Source: Flavobacteriaceae bacterium
GTDB taxonomy: Bacteria; Bacteroidota; Bacteroidia; Flavobacteriales; Flavobacteriaceae
Assembly: GCA_027080135.1 (NCBI GenBank)
Contig: JALWUJ010000104.1
Span: 1 to 53,979 of the forward strand
Reading direction: 5' to 3'
DNA: 53,979 bases
Position 1 is the stretch's first letter, and every line of letters starts with the position of its first letter. The notes beneath the pieces are model-generated. The model did not search any database. It was not told the origin of the DNA and saw nothing but the letters and a program-made list of their open reading frames with translations. This document shows positions 1 to 53,979 of the stretch, one piece after another. Made by a program: the position numbers and the translations under genes.

Positions 1-63
1 ATAGATAACGTTTTGCTGAAATGATTTTTTTGCTGTTGTTGTAATAATTACATTATAGCCCAT
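1..63 (-). CDS. N-terminus of probable RelE/ParE-like toxin, truncated by window edge
   Basis: Minus-strand ATG at 63 overlaps the 3' end of the 53..379 ORF in another frame and stays open to the edge: MGYNVIITTTAKKSFQQNVIY, resembling RelE/ParE starts. Absent from the ORF track because truncated. Confidence 0.5.
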   Translation of the reverse strand, partial: MGYNVIITTTAKKSFQQNVIY

Positions 64-379
64 ATTCTTTTTTGGCTTCATTTATAGCATTATCAAAATT
101 TTCAGTTTGATTGCTTTCAGCTTCTTTTATAGATTTATCTAATAATTCATTTATAACAGAAACTTCATATTCTAAGTATTCTTCAGGATATAAATGTTTG
201 GATAGTAATTTCATTTCATCATTAGTAAACCTTTTTTCTTTCATTTTTTTATAAAAGAAACTTCTTTTTAATTCTAATAAATCAAGAAAGTATTGAAGCT
301 TAAAATTACTCTTTTTAATATCTTCATTTACTTTGTTTATTACTTTATCGTATTCATATATAATGTTAATTGTTTTCAT
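53..379 (-). CDS. Hypothetical small protein, probable antitoxin with HTH-like segment
   Basis: 108 aa; 'FKLQYFLDLLELKRSFFYKKMKEKRFTNDEMKLLSKHL' resembles Xre-like HTH antitoxins; overlaps the toxin-like start. Confidence 0.5.
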   Translation of the reverse strand: MKTINIIYEYDKVINKVNEDIKKSNFKLQYFLDLLELKRSFFYKKMKEKRFTNDEMKLLSKHLYPEEYLEYEVSVINELLDKSIKEAESNQTENFDNAINEAKKEYGL

Positions 380-442
380 ATGTGAATGAATTTGATTGTA
401 AATATAAGAATATTAAATTAAAAACACTTCAAAAAAAAGGGA

Positions 443-2944
443 TTAAAGTATCACCTTATTGTTATTCACAAAGAATACAGCGTTTACAAAAAAGAGCTTT
501 CCATTTTCCCAAAACGAGCGGAATAACACATCATCTACTAAATAGATGACACTTCCTTTTCCAATGCGTTGTTCTCCAAAAACCAATGAATTTTTAAGTC
601 CTTCTTTGGCATCTTCTCCAGAAAATCCAGAAACACTTACAGCATCTCCTTTAATATAACCTACATTATATCCGTTTTCAAGAAACTTAAACGAATTACG
701 ACCTTGTTTTAAACTATAATAAGTGTCGTCATAACCAAATGCCATAGGGTGAGTGTTGTCTATTGCTACTTTGTAAATACTTCCTGTAATAAAATTTTTC
801 ACACTGTTTCGTTCTCTTTCAGCATAAGGGATTGGTATTTCTTCTATGTTCTCTTCTGAAACATTTTCTTTATTTTCATCATCATCATTCATTCCGTTTC
901 TTTCCAAACCAAATCCTTCTTTATCATTAAAAAATCCAGTAGTTCTTCCCATAGCAATTACTTTTCCTCCTTTGCTAATCCATTTTTTTAGTTCTTTCAA
1001 ACTTTCTTCATCAAACGTTTTTCCGTACCATCCTTCAGGAAGCACTAACACATCAAAATTGTTTAATGTATTTATTCGGAAGTAATCTGTGTCTATCGAA
1101 GTAATTGGATATTTTAATTGTGTTTCAAAAAAGTGCCAAATGGCTCCGTAACTCAATGAAGAAACTCCTTTTCCTTTTAAAACAGCAATTCGTTGTTGAT
1201 TCACTAATTTAATGTCTGGTGAACCAAAATCGGTACGATTGTCTGAAAAACTAGTTGTCGCAACAAATAACTGCCGTTGGTGTTTATTGGCAATTTTGGT
1301 AACTAATTTATCATAATTTGGATTGGTTTTGTTATCACTTTTAGTAATCACTAAACTTCCTCGTCCAAATTTATTTCCGTTAAAAACTAATTCCTTTTCA
1401 GAAAAACGGACTTTTATATTGTTTTGTAATAATTCAGCTAAAAAAGCAGCATCGCTCATACTATTCCATTGGCTAATATAGCCCGCAGATTTTGGAGCAG
1501 GATTGTTGTTAATGGCGGTCATAATCCGCACATCATTGGCAGCAATATGGTTGGTGCTCGCCACAGCATCTAACCCGTAAGCATAGGGAAGACTCCAAGA
1601 AGTGATGTCGTAAGTAAGCGGATTACTAAGTTTTGCATTGGGTTCAAAAAGTGCTTTTACCATTTTACCTTTAGGCTGTTTGGTACTTATTACAATTCCG
1701 TTTTCGGCATTAATACTTCCTTTTTTCTGAGTTTTATAATTATATCCGGTAACAGTTTTACTGTTGGAATAGCCCCATTTTATCTCGTGTTTATTTAGAA
1801 GTTGAGTGAGTTTTTTAAGATTGTCTTGATTTCCGTTTAAAACGTAACTCTTGTATTTTAAGTTAGAATTATCGAAGAATTTTTTAAATTCAGTATTTAA
1901 TTTTTTAGCGTTTTTTGAAGAGATTTCTACCGTAGAAAGTCCCGTTGTAGTATGATGCGCCACCCGATCTTTTAAGGTTAAAACATAACCTTCGTCGGTG
2001 TTAATCCCTAAACCTGAACGTCCGTGACCTGCCTGTTCGTATGTCATTCCGATGGCTCCCATAAAAGTAGGGTAGGTATCACCATAACTGGGATAAAGCA
2101 AATCGAAACGCTCTCGTGTAAAAAACAACCAACCTTCACGGTCAAAATATTTTGCATGATTTTTTCCTATTTCTACTTGAAAGTCCCGTTGCCAATCGCT
2201 AATAATTTCGTGATAAGGTTCTGCAGCTGGAGCAAAATAATACGGTTCGTTAATGCCTTGTTCGTGAAAATCTACGTGAACGTGTGGCATCCATTTATTG
2301 TATATTTTAAGTCGTTGCTGGCTTTCCACTTGTGTTGCCCAAGCCCAATCTCTGTTGAGGTCGAACAAGTAATGGTTGGGTCTTCCACCTGGCCAAGGTT
2401 CGTTGTGTTCTGTAGCAACTTGCTTCACATCATAAGGCGTCGCTTTTACTTGATTGTACCAGTTTACATAGCGATCACGCCCATCTGGATTTACGCAAGG
2501 ATCAATGATTACCACGGTATTTCCTAACCATAATTGCTTTTCGGTGACCAATTTGTAGAGTGTCAACATGGACGCTTCCGAGCTGGAAGCTTCGTTTCCG
2601 TGTACATTATAACTCAACCACACTATAGCGATTTCAGGACTTGAATCTCCATCTAAAATCCCAGTATTTTTCAAGTTGTTAGTTCTAATTGTTTCTAGGT
2701 TTTCAATATTATTTTTTGAAGAAACGATTGCATAAGTTAATGGTCTGCGTTCGTTTGTTTTTCCGTAGATATCAAAAGTGACCAACTTGCTGTTTTCTGA
2801 AACATACTCGAAATAGTTGACAACATCGGCGTGTCGAGTGTATTGTGTGCCAATTTCGTAACCCAGAAATTCTGAAGGAGATTGAATTTGGGCTGAAATA
2901 GTTAAAGAAAATAATAAAAGAAGGGAGGTGAAGTAACGAATCAT
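443..2944 (-). CDS. M14 family zinc carboxypeptidase, secreted, with C-terminal GATase1-like domain
   Basis: Signal peptide; 'HGNEASSSEAS', 'DPCVNPDGRDRY', 'DFHEQG' M14 motifs; C-terminal 'VLVLPEGWYG...LKKWISKGGKVIAMG'. Confidence 0.85.
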   Translation of the reverse strand: MIRYFTSLLLLFSLTISAQIQSPSEFLGYEIGTQYTRHADVVNYFEYVSENSKLVTFDIYGKTNERRPLTYAIVSSKNNIENLETIRTNNLKNTGILDGDSSPEIAIVWLSYNVHGNEASSSEASMLTLYKLVTEKQLWLGNTVVIIDPCVNPDGRDRYVNWYNQVKATPYDVKQVATEHNEPWPGGRPNHYLFDLNRDWAWATQVESQQRLKIYNKWMPHVHVDFHEQGINEPYYFAPAAEPYHEIISDWQRDFQVEIGKNHAKYFDREGWLFFTRERFDLLYPSYGDTYPTFMGAIGMTYEQAGHGRSGLGINTDEGYVLTLKDRVAHHTTTGLSTVEISSKNAKKLNTEFKKFFDNSNLKYKSYVLNGNQDNLKKLTQLLNKHEIKWGYSNSKTVTGYNYKTQKKGSINAENGIVISTKQPKGKMVKALFEPNAKLSNPLTYDITSWSLPYAYGLDAVASTNHIAANDVRIMTAINNNPAPKSAGYISQWNSMSDAAFLAELLQNNIKVRFSEKELVFNGNKFGRGSLVITKSDNKTNPNYDKLVTKIANKHQRQLFVATTSFSDNRTDFGSPDIKLVNQQRIAVLKGKGVSSLSYGAIWHFFETQLKYPITSIDTDYFRINTLNNFDVLVLPEGWYGKTFDEESLKELKKWISKGGKVIAMGRTTGFFNDKEGFGLERNGMNDDDENKENVSEENIEEIPIPYAERERNSVKNFITGSIYKVAIDNTHPMAFGYDDTYYSLKQGRNSFKFLENGYNVGYIKGDAVSVSGFSGEDAKEGLKNSLVFGEQRIGKGSVIYLVDDVLFRSFWENGKLFFVNAVFFVNNNKVIL

Positions 2945-2987
2945 TATGATGAATTTTTTTTGAAGCGTAAAGTTACTGAATTTTTGT

Positions 2988-3017
2988 TCTCACAAAGTCG
3001 CAAAGGTGCAAAGTTTT
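2988..3017 (-). repeat. Intergenic repeat copy A1 (AAAACTTTGCACCTTTGCGACTTTGTGAGA on minus strand)
   Basis: About 24/30 identical to 10873..10902. Confidence 0.55.
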
Positions 3018-3136
3018 TTGTTTTATCTTCTTACTTTTCCTTTTTTTGGCTCAACCTTCAATTATAAAATTATCATTCTCTTGCAAATCACAATTAAGGT
3101 TTTTGTATTTTTACGACGGAAAACGCAAATTAATAT

Positions 3137-4741
3137 ATGTCTGTAAAAACAATACCTTACGCTGAAACTGGATATTTTTCGAAATTAGTTTGCGATTATT
3201 TAGCCGAAAAACTGGAGTTACAATCGTTTTATAGCCGTTTTCCGAAATTGGAGAATTTTGAGGGGCAGTTTACAGAAAAAAAACGGTCGCTGAGTGGAGC
3301 CGAAGTGAACTCAAGATCTATTTTAGTTAATTCTCTAAATAACCAATACCAAAACATAACAGTTTCCGAAGCCACAAAAAACAACATCAACTCGCTTTCT
3401 AAAGATACTACATTCACCATAACCACAGGTCATCAACTCAACCTATTTACAGGTCCTTTATATTTTCTTTACAAGATATTTTCGGTGATTAATTTATCTG
3501 AAGAGTTGAATAAAAAACATTCCAACAATCATTTTGTTCCTGTTTATTGGATGGCTACGGAAGATCATGATTTTGATGAAATCAACTATTTTAATCTCTT
3601 CGGAAAGAAAGTTGAATGGAAACGAAATACCTCTGGAGCCGTTGGTGAATTGACAACTGAAGGTTTAGAAATGTTGTTAAATGAATTAAAGTTAAAGTTA
3701 GGAAACAGCGAAAATGCTCAAAAACTAACCGCACTTTTCTCTGAAGCTTATATCAAACACAACAATCTAACAGATGCTACTCGCTTTTTAGCCAACGAGC
3801 TTTTTTCTGACTACGGACTCGTAATCATCGATGGGAATGATAACAATTTAAAACAACAATTTATTCCATTTGCTGAAAAAGAATTGACTGAGAATTTTGC
3901 ATTCCATGTGATTAATGCAACCACAGAAAAGTTAGAGAAATTAGGATTTAAACGTCAGGTAAATCCGAGAGAAATCAACTTGTTTTATCTTAAAAAGAAT
4001 CTTCGGGAACGCATTATTGAAGAAAATGGAGTTTTTAAAATAAACAATACTCAAATTGTTTTTTCAAAAGAAGAAATTTTAAAAGAGTTACGCGAATTTC
4101 CAGAACGTTTTTCGCCCAATGCCTTGCTACGACCTTTGTTTCAGGAAGTTGTATTGCCTAATTTATGTTATGTTGGCGGTGGTGGTGAGTTGGCATATTG
4201 GTTTCAGCTAAAGGATTATTTTAAAGAAGTTGAGGTAACTTTTCCGATGTTATTACTTCGAAATTCGGTACTTTTAGTTCCGAAGAAACTTTCCAAAAAG
4301 CTAGAGAAATTAAATGAAACGATAGAAGCTTTATTCCTTTCCACTTACGAATTGGAGAAAAAACATACGCTTCAACTGTCCGAAGTAAACATAGATTTTA
4401 CACCACAACGAGAACATTTAAAAAAACAATTTAAAGACTTATATGAAGTTGCAAAAAAAACAGACCAATCCTTTTTAGGAGCTGTTGCAGCTCAAGAAAA
4501 AAAGCAAATCAATGGTTTAAATAACCTTGAAAAACGATTGTTAAAAGCAGAAAAACGAAAATTAGAGGATCACTTAGAACGCCTAACTTTCATTCAGTTT
4601 CAATTATTTCCGAAGGAAAGTTTACAAGAACGTACCGTTAATTTCTCTGAATTCTATTTGGAGTTTGGAGATGAATTACTCCAGAAATTAAAAGAAAATT
4701 TGGATCCTTTGGGGAATGAGTTTACGGTTTTGGAATTGTAA
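3137..4741 (+). CDS. bshC: Bacillithiol biosynthesis cysteine-adding enzyme BshC
   Basis: 534 aa; 'TGHQLNLFTGPLYFLYKIFSVI', 'PVYWMATEDHDFDEI', 'VGGGGELAYWFQLK' characteristic of BshC. Confidence 0.95.
   Translation: MSVKTIPYAETGYFSKLVCDYLAEKLELQSFYSRFPKLENFEGQFTEKKRSLSGAEVNSRSILVNSLNNQYQNITVSEATKNNINSLSKDTTFTITTGHQLNLFTGPLYFLYKIFSVINLSEELNKKHSNNHFVPVYWMATEDHDFDEINYFNLFGKKVEWKRNTSGAVGELTTEGLEMLLNELKLKLGNSENAQKLTALFSEAYIKHNNLTDATRFLANELFSDYGLVIIDGNDNNLKQQFIPFAEKELTENFAFHVINATTEKLEKLGFKRQVNPREINLFYLKKNLRERIIEENGVFKINNTQIVFSKEEILKELREFPERFSPNALLRPLFQEVVLPNLCYVGGGGELAYWFQLKDYFKEVEVTFPMLLLRNSVLLVPKKLSKKLEKLNETIEALFLSTYELEKKHTLQLSEVNIDFTPQREHLKKQFKDLYEVAKKTDQSFLGAVAAQEKKQINGLNNLEKRLLKAEKRKLEDHLERLTFIQFQLFPKESLQERTVNFSEFYLEFGDELLQKLKENLDPLGNEFTVLEL
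3284..3307 (+). repeat. Coding-embedded copy of GGTCRCTGAGYGRAGYCGAAGTG repeat
   Basis: cGGTCGCTGAGTGGAGCCGAAGTG; 19/23 matches to intergenic copy at 15536..15558. Confidence 0.55.
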
Positions 4742-4760
4742 ATTTTAAGAGGAACAAACA

Positions 4761-4787
4761 CCTACAAGGTTTTTAAAATCTTGCAGG
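4761..4787. repeat. Palindromic intergenic repeat/hairpin between convergent genes
   Basis: CCTACAAGGTTTTTAAAATCTTGCAGG; near-perfect inverted repeat; may also act as terminator. Confidence 0.5.
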
Positions 4788-4821
4788 ATATTACAAGTTA
4801 TCATTTTTTTGAAAAGATATA

Positions 4822-5532
4822 TTACTCAATAATTCCTGTAAAAATTGCGATGTAATACAACCCTGTTAAGATAAAAACAACTCCTGCTAGGGTGCGCATT
4901 ACTTTTTCAATCTGTGTTATTCTAGTGTAAAAATATCCAACTTTACTTGCAGTAAATGCCAAAAGATAGGTGAATAAAATTACGGGTAAACCAGTGCCAA
5001 ATGAGAATATGATAGGGAGGTACAATCCTTTGGTTGAGGCAATGCTCATCGGAATTAGCATTCCGAAATATAGAGCAGCACTATAGGGGCAAAATGCCAA
5101 GGCAAAAACAAGTCCGATTAAAAATGAACCTAACAGCCCTTTGTCTTTGAATTTTTCGGAAAGCTTTTCTTTAAAATTTGTTTTCCCTAAGAAATTAAGT
5201 TTGATAATATTGAGTATTATCAATCCAACAATAATCAATAAAGGACCTAAATATTTTTCACCATTCTGATTGAAAAAACGTGCGATATGAAATTTACTCG
5301 CCCCAAAATATAAAATCAACCCGATGGTGGTGTAGCTAAATGCTCTTCCTAAAGAATAAAGCAAACCACTTAAAAAAACTTTCTTTTTGTTAGAAATATT
5401 TTTTGAAATAAATGCTGTCGCTGTAATATTTGTAGCTAAAGGACAAGGACTAATGGCGGTCATTAGCCCCAGTACCAAAGCGGATAAAATGGGAATATTA
5501 TAATTGTCTAATAGACTTTGTAATACATCCAT
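4822..5532 (-). CDS. ArsG-family / CcdA-like membrane transporter
   Basis: Polytopic 236 aa protein with 'AISPCPLAT' and 'AFCPYSAALYFG' cysteine motifs; adjacent to ArsF-like gene. Confidence 0.75.
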   Translation of the reverse strand: MDVLQSLLDNYNIPILSALVLGLMTAISPCPLATNITATAFISKNISNKKKVFLSGLLYSLGRAFSYTTIGLILYFGASKFHIARFFNQNGEKYLGPLLIIVGLIILNIIKLNFLGKTNFKEKLSEKFKDKGLLGSFLIGLVFALAFCPYSAALYFGMLIPMSIASTKGLYLPIIFSFGTGLPVILFTYLLAFTASKVGYFYTRITQIEKVMRTLAGVVFILTGLYYIAIFTGIIE

Positions 5533-5536
5533 TTTG

Positions 5537-5983
5537 CTAAATATTTTTTAATTCGGCGTCGATTTTTGATTTTAATTCTTTTGAAAACGCTTCTTGATCA
5601 CGTCCTTTTTCAAATGCAAAATCGGTTAAATTAATGTGTGTTTCTTTTCCGTTTTTTATCACATTTAAAAACAATGCTGTTCCGGTAGCTTCAAAAGATT
5701 CTGCAATTTTGTAGTTTTTTTCTTCATCTACATTGATGGCTTTAAAAACAATAGTTCCGTCTTTTTGTTCTTCGGAATAATGCGTATCTAAAGTGTATTT
5801 TGCACTGGCTTCGATGGCTTTGCAGGTAACACATCTGTGGGTTCCGTAAAAGTCGATGACTTCAATTTTGTTGGTGCTTGCTACGGCTTTGGCTTTGTTT
5901 TTATCTTGATTTTGAGCTTTTCCGTTACAAGAAAAAAATAGGATACTTACTGCGAATATTGATAGAAAGGTTAACTGTTTCAT
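5537..5983 (-). CDS. ArsF-family thioredoxin-like lipoprotein
   Basis: Lipobox 'ILFFSC'; 'IDFYGTHRCVTCKAIE' redox CxxC; 148 aa. Confidence 0.75.
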   Translation of the reverse strand: MKQLTFLSIFAVSILFFSCNGKAQNQDKNKAKAVASTNKIEVIDFYGTHRCVTCKAIEASAKYTLDTHYSEEQKDGTIVFKAINVDEEKNYKIAESFEATGTALFLNVIKNGKETHINLTDFAFEKGRDQEAFSKELKSKIDAELKNI

Positions 5984-6001
5984 AAGGATATATTTAATTA
6001 A

Positions 6002-6688
6002 TTATTGATTACAATTGGCTTTGTTTTTATTGAGGATATCTGTTTTAACGTAATCGTTTTTTAAAACAGGTTTCCATTGAAAATTTGTAATTTCGGTGAT
6101 GGTAAAATTATCTTTTGGATTGCTAGTCAGTAGTTTTTCTGAAAACTCATCTTCCATTTTTTTGAGCCTGTCTAAATCGCAAGCAGTCAATTCTCCTTTT
6201 ATCGCTTTAGCTCCAAGTAGATTAATTTCTTTGGGTTTAACACCCTTGTTTAATTGGACTTTTACCGCTTTTTTATTGTCTTTTCTTTGGATGATATAAA
6301 ACCCATTTTCGATAGTATTATCTACATAAAATGAATTGAACTGATAACGACCACCCGTCATATAAACCGCAACATCGGTAAGGCAAGGAGAACTTTTACT
6401 AACGATTCTTGTATTGGTTCGGTCTATGATTCCGTTGGGATACAATTCATTTAACCCTTCTTTAATTCCTAAAAAACCAAGTGCCAATCCATCACATAAA
6501 TGTCCGTGAAATTTTTCTAAATCGGATAAAGTTAATTCGTGTTTTAGGTTTAACCTTCCTTTAGAAAAATCGGTATCAATTACTTTTATAGAAGTTTTAG
6601 CATTGTCTGAAACTTCTGTAGTTGCTTGTTTTTGTTGACATCCCAAAAAGCTAATCGTAATTAATATAAAGAGTGCTGTTTTTTTCAT
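6002..6688 (-). CDS. FmdE-domain lipoprotein
   Basis: Lipobox 'ISFLGC'; 'LEKFHGHLCDGLALGFLGI' FmdE-type motif. Confidence 0.75.
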   Translation of the reverse strand: MKKTALFILITISFLGCQQKQATTEVSDNAKTSIKVIDTDFSKGRLNLKHELTLSDLEKFHGHLCDGLALGFLGIKEGLNELYPNGIIDRTNTRIVSKSSPCLTDVAVYMTGGRYQFNSFYVDNTIENGFYIIQRKDNKKAVKVQLNKGVKPKEINLLGAKAIKGELTACDLDRLKKMEDEFSEKLLTSNPKDNFTITEITNFQWKPVLKNDYVKTDILNKNKANCNQ

Positions 6689-6693
6689 AGGAC

Positions 6694-7095
6694 TTATAAA
6701 AATTCGATGGTTCCTTTTAATTCTGAAGATTTTGCAAGGGTATTGGTGATGGTTCCAAACTTTAAAATATTTTTATGAAGTAGGTTTAATTTCTTTTCAT
6801 CCATCGTAGATTTTACTTTTAAAGTGTATGAAAGTCTTTCCATAGAAGGGGGTGAATCGGTTCTTTCTCCATTAATTTCTACGATTGCTTTTTCATAATC
6901 AAATTTTAAGATTTCAGATAAACGCTCCACATTTTTAAGCATACACGCCGCAAGAGATGACAATAATAATTCGGCAGGATTTGGCAAATTTTCTTTTCTT
7001 CCAGCCGAAGCATCAAATTGAATGCTACTATTATTGGCTTCAGATTTTGCGATTCCACCTTTTAAACTTTCTGCTTTAATTTTATACGACAACAT
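6694..7095 (-). CDS. OsmC family protein
   Basis: 133 aa; 'NPAELLLSSLAACMLKNVERLSEIL' OsmC cysteine motif. Confidence 0.85.
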   Translation of the reverse strand: MLSYKIKAESLKGGIAKSEANNSSIQFDASAGRKENLPNPAELLLSSLAACMLKNVERLSEILKFDYEKAIVEINGERTDSPPSMERLSYTLKVKSTMDEKKLNLLHKNILKFGTITNTLAKSSELKGTIEFL

Positions 7096-7098
7096 ATA

Positions 7099-8076
7099 TT
7101 AGAGAATTATATTAAACAAATAGCCAGAAATGATGATACAAAGTGTTACTACTCCAAAGAAAATTCCGATGAGTTTAAAAGTCATTACTTTTTTTAGCAA
7201 CATTGCTTCTGGTAACGATAATCCGACTACACCCATCATAAAAGCGATGGCGGTACCAATTGGAATTCCTTTGGCAACCAGCACTTGAACAATCGGTAAA
7301 ATTCCGGAGGCGTTCGAATACATTGGTACTGCTAAAATGGTTGCTGCGGGAACTGCAAATAGGTTGTCTTTGCTCATATATTGTTCAAAAAATCCTTCGG
7401 GAATATATCCGTGCATCAATCCGCCAATGGCAATTCCTACGATTACATAAGGCACAATTCCTTTTAAAATATTGAGCACTTCATCCCAAATAATGGGTAA
7501 GCGTTGTTTAAAAGTTTGCTTTTCGGCAAGAAACTCGTCTTGTTCTTTTTTTGCATTTGCCAACACTTGTTGCACCCACGGTGTAAGGTAGCGTTCTAGT
7601 TTCAATTTTTGAAGAATGGCTCCTGAAATGGTTCCGAGTAAAATACCGCTGACTACATAAATCAGCGTCATTTTTACACCGAAAAGCCCGATGAACAATC
7701 CGATGGCAACTTCATTTACCAAAGGAGAAGTAACCAGAAATGCAAAGGTGACTCCGAGTGGAATTCCGCCTTTTACAAAACCAATAAATAAGGGTACAGA
7801 TGAGCAAGAACAAAAGGGAGTAACCACTCCGAAAAGACTTGCCATTAAATACTCAAAACCGTATAATCTTTTACGCGATAGAAAATTACGAACCTTGTCT
7901 ATTGGGAAATAACTGTTGACAATTCCCATTAAAAAAATGATAAAGAAAAGCAGTAATAATATTTTGGTGGTATCGTAAATAAAGAAGTTGAGAGCTTCGG
8001 CTAAACGTGCTCCTTTTTCTAAATTTAGGAGGTCAAAAACCAACCAATCGGCTATATGTTGAATCCAATCAAACAT
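7099..8076 (-). CDS. ArsP/DUF318-type permease
   Basis: 325 aa polytopic; 'GVVTPFCSCSSVPLFIGFVKGGIPLGVTFAFLVTSPLVNEVA' signature. Confidence 0.85.
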   Translation of the reverse strand: MFDWIQHIADWLVFDLLNLEKGARLAEALNFFIYDTTKILLLLFFIIFLMGIVNSYFPIDKVRNFLSRKRLYGFEYLMASLFGVVTPFCSCSSVPLFIGFVKGGIPLGVTFAFLVTSPLVNEVAIGLFIGLFGVKMTLIYVVSGILLGTISGAILQKLKLERYLTPWVQQVLANAKKEQDEFLAEKQTFKQRLPIIWDEVLNILKGIVPYVIVGIAIGGLMHGYIPEGFFEQYMSKDNLFAVPAATILAVPMYSNASGILPIVQVLVAKGIPIGTAIAFMMGVVGLSLPEAMLLKKVMTFKLIGIFFGVVTLCIIISGYLFNIIL

Positions 8077-8081
8077 TTAGA

Positions 8082-8459
8082 TTAATGGCATTTAGATTGC
8101 GAACAGCCACAACTTTCGGTTAGGACTATATTTGAAACATCTCCTTTAATAGGGAAGCCTTTTGACGCCCATTTAATAATTCCGTTTCGCATATTGTAAA
8201 CATTTTTATATCCAACATTCATTAGAAAGTAAGTAGTTCGTAAACTTCTTTCACCGCTTAGGCAAACCATTACAATTTCTTGATCTTTCAGAATTTCGGA
8301 GTAGCGTTCTTCGAATTCTTCAATAGGAATATTTAGATAGTTTGGTACATCAAAAGTTACATTTTTAACTTCAGATTTACTTCTAACATCTACAATTAAG
8401 GCTCCTTCTTTTACTTTTCCTAAAGTTGTTGTTGGACAAATTTCTATAGCTTGTGTCAT
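8082..8459 (-). CDS. Rhodanese-like domain protein
   Basis: 125 aa; 'GALIVDVRSKSEV', active-site-like 'VMVCLSGERSLRT'; C-terminal 'ESCGCSQSKCH'. Confidence 0.85.
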   Translation of the reverse strand: MTQAIEICPTTTLGKVKEGALIVDVRSKSEVKNVTFDVPNYLNIPIEEFEERYSEILKDQEIVMVCLSGERSLRTTYFLMNVGYKNVYNMRNGIIKWASKGFPIKGDVSNIVLTESCGCSQSKCH

Positions 8460-8464
8460 TTTGT

Positions 8465-8701
8465 TTATTTTAAAAGTTCTATGATTTCGTTTTTACTTGG
8501 CACTCTTCCTTTGATGGTGATTTTTTCATCAATAACGACCACGGGAGTGGACAATACGTTGTATTCCATTATTTTCATAATGTCTTCTACTTTAATGACT
8601 TGTGCATCGATGTTATTTTCTTTTACTACTTCTTCAACTAGGGCTGTGGTGGTTTTACACTTTGGACAACCTGTTCCTAAAATTTTTATTATTGTACTCA
8701 T
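8465..8701 (-). CDS. Redox-active small thioredoxin family protein
   Basis: 78 aa; 'KILGTGCPKCKTT' and 'STPVVVIDEKI'. Confidence 0.85.
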   Translation of the reverse strand: MSTIIKILGTGCPKCKTTTALVEEVVKENNIDAQVIKVEDIMKIMEYNVLSTPVVVIDEKITIKGRVPSKNEIIELLK

Positions 8702-8715
8702 TTTTATATTTTGTT

Positions 8716-8733
8716 TATCGCAAATAGGCGATA
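8716..8733. promoter_or_regulatory. Putative ArsR-type operator (internal)
   Basis: TATCGCAAATAGGCGATA inverted repeat, near-identical to 9091..9108. Confidence 0.6.
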
Positions 8734-8750
8734 TGATTAATTAAATTTTT

Positions 8751-9086
8751 TTAGCATTTATTTGTTTCACACGAATTATTGATGGCAAAAAGACTTTCAA
8801 ATAATAATTTTGCTTTCGTCCAATTTTCTTGATTTATGCGATAATTAATTTTGGGTGGATTTAACTCCCCTTCAATTAATCCTGCGTTTTTTAATTCTTT
8901 AATATGTTGCGAAATGGTAGATTGTGCTAAAGGCAGCACTTCCATTAAATCACCGGTACACGAACAAGATTGATTCTCTAAAAATTTTAAAATTGCAATT
9001 CTGGTCGGGTGGGCTAATGCTTTCGCTAATTTAGCTAAGTCTTCTGTTGACTCCTCGTAATTGATATGTTCTAAAGTTCGTTTCAT
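8751..9086 (-). CDS. ArsR-family winged-helix metalloregulator
   Basis: 111 aa; 'KALAHPTRIAILKFLENQSCSCTGDLMEVLPLAQSTISQHIKELKNAGLI', C-terminal Cys residues. Confidence 0.85.
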   Translation of the reverse strand: MKRTLEHINYEESTEDLAKLAKALAHPTRIAILKFLENQSCSCTGDLMEVLPLAQSTISQHIKELKNAGLIEGELNPPKINYRINQENWTKAKLLFESLFAINNSCETNKC

Positions 9087-9090
9087 TTCT

Positions 9091-9108
9091 TATCGCAAAT
9101 ATACGATA
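9091..9108. promoter_or_regulatory. Putative ArsR-type operator overlapping -7 box (TATATTTG, minus strand)
   Basis: TATCGCAAATATACGATA palindrome just upstream of the arsR-like start codon. Confidence 0.65.
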
Positions 9109-9202
9109 GGTTTTTGAAATGGCAAATAATTTTAGTTAATATTTGTTAGCTTTTTATTCTTTAAATTTTCCTAAAAACCATTTCGCAAAAGTTTTTTTAC
9201 CT

Positions 9203-9210
9203 TATTTTTG
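9203..9210 (+). promoter_or_regulatory. Flavobacterial -7 element TATTTTTG upstream of guaA
   Basis: Exact match to TAnnTTTG; ends 3 nt before ATG at 9214. Confidence 0.55.
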
Positions 9211-9213
9211 CAG

Positions 9214-10746
9214 ATGCAAAACAACGTCCTTATTTTAGATTTCGGTTCGCAATACACTCAACTCATTGCAAGACGAGTTAGAGAGTTAAATATTTACTGC
9301 GAAATCCATCCCTTCAACAAAGTTCCTGAAAACATAGAAAACTTTAAAGCCGTGATTTTATCGGGAAGTCCATTTTCGGTTCGTGCTGAAAACGCTCCAC
9401 ATCCAGATCTTTCAAAAATCAAAAGGCATAAACCTCTTTTAGGAGTTTGTTATGGTGCTCAATATTTAGCACATTTTAACGGCGGAAGTGTAGAACCTTC
9501 TAACATTAGAGAGTACGGACGTGCTAATCTTTCTGAAATTTTAGAAAACGAAACCTTATTCAATGGCTTTGAAAAAGACAGTCAAGTTTGGATGAGTCAT
9601 AGCGACACCATTGCGAAACTTCCTGAAAACGGAATCCGTTTAGCGAGTACAAAAGATGTAGCAAATGCCGCCTATCGAATTGATGGAGAAGAAACCTATG
9701 CGATTCAATTTCATCCAGAAGTATATCATACCACCTTCGGAAAGCAATTATTAGAAAACTTTTTAGTAAACATCGCTAAGGTAGAACAAACGTGGACACC
9801 AGCTGCTTTTGTAGAAACTACGGTTTCAGAAATTAAAGCAAAAGTTGGAAACGATAAAGTAGTTTTAGGATTGAGCGGTGGAGTAGATTCTACCGTTGCA
9901 GCGGTTTTATTGCACAAAGCAATCGGTAAAAATTTATATTGTATTTTCGTAAATAACGGCTTGCTTCGGAAAGATGAATTCCAAAATGTACTCGATCAAT
10001 ACGAACATATGGGCTTGAATGTAAAAGGTGTGGATGCTTCGGAACGGTTTTTAGAAGCCCTAAAAGGAATTACCGATCCAGAACTGAAACGTAAAGCAAT
10101 CGGACGTGTTTTTATAGAAGTTTTTGATGATGAAGCACATTTGGTAAAAGATGTGCATTGGTTGGCACAAGGAACTATTTATCCAGATGTAATTGAAAGT
10201 GTTTCGGTTACAGGAGGACCTTCAGCAACCATAAAATCGCACCACAATGTAGGAGGATTACCCGATTTTATGAAACTTAAAATTGTGGAACCTTTGCGAA
10301 TGATTTTTAAGGATGAAGTAAGACGAGTAGGAAAAGAAATGGGAATTGATGACGAACTTTTAGGAAGACATCCTTTTCCAGGACCAGGATTAGGAATTAG
10401 AATTTTGGGAGATGTAACTGCTGAGAAAGTAAGAGTTTTACAAGAAGTAGATGCTATTTTCGTCAACGGATTAAAAAAGTGGAATTTGTACGATAAAGTT
10501 TGGCAAGCAGGAGCAATGTTGCTTCCCGTAGATAGTGTAGGAGTAATGGGTGACGAACGTACATACGAAAAAGTAGTAGCTTTAAGAGCTGTAGAATCTA
10601 CCGATGGAATGACAGCCGATTGGGTAGATTTACCATATAAATTTTTGCAAGAAACCTCTAACCATATAATAAACCGAGTAAAAGGCGTTAATAGAGTAGT
10701 ATATGATATAAGTTCGAAACCACCAGCAACTATTGAGTGGGAGTAG
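9214..10746 (+). CDS. guaA: GMP synthase (glutamine-hydrolysing)
   Basis: '[19 protein letters not shown]', 'LGVCYGAQ', '[14 protein letters not shown]', C-terminal '[12 protein letters not shown]'. Confidence 0.97.
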
Positions 10747-10748
10747 AA

Positions 10749-10780
10749 AGTGCTGAGTTGTGAGTGCTGAGTTATGAGTG
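10749..10780 (+). repeat. Short tandem repeat (2.3 x 14 bp AGTGCTGAGTTRTG)
   Basis: AGTGCTGAGTTGTG AGTGCTGAGTTATG AGTG directly after the guaA stop. Confidence 0.6.
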
Positions 10781-10872
10781 TCTTCACGAAAGAGGCACGA
10801 CCAAAGTGATTTCATAATAATAAGAAATTTTTGATTTAAGAATTGAAATTAACAAAAAAAAAAATAATATTT

Positions 10873-10902
10873 AAAACTTCGCGTCTTAGCGACTTAGCGA
10901 GA
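10873..10902 (+). repeat. Intergenic repeat copy A2 (AAAACTTCGCGTCTTAGCGACTTAGCGAGA)
   Basis: About 24/30 identical to reverse complement of 2988..3017. Confidence 0.55.
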
Positions 10903-10914
10903 GATAAAATAACC

Positions 10915-12828
10915 ATGAAAAACATATTTTTTTTACTTCTTTTTAGCTTTTTAGCGATGCACACTTTTGCACAAGAGTATCAAAGTCATACGGTACAAAA
11001 AGGCGAAACCGTTTATAGCATTGCCAAGCAATATGGGATATCTGAAACCATTATTTACCAGTTAAATCCAGATGTAAAACACGGAATGAATGTCAACACG
11101 GTATTGATACTTCCCGCTAAAGGTTCAAAACAATTAATTGAAATAAAAAAACACCGAGTAAAGCGAAAAGAAACCATTAAAAGTATCGCTTTAAAATACA
11201 ATATTTCCGAAGACGAATTAAAAAAACACAACAAAGATCTTTACGCAAGAGAAGTTAAAAAAGGGGAAAAACTTGATATTCCGGTTTTTGCTAAATCCTC
11301 AGGAAGCAATACTGTTGTTGAGGTTGTTGAAACTCCAAAAGACACTACCACAACTTATAAAGTCCTTCCTAAAGAAACCAAATACGGAATTGCTAGAAAA
11401 TACGGAATCTCGATTGCTGAATTGGAACAACTAAATCCTTCGATGGGAGAAAGTCTTCAGATAGGTGAAGAAATTGTGGTTCCAATTAAAATAGTTTCGG
11501 AAGAATCAACTATTATAGAAGAGGATAATTTTACTTATTATGAAGTACTTCCAAAAGAAGGTTTCTTCCGTTTAAAAGTAAAATTAGGCCTTTCCGAAGA
11601 AGAGATTATTGCTTTAAATCCCTATGCAAAAGATGGTTTAAAAGAAGGAATGATATTAAAAATTCCGAAGAACGAAAGTCTTTTAACTTCCACCGAAACC
11701 ATTAATCTAGAAGATTACATCGTTAATAGAAAGAAAAAACATTTGGTCGTGATGTTGCCATTTAAGTTGAACAGGGTCTATTTAGATTCCATAGATGTAA
11801 ACAAAGAATTACTTAAGACAGACGGAACTTTACGAGCAGCCATAGATTTTTATAGTGGAGTATTAATGGCAACCGAATTTGCAAAAGACAATGGAATTTC
11901 GATAGAATTGGATGTTTATGATACCGAAGGAAGTCCAAGTAAAGTAGGCCAGATAATCAACACAAAAAATTTTGAAAATGTAGACGCGGTTATCGGCCCT
12001 TTATTAAGTAAAAATATTGAAAAAGCAGCGATGAGTTTAGCGTCTAAAAATGTACCGGTAGTTTCGCCGTTGAGCAAAGTTAAATTAAAAGCTTCTCCTA
12101 ATTTATACCAGACTATGCCTTCCAGAGAGTTAATGGCAAAAACGATGTTAGACTATATTAGTAAAAGAAAAGACACAGTAAATATTATTGTGATTTCGGG
12201 TAAAGAGTGGACACATAATAAAGGTAAGATTATGAAAGCCTTGCCAGATTCAAAAACAATAGTTCCAGAAAAAGGAAATTATTTATATGTAGAAAGCATA
12301 AGGAAAAAACTAGATGCTAACAAAGAAAATTGGGTGATTTTAGAATCCGATAACCCTATATTAGTAAGTAATGTAGTTGGTTTACTGAATGGTTTTTTAG
12401 GTAAAATTTTAAACAATGACGGTAGTGAATTAAAAGAAGTAAAAATTAGACTTTTTGCCATTGATAAAAACAAAGCATTTGAATACAACGATGTTTCAAA
12501 CATTCATTTAGCAAAACTTAACTTTACATTTCCTTCCGTAAATAAGCATTATGAGTACGATGTGTTAACACCGTTTTTGGTGAGTTATAAAAATAAATAT
12601 GAAGTGTTGCCAAATAAATATGCTATTCGAGGATTTGATGTAACCTACGATATCATTCTAAGATTAGCCAATGCTGAAACACTTGCTGAAGCTTCCGGAA
12701 GCGATATAAAAACCGAATATATTGAAAATAAATTTCAGTATGTAAACGATTTAAACTCAGGATTTCAAAACAATGCTTTCTATATTGTAAAGTATAATAA
12801 TGAGTTGAAAATGGAAGTGGTGGAGTAA
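10915..12828 (+). CDS. LysM-repeat protein with periplasmic-binding-protein-like C-terminal domain
   Basis: Signal peptide from M10915; LysM units such as 'HTVQKGETVYSIAKQYGISETIIYQLNP'; C-terminal 'DFYSGVLMATEFAKDNG...VDAVIGPLLS'. Confidence 0.85.
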   Translation: MKNIFFLLLFSFLAMHTFAQEYQSHTVQKGETVYSIAKQYGISETIIYQLNPDVKHGMNVNTVLILPAKGSKQLIEIKKHRVKRKETIKSIALKYNISEDELKKHNKDLYAREVKKGEKLDIPVFAKSSGSNTVVEVVETPKDTTTTYKVLPKETKYGIARKYGISIAELEQLNPSMGESLQIGEEIVVPIKIVSEESTIIEEDNFTYYEVLPKEGFFRLKVKLGLSEEEIIALNPYAKDGLKEGMILKIPKNESLLTSTETINLEDYIVNRKKKHLVVMLPFKLNRVYLDSIDVNKELLKTDGTLRAAIDFYSGVLMATEFAKDNGISIELDVYDTEGSPSKVGQIINTKNFENVDAVIGPLLSKNIEKAAMSLASKNVPVVSPLSKVKLKASPNLYQTMPSRELMAKTMLDYISKRKDTVNIIVISGKEWTHNKGKIMKALPDSKTIVPEKGNYLYVESIRKKLDANKENWVILESDNPILVSNVVGLLNGFLGKILNNDGSELKEVKIRLFAIDKNKAFEYNDVSNIHLAKLNFTFPSVNKHYEYDVLTPFLVSYKNKYEVLPNKYAIRGFDVTYDIILRLANAETLAEASGSDIKTEYIENKFQYVNDLNSGFQNNAFYIVKYNNELKMEVVE

Positions 12829-12871
12829 AAAACACTTTCAATAAATTTTTAAATTTTTCGTTACAAGTAAT

Positions 12872-13411
12872 ATGAGAATTACTTATTTGTTAGTTGTATG
12901 TTTCCTTATTTTCTCGTTTGTTACCGAAGAAGAAAAAATCCCATGGTCTGAAAATTACCAACTAAAATGGTCAGATTTTAAAGCTCCTTCATCTTATTCT
13001 GGTGCTTTTGTAGCCAGTACAAGTTCGGGAATTGCCTATTCACTTTCCTATTCAAATAACGAAAAGGACGAAATTCTAGAAACAAATATTATCGTAACGT
13101 GTAATTTTTATCCCAACAAATCTTGGTACAGTAAAAAAGATGCTTCAGATTATATTTTAAAACATGAACAAACCCATTTTGATATTTCCGAATTACACGC
13201 AAGAATCCTAAGAATGCGAATTGAACAAGCAGAACTTACAAAAAACATCAGTTCAGAATTAGAAAATCTATTTTATAAAACCGAAGATGAACGAGTTGCA
13301 TTGCAAGGTAAATTTGATAAGGAAACCGATCATTCAAAAAATTCAGAAAAAGAAAAAGAATGGGAAACTTATATCGCTCAGCAATTAATAAAATATGAAC
13401 GCTGGAAATAA
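12872..13411 (+). CDS. DUF922-like domain protein (putative metalloprotease-like)
   Basis: 'LKWSDFKAP', 'LKHEQTHFDISELHARILR' (HExxH-like HEQTH). Confidence 0.65.
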   Translation: MRITYLLVVCFLIFSFVTEEEKIPWSENYQLKWSDFKAPSSYSGAFVASTSSGIAYSLSYSNNEKDEILETNIIVTCNFYPNKSWYSKKDASDYILKHEQTHFDISELHARILRMRIEQAELTKNISSELENLFYKTEDERVALQGKFDKETDHSKNSEKEKEWETYIAQQLIKYERWK

Positions 13412-13622
13412 TTTTAATCCCAACCACTTAGTCGAACTCGCCAATTACAAAATGCCCTTCGGAAAATACAAAGGGTATTACCTCGTAAATATTCCCGAAT
13501 ACTACTATGTTTGGTACAAACGAAAAGGGTTTCCACAGGGAAAGCTAGGAAGAATGATGCAAGAAATGGACGAGATTAAAATTAATGGACTGGAAGATTT
13601 AATTCGAAAACTAATTAAATAA
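13395..13622 (+). CDS. DUF3820 family protein
   Basis: 'MPFGKYKGYYLVNIPEYYYVWYKRKGFPQGKLG'. Confidence 0.8.
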   Translation: MNAGNNFNPNHLVELANYKMPFGKYKGYYLVNIPEYYYVWYKRKGFPQGKLGRMMQEMDEIKINGLEDLIRKLIK

Positions 13623-13798
13623 AAATATAGAATTACGACAAGACGACACACGATGTATGACTTGATTCGAACAATAAACTATGATTGTCGTTTACTAAAA
13701 AGTGTCCTTCGTCTTAAGTCATTTAGTGAAACGGTTTTAAATCAATAAATTTGATGCACTAAATTTTATATTTCTTATCCCTCTTCAACATTTATCCG

Positions 13799-13806
13799 TA
13801 CATTTG
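13799..13806 (+). promoter_or_regulatory. Flavobacterial -7 element TACATTTG upstream of pyrG
   Basis: Exact TAnnTTTG about 20 nt before ATG. Confidence 0.5.
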
Positions 13807-13818
13807 CATCCCGTATAA

Positions 13819-15444
<1,626 letters not shown>

Positions 15445-15535
15445 TACGACAATTTGACGATTCTCAAAAAAAGGTAGGATATTTGACAAATTATTTTCAA
15501 TAATCTGTCATCATGAAGGTTGTCTGGTCTGTCGT

Positions 15536-15558
15536 GGTCACTGAGCGAAGTCGAAGTG
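15536..15558 (+). repeat. Intergenic repeat GGTCACTGAGCGAAGTCGAAGTG
   Basis: Similar to segments inside bshC (3285..3307) and pyrD (40038..40060). Confidence 0.6.
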
Positions 15559-15589
15559 CAGTCGAGACCTCTATTAAAGAACTAAAAAC

Positions 15590-15610
15590 ACCCTGAAACA
15601 AATTCGGGAC
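15590..15610. repeat. Imperfect palindrome ACCCTGAAACAAATTCGGGAC
   Basis: CCCTGAA...TTCGGG inverted repeat; related to 38307..38327. Confidence 0.4.
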
Positions 15611-15615
15611 TACAT

Positions 15616-17514
15616 ATGGAAGAAAAAAAATTTGATTTAAATTCAATTATAGGATTTGTACTAATAGGAGGAATCCTGTTGTATATGCTTTGGCAAAATG
15701 CTCCAACAGAAGAGGAATTAAAAGCTCAAGAAGCAGAAAAAGCGAAAACCGAAAAAATTGAAAAGGAACGCCAACCAGAAGAAGCAAAAGGACAAGAAGA
15801 AATCACGTTAACGGAAGCTACTTCAGAATTAGCAGCAACTTCACCAGAAGATTCTTTAGGATTGGTAAAACTTCAAAATAGATTGGGGTCTTTTGCTTAT
15901 TCAGGCACATTACCTTCAGCAACAGAAGCTACTACAGTTATCGAAAATGAAGTTTTAAAACTTACTGTAAGTAACAAGGGTGGTTATATTGTTGAAGCCG
16001 AATTATTGGGACAAACCATTTACGACGGAACTCCTGTTTATCTTATTAAAGACGGAAACTCAACGTTAAATCTTCAGTTTAGTTCAGAAAACAGATTGTT
16101 AAATACCAAAGATCTATTCTTTGAACCTTCCGTTTCAAATAATGGCGATAATAAGGTATTGTCTATGAAGCTAAAAACTTCAGCAAACTCCTATATTGAA
16201 TATCGTTACGAGTTGATTCCTAACGATTATATGTTAGGTTTCAGTATTAAAACGCAAGGTTTGGATAATGTGATTAATACTTCACAGCCTATTTATTTAG
16301 ATTGGAATTTTATTGGGCACCGTCATTCAAAAAGTATCACCTACGAAAACCGTTATTCACGCTTAACATTCGAGCATGAAAATGGCGACAAACATGATAA
16401 ATTATCTCCAGCAAGCGAAGATGAAGAAAAAGTAAAAAATGTTACTTGGATGAATTTCCGTCAACATTTCTTTAGCTCTATGTTGTTAACAGATACCCCA
16501 TTTAAAGAAGTTACATTTACCTCTCAAAACTTGGTAAAAGATGAAGAAATAGACACACTTTACACCAAAAAATACGGTGCAAAAATGTTGATAGAACCTA
16601 AATTAGGAGGACTCTCATACAATATGAATATGTATTACGGCCCTACAGATTATAAGGTTTTAAAATCCTATGACAGAAATTTAGATGAAGCCATGCCAAT
16701 GGGTTGGGGAATTTTTGGTTTCTTAAATAAACATTTAATTATACCATTGTTCGGCTTCTTAAGTGGTTTCTTACCAGCAGGTATTGCTATTATTATGCTT
16801 ACAATTTTGATAAAATTAGCAATGTCACCTGTACAATACAAGCAATATTTGTCGCAAGCAAAACTAAAAGTTTTAAAACCTGAATTAGACGAAATAAAAG
16901 AAAAGTATAAGGGTAACAAAATGAAGATTCAACAGGAAACTATGAAGCTTCAAACCATTGCTGGTGCAAGTCCGTTAAAGGGCTGTCTCCCTGCAATATT
17001 ACAAATACCAGTCTTTTATGCCTTGTTTACCTTCTTTCCAAGTGCTTTCGATTTACGTCAAAAAAGTTTTCTTTGGGCAGACGATTTATCAAGTTACGAT
17101 GTAGTAGCCGAGCTTCCTTTTCATATACCTTTTTATGGAGATCACGTAAGTTTATTTCCAATTTTAGCCTCTATTGCTATCTTTATTTATATGATGATGA
17201 CTACAGGACAATCCATGCAACAACAGCAAGAAGGGATGCCAAATATGAAATTTATGATGTATTTGTCGCCACTTATGATGTTGGTTTTCTTTAATAATTA
17301 TGCAAGTGGATTATCATTGTATTACTTTGTTTCTAATTTAATTACCATAGGAATTATGTTAGTCATCAAAAACTTTATTATTGATGAAGATAAAATTCAC
17401 GCAAAAATTCAGGAAAATAAAAAGAAGCCTAAGAAACAGAATAAGTTTCAGCGAAAAATGGCTGAAATGATGGAACAAGCTGAGGAGCAAAAGAAAAATA
17501 ATAAAAGAAAATAA
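15616..17514 (+). CDS. yidC: Membrane protein insertase YidC
   Basis: 632 aa; 'MEEKKFDLNSIIGFVLIGGILLYMLW', 'SPVQYKQYLSQAKLKVLKPELDEIKEKYKGNKMKIQQETMKL'. Confidence 0.97.
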   Translation: MEEKKFDLNSIIGFVLIGGILLYMLWQNAPTEEELKAQEAEKAKTEKIEKERQPEEAKGQEEITLTEATSELAATSPEDSLGLVKLQNRLGSFAYSGTLPSATEATTVIENEVLKLTVSNKGGYIVEAELLGQTIYDGTPVYLIKDGNSTLNLQFSSENRLLNTKDLFFEPSVSNNGDNKVLSMKLKTSANSYIEYRYELIPNDYMLGFSIKTQGLDNVINTSQPIYLDWNFIGHRHSKSITYENRYSRLTFEHENGDKHDKLSPASEDEEKVKNVTWMNFRQHFFSSMLLTDTPFKEVTFTSQNLVKDEEIDTLYTKKYGAKMLIEPKLGGLSYNMNMYYGPTDYKVLKSYDRNLDEAMPMGWGIFGFLNKHLIIPLFGFLSGFLPAGIAIIMLTILIKLAMSPVQYKQYLSQAKLKVLKPELDEIKEKYKGNKMKIQQETMKLQTIAGASPLKGCLPAILQIPVFYALFTFFPSAFDLRQKSFLWADDLSSYDVVAELPFHIPFYGDHVSLFPILASIAIFIYMMMTTGQSMQQQQEGMPNMKFMMYLSPLMMLVFFNNYASGLSLYYFVSNLITIGIMLVIKNFIIDEDKIHAKIQENKKKPKKQNKFQRKMAEMMEQAEEQKKNNKRK

Positions 17515-17524
17515 TAACTTTTAA

Positions 17525-17546
17525 AACTCCCGAAAGGGAGTTTTTT
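17525..17546 (+). terminator. Rho-independent terminator after yidC
   Basis: AACTCCC GAAA GGGAGTT TTTT. Confidence 0.75.
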
Positions 17547-17559
17547 GATTATCAAAAAC

Positions 17560-18279
17560 ATGAAGTACTTATTAATTTTACTATTCGTAATATCAATTTA
17601 TTCTTGCGAAACACAAAAAAAAGAAGTCCAACCTTATAAAGTTGAATACAACGGAGCTCTAAAAAAAATTATGAGTGGCGACTTAAATGGGAAAGTAGAA
17701 CTCTCTAAATTTAAAGAGGTAAAAAACTTTTATGCTTTGGGTGCTTTTGAAGGTTTAAAGGGAGAAATACAAATATTTAACAGTGTACCAATAAATTCTT
17801 ATGTGAAGGATAACTCTTTACGAATGGACAAAACCTTCAATAAAAGGGCAACTTTATTAGTTTACGCAACTGTAGAAAAATGGAAAGATATTAAAATACC
17901 CGCTGAGGTAATTACCTATGAACAATTTGAACAATTTGTTCAGAAAGCAGCTTCAGATAATGGTATAGACATCGAAAAACCATTTCCTTTTTTGTTAGAA
18001 GGTACCATTCAAAAATTCGATTGGCATGTAATTAATTGGAGAGATGGAGACACTATTCATACACCTGAAAAACACAAAACAAAAGGGATGCATGGAACTA
18101 TTAAAAATAAAGATGTAGAGATGTTAGGTTTCTATTCAACCAAACACAAAAGACTTTTTACTCACCATACTCGAAACTCCCATATTCACGTTAAAACCAA
18201 CAAAAATGGAGTTGCTGGTCATGTAGATAACCTATTATTAGATGTAGGAATGACACTAAAACTTCCAATAGTAAATTAA
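17560..18279 (+). CDS. Acetolactate-decarboxylase-like (BudA family) lipoprotein
   Basis: Lipobox 'ISIYSC'; 'FYALGAFEGLKGEI', 'FPFLLEG', C-terminal 'NSHIHVKTNKNGVAGHVDNLLLDVG' (HxH...GH). Confidence 0.7.
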   Translation: MKYLLILLFVISIYSCETQKKEVQPYKVEYNGALKKIMSGDLNGKVELSKFKEVKNFYALGAFEGLKGEIQIFNSVPINSYVKDNSLRMDKTFNKRATLLVYATVEKWKDIKIPAEVITYEQFEQFVQKAASDNGIDIEKPFPFLLEGTIQKFDWHVINWRDGDTIHTPEKHKTKGMHGTIKNKDVEMLGFYSTKHKRLFTHHTRNSHIHVKTNKNGVAGHVDNLLLDVGMTLKLPIVN

Positions 18280-18338
18280 ATATTTGTTAACAATTCAATA
18301 GAAAAATTTGTATAGCGTTATATTAAAAAAATAAAATT

Positions 18339-19037
18339 ATGAAAGTAAAACATCTTTTTTTGGTTAGTGTATTATTAATGTTTACAAATGTTTTTTCTCA
18401 ATCTGAAATCAACCAAGTAGATAAAAATGGTAAACGCCACGGAATTTGGAAAAAATTCTATAAAGACTCTGAACAATTGCGATATGAAGGCGAATTTAAT
18501 CACGGAAAAGAAATAGGTGTTTTTAAATTTTATTGCGAAACTTGTAAAAGCCAGCCCATAATAGTGAAAATCTTTTCCGAGAATGATTCTATTGCAGATG
18601 TAAAATTTTATACCAAAAAAGGAAAATTGGTTAGCATAGGGAAAATGAATGGAAAAAAACGCATAGGAGAATGGTTATATTACCACGAAAAATCTAAAAA
18701 TGTTATGACTAGAGAGTTTTATAATTCAGAAGGTGAATTAGATGGAATAAAAACAGTGTATTATCCCAACACAAAAATTGCTGAAGAAACAAATTATAAA
18801 AACGGCATAAAGGAAGGAAAAAATATTTATTACTCACCAGAAGGAGTTATTCTGAAAAAACTTATTTATGTAAATAATGAGCTTCACGGTCCAGCAACCT
18901 ATTATGATGCCTACGGAAAAGTAATTCTTGAAGGAAGTTATAAAGAAGGTAAAAAACATGGAATTTGGAAAACCTATAAGGATGGAAAGTTCGTCAAAGA
19001 AGAAATTTACCCCAAACCAAGAAAACATCATAAATAA
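18339..19037 (+). CDS. MORN-repeat / YwqK-like protein, exported
   Basis: Repeated 'NGKRHGIWKKFY', 'EGEFNHGKEIGVFKFY', 'EGSYKEGKKHGIWKTY'. Confidence 0.8.
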   Translation: MKVKHLFLVSVLLMFTNVFSQSEINQVDKNGKRHGIWKKFYKDSEQLRYEGEFNHGKEIGVFKFYCETCKSQPIIVKIFSENDSIADVKFYTKKGKLVSIGKMNGKKRIGEWLYYHEKSKNVMTREFYNSEGELDGIKTVYYPNTKIAEETNYKNGIKEGKNIYYSPEGVILKKLIYVNNELHGPATYYDAYGKVILEGSYKEGKKHGIWKTYKDGKFVKEEIYPKPRKHHK

Positions 19038-19063
19038 TACAAAAGCTTATTTAATTTTAAAAA

Positions 19064-20251
19064 ATGAAAACGGTCGTAGTAGGTCTTAGTGGAGGAGTAG
19101 ATTCAAGTGTTGCAGCCTATATTTTAAAGGAACAAGGTTATAATGTTATAGGTCTTTTTATGAAAAATTGGCACGACGATTCGGTGACAATTTCCAATGA
19201 ATGTCCTTGGTTAGACGACAGTAACGATGCAATGTTGGTAGCAGAAAAACTTGGAATTCCATTTCAAACCGTAGATTTAAGTGAAGAATATAAGGAGAAA
19301 ATTGTCGATTATATGTTTCGGGAATACGAAATGGGACGAACTCCCAACCCAGACGTGCTTTGCAATCGAGAAATAAAATTTGATGTATTTCTAAAAATTG
19401 CCTTAGACCTTGGAGCCGATTTTGTAGCTACTGGACACTATTGTAGAAAGGGAATTATTAAAGAAAATGGTGTGGCCTCATACCAATTACTTGCAGGAAA
19501 AGATCCCAACAAAGATCAATCGTACTTTTTATGTCAGTTATCGCAAGAGCAACTTTCAAAAACATTGTTTCCAATTGGTGAATTATTAAAACCAGAAGTT
19601 CGTCAAATTGCTAAAGAACAAGAATTAATTACTGCTGAAAAAAGAGATTCACAAGGACTTTGTTTTATTGGTAAAGTTCGACTTCCTGAATTTCTTCAAC
19701 AAAAATTAAAGCCAAAGGAAGGGGAGATTATCGAAATTCCTTCAGATTATCCAGAATATCACATAGAAACACCTGAGTTCACTTCAGAAGAAGAAAGGCT
19801 TGTTTTTATTTCAAAAAAATATTCCTACAAAAAAGAAGATGGTAAGGTAGTAGGACAGCATCAAGGGGCACATTATTTTACTAAAGGACAACGTAAGGGA
19901 TTAAGAGTAGGAGGGACTAAAGAGCCGTTGTTTGTTATAGATACCGATGTTACTGAGAATATAATTTATGTAGGATTAGGTAAAAATCATCTCGGATTGT
20001 ACCGAAAAGGATTGTTTATAAAACAAGATGAAGTTCATTGGATACGACCAGATTTAAAAATAAAAAACAATGAAACCTTAAAAGTATTAGCAAGAATAAG
20101 GTACAGACAAACTTTAGAAAATGCTACTTTATACCAAACAAAGTCCGGACTTTATGTTATCTTTGAAAATCCACAATCTGCTATTACCGAAGGACAATTT
20201 GTTGCTTGGTATCTTCAAGAGGAATTGGTAGGGAGTGGCGTAATATCTTAA
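19064..20251 (+). CDS. mnmA: tRNA 2-thiouridine(34) synthase MnmA
   Basis: '[33 protein letters not shown]', '[10 protein letters not shown]', '[11 protein letters not shown]'. Confidence 0.96.
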
Positions 20252-20262
20252 AATAAAAAACT

Positions 20263-21879
20263 ATGAAAAAATTAGTACTCGTATTTGCAATTATGTTAAT
20301 TCAACAAGGATTTGCTCAAGTTCAAGACGCTTGGGTGTTTTTTGCTGATAAAGAAAATGTGGCAGCTTCTTTGGCTAATCCTATTTTAATAATGACACAA
20401 GATGCAATAGATCGTAAGACATTGCAAGGAACCCCAATAGACGAGCGAGATGTTCCTGTAAACGAAAATTACATTACACAAATTAAAAATGCCACGGGAA
20501 TTAGTGTTTATGCAAAATCTAAATGGATGAATTGTGTGTATGTTAAAGGAACACAAGCAAATATCGATGCTCTTTTAGATTTGTCTTTTGTGGTAAATGT
20601 AGAATATGCCGACCCGAGTTTAAACTTATTTCCAGGAGTACCCACAGAAGATAAATTTGCTTCCGAAGAAATAAATTCGAGAATCACTTATAACTATGGA
20701 GCTGCTGCAAATCAGATAGAGATGCTTTCGGGAGATTACCTTCACGAATTAGATTTTACTGGAGATGGTATGGTAATCGCTGTATTAGATGCAGGTTTTC
20801 CATCCATAAATACGAATCCAGGATTTCAAAAAATGAGAGATGAAAATAGATTACTAGGAACTTACGATTTTCAGGCAAGAACAACAAATGTTAGTGGTAC
20901 TAGTACTCACGGCTTAAAAACTACTAGTGATATTGGAGGATTTTTGCAAAATCAATTTGTAGGAACTGCTCCACAAGCTTCTTTTTATTTGTTTGTTACT
21001 GAATATGGCCCAACCGAAACACCAGTTGAAGAAGCTTGGTGGGTTGAAGCCTTGGAGAGAGCAGATAGTTTAGGAGTAGATGTTGTAAACACCTCACTTG
21101 GATATCAAGATTTTGATAATCCTAACTACGACCATAGCTATCAAGACTTAGATGGTCAAACTACATTTGCAGCTAGAGGAGCCAATCATGCTTTCGATAA
21201 AGGAATGATTTTAGTAACCTCTGCTGGTAACGATGGTGGCGGTTTTACTTATGTAGGTACACCTGGAGACTCACCAGGAATGTTAACTGTAGGTGCCGTA
21301 GATTCAAACGGAAATTACGCTTCATTTAGCTCTATTGGTCCTACTATTGACGGAAGAATTAAACCAGATGTAATGGCTCAAGGTTCTAGCTCTGCGGTTA
21401 TTGGAACCGACGGGAATGTAACTTATAATAGTGGAACTTCTTTTAGTTCACCAATTATGGCTGGAGTTGTTGCTTGTTTATGGCAATCTAGACCTGAAAT
21501 TCCTAATGCTCAAGTAATGCAAGTTGTTAGAGAATCTGCTCACCTTTATAACAATCCTACAGACCAAATGGGTTATGGAATACCAAATTTTGAAGATGCT
21601 TATTTAGCTCTGCAACAATTAGGAATCGAGGACGAATTATTAAAATTAAATTTTGCTTTGTATCCCAATCCAACAAAAACAAATGTTAATATATCTTTTC
21701 CTGAAGGAATTTCTGAAGCTAATTTTACTTTATATTCAATTTTAGGAAACCAAGTGTTATCTACTTCAATTTCAAGAAATGCTAATACAGTAAATATTGA
21801 AAACTTAACATCAGGAATGTATATTGCAACTATTTCTTCTAACAATCAAAAAATAAGCTTTAAAATTATTAAAGAATAG
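20263..21879 (+). CDS. S8 subtilisin-like serine protease with T9SS type A sorting domain
   Basis: 'IAVLDAGF', 'STHGLKT', 'NSGTSFSSPIMAGVVACLW'; C-terminal 'FALYPNPTKTNVNISF...SGMYIATI'. Confidence 0.9.
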   Translation: MKKLVLVFAIMLIQQGFAQVQDAWVFFADKENVAASLANPILIMTQDAIDRKTLQGTPIDERDVPVNENYITQIKNATGISVYAKSKWMNCVYVKGTQANIDALLDLSFVVNVEYADPSLNLFPGVPTEDKFASEEINSRITYNYGAAANQIEMLSGDYLHELDFTGDGMVIAVLDAGFPSINTNPGFQKMRDENRLLGTYDFQARTTNVSGTSTHGLKTTSDIGGFLQNQFVGTAPQASFYLFVTEYGPTETPVEEAWWVEALERADSLGVDVVNTSLGYQDFDNPNYDHSYQDLDGQTTFAARGANHAFDKGMILVTSAGNDGGGFTYVGTPGDSPGMLTVGAVDSNGNYASFSSIGPTIDGRIKPDVMAQGSSSAVIGTDGNVTYNSGTSFSSPIMAGVVACLWQSRPEIPNAQVMQVVRESAHLYNNPTDQMGYGIPNFEDAYLALQQLGIEDELLKLNFALYPNPTKTNVNISFPEGISEANFTLYSILGNQVLSTSISRNANTVNIENLTSGMYIATISSNNQKISFKIIKE

Positions 21880-22826
21880 TGCAGAATAAAATTACACAAC
21901 TCTTTAACATTCAATACCCAATTATTCAAGGAGGAATGATTTGGAACAGTGGTTGGCGTTTGGCAAGTGCAGTGAGCAATGCTGGTGGTTTAGGCTTGAT
22001 AGGAGCTGGATCAATGTATCCAGATGTACTTCGAGAACATATTCAGAAATGTAAAAAAGCTACCTTAAAACCTTTTGGTGTTAATGTCCCAATGTTGTAT
22101 CCAAACATTGAAGAAATCATACAGATTATTATTGAGGAAGGAGTGAAGATAGTATTCACTTCCGCAGGAAATCCTAAAACACATACGGCTCGCTTAAAAG
22201 AAAATGGAATTACGGTTGTTCATGTGGTTAGTAGTGTAAAATTTGCTTTAAAAGCTCAGGAAGCTGGAGTAGATGCAGTAGTTGCTGAAGGGTTTGAAGC
22301 TGGAGGACACAATGGAAGAGAGGAAACTACCACTTTTACTTTAATTCCAATGGTCAAAGAAAAGTTAAACATTCCACTAATTGCAGCGGGAGGAGTTGCC
22401 ACCGGAAGAGGAATGTTAGCTGCGATGGTTTTAGGTGCCGATGGAGTACAATTAGGAAGTAGGTTTGTGGCAAGTGAAGAGTCGAGTGCACACAAAGCTT
22501 TTAAGAAAATGGTAGCCGAAGCCAAAGATGGTGATACGGTTTTAACTTTAAAAGAATTAGCTCCTGTTAGATTATTAAAAAATAAGTTTGCTCAAGAAGT
22601 GATGGAATTGTATAAAACCAATCCTACTGTTGAAGAAATTAGAGCGTTACTAGGAAGAGCAAGGGCAAAAAAAGGAATGTTTGAAGGAGATGTGGAAAAT
22701 GGCGAACTTGAAATTGGACAAGTTTCAGGATTAATTAGCAACATAAAACCTTCTGCTGAGATTGTTGAAGAAATGATTTTAGAATTTAAGGAAGCAATTT
22801 CTGAACTCAATAATTTTAGTTTCTAA
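21879..22826 (+). CDS. Nitronate monooxygenase family protein
   Basis: GTG start overlapping previous stop; 'YPIIQGGMIWNSGWRLASAVSNAGGLGLIGAG', 'EGFEAGGHNGRE', 'AAGGVATGRGMLAAMVLGADGVQLGSRF'. Confidence 0.88.
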   Translation: MQNKITQLFNIQYPIIQGGMIWNSGWRLASAVSNAGGLGLIGAGSMYPDVLREHIQKCKKATLKPFGVNVPMLYPNIEEIIQIIIEEGVKIVFTSAGNPKTHTARLKENGITVVHVVSSVKFALKAQEAGVDAVVAEGFEAGGHNGREETTTFTLIPMVKEKLNIPLIAAGGVATGRGMLAAMVLGADGVQLGSRFVASEESSAHKAFKKMVAEAKDGDTVLTLKELAPVRLLKNKFAQEVMELYKTNPTVEEIRALLGRARAKKGMFEGDVENGELEIGQVSGLISNIKPSAEIVEEMILEFKEAISELNNFSF

Positions 22827-24021
22827 GCCAAAGTACATTTTCGTATTCTTCCTTTCTTGAAGCAGCCTCACGGTTTTTTATTACTAAGTAATTTTTATCT
22901 AGTTTTTTACTGCGATAACCCAAAAGATGAAAAAATTGTTTGGCAAATAACCAAGCAATTTTTCGATTAACGATTAAGGTGTCTTTTCTATCTGAAAGCC
23001 AACTAACTCCTGGCATAATAGGTAATATTTTATCCAATCTAATTTTTCTGAAATAACTAGAAAGGTTTAAAAATACTTGTGGGATTTTCCGAATTGAAAA
23101 ATAGCCATCATCTCCCTGGCTTTGGTATTGTGGCATTAAAATTCTTCCTTGTTTTTTAGCTATAATTTTTTCTCCGTTACTTTCGGCTAATTCTTGACCT
23201 TTATTAATTCTTTGAAAGTTTAAAAAACCAGGTTTCATCATAAATTTCTCGTTTTCTTGAATTCTATAATGATAATAGATTTCATATATATTTCGGGAAT
23301 CTACCGAAGTTTTTGCTAATAAATCATAGTAACATTGGAAGTCGATTTCTTCTTTTGAAACACTTTCAGTAAAAACTAAAGATTGGTAAATAAAAGCCAC
23401 ATGATTTTCTATGGAAGAAAGACTATCGTGTTGTCCGCCTTCAAAACCAAAGGCAACATAACCCAATTCGTTAATATAACTTAAAAGAGGACCATCTAAG
23501 TATTCTTCAATTCCAAGTATTAATGGAACTGGATATTGCTCTGTAAATTTTCGGTTAATCAAACTGTCATTTACTGTTAAAAAAGGAATGGTTTCACTTG
23601 AAGTGGTATGTAAGTCCATAAAATAAAATGGACCTTTATCTGTTTTGAGTATGTTGTTAATTACATTGTAAATATTAAGTTGTTCTATGGTTTCTTCACC
23701 ATTTTTTTCAATATTTCCAGAAGTAACTTTTTGCATTCTTTCTGAAGTCCACATTCGATTAAGGTCTTGTTTAATAAAACGTGTTTCTTTTTCTAATGCA
23801 GGAAGGTTTCCGCTAATTGCGTATATATTTCCTTTTATAGGAATATTTTTTTCTTTTAATTCAGTTATTACTTTCTGAAGAGCAAAAATACCAGAAGGTT
23901 CATTTCCGTGAATTCCTGCGGTAAATATTAAGGTAGGTCCAGGTTGTGTTCCTTTAATTTCTCCTATAATCCGACTGATTTCAATCGTTTTGTTTAAAGC
24001 TTTACTAAAAACTTTTGTCAT
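22816..24021 (-). CDS. Succinylglutamate desuccinylase/aspartoacylase family (AstE/AspA) hydrolase
   Basis: 'FTAGIHGNEPSGIFAL', 'DLNRMW', 'MDLHTTSSET'; start M24021 preferred (2-nt gap to previous stop). Confidence 0.85.
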   Translation of the reverse strand: MTKVFSKALNKTIEISRIIGEIKGTQPGPTLIFTAGIHGNEPSGIFALQKVITELKEKNIPIKGNIYAISGNLPALEKETRFIKQDLNRMWTSERMQKVTSGNIEKNGEETIEQLNIYNVINNILKTDKGPFYFMDLHTTSSETIPFLTVNDSLINRKFTEQYPVPLILGIEEYLDGPLLSYINELGYVAFGFEGGQHDSLSSIENHVAFIYQSLVFTESVSKEEIDFQCYYDLLAKTSVDSRNIYEIYYHYRIQENEKFMMKPGFLNFQRINKGQELAESNGEKIIAKKQGRILMPQYQSQGDDGYFSIRKIPQVFLNLSSYFRKIRLDKILPIMPGVSWLSDRKDTLIVNRKIAWLFAKQFFHLLGYRSKKLDKNYLVIKNREAASRKEEYENVLWLRN

Positions 24022-24023
24022 GG

Positions 24024-25880
24024 TTATGCAATTATATCCTTGATGGTAATGATTCCAACCAAACATTTATCTTGGATTACTGGCAAACATCCTATTTCTT
24101 GAACTTTCATTAAATGTATGGCTTCCAAAATTTTTGTTTCGGGGTGGACAATGTAAACATTTTTCATCATAATATCTGCTACCAAACAGTTAAGATCACA
24201 ATCTTTATTTTTTCTATATTTTTCAAGATGTTGCCAAGTTAAAAGCCCTGTTAATTCTCCTCTTGAATTCTCTACAGGAACATGATGTATATTTTTCCAC
24301 TCCATAATACTAGTAGCTAAATCTGCTAAATCACATTCGTCAACTGTGAATAATTGAGTGGACATCACGTGCCCTACTAAATGAGCATCTTGATAAATAT
24401 TTGGAACCTCTTCAAACATGGGCCATTTATGAATTGGCAACTTCTTTTGTTGATTTTTATGAATCACTTTAGTTAAGGCAACTAAAGCATCGTCTTGTTT
24501 AAGGTTTTTTCTAAGGTTTCGGTAATTTGCAACTTTCCATTGTGCACCAGTAATTCCTTCAGCTCTTTGCTTAATAATGTCTAAAAATCTATCGATATCT
24601 TTTTTATTAATATTTTCTTTTTCTAGTCCTTTTTTTGCTATTGGTATCAACTCTGAAATTATTAATTCTCTTACAGAAAGCTTTTTTCCCATCCAGGTCA
24701 TTACCGACTCTTTTCCAGTTCTTGCTGCTTTTATAAAGTTTGCTTTTGCATCTTTAAAAGGCATTTTACTTGGCATGTCATCGTATTTTTTTGGACGTCC
24801 TTTCATAAGTCCTACCCAAAAAGCAAAGTTTGCCATTTCATCTAAGGCAGTAGGTCCAGAAGGGATGTAACGGTTTTCAATACGTAGATGAGCTTTTCCG
24901 TTTCCAACACCATAGCAAGGTCTATTCCAGCGATATACAGTTCCATTAAAAGTAGTAAGTGCTTCTAGTTTTGGTGTGTTTCCTTTTTCAATTTCATTTA
25001 AAGAATTGGTTTCAATATCCTTTGCTAAAATTATTTTATGATTAGAAATATCATTCTTAAAAATATCTACAACAGAACCTGTAGCCCATTCTTTACTAAA
25101 AGAAACTCGTGATAATTTATCTTCTAATGCGTGAGAAGAATTTCGAGTATCGATGCTTTGTTGAAATAGAGCAATACGGGTTTCGCTCCACAGCTCTCTT
25201 CCTAATAATAATGGAGAGTTGGAGCAAATTCCTAGAAGGGGGCCTGTGATTGTTTGTGCCCAGTTATAACTAGAAATAAAATCGTCTGGTTCTATCTGAA
25301 GGTGTAATTGAAAACTAGTATTACATCCTTCAAAAAGTACTGAACTGTGTTTAATAAAAAGCTCGTCCACACCCCGCATATGCATTCTAAAATCTTTACC
25401 TCGTAATTCTTTTAGCATATCGTTTAATATCCAATATCTGTCCATTGGAGTCATAAAATCCATTTCTAATTCTCTTTTTGAAATGGTGGGTAAAATACCT
25501 GTAAGTATAATATTGTTATCAAATTTTTCAGCAGATTTGTTTGCTTTACTTAGTAAGGTATTTAATTGATTTTCAACTTTTGTAAAAGCGTCTTTTTTTA
25601 ATTCAATAGGATCTAAATTAATTTCTAGATTAAATAAAGCAATTTCGGTTGTAAAGTGAGGATCGTTAATATCTTTTAATATTTCAGGAGATTTTTTTGA
25701 AGGTCGCCAGTTTTTTGTAACCAAGCAAAATTCTTGTTCGGCACCAATACGAGTGATGTTTTTTTCAAACATCTCTTTTTCTAACATAATTTCAAGAGCT
25801 TTTACATCGTCTAATAAATGTCTGATAAATTTAGAACGTGCCTGTTTGTCTGTGATGGTATTAATTTTTTGATCTCCCAT
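24024..25880 (-). CDS. GCS2-like glutamate-cysteine ligase family protein with C-terminal CBS domain pair
   Basis: 'RIGAEQEFCLV', 'NLEINLDP'; C-terminal 'VGHVMSTQLFTVDECDLADLATSIMEWKNIHHVPVENSRGELTGLLTW' and 'VADIMMKNVYIVHPETKILEAIHLMKVQEIGCLPVIQDKCLVGIITIKDI'. Confidence 0.85.
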   Translation of the reverse strand: MGDQKINTITDKQARSKFIRHLLDDVKALEIMLEKEMFEKNITRIGAEQEFCLVTKNWRPSKKSPEILKDINDPHFTTEIALFNLEINLDPIELKKDAFTKVENQLNTLLSKANKSAEKFDNNIILTGILPTISKRELEMDFMTPMDRYWILNDMLKELRGKDFRMHMRGVDELFIKHSSVLFEGCNTSFQLHLQIEPDDFISSYNWAQTITGPLLGICSNSPLLLGRELWSETRIALFQQSIDTRNSSHALEDKLSRVSFSKEWATGSVVDIFKNDISNHKIILAKDIETNSLNEIEKGNTPKLEALTTFNGTVYRWNRPCYGVGNGKAHLRIENRYIPSGPTALDEMANFAFWVGLMKGRPKKYDDMPSKMPFKDAKANFIKAARTGKESVMTWMGKKLSVRELIISELIPIAKKGLEKENINKKDIDRFLDIIKQRAEGITGAQWKVANYRNLRKNLKQDDALVALTKVIHKNQQKKLPIHKWPMFEEVPNIYQDAHLVGHVMSTQLFTVDECDLADLATSIMEWKNIHHVPVENSRGELTGLLTWQHLEKYRKNKDCDLNCLVADIMMKNVYIVHPETKILEAIHLMKVQEIGCLPVIQDKCLVGIITIKDIIA

Positions 25881-25997
25881 AAAAACTATAATTAATTATA
25901 AACTACATAGTTATAAAGTTATTGTTTTAATAGGAATTTACCAAATTGAAACTCCAAAGAAGGTTATTTTAAAAGCAATCTAAATTAACTAACTAGT

Positions 25998-28517
25998 TTA
26001 CATTTCGTTAGCAAAGAAAATTGCATTCATTAATAGTTTGTTGGTTCCGTACCAAAAAGCTCTAAAATTGGTGTTATCTGTAAAATAAATTATTTTTCCA
26101 CTACCTAAATTTCCTAACTTAAACATTGCAGTATTTTTTAATTCGGCAAGATTTTTACTTGAAATATAACCACTTAAAAGAGGATTATCTGTGTATGTTA
26201 TTGGATTGTTATAACTATTTTTATCTGGTTTCATAAAGATAGTTGAATTTCTAAATGTAGGAAGTTTATTGTTTTTATAACCAAATGCAATAGGATGCGA
26301 ACGGTCTAAATTTGTTTCAAAAATAGCTCCGCCAATTACTTGGGCACCAAAATAATCTCCTTTTTGTTCAAAGGAAATAGTTTGAGTAGAATCTTTTTTA
26401 GATTTAAAATCAATCTTTAATAAATCGTTGCTGTTTAGCCATTTTCCAGAATTTTTATAAGCTATTAAAGTACCACCGTTTTGTACCCAAGTTTTTAATT
26501 GTTTGGCATTTTCTGCAGTTAATCCGTCTCCCCAATTGTTGGGCAAAATAATGTCTGTATATCTGCTTAAATTAGTACGAGAAAAATCACGTGTATCTAA
26601 TTTGGAAACGAGCATATCGTATCGTTGGTCTAGTAAATGCCAAATTTCTCCAGCATCGTAGGGTGTTATTCCGTTGCCTACAATTAGGGCAACTTTTTGA
26701 GGCTCTAGTTTTCTGAAATTTCCACTTCCTAAGTCAATTCCTTCTGTCATTCCTGTGCTAACACTCGAGATGGTAATGTTGCTTTCTGAAGCGACTTCTT
26801 TCATGAATTCTGCCAATTCTGAAGCATTTAATTTTTGATTTTGAACAGGAATTAAAATCGTTCCGTAGTCGTAGCTTTTTCCTTCTACTTTAAAAGGTTT
26901 CATTCCTACTTTTGCTCGCAGTCCTTTTTCTAGAATTTTGTTTAATGCTTTTGGCGAATTGTAATCGTGCCATTCCATTAAGTAGGCATAATTTGAAGTG
27001 TTTGGAATAGGAACTTTTGGTGGAATTAATTCTGTAACTAAATCACCAACTCTACTTGAAGTTTCATTTTCTGAATAATCTAAATTAAATGCTAAGGGGA
27101 ATGTCCAAGCACTAACATCGTAAAACAAACTGTCTTGAAAAGTGGTTCTTTTTTGAAACATAGCATTGATTAAACGGTATTGTTTTTGGTTTTTCGGAAT
27201 TACATAGCTATACCCTTTTTTATACGTTTTTCCATCTTTTGAGAAACCTTGTTTCAATTCATGGAATTCAATTTTATGACGTTTTAATATTTCAGCAAAA
27301 TAAAATACTTTGTTAGCATCTTTTTCGTCACCAATTACTATAGCTCCTCCTTTTGAAGCTTCTTTTCGGGCATTGTTATAAAACTCTTTTTGGTAATTTA
27401 AGAGCTGTTCTCTCAAATCAACTGCAGCGTCAAGTGTAGAAAGAGCTGCGGTAAAATGGTTTCGAATGGTAAAAGGAAAAGTTAAAATTCCATTGTCGCT
27501 TTCTTGAGCGTGTCCTCTGGAAGAGGCTTGTTCAAAAAGGATTCCAATACCGCCATTAATGTCTGGAAATGTAGAACCTTTTCCGTAGTAAAAATCGTCG
27601 AAACTTTCTTTACTATAATATAAACTTCCTAATTTATTAAAGGCTTTTGCATGGTATTCTGCAATTTTTGCTGTTAGGTCTTGATTTTTTTGAGGAGTCA
27701 TTGGGTTGGTACGTGAAGGAATTCCGGGTTGAAAAAAGAAAGTTGAATTGGTTCCCATTTCGTGATGATCTGTCAAGATATTTGGATACCAATTATGAAA
27801 GGTTTTAATCCTTGCCTGACTTTCGGGAAGTTGAACTGGAAGCCAATCTCGGTTCATATCGAACCAATAATGGTTGGTTCTTCCTCCAGGCCAAACTTCG
27901 TGATATTCACGGTCGTTTGAATCTGGATTGATGTTTTTATTTTTATTGGTGTTTGCCCAATAAGCAAAACGTTGTAATCCGTCTGGATTAAAAGAAGGAT
28001 CGAACAAAATGATGGTTTCATTTAAAATTTTATCAATTTTTTCACCTTGAGCTGCTGCTAAATAATAAGCAGCAACCATCGCAGCATTGGATCCACTGGG
28101 TTCGTTTCCGTGGATAGAAAAACCTTGATACACAACTAATGGTATATTGCTAGTGTTGATATTGCTTGAGTTTGCTTCGGTTAAAGCTAGATGGTCTTTT
28201 CTAATTTGTTCTAAATTAGTATGGTTTTTTTTCGAAGTAATATATAGGAGGAGAAGTGGTCTTCCTTCAAAAGTAGTACCTCTATTTTCGATAGTAATTC
28301 GCGGACTTGCTTTTGCTAGGGCATACATATATTGTACAAGCTTGTCGTGCGTAACATGCCATTCGCCAATTTGATGACCAATTATACTTTCGGGAGTTGG
28401 AATACCTTGGTTATAAGTAACATTGTTTGGTAGATAATAGTCTAAATTCACGTGATAATCTTGTGCAATTAAATGAAGACTTACCAGAAGGAATAGAAGT
28501 TTAGAAACGTTTTTCAT
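25998..28517 (-). CDS. M14 family zinc carboxypeptidase, secreted, with C-terminal GATase1-like domain (second paralog)
   Basis: 'SIHGNEPSGSNAAM', 'DPSFNPDGLQRF', 'TDHHEMG'; C-terminal 'VALIVGNGITPYDAGEIWHLLD'. Confidence 0.85.
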   Translation of the reverse strand: MKNVSKLLFLLVSLHLIAQDYHVNLDYYLPNNVTYNQGIPTPESIIGHQIGEWHVTHDKLVQYMYALAKASPRITIENRGTTFEGRPLLLLYITSKKNHTNLEQIRKDHLALTEANSSNINTSNIPLVVYQGFSIHGNEPSGSNAAMVAAYYLAAAQGEKIDKILNETIILFDPSFNPDGLQRFAYWANTNKNKNINPDSNDREYHEVWPGGRTNHYWFDMNRDWLPVQLPESQARIKTFHNWYPNILTDHHEMGTNSTFFFQPGIPSRTNPMTPQKNQDLTAKIAEYHAKAFNKLGSLYYSKESFDDFYYGKGSTFPDINGGIGILFEQASSRGHAQESDNGILTFPFTIRNHFTAALSTLDAAVDLREQLLNYQKEFYNNARKEASKGGAIVIGDEKDANKVFYFAEILKRHKIEFHELKQGFSKDGKTYKKGYSYVIPKNQKQYRLINAMFQKRTTFQDSLFYDVSAWTFPLAFNLDYSENETSSRVGDLVTELIPPKVPIPNTSNYAYLMEWHDYNSPKALNKILEKGLRAKVGMKPFKVEGKSYDYGTILIPVQNQKLNASELAEFMKEVASESNITISSVSTGMTEGIDLGSGNFRKLEPQKVALIVGNGITPYDAGEIWHLLDQRYDMLVSKLDTRDFSRTNLSRYTDIILPNNWGDGLTAENAKQLKTWVQNGGTLIAYKNSGKWLNSNDLLKIDFKSKKDSTQTISFEQKGDYFGAQVIGGAIFETNLDRSHPIAFGYKNNKLPTFRNSTIFMKPDKNSYNNPITYTDNPLLSGYISSKNLAELKNTAMFKLGNLGSGKIIYFTDNTNFRAFWYGTNKLLMNAIFFANEM

Positions 28518-28551
28518 AGGATGGGATTTGTTTCGTATAAAGATATAAAAA

Positions 28552-28588
28552 AACATCCCTTCAAAACTATAATTTGAAGGGATGTTTA
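28552..28588 (-). terminator. Terminator hairpin after DUF3276 gene
   Basis: AAACATCCCTTCAAA ACTATAA TTTGAAGGGATGTTT. Confidence 0.75.
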
Positions 28589-28612
28589 CATTAATAATGC
28601 GGGGATAATATT

Positions 28613-28999
28613 TTAAATATCGTCAAAATCTACATCGGTGAAACTTGAAGTTGAAGGTTCTTCATCTTTAGTTTCATTAATATTAGTATGGCTTTCTTCT
28701 TTTTTATAATCTTTTTGGTGACGATCGCTAATAACTTCTTCACCTTTTTCGTCGATAATAAAAGAAATCATTTCATTTAAACTGTCTTTAAATTCATTAA
28801 AATCTTCTTTATAAAGATAGATTTTGTGTTTTTTATAGTGAAAAGAACCGTCGTCGTTTGTAAACTTTTTACTCTCGGTTATGGTTAAATAATAATCTCC
28901 AGCCTTGGTAGCTCTAACGTCGAAGAAATAAGTACGTCTTCCAGCACGCATAACTTTTGAATAAATTTCTTCTCTCTCCATCATATAATTATCACTCAT
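28613..28999 (-). CDS. DUF3276 / PUR-alpha-like nucleic-acid-binding protein
   Basis: 'VMRAGRRTYFFDVRATKAGDYYLTITESKK...KHKIYLYKEDFNEF'. Confidence 0.9.
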   Translation of the reverse strand: MSDNYMMEREEIYSKVMRAGRRTYFFDVRATKAGDYYLTITESKKFTNDDGSFHYKKHKIYLYKEDFNEFKDSLNEMISFIIDEKGEEVISDRHQKDYKKEESHTNINETKDEEPSTSSFTDVDFDDI

Positions 29000-29066
29000 A
29001 ATATTTGTTGTTTTTTTAAGGTTTGGTCAAAAATCTAAAAAAAAACTAACTGTAGCAACATTATAG

Positions 29067-30824
29067 TTAATTTTCTTTTTCTAATAATTGTTTTGCGTAT
29101 AAATTTTTATAATACCCTTCCTGCATTACAAGTTCATTATGAGTTCCTTGTTGTATAATTTTACCTTCTTCAAGAACAATAATATTATCTGCATTTTTTA
29201 CTGAAGAAATCCGATGACTTACTATAATAGTTGTTTTGTCTTTAGAAATAGATTGAATATTATTTAGTATTTTTTCTTCGGTTTCGGTATCTACAGCAGA
29301 AAGACAATCGTCTAACAATAATATTTTTGGATTTTTTATAATAGCTCTTGCAATAGAAACGCGTTGTTTTTGCCCTCCACTTAAAGTAATTCCACGTTCC
29401 CCTAAAATAGTATCATATCCTTTATTGAAACCTTTGATGTTTTTATGAACCGAGGCTTTTTTAGCAGCATTAAAAACTTCTTCATTCGAAGCGTTTTCTT
29501 TCCCGAATTTAATATTGTTAAAAAGGGTGTCGCTAAACAAAAAAGCATCTTGCGGTACATAACCAATACTGTTTCTAAGGCTGTTTAGGTTAATATCCTT
29601 ACTATTTTTACCATCTATTTTTAGTTGCCCATTTTTAACATCATAAAGCCTACCAATTAATTCTAAAATTGTAGATTTTCCAGAACCAGTATTTCCAATA
29701 ATTGCCAAAGTTTCTCCAGAATTTACTTTAAAAGAAAGATTTTTTAAAGCCCTAATTTTAGTGTCTGAATAGGTGAAAGTAAGGTTGTGAAATTCAATAT
29801 TTCCTTTTATGGGTGTTTTGGTATTAACCAGATTTTCAATTTCGGGTTTTTCGCTTAAAAACTCATTAATCCTTTTTTGTGAAGCCTCTGCCTGTTGTAC
29901 CATTGATGTTACCCAACCTACAACCGCCACAGGCCAAGTGAGCATATTAACATAAATTAAAAACTCTACAATAGTTCCTAGGTGTTCAATTTTTCCGTTA
30001 ATAAATTGGTTTCCTCCTATAAAAATAACGAGAATATTACTCAAACCAATTAGTAAAACCATCAATGGAAAAAATAAGGCTTGCACCTTGGCAAGATTCA
30101 CGTTTTTTTGCTTGGATCCTTCAGCAAGGTTGTTAAAATCTGTGTTAATTCGACTTTCAATTCCGTAGGCTTTTATTACTGAAATACCACTAAAACTTTC
30201 TTGAGTGAAGGAAGTAAGTTTAGATAAATATTGCTGAACAATGGTGCTTCGTTTATGTATAGCAGCACTTAATTTGTAAATAGCAAAGGACAAAATTGGG
30301 AGTGGTGCAATGGCATATAAGGTTAGTGTTGGCGATTTGTAAAACATATACGATAAAGTAACAATAAGTAGCGTTACATTAGTAACACTATACATAAGGG
30401 CAGGACCAGCGTACATTCTTACTTTGCCTACATCTTCGCTAATTCGGTTCATTAAATCACCAGTACGGTTTTTTTTGTAAAAACCTAAGGATAGGCGTTC
30501 GTATTGTTTGAAGATTTCATTTTTTAAATCAAATTCTATATTTCGAGAAACTACTATAAAAGTTTGTCGCATTAAAAAAGTAAAAAAACCTGCTAATAAT
30601 GCAGTACCTAAAATAATTAAAATATTAATTAAAAGTTGGTGTTTTACAAATTCTAAATTTGTAGTAGTTCCATTTGTATAATTTTCGATAATATCTATGA
30701 TATCTCCAATTTTTTTAGGAACGAACAGCTTAAATATAGTAGATATAATAGTAATTACAAGACCTAACAATAATCTTCCGCTATATTTTTTGAAATATCG
30801 ATTAAGGTACTGAAGTTCTTTCAT
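29067..30824 (-). CDS. ABC transporter, fused permease/ATPase (MsbA-like)
   Basis: Walker A 'GNTGSGKST', 'LSGGQKQRVSIARAI', 'ILLLDDCLSAVD', N-terminal TM domain. Confidence 0.93.
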   Translation of the reverse strand: MKELQYLNRYFKKYSGRLLLGLVITIISTIFKLFVPKKIGDIIDIIENYTNGTTTNLEFVKHQLLINILIILGTALLAGFFTFLMRQTFIVVSRNIEFDLKNEIFKQYERLSLGFYKKNRTGDLMNRISEDVGKVRMYAGPALMYSVTNVTLLIVTLSYMFYKSPTLTLYAIAPLPILSFAIYKLSAAIHKRSTIVQQYLSKLTSFTQESFSGISVIKAYGIESRINTDFNNLAEGSKQKNVNLAKVQALFFPLMVLLIGLSNILVIFIGGNQFINGKIEHLGTIVEFLIYVNMLTWPVAVVGWVTSMVQQAEASQKRINEFLSEKPEIENLVNTKTPIKGNIEFHNLTFTYSDTKIRALKNLSFKVNSGETLAIIGNTGSGKSTILELIGRLYDVKNGQLKIDGKNSKDINLNSLRNSIGYVPQDAFLFSDTLFNNIKFGKENASNEEVFNAAKKASVHKNIKGFNKGYDTILGERGITLSGGQKQRVSIARAIIKNPKILLLDDCLSAVDTETEEKILNNIQSISKDKTTIIVSHRISSVKNADNIIVLEEGKIIQQGTHNELVMQEGYYKNLYAKQLLEKEN

Positions 30825-30898
30825 TTAAAGAGAAATAAATTTTATTAACAAAGTTATAATTTAATCTTAATTTTATTGTGAAATCATTAGTAAACAAC

Positions 30899-30906
30899 TA
30901 CTTTTG
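30899..30906 (+). promoter_or_regulatory. Flavobacterial -7 element TACTTTTG with TTG about 20 nt upstream
   Basis: TTG-N20-TACTTTTG before the dehydrogenase gene. Confidence 0.6.
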
Positions 30907-30939
30907 CACGTCCTTTTTAAGGATGTAAAAATTCAAAAT

Positions 30940-32055
30940 ATGGAGACTGAAGTAGTTAACAAAAATGATCTTAAAAAACTAAACCCTGTTTTTGGTCAAT
31001 TATCGTTTGATAATCACGAACAAGTTGTTTTTTGCAACGACAAAGATACAGGATTAAAGGCAATAATTAGTATTCATAATACAGTTATGGGACCAGCTCT
31101 TGGTGGTACAAGAATGTGGCAATATAATAACGAATGGGAAGCATTAAATGATGTTTTGCGTTTGTCTCGTGGTATGACCTACAAATCTGCCGTTACTGGA
31201 CTAAATTTAGGTGGAGGTAAAGCGGTAATTATTGGAGATGCTAAAACCCAAAAAACACCTGAGTTAATGTTGCGCTTTGGAGAGTTTGTAAATTCTCTTG
31301 GTGGTCGTTACATAACTGCTGAAGATGTAGGTATGACAACTTCTGATATGGATTTGGTAAGAACGGTAACCCCTTTTGTAACTGGAATATCTGAAGAAAA
31401 AGGAGGCGCAGGAAACCCTTCGCCCATTACGGCTTATGGAGTTTATATGGGTATGAAAGCTGCGGCAAAACACGCTTTTGGAAGTGATATTCTTGAAGAT
31501 AAATTAGTTTATGTACAAGGGATTGGAAATGTAGGTGAAGCTTTAGTTAAAAGCTTATCTAACGAAGGTGCAAAAGTGGTTATTTCAGATATAAATAAAG
31601 GTAGGTTAGAAGAAATTCGTGATAAATACAATGTAAAAATTTACCAAGGAAATAACCTTTATTCTGAAGAAATGGATATTTATGCACCTTGTGCTTTAGG
31701 AGCAACCATTAACAATAAAACTATACCACAACTAAAAGCGAAGGTAATTGCAGGTGCTGCAAACAATCAATTAGCAGATGAAAATAAACACGGCCAGTTA
31801 CTTAAGGAAAAGGGAATAGTTTACGCCCCTGATTTCTTAATTAATGCTGGTGGGATTATTAATGTATATGCTGAATTAGAAAATTACGGTAAAAAAGAAA
31901 TTATTCGTAAAACAGAAAATATTTACAATACTACATTAGAAATTTTAAACAATGCAGATACCAATGGAGTTACCACGCATCAAGCTGCTTTTAATGTAGC
32001 ACAAGCAAGAATTGACGCTCGTAGATTAAAAAATGCAAAGGAGCAATTAAACTAA
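30940..32055 (+). CDS. Glu/Leu/Phe/Val dehydrogenase (leucine dehydrogenase-type)
   Basis: 'GPALGGTRMWQY', 'LNLGGGKAVIIGD', 'VQGIGNVGEALVKSL'; start M30940 since the TTG at 30904 is part of the -7 box. Confidence 0.92.
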   Translation: METEVVNKNDLKKLNPVFGQLSFDNHEQVVFCNDKDTGLKAIISIHNTVMGPALGGTRMWQYNNEWEALNDVLRLSRGMTYKSAVTGLNLGGGKAVIIGDAKTQKTPELMLRFGEFVNSLGGRYITAEDVGMTTSDMDLVRTVTPFVTGISEEKGGAGNPSPITAYGVYMGMKAAAKHAFGSDILEDKLVYVQGIGNVGEALVKSLSNEGAKVVISDINKGRLEEIRDKYNVKIYQGNNLYSEEMDIYAPCALGATINNKTIPQLKAKVIAGAANNQLADENKHGQLLKEKGIVYAPDFLINAGGIINVYAELENYGKKEIIRKTENIYNTTLEILNNADTNGVTTHQAAFNVAQARIDARRLKNAKEQLN

Positions 32056-32064
32056 TTTATTATT

Positions 32065-32098
32065 AAAAAGGTACAAATTTTTTAATTTGTACCTTTTT
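32065..32098 (+). terminator. Rho-independent terminator
   Basis: AAAAAGGTACAAATT...AATTTGTACCTTTTT. Confidence 0.75.
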
Positions 32099-32114
32099 AT
32101 CGTTCTTTTAAATT

Positions 32115-33059
32115 ATGCTAACACGAAGACATATAAGAGTTAAGGTATTACAGTCTATTTATGCTTTCAATCAAAGCGAAATAAAAAACCTTGAGGAGCA
32201 AGAAAAGTTTTTACTTTATAATATGGAGCAAATGCAAGATTTGTATTTACTATTGCTTCAATTGTTAGTTGCACTTCGTAATCAAGCGGAAAACTATCTT
32301 TTAACATCTCAGAAAAAATACCTTGCTACCGAACAGGAAAAAAATCCAAGTAAGTTATTTGTAGAAAATAGAATTGTAAATTTAATAAATACCAATGAGG
32401 CTTTTAAAGAAATAATAAAAAAAAGAAACCTCAATTATTGGGAAACAGATTCGGAATACATATCCATATTATTTAAAGAATTACGAGAAAAAGAATGGTA
32501 TCTAGATTTTCTTTCAAAAAAAGAAAGCACTTTTTCTCAAGACAAAGATCTTTTAATAAAAATATTTAAGGAAATAATAGCACCCAACGAAAAACTATAT
32601 GAATATATTGAAGACAAACGTTTAACCTGGTTAGACGATTTTCCTTTAGTAAACACTTTACTATTAAAAATGCTTCAGAAAGTTTCTGAAAAAAATATAG
32701 ATACAATTTTAATACCTGAAGTCTATAAAAATAATGAAGATCGAGAATTTGCCATAGAGCTACTTCAAAAAGTAATTTTAAACGATGATACTTTAACCAA
32801 AGTAATTGACGGCAAAACACCCAATTGGGACAAAGAGCGAATTGCTGATTTGGATATGATTATCTTAAAAATGGGAATTGCAGAGTTTTTATATTTTCCA
32901 TCTATACCTGTTCGTGCCACTATAAATGAATATTTAGAAATTTCAAAAGAATATTCAACACCAAAAAGCAGTATTTTTATTAACGGTATCTTAGATAAAA
33001 TGGTAAAAGATTTAACTAAGGAAGACAAATTAAATAAAATAGGCAGAGGACTAAGATAA
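32115..33059 (+). CDS. nusB: Transcription antitermination factor NusB
   Basis: 'MLTRRHIRVKVLQSIYAF', 'IPVRATINEYLEISKEYSTPKSSIFINGILDKM'. Confidence 0.92.
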   Translation: MLTRRHIRVKVLQSIYAFNQSEIKNLEEQEKFLLYNMEQMQDLYLLLLQLLVALRNQAENYLLTSQKKYLATEQEKNPSKLFVENRIVNLINTNEAFKEIIKKRNLNYWETDSEYISILFKELREKEWYLDFLSKKESTFSQDKDLLIKIFKEIIAPNEKLYEYIEDKRLTWLDDFPLVNTLLLKMLQKVSEKNIDTILIPEVYKNNEDREFAIELLQKVILNDDTLTKVIDGKTPNWDKERIADLDMIILKMGIAEFLYFPSIPVRATINEYLEISKEYSTPKSSIFINGILDKMVKDLTKEDKLNKIGRGLR

Positions 33060-33111
33060 AATGTAAAAATTAATTACTTTAGCCCCGCTAAAACATAAAT
33101 CTATATTACAA

Positions 33112-33591
33112 ATGAAAAAATCAATCTTATTTATTGCAATTATGTCTGCATTTGTGTTTACTTCTTGTAAAGAAAATGCTGCAGAAAAAGTGAATGAAGA
33201 AAAAGTAGCAGAAGCTGAAACCAGAGATGCAAATGCTGGTAAGTTTCCTGTAATTGCTTTTGAAGAAAAAGAATTTGACTTTGGAACTATTGAACAAGGA
33301 ACCAAAGTAGAACACGTTTTTAAATTTACAAATAAAGGTGATGCACCTTTGGTAATTGTAAATGCTAAAAGTAGCTGCGGTTGTACAGTTCCTTCTTATC
33401 CAAAAACTCCAGTTGCCCCAGGCGAATCTGCCGAGTTATTGGTTAAATATAACGGAAGCGGTAAAAACCAAGTAAGCAAAACAGTTACTATTACTTCAAA
33501 TACTGAAGCTGGTAAAGATGTAGTGAAAATTAAGGCTTTTGTTAACCCTAAAGCAGGCGGTGCACCAGCTAAAGGAGCAAAAACCAAGTAA
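33112..33591 (+). CDS. DUF1573 domain lipoprotein
   Basis: 'FTSCKENA' lipobox; 'EFDFGTIEQGTKVEHVFKFTNKGDAPLVIVNAKSSCGCTVP'. Confidence 0.93.
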   Translation: MKKSILFIAIMSAFVFTSCKENAAEKVNEEKVAEAETRDANAGKFPVIAFEEKEFDFGTIEQGTKVEHVFKFTNKGDAPLVIVNAKSSCGCTVPSYPKTPVAPGESAELLVKYNGSGKNQVSKTVTITSNTEAGKDVVKIKAFVNPKAGGAPAKGAKTK

Positions 33592-33601
33592 AACTTTTAA
33601 T

Positions 33602-33898
33602 ATGGAGCAATTGCAAAGTTTTTTTCCACTTATCCTTTTATTTATGGTAATTTATCTTTTTATGATAAGACCACAAATGAAGAGAAGTAAACAAGAAAAA
33701 AAGTTTTCTAGTGAATTAAAAAAAGGAGATAAAATTATAACCATTGGTGGTATTCATGCAAAAGTATTAGACATAAATAGTGATGCTACTTGTATAGTTG
33801 AAACCAGTGCTGGAAAAATGAAGATAGAGTTGTCTGCAATTTCAATGGAAAAAAGTCAGAAACTTAACGCTCCAAAAGAAGTAAAAGAAAAGAAATAG
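33602..33898 (+). CDS. yajC: Preprotein translocase subunit YajC
   Basis: 'FMIRPQMKRSKQEKKF', 'GDKIITIGGIHAKV'; start M33602 preferred over ORF-track start. Confidence 0.92.
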   Translation: MEQLQSFFPLILLFMVIYLFMIRPQMKRSKQEKKFSSELKKGDKIITIGGIHAKVLDINSDATCIVETSAGKMKIELSAISMEKSQKLNAPKEVKEKK

Positions 33899-33919
33899 TT
33901 GTTAAATTATTTCTAAAAT

Positions 33920-33955
33920 AAAAATGCCTTCAAAAATTAATTTGAAGGCATTTTT
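33920..33955. terminator. Bidirectional terminator between yajC and pepT
   Basis: AAAAATGCCTTCAAA AATTAA TTTGAAGGCATTTTT between convergent genes. Confidence 0.85.
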
Positions 33956-33975
33956 ATTACTACTTAATTGGCAAA

Positions 33976-35229
33976 TTAGTTTGCAACTAATTTTGCAATA
34001 TTTACTATTACTTCAATTGCTTTTTGCATACTTTCTACAGGGACATATTCATACCTACCATGAAAATTATGTCCTCCTGCAAAAATGTTAGGACAAGGTA
34101 AGCCCATATAACTTAATTGCGAACCATCTGTTCCACCCCTAATAGGTTTTACAATAGGTTTAATTCCCGCTTGTACCATAGCTTTTTCCGCAATTTCAAC
34201 AATATGCATTACTGGTTCAATTTTTTCTCGCATATTAAAATATTGGTCTTTTATTTCAACAGAAATTACACCTTCTCCAAATTGTGAATTTAATTCTTTA
34301 GCTAATTTACTAATTACCTCTTTTCTTGCTTCAAAATGATTACGGTCATGGTCCCTAATTATATATTGCAACCTGGTTTCTTCAACAGCACCATTCATAT
34401 TGTGTAAATGAAAAAATCCTTCTCTACCCTCAGTATGTTCAGGAGTTTCCATTTTTGGGAGCGAATTAATAAACTGAGTAGCAATGTACATACTGTTAAT
34501 CAATTTACCTTTAGCATATCCAGGATGAACAATTTTTCCTTTAATAGTAACCACAGCACCAGCAGCATTAAAATTTTCGTATTCTAATTCTCCTACTTGA
34601 CTACCATCCATAGTATAAGCCCAATCAGCACCAAATTCTTTTACATTAAATTTATGAGCACCACGTCCAATTTCTTCATCTGGAGTAAAACCTACTTTAA
34701 TGGTTCCGTGTTTTATTTCAGGATGATTAATAAGGTATTCCATAGCTGAAATTATTTCGGCAACACCAGCTTTGTCATCGGCACCTAGAAGAGTGGTTCC
34801 ATCTGTAGTTATTAAGGTTTGTCCTTTGTACATTAAAAGGTCTTCAAAGTATGAAGGAGATAAAATAATATTCTCTTTTTTGTTTAAAACAATGTCTTTA
34901 CCATCATAATTTTCAATAATTTGTGGTTTTACATCAGCTCCTGTAAAATCTGGAGACGTATCAAAATGAGATATAAATCCGATAACAGGTATATTTCTAT
35001 CGTTAATGTTGCTAGGGAGTGTTGCAATAATGTAGGAATTTTCGTCAATCTGTACATCATGCATTCCAATTTCTTTTAATTCTGTTACCAATTTATTGGC
35101 TAAATCCCACTGTTTTTTTGTACTTGGAGTGCTATCGCTATTCGGGTCACTTTCCGTGTCAACCTTTACGTAGCTTGTAAAACGGTCTATTAATCTTTTT
35201 TTATTTATCATGAAAATTATTTTTTTCAA
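33976..35229 (-). CDS. pepT: Peptidase T (tripeptide aminopeptidase)
   Basis: '[24 protein letters not shown]', '[14 protein letters not shown]', '[13 protein letters not shown]', '[31 protein letters not shown]'. Confidence 0.95.
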
Positions 35230-35324
35230 AGGTACACATTTTATGTCTTAATTAATTTGCTTTTTAAGTATGCATGCATAATAAAAATAACGTTATATTT
35301 ACGTAAATTTTAAAAACAAACTTT

Positions 35325-38174
35325 ATGAAACAAAAAAACTTTTTAATTTTAGTATTTGCACTATTGGTATCTTCTTATTCCATAGCGCAACAAGTAAGCG
35401 GTAAAATTACCGATGAGAACTCAGAACCACTATTAGGTGTGAGTATTATTGTAAAAGGAACCTCTACAGGTGCCGTTACTGATTTTGATGGAAATTATAC
35501 TATCGAAGCCAATAATGGTGACACTTTAATGTTTTCTTATGTAGGTTTTGAAACTCAAGAACTCGTAGTTACAGGTTCTACTCTGGATGTTGTAATGGTA
35601 ACTGGTGTGGAGTTAGACCAAATTATTTTGGTGGGTACACGTAACCCAGGAAGAACTGCATTAAATTCTGCAGTACCCGTTGACGTATTAGACGTTTCTG
35701 AAATTGCTGAAAGTTCCCCACAAATTACAGTAACAGAAATTTTAAATTATGCAGCACCTTCATTTGTGTCAAACCCTCAATCAATTTCTGATGGAACAGA
35801 TCATATTGCTCCAGCATCATTAAGAGGTTTAGGACCCGATCAGGTTTTGGTTTTAATTAATGGTAAAAGACGCCATAAAACTTCATTAATAAATGTAAAT
35901 GGAACTTTTGGTAGAGGCTCAGTTGGTACTGATTTAAATACAATTCCTGTAAACTCTATTGAACGTATAGAGGTTCTAAGAGATGGTGCAGCAGCACAAT
36001 ACGGTTCTGATGCAATCGCAGGTGTAATTAATATTGTATTAAAGAAAGCTACCAACGTTCTAGATATGAGTGTTACAACAGGTGCCAACTTTACAAGTGA
36101 AAATTATGATGATAATGTTGATGGTGAAAAATTTAACATAGGTGCTAACTACGGTTTACCTATTGGCGATGAAGGTTTTATTAACTTTACAGGAAATTTT
36201 GATTTTAGAGGTTCAACCAATAGAATGAAAGAATGGGAAGGTCAAATTTTTAACCAATACAACACTATCGAAAGAATAGCACAAGCAGATGGTTATGATA
36301 TTAGTCTTTTATTAGATGACGATGTATCAGATGTTATTAACTATGGTAACCAAGCAGGATTTAATTTAGATCCTAATGCAACAAAAGCAGAATTACAAGA
36401 TATTTTAGGAGCTGATAATACAGAAGCTGAACTTGCAGCTAGAGGTCTTGAAAGAAGAGATTTTAATATGCGTGTAGGTCAATCTGAATTAAGAGGAGGA
36501 CAATTCTTTGCTAATATGGAAATTCCTGTAAGTGAAGATTTAGTAGTATACTCTTTTGGAGGTTTAGGATTTAAAAATGGTAATGCTGCAGGTTTTTACA
36601 GGTTACCTTATCAAGCAAGAGCTTATACTCCTGCTAGAATTAATGGTTTCTTACCAGAAATTAACTCTAATATCAAAGATAAATCTATTGCAGTTGGTAT
36701 TAAAGGTGTAATTGGAGATTGGAATGTAGATTTTAGTAATACTTACGGTCACAATGAATTTAGTTATAGGATAGGTAACTCTTTAAACGCATCTTTAGGA
36801 AATTCTACTCCTTTTGAAGCAGATGCTGGTGGGTTTGGATCTGGAGAAAACTCTACAAATCTTGATTTTTCAAGATATTTTGAGGACACCATGGCTGGTT
36901 TAAACGTAGCATTTGGAGCAGAATATAGAGTTGAAAATTACAATATTTTTGCAGGAGAAGAAGCTTCTTATGCACAATACAATACAGATGGTAATGTACA
37001 TGATCCAACCGATCCTAACTCTGTAGTACCAACAGATTTCTTTGGAAACAACAGACCTGGAGGAATTCAAGTTTTTCCTGGATTTAAACCAGAAAACGAA
37101 GTTGATGCATACAGAAATTCTATTGCAGGTTATGTAGATGTGGAAGCAGATTTTACAGAATCTTTTAGAGCAACAGGAGCTGTTCGTTATGAAAACTTCT
37201 CAGATTTTGGAGGTACACTTAACGGAAAATTATCTTTCTTATTTAATATTTCAGATAATTTTAATTTACGTGGTTCGGGTCAAACAGGATTTAGAGCACC
37301 TTCATTGCAACAAATTCACTTTAACTCTACTTCAACAATATTTGTTGACGGCGTACCCAATGAAGTTGGTATTTTTCCTAACACTTCTCGTATAGCTAGA
37401 ATTTTAGGTATTGATGAGTTAAAAGAAGAAACTTCTGTAGGTGCTACTCTAGGTGCCACTGCTAAAATCCCAAATATTAACCTTAAACTTACTGTTGATG
37501 GTTATTATGTAGGAATTAAAGACAGAGTTGTATTAAGTGGACAATTTGATGATAACGGTAACCAAGAATTAGCAGATTTATTTGCTCAAGCTAATGCAAG
37601 TAGAGCAGCATTTTTTACAAACGCTGTAGATACAGATACTTATGGAGTTGATTTTGTTGCTGAACACGATATGCGTATTGGAGATAATATGAGATTAACT
37701 AATACTTTTTCATTTACTTACTCCGGAACCGAAGTAGTAGGTGTTAATATTCCTGAAGCTATTGCAAACGCTGGTTTAGAAGAAACTTTCTTTGATAGAA
37801 CAAGTAGAATTTATATCGAATCTGCAGTTCCAACAATAAAAGGTTCATTAACTAATAACTTGGCTCTTGGAGATAAATGGAATTTCTATCTTAGAAACAC
37901 TTATTTTGGTAATGTTGAAGAAGCGACAAATAATATAGACCCAGATGTAAGAAGAATTTACTACGGAAAAACCATTACAGATTTAACTGTTGGTTATAAC
38001 TTTAGTGAAGCATTCCGATTTACAATTGGTGCTAATAACATTTTAGATGTATATCCAGATAAAACTGATAAAGCTTTTAGATCTTCTGGTAGATTTGTTT
38101 ATTCAAGACGTTCAACGCAATGGGGTACAGGAGGAAGATTCTTATTTGCTAGAATGAATATTACTATTAAGTAA
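35325..38174 (+). CDS. TonB-dependent outer membrane receptor with carboxypeptidase-regulatory-like N-terminal domain
   Basis: '[37 protein letters not shown]', plug '[25 protein letters not shown]'. Confidence 0.93.
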
Positions 38175-38196
38175 TAAAATAATAATTGATTTTTTG

Positions 38197-38228
38197 AAGA
38201 GGTTGTCATATTTTAGACAACCTCTTTT
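38197..38228 (+). terminator. Rho-independent terminator after TonB receptor
   Basis: AAGAGGTTGTC ATATTTTA GACAACCTCTT TTTTT. Confidence 0.85.
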
Positions 38229-38306
38229 TTTATACGCAATTATAAAACGAGCATGTTAAAGCTTTTATCATCAAAGAACGATGACTAATAGCGAACAGTA
38301 TAGTTT

Positions 38307-38327
38307 GTGCCGAACTTGATTTGGTAT
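38307..38327. repeat. Imperfect palindrome GTGCCGAACTTGATTTGGTAT
   Basis: About 14/21 with reverse complement of 15590..15610. Confidence 0.35.
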
Positions 38328-38353
38328 GACCAACTTATAAAATTTTATAAAAC

Positions 38354-39625
38354 ATGAAAATTAACAGCAATATTAGTAAGTTAAAACCTTCTGCAACCCT
38401 TTTAATTAACGAAACAGTAAAACAATTACGGGTTGAAGGAAAAAAAGTGTATCATTTTGGATTTGGTCAATCGCCATTTCCAATCCCGAAACCAATTGTT
38501 AAAAATTTAAAGAAAAATGCTAGCTGTAATCATTATCTGCCAACTACTGGCTTACAAGAATTGAAAGTTGAAATAGCTAAATTTCTAAAGAAACATCAAA
38601 ACATTAAAACTGCATCAGAAAATATTTTCATAGGTCCAGGCTCAAAAGAATTACTTTATCAATCTATTTTAATTTTTGAAGGAACTTTTTTAATTCCAAA
38701 AGGAAGTTGGGTAAGTTATGTTCCACAAGTAAATTCGGTTGGAAAAAAGTCTGTTATTATCGAAACCTATTTTCAAGATAACTATAAACTTCAGCCCGAA
38801 GTTTTAGAAAATTATTTGAAAGACCAGAAAAACAAACAGCATGTATTAATCCTAAATTCTCCAAACAATCCTAGTGGAGCTATTTATTCCGAAAAAGAAT
38901 TAGAGAAATTAGCAGAAGTTTGCAAAAAGTATCAAATCATTGTTTTGTCCGATGAAATCTATTCGCAAGTATCTTTTAATCAAAAACAAGCACCAAGTAT
39001 TTTTAACTATTACCCAGAAAATACCATTGTATTTGGCGGTTTGAGTAAAGTTTTTTCAGCAGGAGGTTATCGTTTGGGATTTATGGTAATTCCCGAAAAT
39101 TTAAAAAAATTGCACACCGTTTATCAATCTCTTTTTAGTGAAACTTTTAGTGCCGTTACAGCTCCCATACAATATGCTGCTATAGAAGCATACACTTTTA
39201 AAAAGGAAGTTAAAAAACCTATAAAAGCTGCTGTAAAAATTTTAGAATCCGTTGGAAATCTAGTCTATGATGAATTATCAAATGCTGGAATAAATTGCAC
39301 TCAGCCCCAAGGAGGTTTTTATATGTTAATTAGTTTCGATTTGTTTAAAGATGAATTGAAAAAAATAAACATCACTACTTCTACGCAATTAGCTAACTAT
39401 ATTTTAAATGAATATCAAGTAGCATTATTACCAGGGATTGATTTTTATTTTAAAGAAGATGAATTGGTTTTTAGATTGGCTTATGTAGATTTTAATGGAA
39501 AAAAGGCGTTAAAAAAATATAATAATTATAAAGGAAAATTAAATGATACCTTTGCAAAATCTATTGCTCCAAATGTAGTTACAGGAATTAAAAAATTAAC
39601 AGAATTTGTAAACTCTTTAAAATAG
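38354..39625 (+). CDS. PLP-dependent class I/II aminotransferase
   Basis: 'LNSPNNPSGAIYSEKEL', 'VLSDEIYSQVSF', 'GGLSKVFSAGGYRLGF'. Confidence 0.92.
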   Translation: MKINSNISKLKPSATLLINETVKQLRVEGKKVYHFGFGQSPFPIPKPIVKNLKKNASCNHYLPTTGLQELKVEIAKFLKKHQNIKTASENIFIGPGSKELLYQSILIFEGTFLIPKGSWVSYVPQVNSVGKKSVIIETYFQDNYKLQPEVLENYLKDQKNKQHVLILNSPNNPSGAIYSEKELEKLAEVCKKYQIIVLSDEIYSQVSFNQKQAPSIFNYYPENTIVFGGLSKVFSAGGYRLGFMVIPENLKKLHTVYQSLFSETFSAVTAPIQYAAIEAYTFKKEVKKPIKAAVKILESVGNLVYDELSNAGINCTQPQGGFYMLISFDLFKDELKKINITTSTQLANYILNEYQVALLPGIDFYFKEDELVFRLAYVDFNGKKALKKYNNYKGKLNDTFAKSIAPNVVTGIKKLTEFVNSLK

Positions 39626-39637
39626 TACGCTGTAAGA

Positions 39638-40666
39638 ATGTATAAGCTTTTTATAAGACCCTTTTTATTTATCTTCGACCCAGAAAAAGTACATGAGTTT
39701 ACTTTTTCAGTTATTCGAGTTTTAACAAAAATTGGATTCGGAGGAATATTTAGAAGTTTATATCAAATTAAAAACCCAAAATTAGAACGAGAAGTTTTCG
39801 GAATTAAATTTCCAAATCCTGTAGGACTAGCTGCAGGATTCGATAAAAATGCAGTCTTGTTTAAAGAACTTTCCAACTTTGGTTTCGGTTTTATTGAAAT
39901 AGGAACAGTAACTCCAAAAGGACAAATTGGTAACCCTAAAAAAAGACTGTTCCGATTAAAAGAAGATCAAGCTATTATTAATAGAATGGGCTTTAATAAC
40001 GAAGGCGTTTTAGCTGCGGTTGAAAAATTAAAGAAACGGTCACTGAGCGAAGCTAAAGTAATCATTGGTGGAAATATTGGTAAAAACACTCAAACTCTTC
40101 CCGAAAATTACACCCAAGATTATATTGAATGTTTTAATGAACTACATCCTTATGTAGATTATTTTGTATTAAATGTAAGTTGCCCAAATGTTTCAAGTCA
40201 CGCCAAGTTAAATGACAAAGATTATTTGGAAGAATTAATTTCAGAAGTGCAAAAGAGAAACCAAACTTTTGAAAAGCAGAAGCCTATTCTTTTAAAAATA
40301 GCTCCCGATTTAAATAAGCTTCAATTAGATGAAATTATAGAATTGGTTGAAACCACCAAAATAAATGGTATTATAGCTTCTAATACTTCGGTAACAAGAG
40401 ATAATTTAATTTCAGAAAACAAAAAAGAAATGGGAGGATTAAGTGGAAAACCCGTATCTGATAAATCTACTCAAGTTATTCGTTATCTTCATACAAATAG
40501 TAAGGGAGCCTTTCCAATTATTGGAGTGGGAGGAATTCATTCAGAAAAAGATGCACTCGAAAAATTGGAAGCAGGAGCAAGTTTGGTGCAAATTTTTACA
40601 GGTTTTATTTATGAAGGACCTGGATTAATTAAACGCATCAATAAAGCAATATTGCAAAATGATTGA
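39638..40666 (+). CDS. pyrD: Quinone-dependent dihydroorotate dehydrogenase
   Basis: '[50 protein letters not shown]', 'NVSCPNVSS', 'GGLSGKP'. Confidence 0.95.
40038..40060 (+). repeat. Coding-embedded repeat GGTCACTGAGCGAAGCTAAAGTA
   Basis: First 15 nt identical to intergenic copy 15536..15550; 19/23 overall. Confidence 0.55.
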
Positions 40667-41273
40667 AAACCTTCTGTCCTTTTCAATAGCCACTCTTTTT
40701 CTAGCAATGGCTCCAGGTCCCGATAATATTTATGTCATTACTCAATCTTTAACCAACGGAACCAAAAGCGGGATTGCAACAACAGCTGGTTTAATTAGTG
40801 GCTGTATCGTGCACACCACTTTGTTGGCATTTGGACTTTCGGCAATTATCACTACTTCTGAATCCCTTTTTTATGGAATTAAAGTTTTAGGAGCATTGTA
40901 TTTATTTTATTTGGCTTATAAAGTTTTTTTAAGTGATAGTAAGATTTCGTTAAGTGAGAATGCTCCAAAAAAATCAAATATTCAACTTTTTAAACAAGGG
41001 GTTATTATGAATGTTATTAACCCAAAAGTGATGATTTTCTTTTTAGCTTTCTTTCCAGGGTTTCTTTGGGATAAATCTGGAAATACTGTAATTCAATTTT
41101 ACATTTTAGGAATTACATTTATGATTGTTTCCCTTATGGTTTTTAGTTCTTTGGCACTATTATCGGGTACAATTTCTTCTTATTTATTAAAACATAAATC
41201 AACAGGAGCTGTTTTAAAATGGCTTCAAATAATTGTATTTGTGGGGATTGCTGTATTTATTTTAATCCCATAA
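40659..41273 (+). CDS. LysE family translocator
   Basis: '[35 protein letters not shown]', '[25 protein letters not shown]'. Confidence 0.92.
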
Positions 41274-41334
41274 TTCTTTAATATTTTTACATTAATACTT
41301 AATTATTCCACTTCGATAAAACAATTAGAATGAT

Positions 41335-41342
41335 TACCTTTG
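41335..41342 (+). promoter_or_regulatory. Flavobacterial -7 element TACCTTTG, 4 nt before a GTG start
   Basis: Exact TAnnTTTG consensus. Confidence 0.55.
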
Positions 41343-41346
41343 AAGA

Positions 41347-42210
41347 GTGCAAAAAGTAAAGATAATAGAGTGCCCAAGAGATGCGATGCAAGGAATTCGG
41401 GATTGGATTCCAACGCAAAAAAAGGTACAATATATTCAGTCATTATTACGCTGTGGTTTTAATACTATTGACTTCGGAAGTTTTGTTTCACCTAAGGCAA
41501 TTCCGCAAATGAAAGATACTGCTAAGGTGCTTTCACAATTAGATTTATCTACGACAGAAAGTAAACTTTTAGCTATTATTGCCAATGTTCGTGGAGCACA
41601 AGATGCAGTACAGCATAAAGAAATTCAGTATTTAGGCTATCCGTTTTCTATTTCTGAAAACTTTCAGATGCGAAATACCCACAAAACAATTGCACAATCT
41701 TTAGAGACATTACAAGAAATTTTAAACTTGGCAGATGCTTCAAATAAAGAAGTAGTTGCTTATCTTTCTATGGGCTTTGGAAATCCCTATGGCGATCCTT
41801 GGAATGTGGAAATAGTAGGAGCGTGGACGGAAAAATTAGCCAATATGGGAGTGAAAATCCTATCATTAAGTGATACCGTTGGAACTTCAACTCCAGAAAT
41901 TATAAGTTATTTGTTTTCTGAATTAATCCCTAAATATCCCAACATCGAATTCGGTGCCCATTTACACACCACATCTACCAAATGGCACGAAAAAGTGGAA
42001 GCAGCATACCAAGCAGGTTGCCGAAGATTTGACGGAGCCATTCAAGGCTTTGGAGGCTGCCCAATGGCAAAAGATGAACTTACTGGAAATATGCCAACCG
42101 AGAAAATGTTAAGCTATTTTACTACCCATAAAATAGAGTCAAACATCAATCCAATGTCTTTTGAAAGTGCTCATAACGAAGCCACCAAAATATTTACAAA
42201 ATATCATTAA
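41347..42210 (+). CDS. Hydroxymethylglutaryl-CoA lyase
   Basis: 'KIIECPRDAMQGI', 'NTIDFGSFVSPKAIPQM', 'GCRRFDGAIQGFGGCPMAKDELTGNMPTE'. Confidence 0.93.
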   Translation: MQKVKIIECPRDAMQGIRDWIPTQKKVQYIQSLLRCGFNTIDFGSFVSPKAIPQMKDTAKVLSQLDLSTTESKLLAIIANVRGAQDAVQHKEIQYLGYPFSISENFQMRNTHKTIAQSLETLQEILNLADASNKEVVAYLSMGFGNPYGDPWNVEIVGAWTEKLANMGVKILSLSDTVGTSTPEIISYLFSELIPKYPNIEFGAHLHTTSTKWHEKVEAAYQAGCRRFDGAIQGFGGCPMAKDELTGNMPTEKMLSYFTTHKIESNINPMSFESAHNEATKIFTKYH

Positions 42211-42225
42211 ACAGAATATTATAAA

Positions 42226-43740
42226 ATGAAAAAATTACTTTCCTTACTTGTTTTTACTACCTTATTAATTAGCTGTAAAGAAAATCCCGAAGACAATATC
42301 ATTACCTTTAAATTTCTTCAAGTAAACGATGTGTATGAAATTGAAGCTTTGGATGGCGGTAAATTTGGAGGAATGGCTCGTGTAGCATACGTTCGAGATT
42401 CCATTAAAAAACAAAACCCAAATACCTATTTGTTTATGGCAGGTGATTTTTTAAATCCTTCCCTTTTAGGAACCCTAAAAATAAAAGGAGAACGAGTTTA
42501 CGGAAAACATATGATAGATGTAATGAATGCAATGAATTTTGATTTGGTAACCTTTGGAAACCATGAATTTGATTTAAAAGACAAATACCTCCAAAAACGC
42601 TTGAATGAATCTAATTTTCAATGGATGTCGTCGAATGTACTTCATAAAATAGATGGAAAAAATATTCCGTTTACCGTTCAGAAAGAAAAAGATACAGTTG
42701 ATATTCCGACAAGTTTTACATTTCATATAAAAAACAAAAAGGGGAAAGAGGTAAAAATAGGTTTTGTGGGTTCTACCATTCCTTCAAATCCGGTGAAATA
42801 TGTTGATTATGGCGATATGTATAAAGATGTGGTTACTGCCTATAATGAAATTAAAGAACAGGTAGATGTAGTGATGGGATTTACACATTTAGAAATTGAA
42901 CAAGATAAAGAATTGGTTAAGCAAATACCAGAAATACCTTTTGTGATGGGAGGTCACGAACATGATTTTATGTTGGTAACCGAAGGAAATTCGGTAATTG
43001 CAAAAGCTGATGCCAATGCAAAAACCATGTACATTCATACCTTTACTTATAATGTAAAAACTAAAGAATTAACTCGAGAGTCAGAGTTAGTTTTTTTGGA
43101 TGAAAAAATACCTTTTGAACCTAAAGTGGATAAAGTTGTAAAAAAATGGGTTGCCATTCAAGATTCAAAAATTACCGATGTAATTGATGATCCGTATGAA
43201 TTAATTTACAAAACAGCCAATCCGTTAGACGGAACTGATAGTGCCAACAGAAGCATACAAACCGATTTGGGTGATATCATCACCGAAGCTATGGCTTGGT
43301 CTTTCGATAATAAAGTAGATGGAGCTTTGGTAAACGGAGGCTCAATAAGAATAGACGATATGTTGCCCAAGGAAATAGAAAGTATGGATATTTTTAGAGT
43401 ATTACCTTTTGGAGGGGGAGTTTTAAAAGTAGATTTAAAAGGAAAATTATTAAAAGAAGTGTTGGATTACGGAAAATCTAAAAGAGGAAAGGGAGCTTAT
43501 TTGCAACGTTATAATATTACGGAAGGAAAAAAAGGAGAGTGGTTAATAGGTGGAAAGAAAATACGGGATTTAAAAACCTATTCGATTGCTTTTAGTGATT
43601 ATCTGATGAAAGGATATGACATTCCTTTTTTAAATCCAGATAATAAAGGAGTAAAAAGCATTTATAATCCTACTGAAGTTGAACACGCTTACGATATAAG
43701 AAAAGCAATTATAATGTATTTAAAGTCTAAGAACCAATAG
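42226..43740 (+). CDS. 5'-nucleotidase/metallophosphoesterase lipoprotein
   Basis: 'LLISCKEN' lipobox; 'LQVNDVYEI', 'TFGNHEFDLKD', 'VMGGHEHD', 'LVNGGSIRIDD'. Confidence 0.9.
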   Translation: MKKLLSLLVFTTLLISCKENPEDNIITFKFLQVNDVYEIEALDGGKFGGMARVAYVRDSIKKQNPNTYLFMAGDFLNPSLLGTLKIKGERVYGKHMIDVMNAMNFDLVTFGNHEFDLKDKYLQKRLNESNFQWMSSNVLHKIDGKNIPFTVQKEKDTVDIPTSFTFHIKNKKGKEVKIGFVGSTIPSNPVKYVDYGDMYKDVVTAYNEIKEQVDVVMGFTHLEIEQDKELVKQIPEIPFVMGGHEHDFMLVTEGNSVIAKADANAKTMYIHTFTYNVKTKELTRESELVFLDEKIPFEPKVDKVVKKWVAIQDSKITDVIDDPYELIYKTANPLDGTDSANRSIQTDLGDIITEAMAWSFDNKVDGALVNGGSIRIDDMLPKEIESMDIFRVLPFGGGVLKVDLKGKLLKEVLDYGKSKRGKGAYLQRYNITEGKKGEWLIGGKKIRDLKTYSIAFSDYLMKGYDIPFLNPDNKGVKSIYNPTEVEHAYDIRKAIIMYLKSKNQ

Positions 43741-43743
43741 TAA

Positions 43744-44217
43744 ATGAAAAAAGTGGTTAAATTAATTTTCTATATAACATTAGGTATTTTTATAGTCATT
43801 CAGTTTATTAGACTTGATAAAAATGAAGGTGGCTATGAATCACTTTTAACTTTTGAAAGGGAAACCAATACTCCAGAAAATGTAAAAGAAATTTTAAAAA
43901 CCCATTGTTACGATTGTCATAGTAATCAAACAGTTTATCCTTGGTATGCTGAAATTGCCCCTCTTTCATTTTGGATGGCAGACCATGTAAATGAAGGAAA
44001 AGAAGAACTCAATTTTTCTGAATGGCAACATTTTTCTACCAAAAGAAAAGATCATAAACTTGAAGAACTTGTTGAAGAAGTAGAAGAAGGTGAAATGCCA
44101 TTAGATTCTTATACTTGGATACACGGAAGTCTATCAAAAAAAGACCAAGAGATTCTAATACAATGGGCAAATGTGGCTCGTTTATCGTATCAAAAGGAGT
44201 TAAAAACTATTCAGTAA
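43744..44217 (+). CDS. Heme-binding (c-type CxxCH) domain protein
   Basis: 'LKTHCYDCHSNQTVYPWYAEIAPLSFWMADHVNEGKEELNFSEW'. Confidence 0.85.
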   Translation: MKKVVKLIFYITLGIFIVIQFIRLDKNEGGYESLLTFERETNTPENVKEILKTHCYDCHSNQTVYPWYAEIAPLSFWMADHVNEGKEELNFSEWQHFSTKRKDHKLEELVEEVEEGEMPLDSYTWIHGSLSKKDQEILIQWANVARLSYQKELKTIQ

Positions 44218-44301
44218 TACCTGATAATCAAAGGCTTTTATTTAGTTTATATTTTATTTAAAATAATTCTAAATAAGTTTGTGTAAAGATGTTTTAGTAT
44301 T

Positions 44302-44309
44302 TATTTTTG
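44302..44309 (+). promoter_or_regulatory. Flavobacterial promoter: TTTG-N20-TATTTTTG
   Basis: -33-like TTTG at 44278 and -7 box at 44302. Confidence 0.6.
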
Positions 44310-44352
44310 CGACTGTTAATCGTTCTATTTATAAACAGTCTAAATAAAAATA

Positions 44353-45519
44353 ATGAAAAAATTGCTAGTTGTTTCAGCTTTATTAATTGCTAATTTTGCT
44401 ATATCTCAAACCCTGAGAGATTCAACTCAAACAGATGTTCAGGTAAATTCAGCTCAAAGAATGTTGAATAAAACAAATACCAAATTAACCATTGGTGCTT
44501 ATGGAGAAATCACTTACAATCAGCCAGAAAGTGAGAATGGAGAGTTAGATGTCCAACGTTTCGTTCTTATGATGGGTTATAAATTTAGTGATAAAGTTCA
44601 GTTTATTTCAGAAATTGAGATAGAACATGTTGAAGAAATATTTATAGAACAGGCATTTGTAAATTATTCGGTGGGTGATAATGTTAGTATTCGAGGAGGT
44701 TTAATGTTGGTGCCCATGGGAATTGTAAACGAATATCACGAACCAACAACCTTCAACGGAGTAGAACGTCCTGCAGTCGATAATAAAATTGTTCCCACTA
44801 CTTGGCGAGAAATTGGAGTAGGAGTAAGCGGTCGTTTTCCAGATGCATCATTAAGTTATCAAGCCTATATTTTTAATGGTTTTAAGTCTACAGAAGTAGA
44901 TGGAGATGAAATTAATGGATTGTTAAAAGGAAGTAACGGACTTCGTGGCGGTCGTCAAAAAGGGATTCAATCTACGGTAAGTACACCAACTCTTTCAGCT
45001 AAATTAGATTACTATGGTCTTCTTGGTTTGCGTTTGGGTTTATCTGGATATTTCGGAAAAACACAAGCAGACGATGATATTGAAGATATCGATGGAGCAA
45101 CTATTGGGATTGCAATGATGGGTTTTGATGCTCGTTATAAATTTCAGAAATTGGAAGCAAGAGGCGAATTTATCTATGCTTCATTAAGTGATACCGATGC
45201 TTATAACGATTTAACAGGGAAAGATTTAGGTTCGTCTTTGTTGGGTTATTATATAGAAGGAGGATACAATGTTCTTCCTTTAAATGCAAAGCAACGTTTG
45301 GTAGCATTTGCACGTTACGAAAAATATGATACCCATTCTAGCACCGAAAATAATACTCCAAGAAACGATGCTTATAATAGAAGTGATATTACTTTCGGAT
45401 TGTCATATCATATTGTAAGTGGAGTAGTGGTAAAAGGAGATTATCAAATAAAAGACAATGCATTGAACGGAGCTAAGGTGAATAATCAACTAAACTTCGG
45501 AATTGGAGTTTGGTTTTAA
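44353..45519 (+). CDS. Outer membrane porin-like beta-barrel protein
   Basis: Signal peptide; 'LTIGAYGEITYNQPESENGELDVQRFVLMMGYKFSDKVQFISEIEIEHVEEIFIEQAFVNY'; C-terminal aromatic 'NFGIGVWF'. Confidence 0.8.
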   Translation: MKKLLVVSALLIANFAISQTLRDSTQTDVQVNSAQRMLNKTNTKLTIGAYGEITYNQPESENGELDVQRFVLMMGYKFSDKVQFISEIEIEHVEEIFIEQAFVNYSVGDNVSIRGGLMLVPMGIVNEYHEPTTFNGVERPAVDNKIVPTTWREIGVGVSGRFPDASLSYQAYIFNGFKSTEVDGDEINGLLKGSNGLRGGRQKGIQSTVSTPTLSAKLDYYGLLGLRLGLSGYFGKTQADDDIEDIDGATIGIAMMGFDARYKFQKLEARGEFIYASLSDTDAYNDLTGKDLGSSLLGYYIEGGYNVLPLNAKQRLVAFARYEKYDTHSSTENNTPRNDAYNRSDITFGLSYHIVSGVVVKGDYQIKDNALNGAKVNNQLNFGIGVWF

Positions 45520-45531
45520 TGAAAAAGCAGT

Positions 45532-45560
45532 ACCTAACAGGTTTTAAAAACTAGTTAGTT
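45532..45560. repeat. Palindromic intergenic repeat ACCTAACAGGTTTTAAAAACTAGTTAGTT
   Basis: Inverted repeat resembling 4761..4787. Confidence 0.45.
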
Positions 45561-45576
45561 CTAAAAAGAAACATTT

Positions 45577-46104
45577 ATGAAAAACACAATTCTAATTTTA
45601 CTAATTGTTTTAATTTCAACTTCCTTTATCATACCAGATAAAACATTAAAAAAGGCAGATAAGGTAATTGCTAAGTTTTATGAAATTGATGAATTTTCAA
45701 AAGAAATCATTTCTATTTCAGAAGAAAATAATAAGAAAACCACTTCAGAATTTGGAGAAGGAAATTTGTTTAAAATCGCTTCGGAATCAAAACTATTAGG
45801 CTACGGTTACATAGGAAGCGCTGCCAGTAAAACAGCAGAATTTGATTATTTAGTGTTATTTGATAAAGATTTTATCATCACAAAAAGTAATGTACTATTT
45901 TATAGAGAAGAATACGGTGGCGAAATTAGTAGTAAACGATGGCTAAAACAATTTATAGGAAAATCTTCTTCTTCAGAAGAGCTAATTTATGGCAAAAATA
46001 TCGTTCCTATAAGTGGTGCAACCATTTCGGTACGATCAATGACAAAAGCAATCAACGACCTATTAATAAGTATTGGAAAATTACAAAACCTAAAAGTATT
46101 ATAA
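45577..46104 (+). CDS. FMN-binding domain protein (putatively flavinylated)
   Basis: Signal peptide; C-terminal 'NIVPISGATISVRSMTKAINDLL' (SGAT flavinylation-type motif). Confidence 0.8.
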   Translation: MKNTILILLIVLISTSFIIPDKTLKKADKVIAKFYEIDEFSKEIISISEENNKKTTSEFGEGNLFKIASESKLLGYGYIGSAASKTAEFDYLVLFDKDFIITKSNVLFYREEYGGEISSKRWLKQFIGKSSSSEELIYGKNIVPISGATISVRSMTKAINDLLISIGKLQNLKVL

Positions 46105-46595
46105 TGGAATTTCACGGACTCATACACACATTTCCAAAACATATAAAATTGTTTATTGCTTCATTTATTATTGTTTTAAGTATTGGTTACGGAACAGGAT
46201 TAATGTTTGTAAATACTACTAATTCTTACAATCCCAACGGAATAGAAGAAAATTATTTAGGAAACGAAGACGATGAAGAAGCTGAAACCATGAAATTCAA
46301 AAAAAGCGACCGTGAAATGCTTACCACCTTGCATTCGCATGTGCTTTCAATGTCGTTTATCTTTTTCTTTATGGGAGCTTTGGTGGCAATAACTTCGCTT
46401 TCGGAGAAACTAAAACCCTTTTTAATGATAGAACCTTTCGTTTCCATTATTTTAACTTTTGGGGGTATTTATTTAATGTGGAATGGAATATTATGGATGA
46501 AATATATAGTGATGATTTCAGGAATAATAATGACAGGAGTTTTTATTGTTTCTGCTATAGCGATATTATTTCAATTATTAAAAAAGATAAGATAA
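46104..46595 (+). CDS. Small integral membrane protein with His-rich TM start
   Basis: ATG overlaps previous stop (TAATG); about 4 hydrophobic segments; 'LTTLHSHVLSMSFIFFFMG'. Confidence 0.7.
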   Translation: MEFHGLIHTFPKHIKLFIASFIIVLSIGYGTGLMFVNTTNSYNPNGIEENYLGNEDDEEAETMKFKKSDREMLTTLHSHVLSMSFIFFFMGALVAITSLSEKLKPFLMIEPFVSIILTFGGIYLMWNGILWMKYIVMISGIIMTGVFIVSAIAILFQLLKKIR

Positions 46596-46609
46596 TCAAC
46601 AAAAAGTAG

Positions 46610-46617
46610 TACATTTG
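46610..46617 (+). promoter_or_regulatory. Flavobacterial -7 element TACATTTG upstream of guaB
   Basis: Exact TAnnTTTG. Confidence 0.5.
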
Positions 46618-46670
46618 CACGCAATTAAATACGAACCAATTTCTACATTCGGAATATAATTTTAATTGCT

Positions 46671-48143
46671 ATGACTGCACACAACAACAAGATTTTAGGA
46701 ACAGGATTAACTTACGATGACGTACTTTTAGTACCTGCTTATTCAGAAGTATTACCTCGTGAAGTTTCTATAAAAACAAAATTCACAAAAAATATTACCT
46801 TAAATGTTCCGGTACTTTCAGCGGCAATGGATACGGTAACCGAAAGTGCTATGGCAATGGCAATGGCTCGTGAAGGAGGAATAGGAGTATTACACAAAAA
46901 CATGTCCATCGAGGCACAAGCTGCTGAGGTTAGAAAAGTAAAACGTGCAGAAAGCGGGATGATTATTGACCCAGTTACACTTCCTAAAGATGCTACCGTT
47001 GGCGATGCACAACAAACCATGCGAGAGTATAGTATTGGTGGAATCCCCATTGTAGATGCTAATGGAAAATTAATAGGAATTGTTACCAACCGTGATTTAC
47101 GTTTCGAAAAAGATTTTAAACGCCCTTTATATGAGGTAATGACTTCAGAAAATTTAGTAACGGTTAGTAAAGGAACTTCATTAGAAGAAGCTGAGGTAGT
47201 ACTTCAGAAAAATAAAATTGAAAAACTTCCAGTTGTAAGTGAGGAAAATACACTTTTAGGACTCATAACTTTTAGAGATATAACTAAAGTAACTCAAAAA
47301 CCAATAGCAAATAAAGACCAGTACGGAAGATTGCGAGTAGCTGCTGCCATTGGAGTTACAGCAGATGCGGTTGAAAGAACTTCGGCTTTGGTAAAGGCAC
47401 AAGTAGATGCTGTAATTATTGATACTGCTCACGGACATACCAAAGGAGTGGTAACGGTTTTAAAAGAAATAAAAAAGAATTTTCCCGATTTAGAAGTGGT
47501 TGTAGGAAACATTGCCACTGCAGATGCTGCTTTATATTTAGTAGAAGCAGGAGCCGATGCTGTAAAAGTTGGAATTGGACCAGGTTCTATTTGCACCACA
47601 CGTATAGTTGCAGGAGTGGGATTTCCTCAGTTTTCAGCAGTATTAGAAGTTGCTGAAGCATTAAAAGGAACGGGAGTTCCTGTAATTGCAGATGGAGGTG
47701 TTCGTTATACAGGCGATATCGTAAAAGCAATTGCAGCTGGTGCAGATTGTGTAATGCTAGGGTCACTTTTAGCCGGTACCAAAGAATCTCCAGGAGAAAC
47801 CATTATTTTTGAAGGAAGAAAATTTAAATCGTATCGTGGAATGGGCTCGGTTGAAGCTATGAAACAAGGCTCAAAAGATCGTTATTTCCAAGACATAGAA
47901 GACGATATTAAGAAATTAGTTCCAGAAGGAATTGTAGGTCGAGTACCTTATAAAGGTGAATTATTAGAAAGTATGACACAGTTTATTGGTGGGCTAAGAG
48001 CTGGAATGGGTTATTGTGGTGCTACAGATATTGCTACTTTAAAAGAGTCGGCAAAGTTTGTGAAAATTACCGCTTCAGGTATAAAAGAAAGCCACCCACA
48101 TAATGTTACCATTACAAAGGAGGCTCCTAATTATTCTAGATAA
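46671..48143 (+). CDS. guaB: IMP dehydrogenase
   Basis: '[21 protein letters not shown]', CBS pair, '[17 protein letters not shown]'. Confidence 0.97.
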
Positions 48144-48150
48144 GTATTTT

Positions 48151-48666
48151 TTAGTTTCCTTGTTCAGGAAGAGGTAATCCCAATTTTGCCATTACTTTTA
48201 ATGTAATGTCGTAGTTTTGATCTACATAAACTAAATTATTACTAGCTTTTAAAACTTGAGAATAACCTTCTTCTTTTGCAACACTTTCTAAAGCTTCACC
48301 TATTTGTTTGTATAAAGGTTGCATAAGCTCTTCTTGTTTTATTTGTACTAACTTAGATGCATTCTCCTGAAATTTTTTAATCTCATTTTCCGCAGAAATA
48401 ATTTCATCTTGCTTTACCTTTTTTTCAGCGTCATTATAAGAATCTATGTTTTGATTGTATGTGTCAATCAATTTTTGATAAGCTTCTAATTTTGTTTTGT
48501 TTTGATTGGCAAAATCGGAGTTGTAGGCTTCTAAATTTTTTTGAACTTGCTCTAATTGAGGCATTTTAGAAACGATAAATTCAATTTCAATAGTACCTAC
48601 TTTTGTTTGTGCATTAATTTGCAAACTCGTTATTACAATAACAATAAATAAGATGATTCTTTTCAT
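48151..48666 (-). CDS. OmpH/Skp family periplasmic chaperone
   Basis: Signal peptide; 'KVGTIEIEFIVSKMPQLEQVQKNLEAYNSDFANQNKTKLEAYQKLI' coiled coil. Confidence 0.88.
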   Translation of the reverse strand: MKRIILFIVIVITSLQINAQTKVGTIEIEFIVSKMPQLEQVQKNLEAYNSDFANQNKTKLEAYQKLIDTYNQNIDSYNDAEKKVKQDEIISAENEIKKFQENASKLVQIKQEELMQPLYKQIGEALESVAKEEGYSQVLKASNNLVYVDQNYDITLKVMAKLGLPLPEQGN

Positions 48667-48778
48667 TTTAAAAAATATTTTATGCGAAGATACAAGTTAA
48701 TCATAAAATAATTATACTTATAATAATTTCTTAAGTAAAGCTTAACAAAATGCCACTTGCCTAACCCCATGTTTTTGT

Positions 48779-48786
48779 TATTTTTG
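48779..48786 (+). promoter_or_regulatory. Flavobacterial promoter: TTG-N19-TATTTTTG
   Basis: TTG at 48757 and -7 box before the first PPIase. Confidence 0.6.
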
Positions 48787-48816
48787 CGACGCTTTAATAA
48801 CCAAAAAACAATAAAA

Positions 48817-50775
48817 ATGAAAAATAATATTCTATCTTTTTTACTAATCATTGTAGTATTTTTTACTTCATATTCACAAAACAAAAAGGATGTGTTATTA
48901 ACCATTAATAATCAGCCAGTTTATAATTCGGAATTTGTTGAAGTGTTTAACAAAAACTTAGATTTAGTAGTAGATGATTCTCAAAAAAGCGTAGATGGTT
49001 ATTTAGATTTATTTATAGATTATAAACTTAAAATCGCTGAAGCTTACGCTCAAGGATTAGATAAAAATGAAGATTATGTAAAAGAATTTACAAAATATCA
49101 AGACCAGCTTTCAAAAAAGTATATTTATGATAAGAGAGTAACTTCAGAATTAGTAAAAGAGGCATACGAAAGAGGCTTAGAAGAAATTAATGCAGATCAC
49201 ATATTAGTACAAGTAAGCCAAAATGCGTTACCAAAAGATACTTTAAATGCATATAATAAAGCTAAAGATATTCATGATAAAGCTGTTAATGGAGAAGATT
49301 TTGTAGAATTAGCAAAAAAATATTCAGAAGAACCTGGAGTAAAAAATACAGGTGGGAAATTAGGATATTTTTCGGTGTTTCAAATGGTATATCCTTTTGA
49401 AACAGCCGCTTACAATACAAAAGTAGGAGAGATTTCAAAAATTACCAGAACTGCATTTGGTTACCATATTATTAAAGTTAACGATCGTAGAATAAAAAAG
49501 CCAAAAATCAACGTTTCTCATATTATGATTTTTACTAATAAAAATCAGAAAGTAGAAAACCCTAAAGAGCGCATTGACGAATTATATGCTATGATTATGC
49601 AAGGAAAACCTTTTGAAGAAGTAGCAAAAGAGTTTTCTGAAGATAAAGGAACTGCTGTAAAAGGAGGAGAAATAAAAACTTTTGGACCTGGAAATTTAAA
49701 AGCTCCTTTGTTTGAAGAAGCTGCTTATGCTCTAGAAAATGAAGGAGATATTTCAGAACCTATAAAAAGTTCATTTGGATGGCATATCATTAGACTTAAT
49801 AAAAAATATACTATTCCAACTTTTGAAGAACAAAAAGATGAAATTGAAGAAAAAGTAACTAGTGGTGCAAGAGCAAATATAATTACCCAATCTGTGAATG
49901 ATAAAGTCAAAAAAAAATATGGTTACAAAGAAGGACATAGCTATTCTCCTTACTTTGAGACTTATTTAACAGATAGTATACTTAAGAAGAAATGGGAAAT
50001 TACTCCCATTCCTTCCAACGAAGACAAAATATTATTTACCATAGGTAACAAAAATGTTAAATACTCAGATTTTGCAGAATATATTTATGAAAGACAAAAG
50101 TTATCTAAAAGATATTCTTTAATGGAAAGATTACTTAAAGATTATTTCGAAGAATTTAAAAACAAAACAATTATAGATTTTTACAAGGTAAAACTAGAAG
50201 AAGAAAATAAAGAATACGCTTCCATTATAAACGAATACAGGAACGGTTTGTTGGTGTTTGATGTAATGGATAAAAATATTTGGAAAGTTGCTAAAGAAGA
50301 TTCAATTGGACTTCAAAAATATTATGAGCAAAATAAAAACAATTATATCTGGAAAAAAAGAGTAGATGTAGATGTGTTTTCAGCAACCAATGAAGATTTT
50401 GCAAAACAAGTTCAAAAATTGTTAAATGAAGGAGTAGAACCTTCAAAAATAAAAGAACAACTCAATAAAGACGGTAAAGTAAACGTTATTATTACTAGCG
50501 GACTTTATGAGATGGATAGTTCTGAATTACCTGATGGTTTTGTTCCAAATGTTGGTATTTCTAAAATATATAAAAGAGATTCATCAAATATTATAGTAAA
50601 TGTTAAAAAGGTATTAGAACCTTCTGTTAAAGCGTTTGAAGAGGTTAAAGGAATGGTTTTAAGTGACTATCAAACCTACGTTGAAAATCAATGGATGCAA
50701 AGTCTACACGAAAAATACAAAGTAGAAATTAACAAAAAATCTCTTAAAAAAATAAAAAAACAATTGGATAATTAA
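48817..50775 (+). CDS. Parvulin-type peptidylprolyl isomerase, periplasmic
   Basis: Two rotamase domains: 'ADHILVQVS...GGKLGYFSVFQMVYPFETAAY' and 'VSHIMIFTN...GGEIKTFGPGNLKAPLFEEAAY'; start M48817. Confidence 0.9.
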   Translation: MKNNILSFLLIIVVFFTSYSQNKKDVLLTINNQPVYNSEFVEVFNKNLDLVVDDSQKSVDGYLDLFIDYKLKIAEAYAQGLDKNEDYVKEFTKYQDQLSKKYIYDKRVTSELVKEAYERGLEEINADHILVQVSQNALPKDTLNAYNKAKDIHDKAVNGEDFVELAKKYSEEPGVKNTGGKLGYFSVFQMVYPFETAAYNTKVGEISKITRTAFGYHIIKVNDRRIKKPKINVSHIMIFTNKNQKVENPKERIDELYAMIMQGKPFEEVAKEFSEDKGTAVKGGEIKTFGPGNLKAPLFEEAAYALENEGDISEPIKSSFGWHIIRLNKKYTIPTFEEQKDEIEEKVTSGARANIITQSVNDKVKKKYGYKEGHSYSPYFETYLTDSILKKKWEITPIPSNEDKILFTIGNKNVKYSDFAEYIYERQKLSKRYSLMERLLKDYFEEFKNKTIIDFYKVKLEEENKEYASIINEYRNGLLVFDVMDKNIWKVAKEDSIGLQKYYEQNKNNYIWKKRVDVDVFSATNEDFAKQVQKLLNEGVEPSKIKEQLNKDGKVNVIITSGLYEMDSSELPDGFVPNVGISKIYKRDSSNIIVNVKKVLEPSVKAFEEVKGMVLSDYQTYVENQWMQSLHEKYKVEINKKSLKKIKKQLDN

Positions 50776-51629
50776 TGAATAAAGCTATCATATTCTTATT
50801 GGTGTTTTTTGTGTTTCTATCTTGCGATTATTTTAAGCAAGACGAGCAAGAAATCCCTATTGCAAGAGTAAATGATAGCTATTTGTTTAAAAAAAACATT
50901 GATGAATTAATTTATGATTCTACAACCAAGGAAGACAGCATTTTAATTGTAAATAATTATATAAATAGGTGGGCAACCCAACAGCTATTAATAGACCAGT
51001 CAAAAATTAATTTACCCGAAGAAAAGCAAAAAGAATTCGATAAACTGGTTGAGCAATATAAAATTGACCTTTATACCGAAGCCTATAAGAGTTCCATAGT
51101 TTCAAAACAACTGGATAGTGTAGTTTCGGATGCAGAATTAGAAAAATATTATAACCAAAATAAACAAAACTTTATACTAAACGATGAACTTTTAAAAGTT
51201 AGATATATTCAGGTAGATAAAAAATACTCGAATATTTCAGACCTTATAAAAAAGTTTAAAAGATTTAATACCGAGGACAAAGAAGAACTTTCAGACTTGA
51301 GTATTAAATTTAAAACCTATAATTTAAACGATTCAATTTGGATAAAAAATGATGCATTATTAAACGCATTACCAATTATAGAAAACAATCACAGTCAAGT
51401 GTTAAAAAAATCTAATTTTACTAAATTACAAGATTCATTAGGAGTATATTTGGTAAAAATTGAAGCAATGTTAAAACCAAATGATATTGCACCACTTTCC
51501 TATGTAAAGCCAACCATCAAACAAATTGTGCTTAATAAAAGAAAACAACAGATATTAAAAAAACTAGAAAAAGACATTACAATAGATGCAATTAAAAATA
51601 AAAACTTTGAAATTTATACAGAAAACTAA
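50775..51629 (+). CDS. PPIase/SurA-related lipoprotein
   Basis: Lipobox 'FVFLSC'; position in PPIase cluster; no clear rotamase signature. Confidence 0.6.
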   Translation: MNKAIIFLLVFFVFLSCDYFKQDEQEIPIARVNDSYLFKKNIDELIYDSTTKEDSILIVNNYINRWATQQLLIDQSKINLPEEKQKEFDKLVEQYKIDLYTEAYKSSIVSKQLDSVVSDAELEKYYNQNKQNFILNDELLKVRYIQVDKKYSNISDLIKKFKRFNTEDKEELSDLSIKFKTYNLNDSIWIKNDALLNALPIIENNHSQVLKKSNFTKLQDSLGVYLVKIEAMLKPNDIAPLSYVKPTIKQIVLNKRKQQILKKLEKDITIDAIKNKNFEIYTEN

Positions 51630-53058
51630 CCTATCGGTATTTCTTCTATTCACTATATTCTCAACCATAAATGCTCAAGAAGTAATAACGGTTGATAGTA
51701 CAGGAGTTGCAAAAAGCAGTACAGTTGAAAAAAACCTAGCTAAAAATGATTCAGTAAACAAATTCAAAAAATTTAAAGCCGAAGGAGTTAGTGCTGTAGT
51801 AGGTGATTTTGTAATATTAGAATTCGATATAGACAAAAGCTACCTTGAATTTGAACAAAATGGTGTAGACATTTCTACGATTGACCGTTGCCAAATGGTT
51901 GGTAAATTAATGGAAGACAAATTATATGTTCATCATGCCATTCAAGACAGTATTATCATTTCAGATGCAGAAATTGAACCCGAAGTAGATCAATTATTAG
52001 CTTATATGGTTGAGCAAGTTGGTAGTGAAGAAAAAGTTGTGCAATACTACCGAAAAAGCAATATTTTAGAATTAAGAACAGACCTGTTTAATGCTCGAAA
52101 AGAGATAAGACTTACCGAAAGAATGCAAGAAAAAGTAGTTTCTAACGTAACGGTTACACCCGAAGAAGTAAGAACATTTTTCTTTTCAATTCCAGTTGAC
52201 GAACGACCTATTTTTAGTGCAGAATTAGAAGTAGCTCAAATAGTGGTAGAACCTCAAGTTACCGAAAAAGCTAAGCAAGATGTTATCAACCGTCTAAAAG
52301 CCATCCGAACAGATATTGTAGATAACGGAGCATCTTTTGCCACCAAAGCCGTTTTATATTCCAAAGACGGAACTCGTGCTAGAGGGGGATTAATTGAAGG
52401 AGTAAGAAGAGATTCGCCAATGGCAAAAGAGTTTAAAGATGTTGCTTTTTCACTTTTAGAAGGAGAAGTAAGCGAACCTTTTGAAACCGAATTTGGATTT
52501 CATATTTTAAAAGTAGATAAAATTAGAGGACAGCAAGTAGATGTACGACACATTATCCTTTTTCCAGAAGTGTCCAAAAGCATTGTCGAAGAATCCAGAA
52601 GAAAAATTGATACCATCAGACAAAGCATTATCGATGGAAAAATCCCATTTGCCGAAGCTGCCAAATTATATTCAGACGATAAAGAAACTAGAAATAATGG
52701 AGGACAAATTGTAAACCCCCAAACTTTCGATACACGTTTCGATTTAACAAAAATGGATCCAACCTTTAGTGCTCAAGTTTATAACATTAAAGAGGGTGAA
52801 GTAACTAAAGTTTATACAGATACAGACCGAACAGGAAAAAGTATTTTTAAAATATTTACAGTAACTGCTCGATACGACGAGCACGTAGCAGATTTTGTGA
52901 AAGATTATGAAAAAATACACGAATTAGCTCTTAAAGAAAAACAACTTAGAGCTATTGAAGAATGGCAAGAAGAAAAAATTAAAGAAACATACATCAAAGT
53001 AAATTCAGATTATCAAAATTGTGACTTTACAAATAACTGGGTAAAAAACGAAAATTAG
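51586..53058 (+). CDS. SurA-like peptidylprolyl isomerase
   Basis: Signal peptide; rotamase motifs 'LYSKDGTRARGGLIEGVRRDSPMAKEFKDVAFSLLEGEVSEPFETEFGFHILKV'. Confidence 0.9.
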   Translation: MQLKIKTLKFIQKTNLSVFLLFTIFSTINAQEVITVDSTGVAKSSTVEKNLAKNDSVNKFKKFKAEGVSAVVGDFVILEFDIDKSYLEFEQNGVDISTIDRCQMVGKLMEDKLYVHHAIQDSIIISDAEIEPEVDQLLAYMVEQVGSEEKVVQYYRKSNILELRTDLFNARKEIRLTERMQEKVVSNVTVTPEEVRTFFFSIPVDERPIFSAELEVAQIVVEPQVTEKAKQDVINRLKAIRTDIVDNGASFATKAVLYSKDGTRARGGLIEGVRRDSPMAKEFKDVAFSLLEGEVSEPFETEFGFHILKVDKIRGQQVDVRHIILFPEVSKSIVEESRRKIDTIRQSIIDGKIPFAEAAKLYSDDKETRNNGGQIVNPQTFDTRFDLTKMDPTFSAQVYNIKEGEVTKVYTDTDRTGKSIFKIFTVTARYDEHVADFVKDYEKIHELALKEKQLRAIEEWQEEKIKETYIKVNSDYQNCDFTNNWVKNEN

Positions 53059-53059
53059 T

Positions 53060-53979
53060 ATGTCAGACGTTGCAGCAATTAAACAATTAGTTTCAAAATA
53101 TAGCGACCTTCGAAAAGAAATTAAAAAGATTATTGTTGGTCAGGATGAAGTAGTAGAACAGGTATTACTATCCATATTTTCAGGAGGACATGCTTTACTT
53201 ATAGGTGTTCCTGGTTTGGCAAAAACACTTTTAGTACATACCGTTTCTGAAGCATTAGGACTAAATTTTAAACGAATTCAGTTTACTCCAGACTTAATGC
53301 CAAGCGATATACTAGGTTCCGAAATATTAGATGAAAACAGGCATTTTAAATTTATAAAAGGACCTATTTTTTCGAATATTATTTTGGCAGATGAAATTAA
53401 TAGAACACCACCAAAAACTCAAGCTGCTCTATTAGAAGCCATGCAAGAACGTAAAGTTACAGTTGCAGGGCATACCTATCTGCTTGACAAACCTTATTTT
53501 GTTTTAGCAACACAAAACCCTATTGAGCAAGAGGGAACTTACCCATTGCCAGAAGCACAATTAGATCGTTTTATGTTTGCTATAAATTTAGAATATCCTT
53601 CCTTTACCGAAGAAGTTGATATTGTAAAAACAACTACCATAGGGATTAACGTAAAAATAAATCCCCTATTTACTGCCGAAGAAATTATTGGTTACCAACA
53701 ACTTATTCAAAAAATTCCTGTAGCAGATAATGTGATAGAATATGCGGTAACTTTAGTTGGAAAAACTAGACCTAAAAGTCCTGCCGCACCAGATATAGTA
53801 AAAAAATACATCGACTGGGGAGCAGGTCCTAGGGCTTCTCAAAATTTAATATTAAGTGCAAAAACTCATGCGGTACTTAATGGAAAATTTTCTCCAGATA
53901 TTGAAGATGTTCAAAAAGTAGCTATCGGTATTCTTAGACACCGTTTAATTAAAAATTATAAAGCCGAAGCAGAAGGCTT
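53060..53979 (+). CDS. MoxR family AAA+ ATPase, truncated by window edge
   Basis: Own translation from ATG 53060: MSDVAAIKQLVSKYSDLRKEIKKIIVGQDEVVEQVLLSIFSGGHALLIGVPGLAKTLLVHTVSEALGLNFKRIQFTPDLMPSDILG...ILADEINRTPPKTQAALLEAMQE; absent from ORF track because there is no stop. Confidence 0.95.
   Translation, partial: MSDVAAIKQLVSKYSDLRKEIKKIIVGQDEVVEQVLLSIFSGGHALLIGVPGLAKTLLVHTVSEALGLNFKRIQFTPDLMPSDILGSEILDENRHFKFIKGPIFSNIILADEINRTPPKTQAALLEAMQERKVTVAGHTYLLDKPYFVLATQNPIEQEGTYPLPEAQLDRFMFAINLEYPSFTEEVDIVKTTTIGINVKINPLFTAEEIIGYQQLIQKIPVADNVIEYAVTLVGKTRPKSPAAPDIVKKYIDWGAGPRASQNLILSAKTHAVLNGKFSPDIEDVQKVAIGILRHRLIKNYKAEAEG

Follow-up and report, generated by a model that had tools for sequence, protein, structure and literature searches.

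Eight open reading frames lie in series on the minus strand at positions 4822–9086 of the 54 kb window (the whole stretch of DNA analysed) from a Flavobacteriaceae-type genome, and they probably form an ArsEFG-type resistance operon induced by arsenicals, combining (organo)arsenical efflux with a thioredoxin–CcdA–thioredoxin relay and an FmdE protein with a periplasmic metal site. The sequence evidence consists of the gene identities, the predicted operators, the conserved residues, and the recurrence of the gene set. A module of ArsEFG with ArsP is already known, and FmdE is its new accessory. We know of no function for most FmdE-domain proteins. That FmdE repeatedly has arsenic genes as neighbours, within Bacteroidota and also in a separate Bacillota ars operon, provides a concrete hypothesis of function; this recurrence seems not to have been described previously.

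Gene content and organization

The eight proteins were assigned to families with Pfam and NCBIfam profile models and their cut-offs. From the upstream end, the features are:

9123..9126, minus strand: TTTG, read from the sequence, a candidate −33 promoter element separated by 19 nt from the −7 box downstream
9092..9107, minus strand: operator 1, ATCG-TATATTTG-CGAT, enclosing the −7 box TATATTTG, 5 nt upstream of the arsR start codon
8751..9086, minus strand: arsR, ArsR/SmtB-family repressor (Pfam HTH_5; NCBIfam NF033788, 67 bits, cut-off 55)
8717..8732, minus strand: operator 2, ATCG-CCTATTTG-CGAT, inside the arsR–arsE gap
8465..8701, minus strand: arsE-like small thioredoxin, CPKC (TIGR00412 MTH895/ArsE family, 110.9 bits, cut-off 62)
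8082..8459, minus strand: cytosolic rhodanese-like protein with a conserved cysteine tail (Pfam Rhodanese)
7099..8076, minus strand: arsP-like permease, TPFCSCSS (Pfam ArsP_1, 231.6 bits)
6694..7095, minus strand: OsmC-family protein (Pfam OsmC, 46 bits)
6002..6688, minus strand: FmdE-domain lipoprotein (Pfam FmdE, 69.6 bits; lipobox C17; ligands H61, H63, C65 and C102; extra pair C170/C226)
5537..5983, minus strand: arsF-like thioredoxin-fold lipoprotein, CVTC (NF040494, 107.8 bits, cut-off 60)
4822..5532, minus strand: arsG-like membrane protein, CcdA/DsbD family (NF040495, 306.1 bits, cut-off 200; DsbD_2, 78.6 bits)

The families represented are thus HTH_metalloreg, Thioredoxin_3 together with MTH895/ArsE, Rhodanese, ArsP_1, OsmC, FmdE, ArsF (NF040494) and ArsG (NF040495). 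Because TIGR00412, NF040494 and NF040495 all exceed their NCBIfam cut-offs, arsE, arsF and arsG are present together in one operon. The original prediction of eight tightly spaced minus-strand genes holds for both place and strand, and its ArsP, ArsF and ArsG identities are borne out by the Pfam and NCBIfam matches. All of the motifs that it quoted (CPKC, SCGCSQSKCH, TPFCSCSS, CVTC, SPCP, FCPY) are found, and FmdE and ArsF each carry a lipoprotein signal peptide. The 78-residue CPKC protein is indeed a thioredoxin, its membership of the ArsE family having been overlooked. Gaps of mostly 3–20 nt had been described, and six of the seven fit (5, 5, 3, 5, 18 and 4 nt in order after arsE, or 3–18 nt overall), the exception being the 49 nt arsR–arsE gap, which contains the second operator. 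The proposed extent of 4822–9108 is correct at its start; at the other end coding stops at 9086, and 9092–9107 is operator.

Recurrence and the link to arsenic

The arsE–arsF–arsG core, usually accompanied by arsR and an ArsP-type permease, is repeated in Bacteroidota genomes and plasmids. Co-occurrence beyond a single genome, on which the original prediction had hinged, is therefore conserved, and with this set of genes found together time and again in Bacteroidota, the eight-gene grouping is not due to chance. Among the carriers are the culturable relatives Yeosuana marina, Maribacter luteus and Putridiphycobacter roseus, with loci L036, L041 and L040. The proposed connection to arsenic also stands, with ACR3 and ArsC embedded in related cassettes (L038, L042 and a Prevotella plasmid) and an ArsC-like gene in another (L056). 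The same genome has a separate ArsR–DUF6428–ArsC-like–ACR3 operon for inorganic arsenic, and the eight-gene operon therefore plausibly handles another species.

Control by ArsR

ArsR has cysteines at C41 and C43 and, near its C-terminus, at C106 and C111. The palindrome ATCG-N8-CGAT is present in exactly two copies in the 54 kb window, before arsR and before arsE, and operator 1 is the sole occurrence of ATCGTAnnTTTGCGAT in the whole genome. The operator over the arsR promoter is kept in relatives; of 17 regions upstream of arsR with such a site, 14 have it around the −7 box, and most relatives carry a second operator at the same position as operator 2. A sigma-70 promoter scan gave hits at chance level only, and the Bacteroidota promoter consensus, TTTG-N19–21-TAnnTTTG, was applied in its place. 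Control of the operon by ArsR, as first proposed, is thus well supported by two conserved predicted operators, one of them around the promoter −7 box.

A putative ArsE–ArsG–ArsF thiol relay

The ArsE-like thioredoxin matches PDB entry 1ilo (MTH895), and its C12 and C15 are invariant in all 19 aligned sequences. C51 and C54 of ArsF, and the membrane cysteines C30 and C148 of ArsG, are each kept in 24 of 24. ArsG has the features of a CcdA/DsbD carrier, a DsbD_2/DsbD_TM domain and two conserved membrane cysteines, which suggests that this protein, named in databases as a permease for arsenical efflux, could instead be an electron carrier. If so, the database name would be corrected and arsenic defence would be tied to envelope thiol redox. 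The AlphaFold model of ArsG (pLDDT 45.5) is too low in confidence for its fold to be read, and a PDB sequence search with ArsG and ArsF returned no match. The putative relay would resemble that demonstrated experimentally in pneumococcus, in which thioredoxin, CcdA, the Etrx lipoprotein and the MsrAB2 lipoprotein act in turn (PMC3914529), the likeness being of cytosolic thioredoxin to CcdA to thioredoxin lipoprotein to client lipoprotein. The pneumococcal client, however, is a methionine sulfoxide reductase rather than FmdE, and that system is without ArsR or ArsP.

ArsP, rhodanese and OsmC

The C(S/T)C motif of the permease is C89-S-C91, and both cysteines are present in 22 of 23 sequences. 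It shares this motif and the ArsP_1 family with the organoarsenical(III) permease ArsP of Campylobacter jejuni, and a similar export function is predicted. Its TPF before CSC is the motif of ArsP cluster 2 (Yang et al. 2015, PMC4435449). The nearest NCBIfam model is SaoE, and there is a rhodanese/DsbD theme in common with the SAO/Tso selenoprotein operons of Haft and colleagues; that identity was rejected, with every Sao/Tso model under its cut-off (SaoE 130.6 bits versus 325) and the eight genes showing no UGA in frame. C66 of the rhodanese is kept in 15 of 15 sequences, and its tail cysteines C117, C119 and C124 in 14 of 15. Only five of the 31 loci with FmdE have OsmC, and the peroxide handling that the original prediction placed alongside efflux is thus not a core part of the system.

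The FmdE lipoprotein

A profile scan of the genome contigs detected this single FmdE. Its HxHxC...C site (H61, H63, C65 and C102) is invariant across 35 aligned FmdE sequences and corresponds to the metal ligands His15, His17, Cys19 and Cys55 of the solved FmdE 2glz (PMC2954224). The predicted structure (pLDDT 85.5) matches 2gvi (E 5.7e-7) and 2glz (3.8e-6) in Foldseek. Core fold and His-His-Cys-Cys metal site are thus those of the FmdE family (PF02663; 2glz, 2gvi, 3d00), from whose structures this protein differs in being a lipoprotein, in being without the C-terminal zinc finger, in having the extra C170/C226, and in its location in an ars operon. A role in formylmethanofuran metabolism or its dehydrogenase was rejected, as the operon contains no fmd partner genes.

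C170 and C226 are both there in 29 sequences and both missing in five, one further sequence being truncated. The pair was considered as an ArsF-dependent disulfide and rejected: one locus (L069) is without it despite having ArsF/ArsG, and four (L038, L044, L045 and L090) have it without ArsF/ArsG. Because its presence does not track ArsF/ArsG, it more likely represents a structural disulfide than an ArsF client disulfide.

FmdE is a real yet accessory partner of the ars module. ArsF/arsG adjoin it in 25 of 31 FmdE-lipoprotein loci, and FmdE is at the ArsG locus in one of eight other ArsG-bearing genomes sampled. Some copies accompany ArsP and an ArsE-like thioredoxin with ArsF/ArsG missing, and in Alicyclobacillus (Bacillota) FmdE is within an arsD–arsA–arsR–arsB–arsC operon. 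Since FmdE occurs without ArsF/ArsG at L038, L088, L089 and L090, partners other than ArsF are possible. Electrons had been proposed to run from cytosolic thioredoxin to ArsG, ArsF and finally FmdE; the first legs fit the invariant cysteines, and the step from ArsF to FmdE is one option only, FmdE not being obligate with ArsF/ArsG.

Proposed working of the operon

We infer the following working, including the inducer, the direction of electron flow, the FmdE substrate and the pairing of FmdE with ArsF. ArsR would occupy both operator 1, which covers the −7 box, and operator 2 ahead of arsE, until a trivalent (organo)arsenical bound to its cysteines and released it from the DNA. ArsP would export trivalent organoarsenical to the periplasm. 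Electrons would pass from the cytosolic thioredoxin system to ArsE and on to the CcdA-type ArsG (C30/C148), which would reduce the exported thioredoxin lipoprotein ArsF at its CVTC. Reduced ArsF could then maintain periplasmic thiol or metal-site proteins in a reduced, arsenical-competent form, with the FmdE lipoprotein as its likeliest local client and the putative final electron acceptor, binding or processing the exported species through its His-His-Cys-Cys site. The rhodanese and its conserved tail of three cysteines probably serve to carry sulfur or arsenic in the cytosol. That FmdE is a new periplasmic arsenical-handling protein, binding or transforming the ArsP-exported organoarsenical at its His2-Cys2 site and kept reduced by ArsE–ArsG–ArsF, is a tentative and somewhat doubtful proposal. 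If true, it would give a function to an FmdE branch outside methanogenesis, with arsenic defence being finished outside the cytoplasm.

Alternative explanations

The ArsE, ArsF and ArsG families are likewise present and linked in Shewanella putrefaciens 200 (a likeness at the level of the NCBIfam models), to which the operon described here adds ArsR with mapped operators, ArsP, the Cys-tailed rhodanese, OsmC and the FmdE lipoprotein. According to Chen, Zhang and Rosen (2019), as cited in PMC9144182, ArsE and ArsF of S. putrefaciens act jointly in nitroreduction of aromatic arsenicals, the amino-aromatic As(III) that results is exported by ArsG, and the NCBIfam names reflect this ('nitrophenyl compound nitroreductase subunit ArsF', 'aromatic aminobenezylarsenical efflux permease ArsG'). 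That the present operon works in this manner, with FmdE as a bystander, is unlikely: ArsG belongs to the CcdA/DsbD family and has two invariant membrane cysteines typical of electron carriers, Pfam gives only thioredoxin families for ArsE and ArsF and no flavin domain, the operon already has its own dedicated ArsP-type exporter, and environmental bacteria presumably seldom meet nitroaromatic arsenicals.

Two further readings put the arsenical role itself in question. FmdE could be a periplasmic chaperone for zinc or another metal, serving a transporter within a general metal(loid) envelope-stress operon whose ArsP-like permease moves the metal; FmdE-family genes do mostly adjoin metal-ion transporters (PMC2954224), CDF-type transporters are in or beside four cassettes (L036, L037, L057, L090), and the permease is similar to the SO_0444 Cu/Zn family as well, below cut-off as with SaoE. 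With ACR3, ArsC and ArsEFG linkage indicating arsenic, and CDF genes in a minority of loci and none in the window operon, we consider this quite improbable; because some cassettes do carry them, arsenic may not be the sole ligand. Still less probable is a sulfide or sulfane-sulfur stress operon, with an ArsR-family persulfide sensor governing thioredoxin, rhodanese, OsmC, a DsbD-like carrier and a permease. Some loci do have a second, exported rhodanese besides the cytosolic one, an SQR-like FAD protein adjoins OsmC–FmdE in L037 and L044, and ArsR weakly matches the BigR model. That match, however, scores 40.9 bits against a cut-off of 155, no persulfide dioxygenase is found among the identified neighbours, several cassettes embed ACR3 and ArsC, and the permease belongs to ArsP_1 rather than being a sulfite exporter.

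Genomic context

A mobile element was considered: there are no tRNA genes in the 54 kb window, and the GC content of the operon resembles that of the flanking DNA, so that a recent foreign origin is not visible in the composition. The cassette is lodged between bshC and guaA, and since these two genes are neighbours in several relatives, it was probably gained at this site.

Organization of the operon

The eight minus-strand genes between bshC and guaA very probably constitute an arsenical resistance operon. The original prediction of eight minus-strand open reading frames holds in both position and strand, and Pfam and NCBIfam concur with the family proposed for each, NCBIfam adding that the 78-aa thioredoxin belongs to the ArsE family.

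Features of the operon and its flanks
3137-4741, plus: bshC, bacillithiol biosynthesis (TIGR03998, 466 bits)
4822-5532, minus: CcdA/DsbD-like protein, ArsG (306 bits; NCBIfam cut-off 200)
5537-5983, minus: thioredoxin-like lipoprotein, ArsF (107.8 bits; NCBIfam cut-off 60)
6002-6688, minus: FmdE lipoprotein
6694-7095, minus: OsmC
7099-8076, minus: ArsP-type permease
8082-8459, minus: rhodanese
8465-8701, minus: small thioredoxin, 78 aa ('MTH895/ArsE family', 110.9 bits; cut-off 62)
8717-8732: predicted operator 2, between arsR and arsE
8751-9086, minus: arsR
9092-9107: predicted operator 1, directly upstream of arsR
9214-10746, plus: guaA

Because ArsE, ArsF and ArsG each score above their cut-offs, the operon is, as judged from sequence, a full ArsEFG set plus ArsP, and the short intergenic gaps (49, 5, 5, 3, 5, 18 and 4 nt from arsR to arsG) make a single transcript likely. 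Because ArsG has the pair of invariant membrane cysteines found in CcdA/DsbD proteins, its database label of 'efflux permease' may be incorrect. The Cys-rich tail of the rhodanese is conserved in nearly all relatives; such tails are also seen on some ArsE-like thioredoxins (loci L056 and L033).

The cassette was probably gained at this site, because guaA comes immediately after bshC, without the operon between them, in several family members whose flanks are long enough (e.g. L098, L103, L104, L110, L112, L116 and L122). The pairing of an M14 peptidase gene with bshC is conserved on the other side. The GC content of the operon, however, is not unusual.

Predicted operators

The palindrome ATCG-N8-CGAT is present in exactly two copies in the 54 kb of the window, and the ATCGTAnnTTTGCGAT form occurs only once in the whole genome. 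The promoter -7 consensus of Bacteroidota is TAnnTTTG, which the operator 1 spacer, TATATTTG, fits; a TTTG lies 19 nt upstream of this -7 box. In related cassettes, sites of this kind recur at corresponding positions, with one group carrying ATCG-N8-CGAT and another TTCG-N8-CGAA. For a looser version of the pattern, the expectation there is about 0.1 occurrences per 130 nt, and the site is present in 17 of 26 ArsR-like upstream regions examined; as the spacer is TAnnTTTG in 14 of these 17, a bound repressor would lie over the -7 box. This placement of the predicted operator, kept in relatives, is the strongest evidence of regulation and bears out the ArsR control originally proposed. The ligand cysteines of ArsR may differ, most relatives having a CC pair and a further cysteine, as against CSC and two C-terminal cysteines here.

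FmdE as a recurrent accessory

ArsEFG and ArsP are already known; the copy in the window is complete and regulated and includes FmdE, a recurrent accessory. This association is apparently undescribed, and a literature search, with most subscription papers outside its coverage, turned up nothing that mentions FmdE together with arsenic operons. Scanning species genomes with patterns from the window protein, which leans to close relatives, gave 31 FmdE-lipoprotein loci, all in Bacteroidota to judge from the record titles. The predicted co-occurrence is found for arsF and/or arsG, which adjoin FmdE in 25 loci (FmdE before them in 12, after in 13), and for ArsP, on the retrieved stretch in 22, but not for OsmC, present in only five. 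Three of the remaining six loci stop at the edge of the retrieved DNA, and arsF/arsG are truly absent beside FmdE in L038, L044 and L045.

Samples started from ArsG or FmdE are less biased and more telling. ArsG scores above the cut-off in 8 of 399 Bacteroidota genomes, including the one carrying the window; the seven others, with genome G184 from the order sample, provide eight loci. All eight have arsE and arsF adjoining arsG, most have an ArsP-like permease nearby, and FmdE is next to ArsG in G184 only, being absent there in the other seven. Starting from FmdE, three other genomes (G041, G242 and G473) have a clear protein of this type, each with ArsP and an ArsE-like thioredoxin close by and none with ArsF or ArsG near it. 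By these two samples, the FmdE lipoprotein is an accessory of this ars cassette tied, if anything, more tightly to ArsP than to ArsF/ArsG. The pairwise distances for FmdE, ArsF and ArsG correlate with one another (0.78–0.86), as expected of genes travelling together, although common descent alone could produce such values.

The predicted FmdE model (pLDDT 85.5) has matches in 2gvi and 2glz, both solved structures of FmdE proteins. H61, H63, C65 and C102, the counterparts of the 2glz metal ligands His15, His17, Cys19 and Cys55 (PMC2954224), are invariant in 35 of 35 aligned sequences; the lipobox cysteine is kept throughout the Bacteroidota set, the fused form in L090 being the one exception, and the window FmdE lacks the C-terminal zinc finger. 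Of the aligned sequences, 29 have C170 together with C226 and five lack the pair, and this joint occurrence, independent of ArsF/ArsG presence, suggests a disulfide. The FmdE fold corresponds to a circularly permuted thioredoxin, and most genes of the family adjoin metal-ion transporters (PMC2954224).

Likely target and proposed mechanism

In L038 and L042, the interval from rhodanese to ArsP contains ACR3 and thioredoxin-type ArsC-like genes; in L056 it contains an ArsC-like gene. Gene order is arsR-arsF-arsG-arsE-arsP-arsC-acr3 on a Prevotella plasmid and arsR-arsE-arsF-arsG-permease on a Fulvitalea plasmid. Independently of the Bacteroidota cases, an Alicyclobacillus (Bacillota) plasmid has an FmdE-family gene (L079:5932-6585) between arsA and arsR in the order arsD-arsA-arsA-x-FmdE-arsR-arsB-arsC-arsC-trxB, a stretch with no ArsF or ArsG. 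An organoarsenical would be the likelier target of the window operon, since a separate ArsR-DUF6428-ArsC-like-ACR3 operon in the same genome (DUF6428 assigned by likeness to an L032 gene) already serves inorganic arsenic.

Gene identities, operators, conserved redox and metal-binding residues and the recurrence of the set are read from sequence, and the mechanism that follows is inferred from them. ArsP would export a trivalent organoarsenical, and electrons would pass from ArsE through ArsG to ArsF, a relay that we consider probable; the architecture resembles the pneumococcal chain Trx to CcdA to Etrx to MsrAB2, proven there (PMC3914529). FmdE would bind or process the exported species and be held reduced by ArsF, although its being a client of ArsF is doubtful.

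Several further genes accompany FmdE in related cassettes. Many have a DinB-superfamily gene (possibly a thiol-S-transferase) that separates ArsP from FmdE or ArsF. L090 and L060 encode a fusion of FmdE with a secreted alpha-acetolactate-decarboxylase-like domain, located beside Trx and ArsP, and a second such decarboxylase-like gene adjoins the L090 fusion. An SQR-like FAD oxidoreductase gene adjoins OsmC-FmdE in two cassettes in which ArsP was not found.

Further genes in or beside related FmdE cassettes
L088:7593-8045, L089:7573-8022, L054:6334-6789, L049:846-1298: DinB superfamily (Pfam for the L088 copy; others by sequence likeness)
L036:6678-7565, L037:581-1468, L057:5449-6342, L090:5447-6337: CDF-type cation transporter (NCBIfam for the L036 copy; others by sequence likeness)
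L090:7720-9015 (minus), L060:7290-8351 (plus): FmdE fusion
L037:2253-3494, L044:753-1982: SQR-like FAD oxidoreductase
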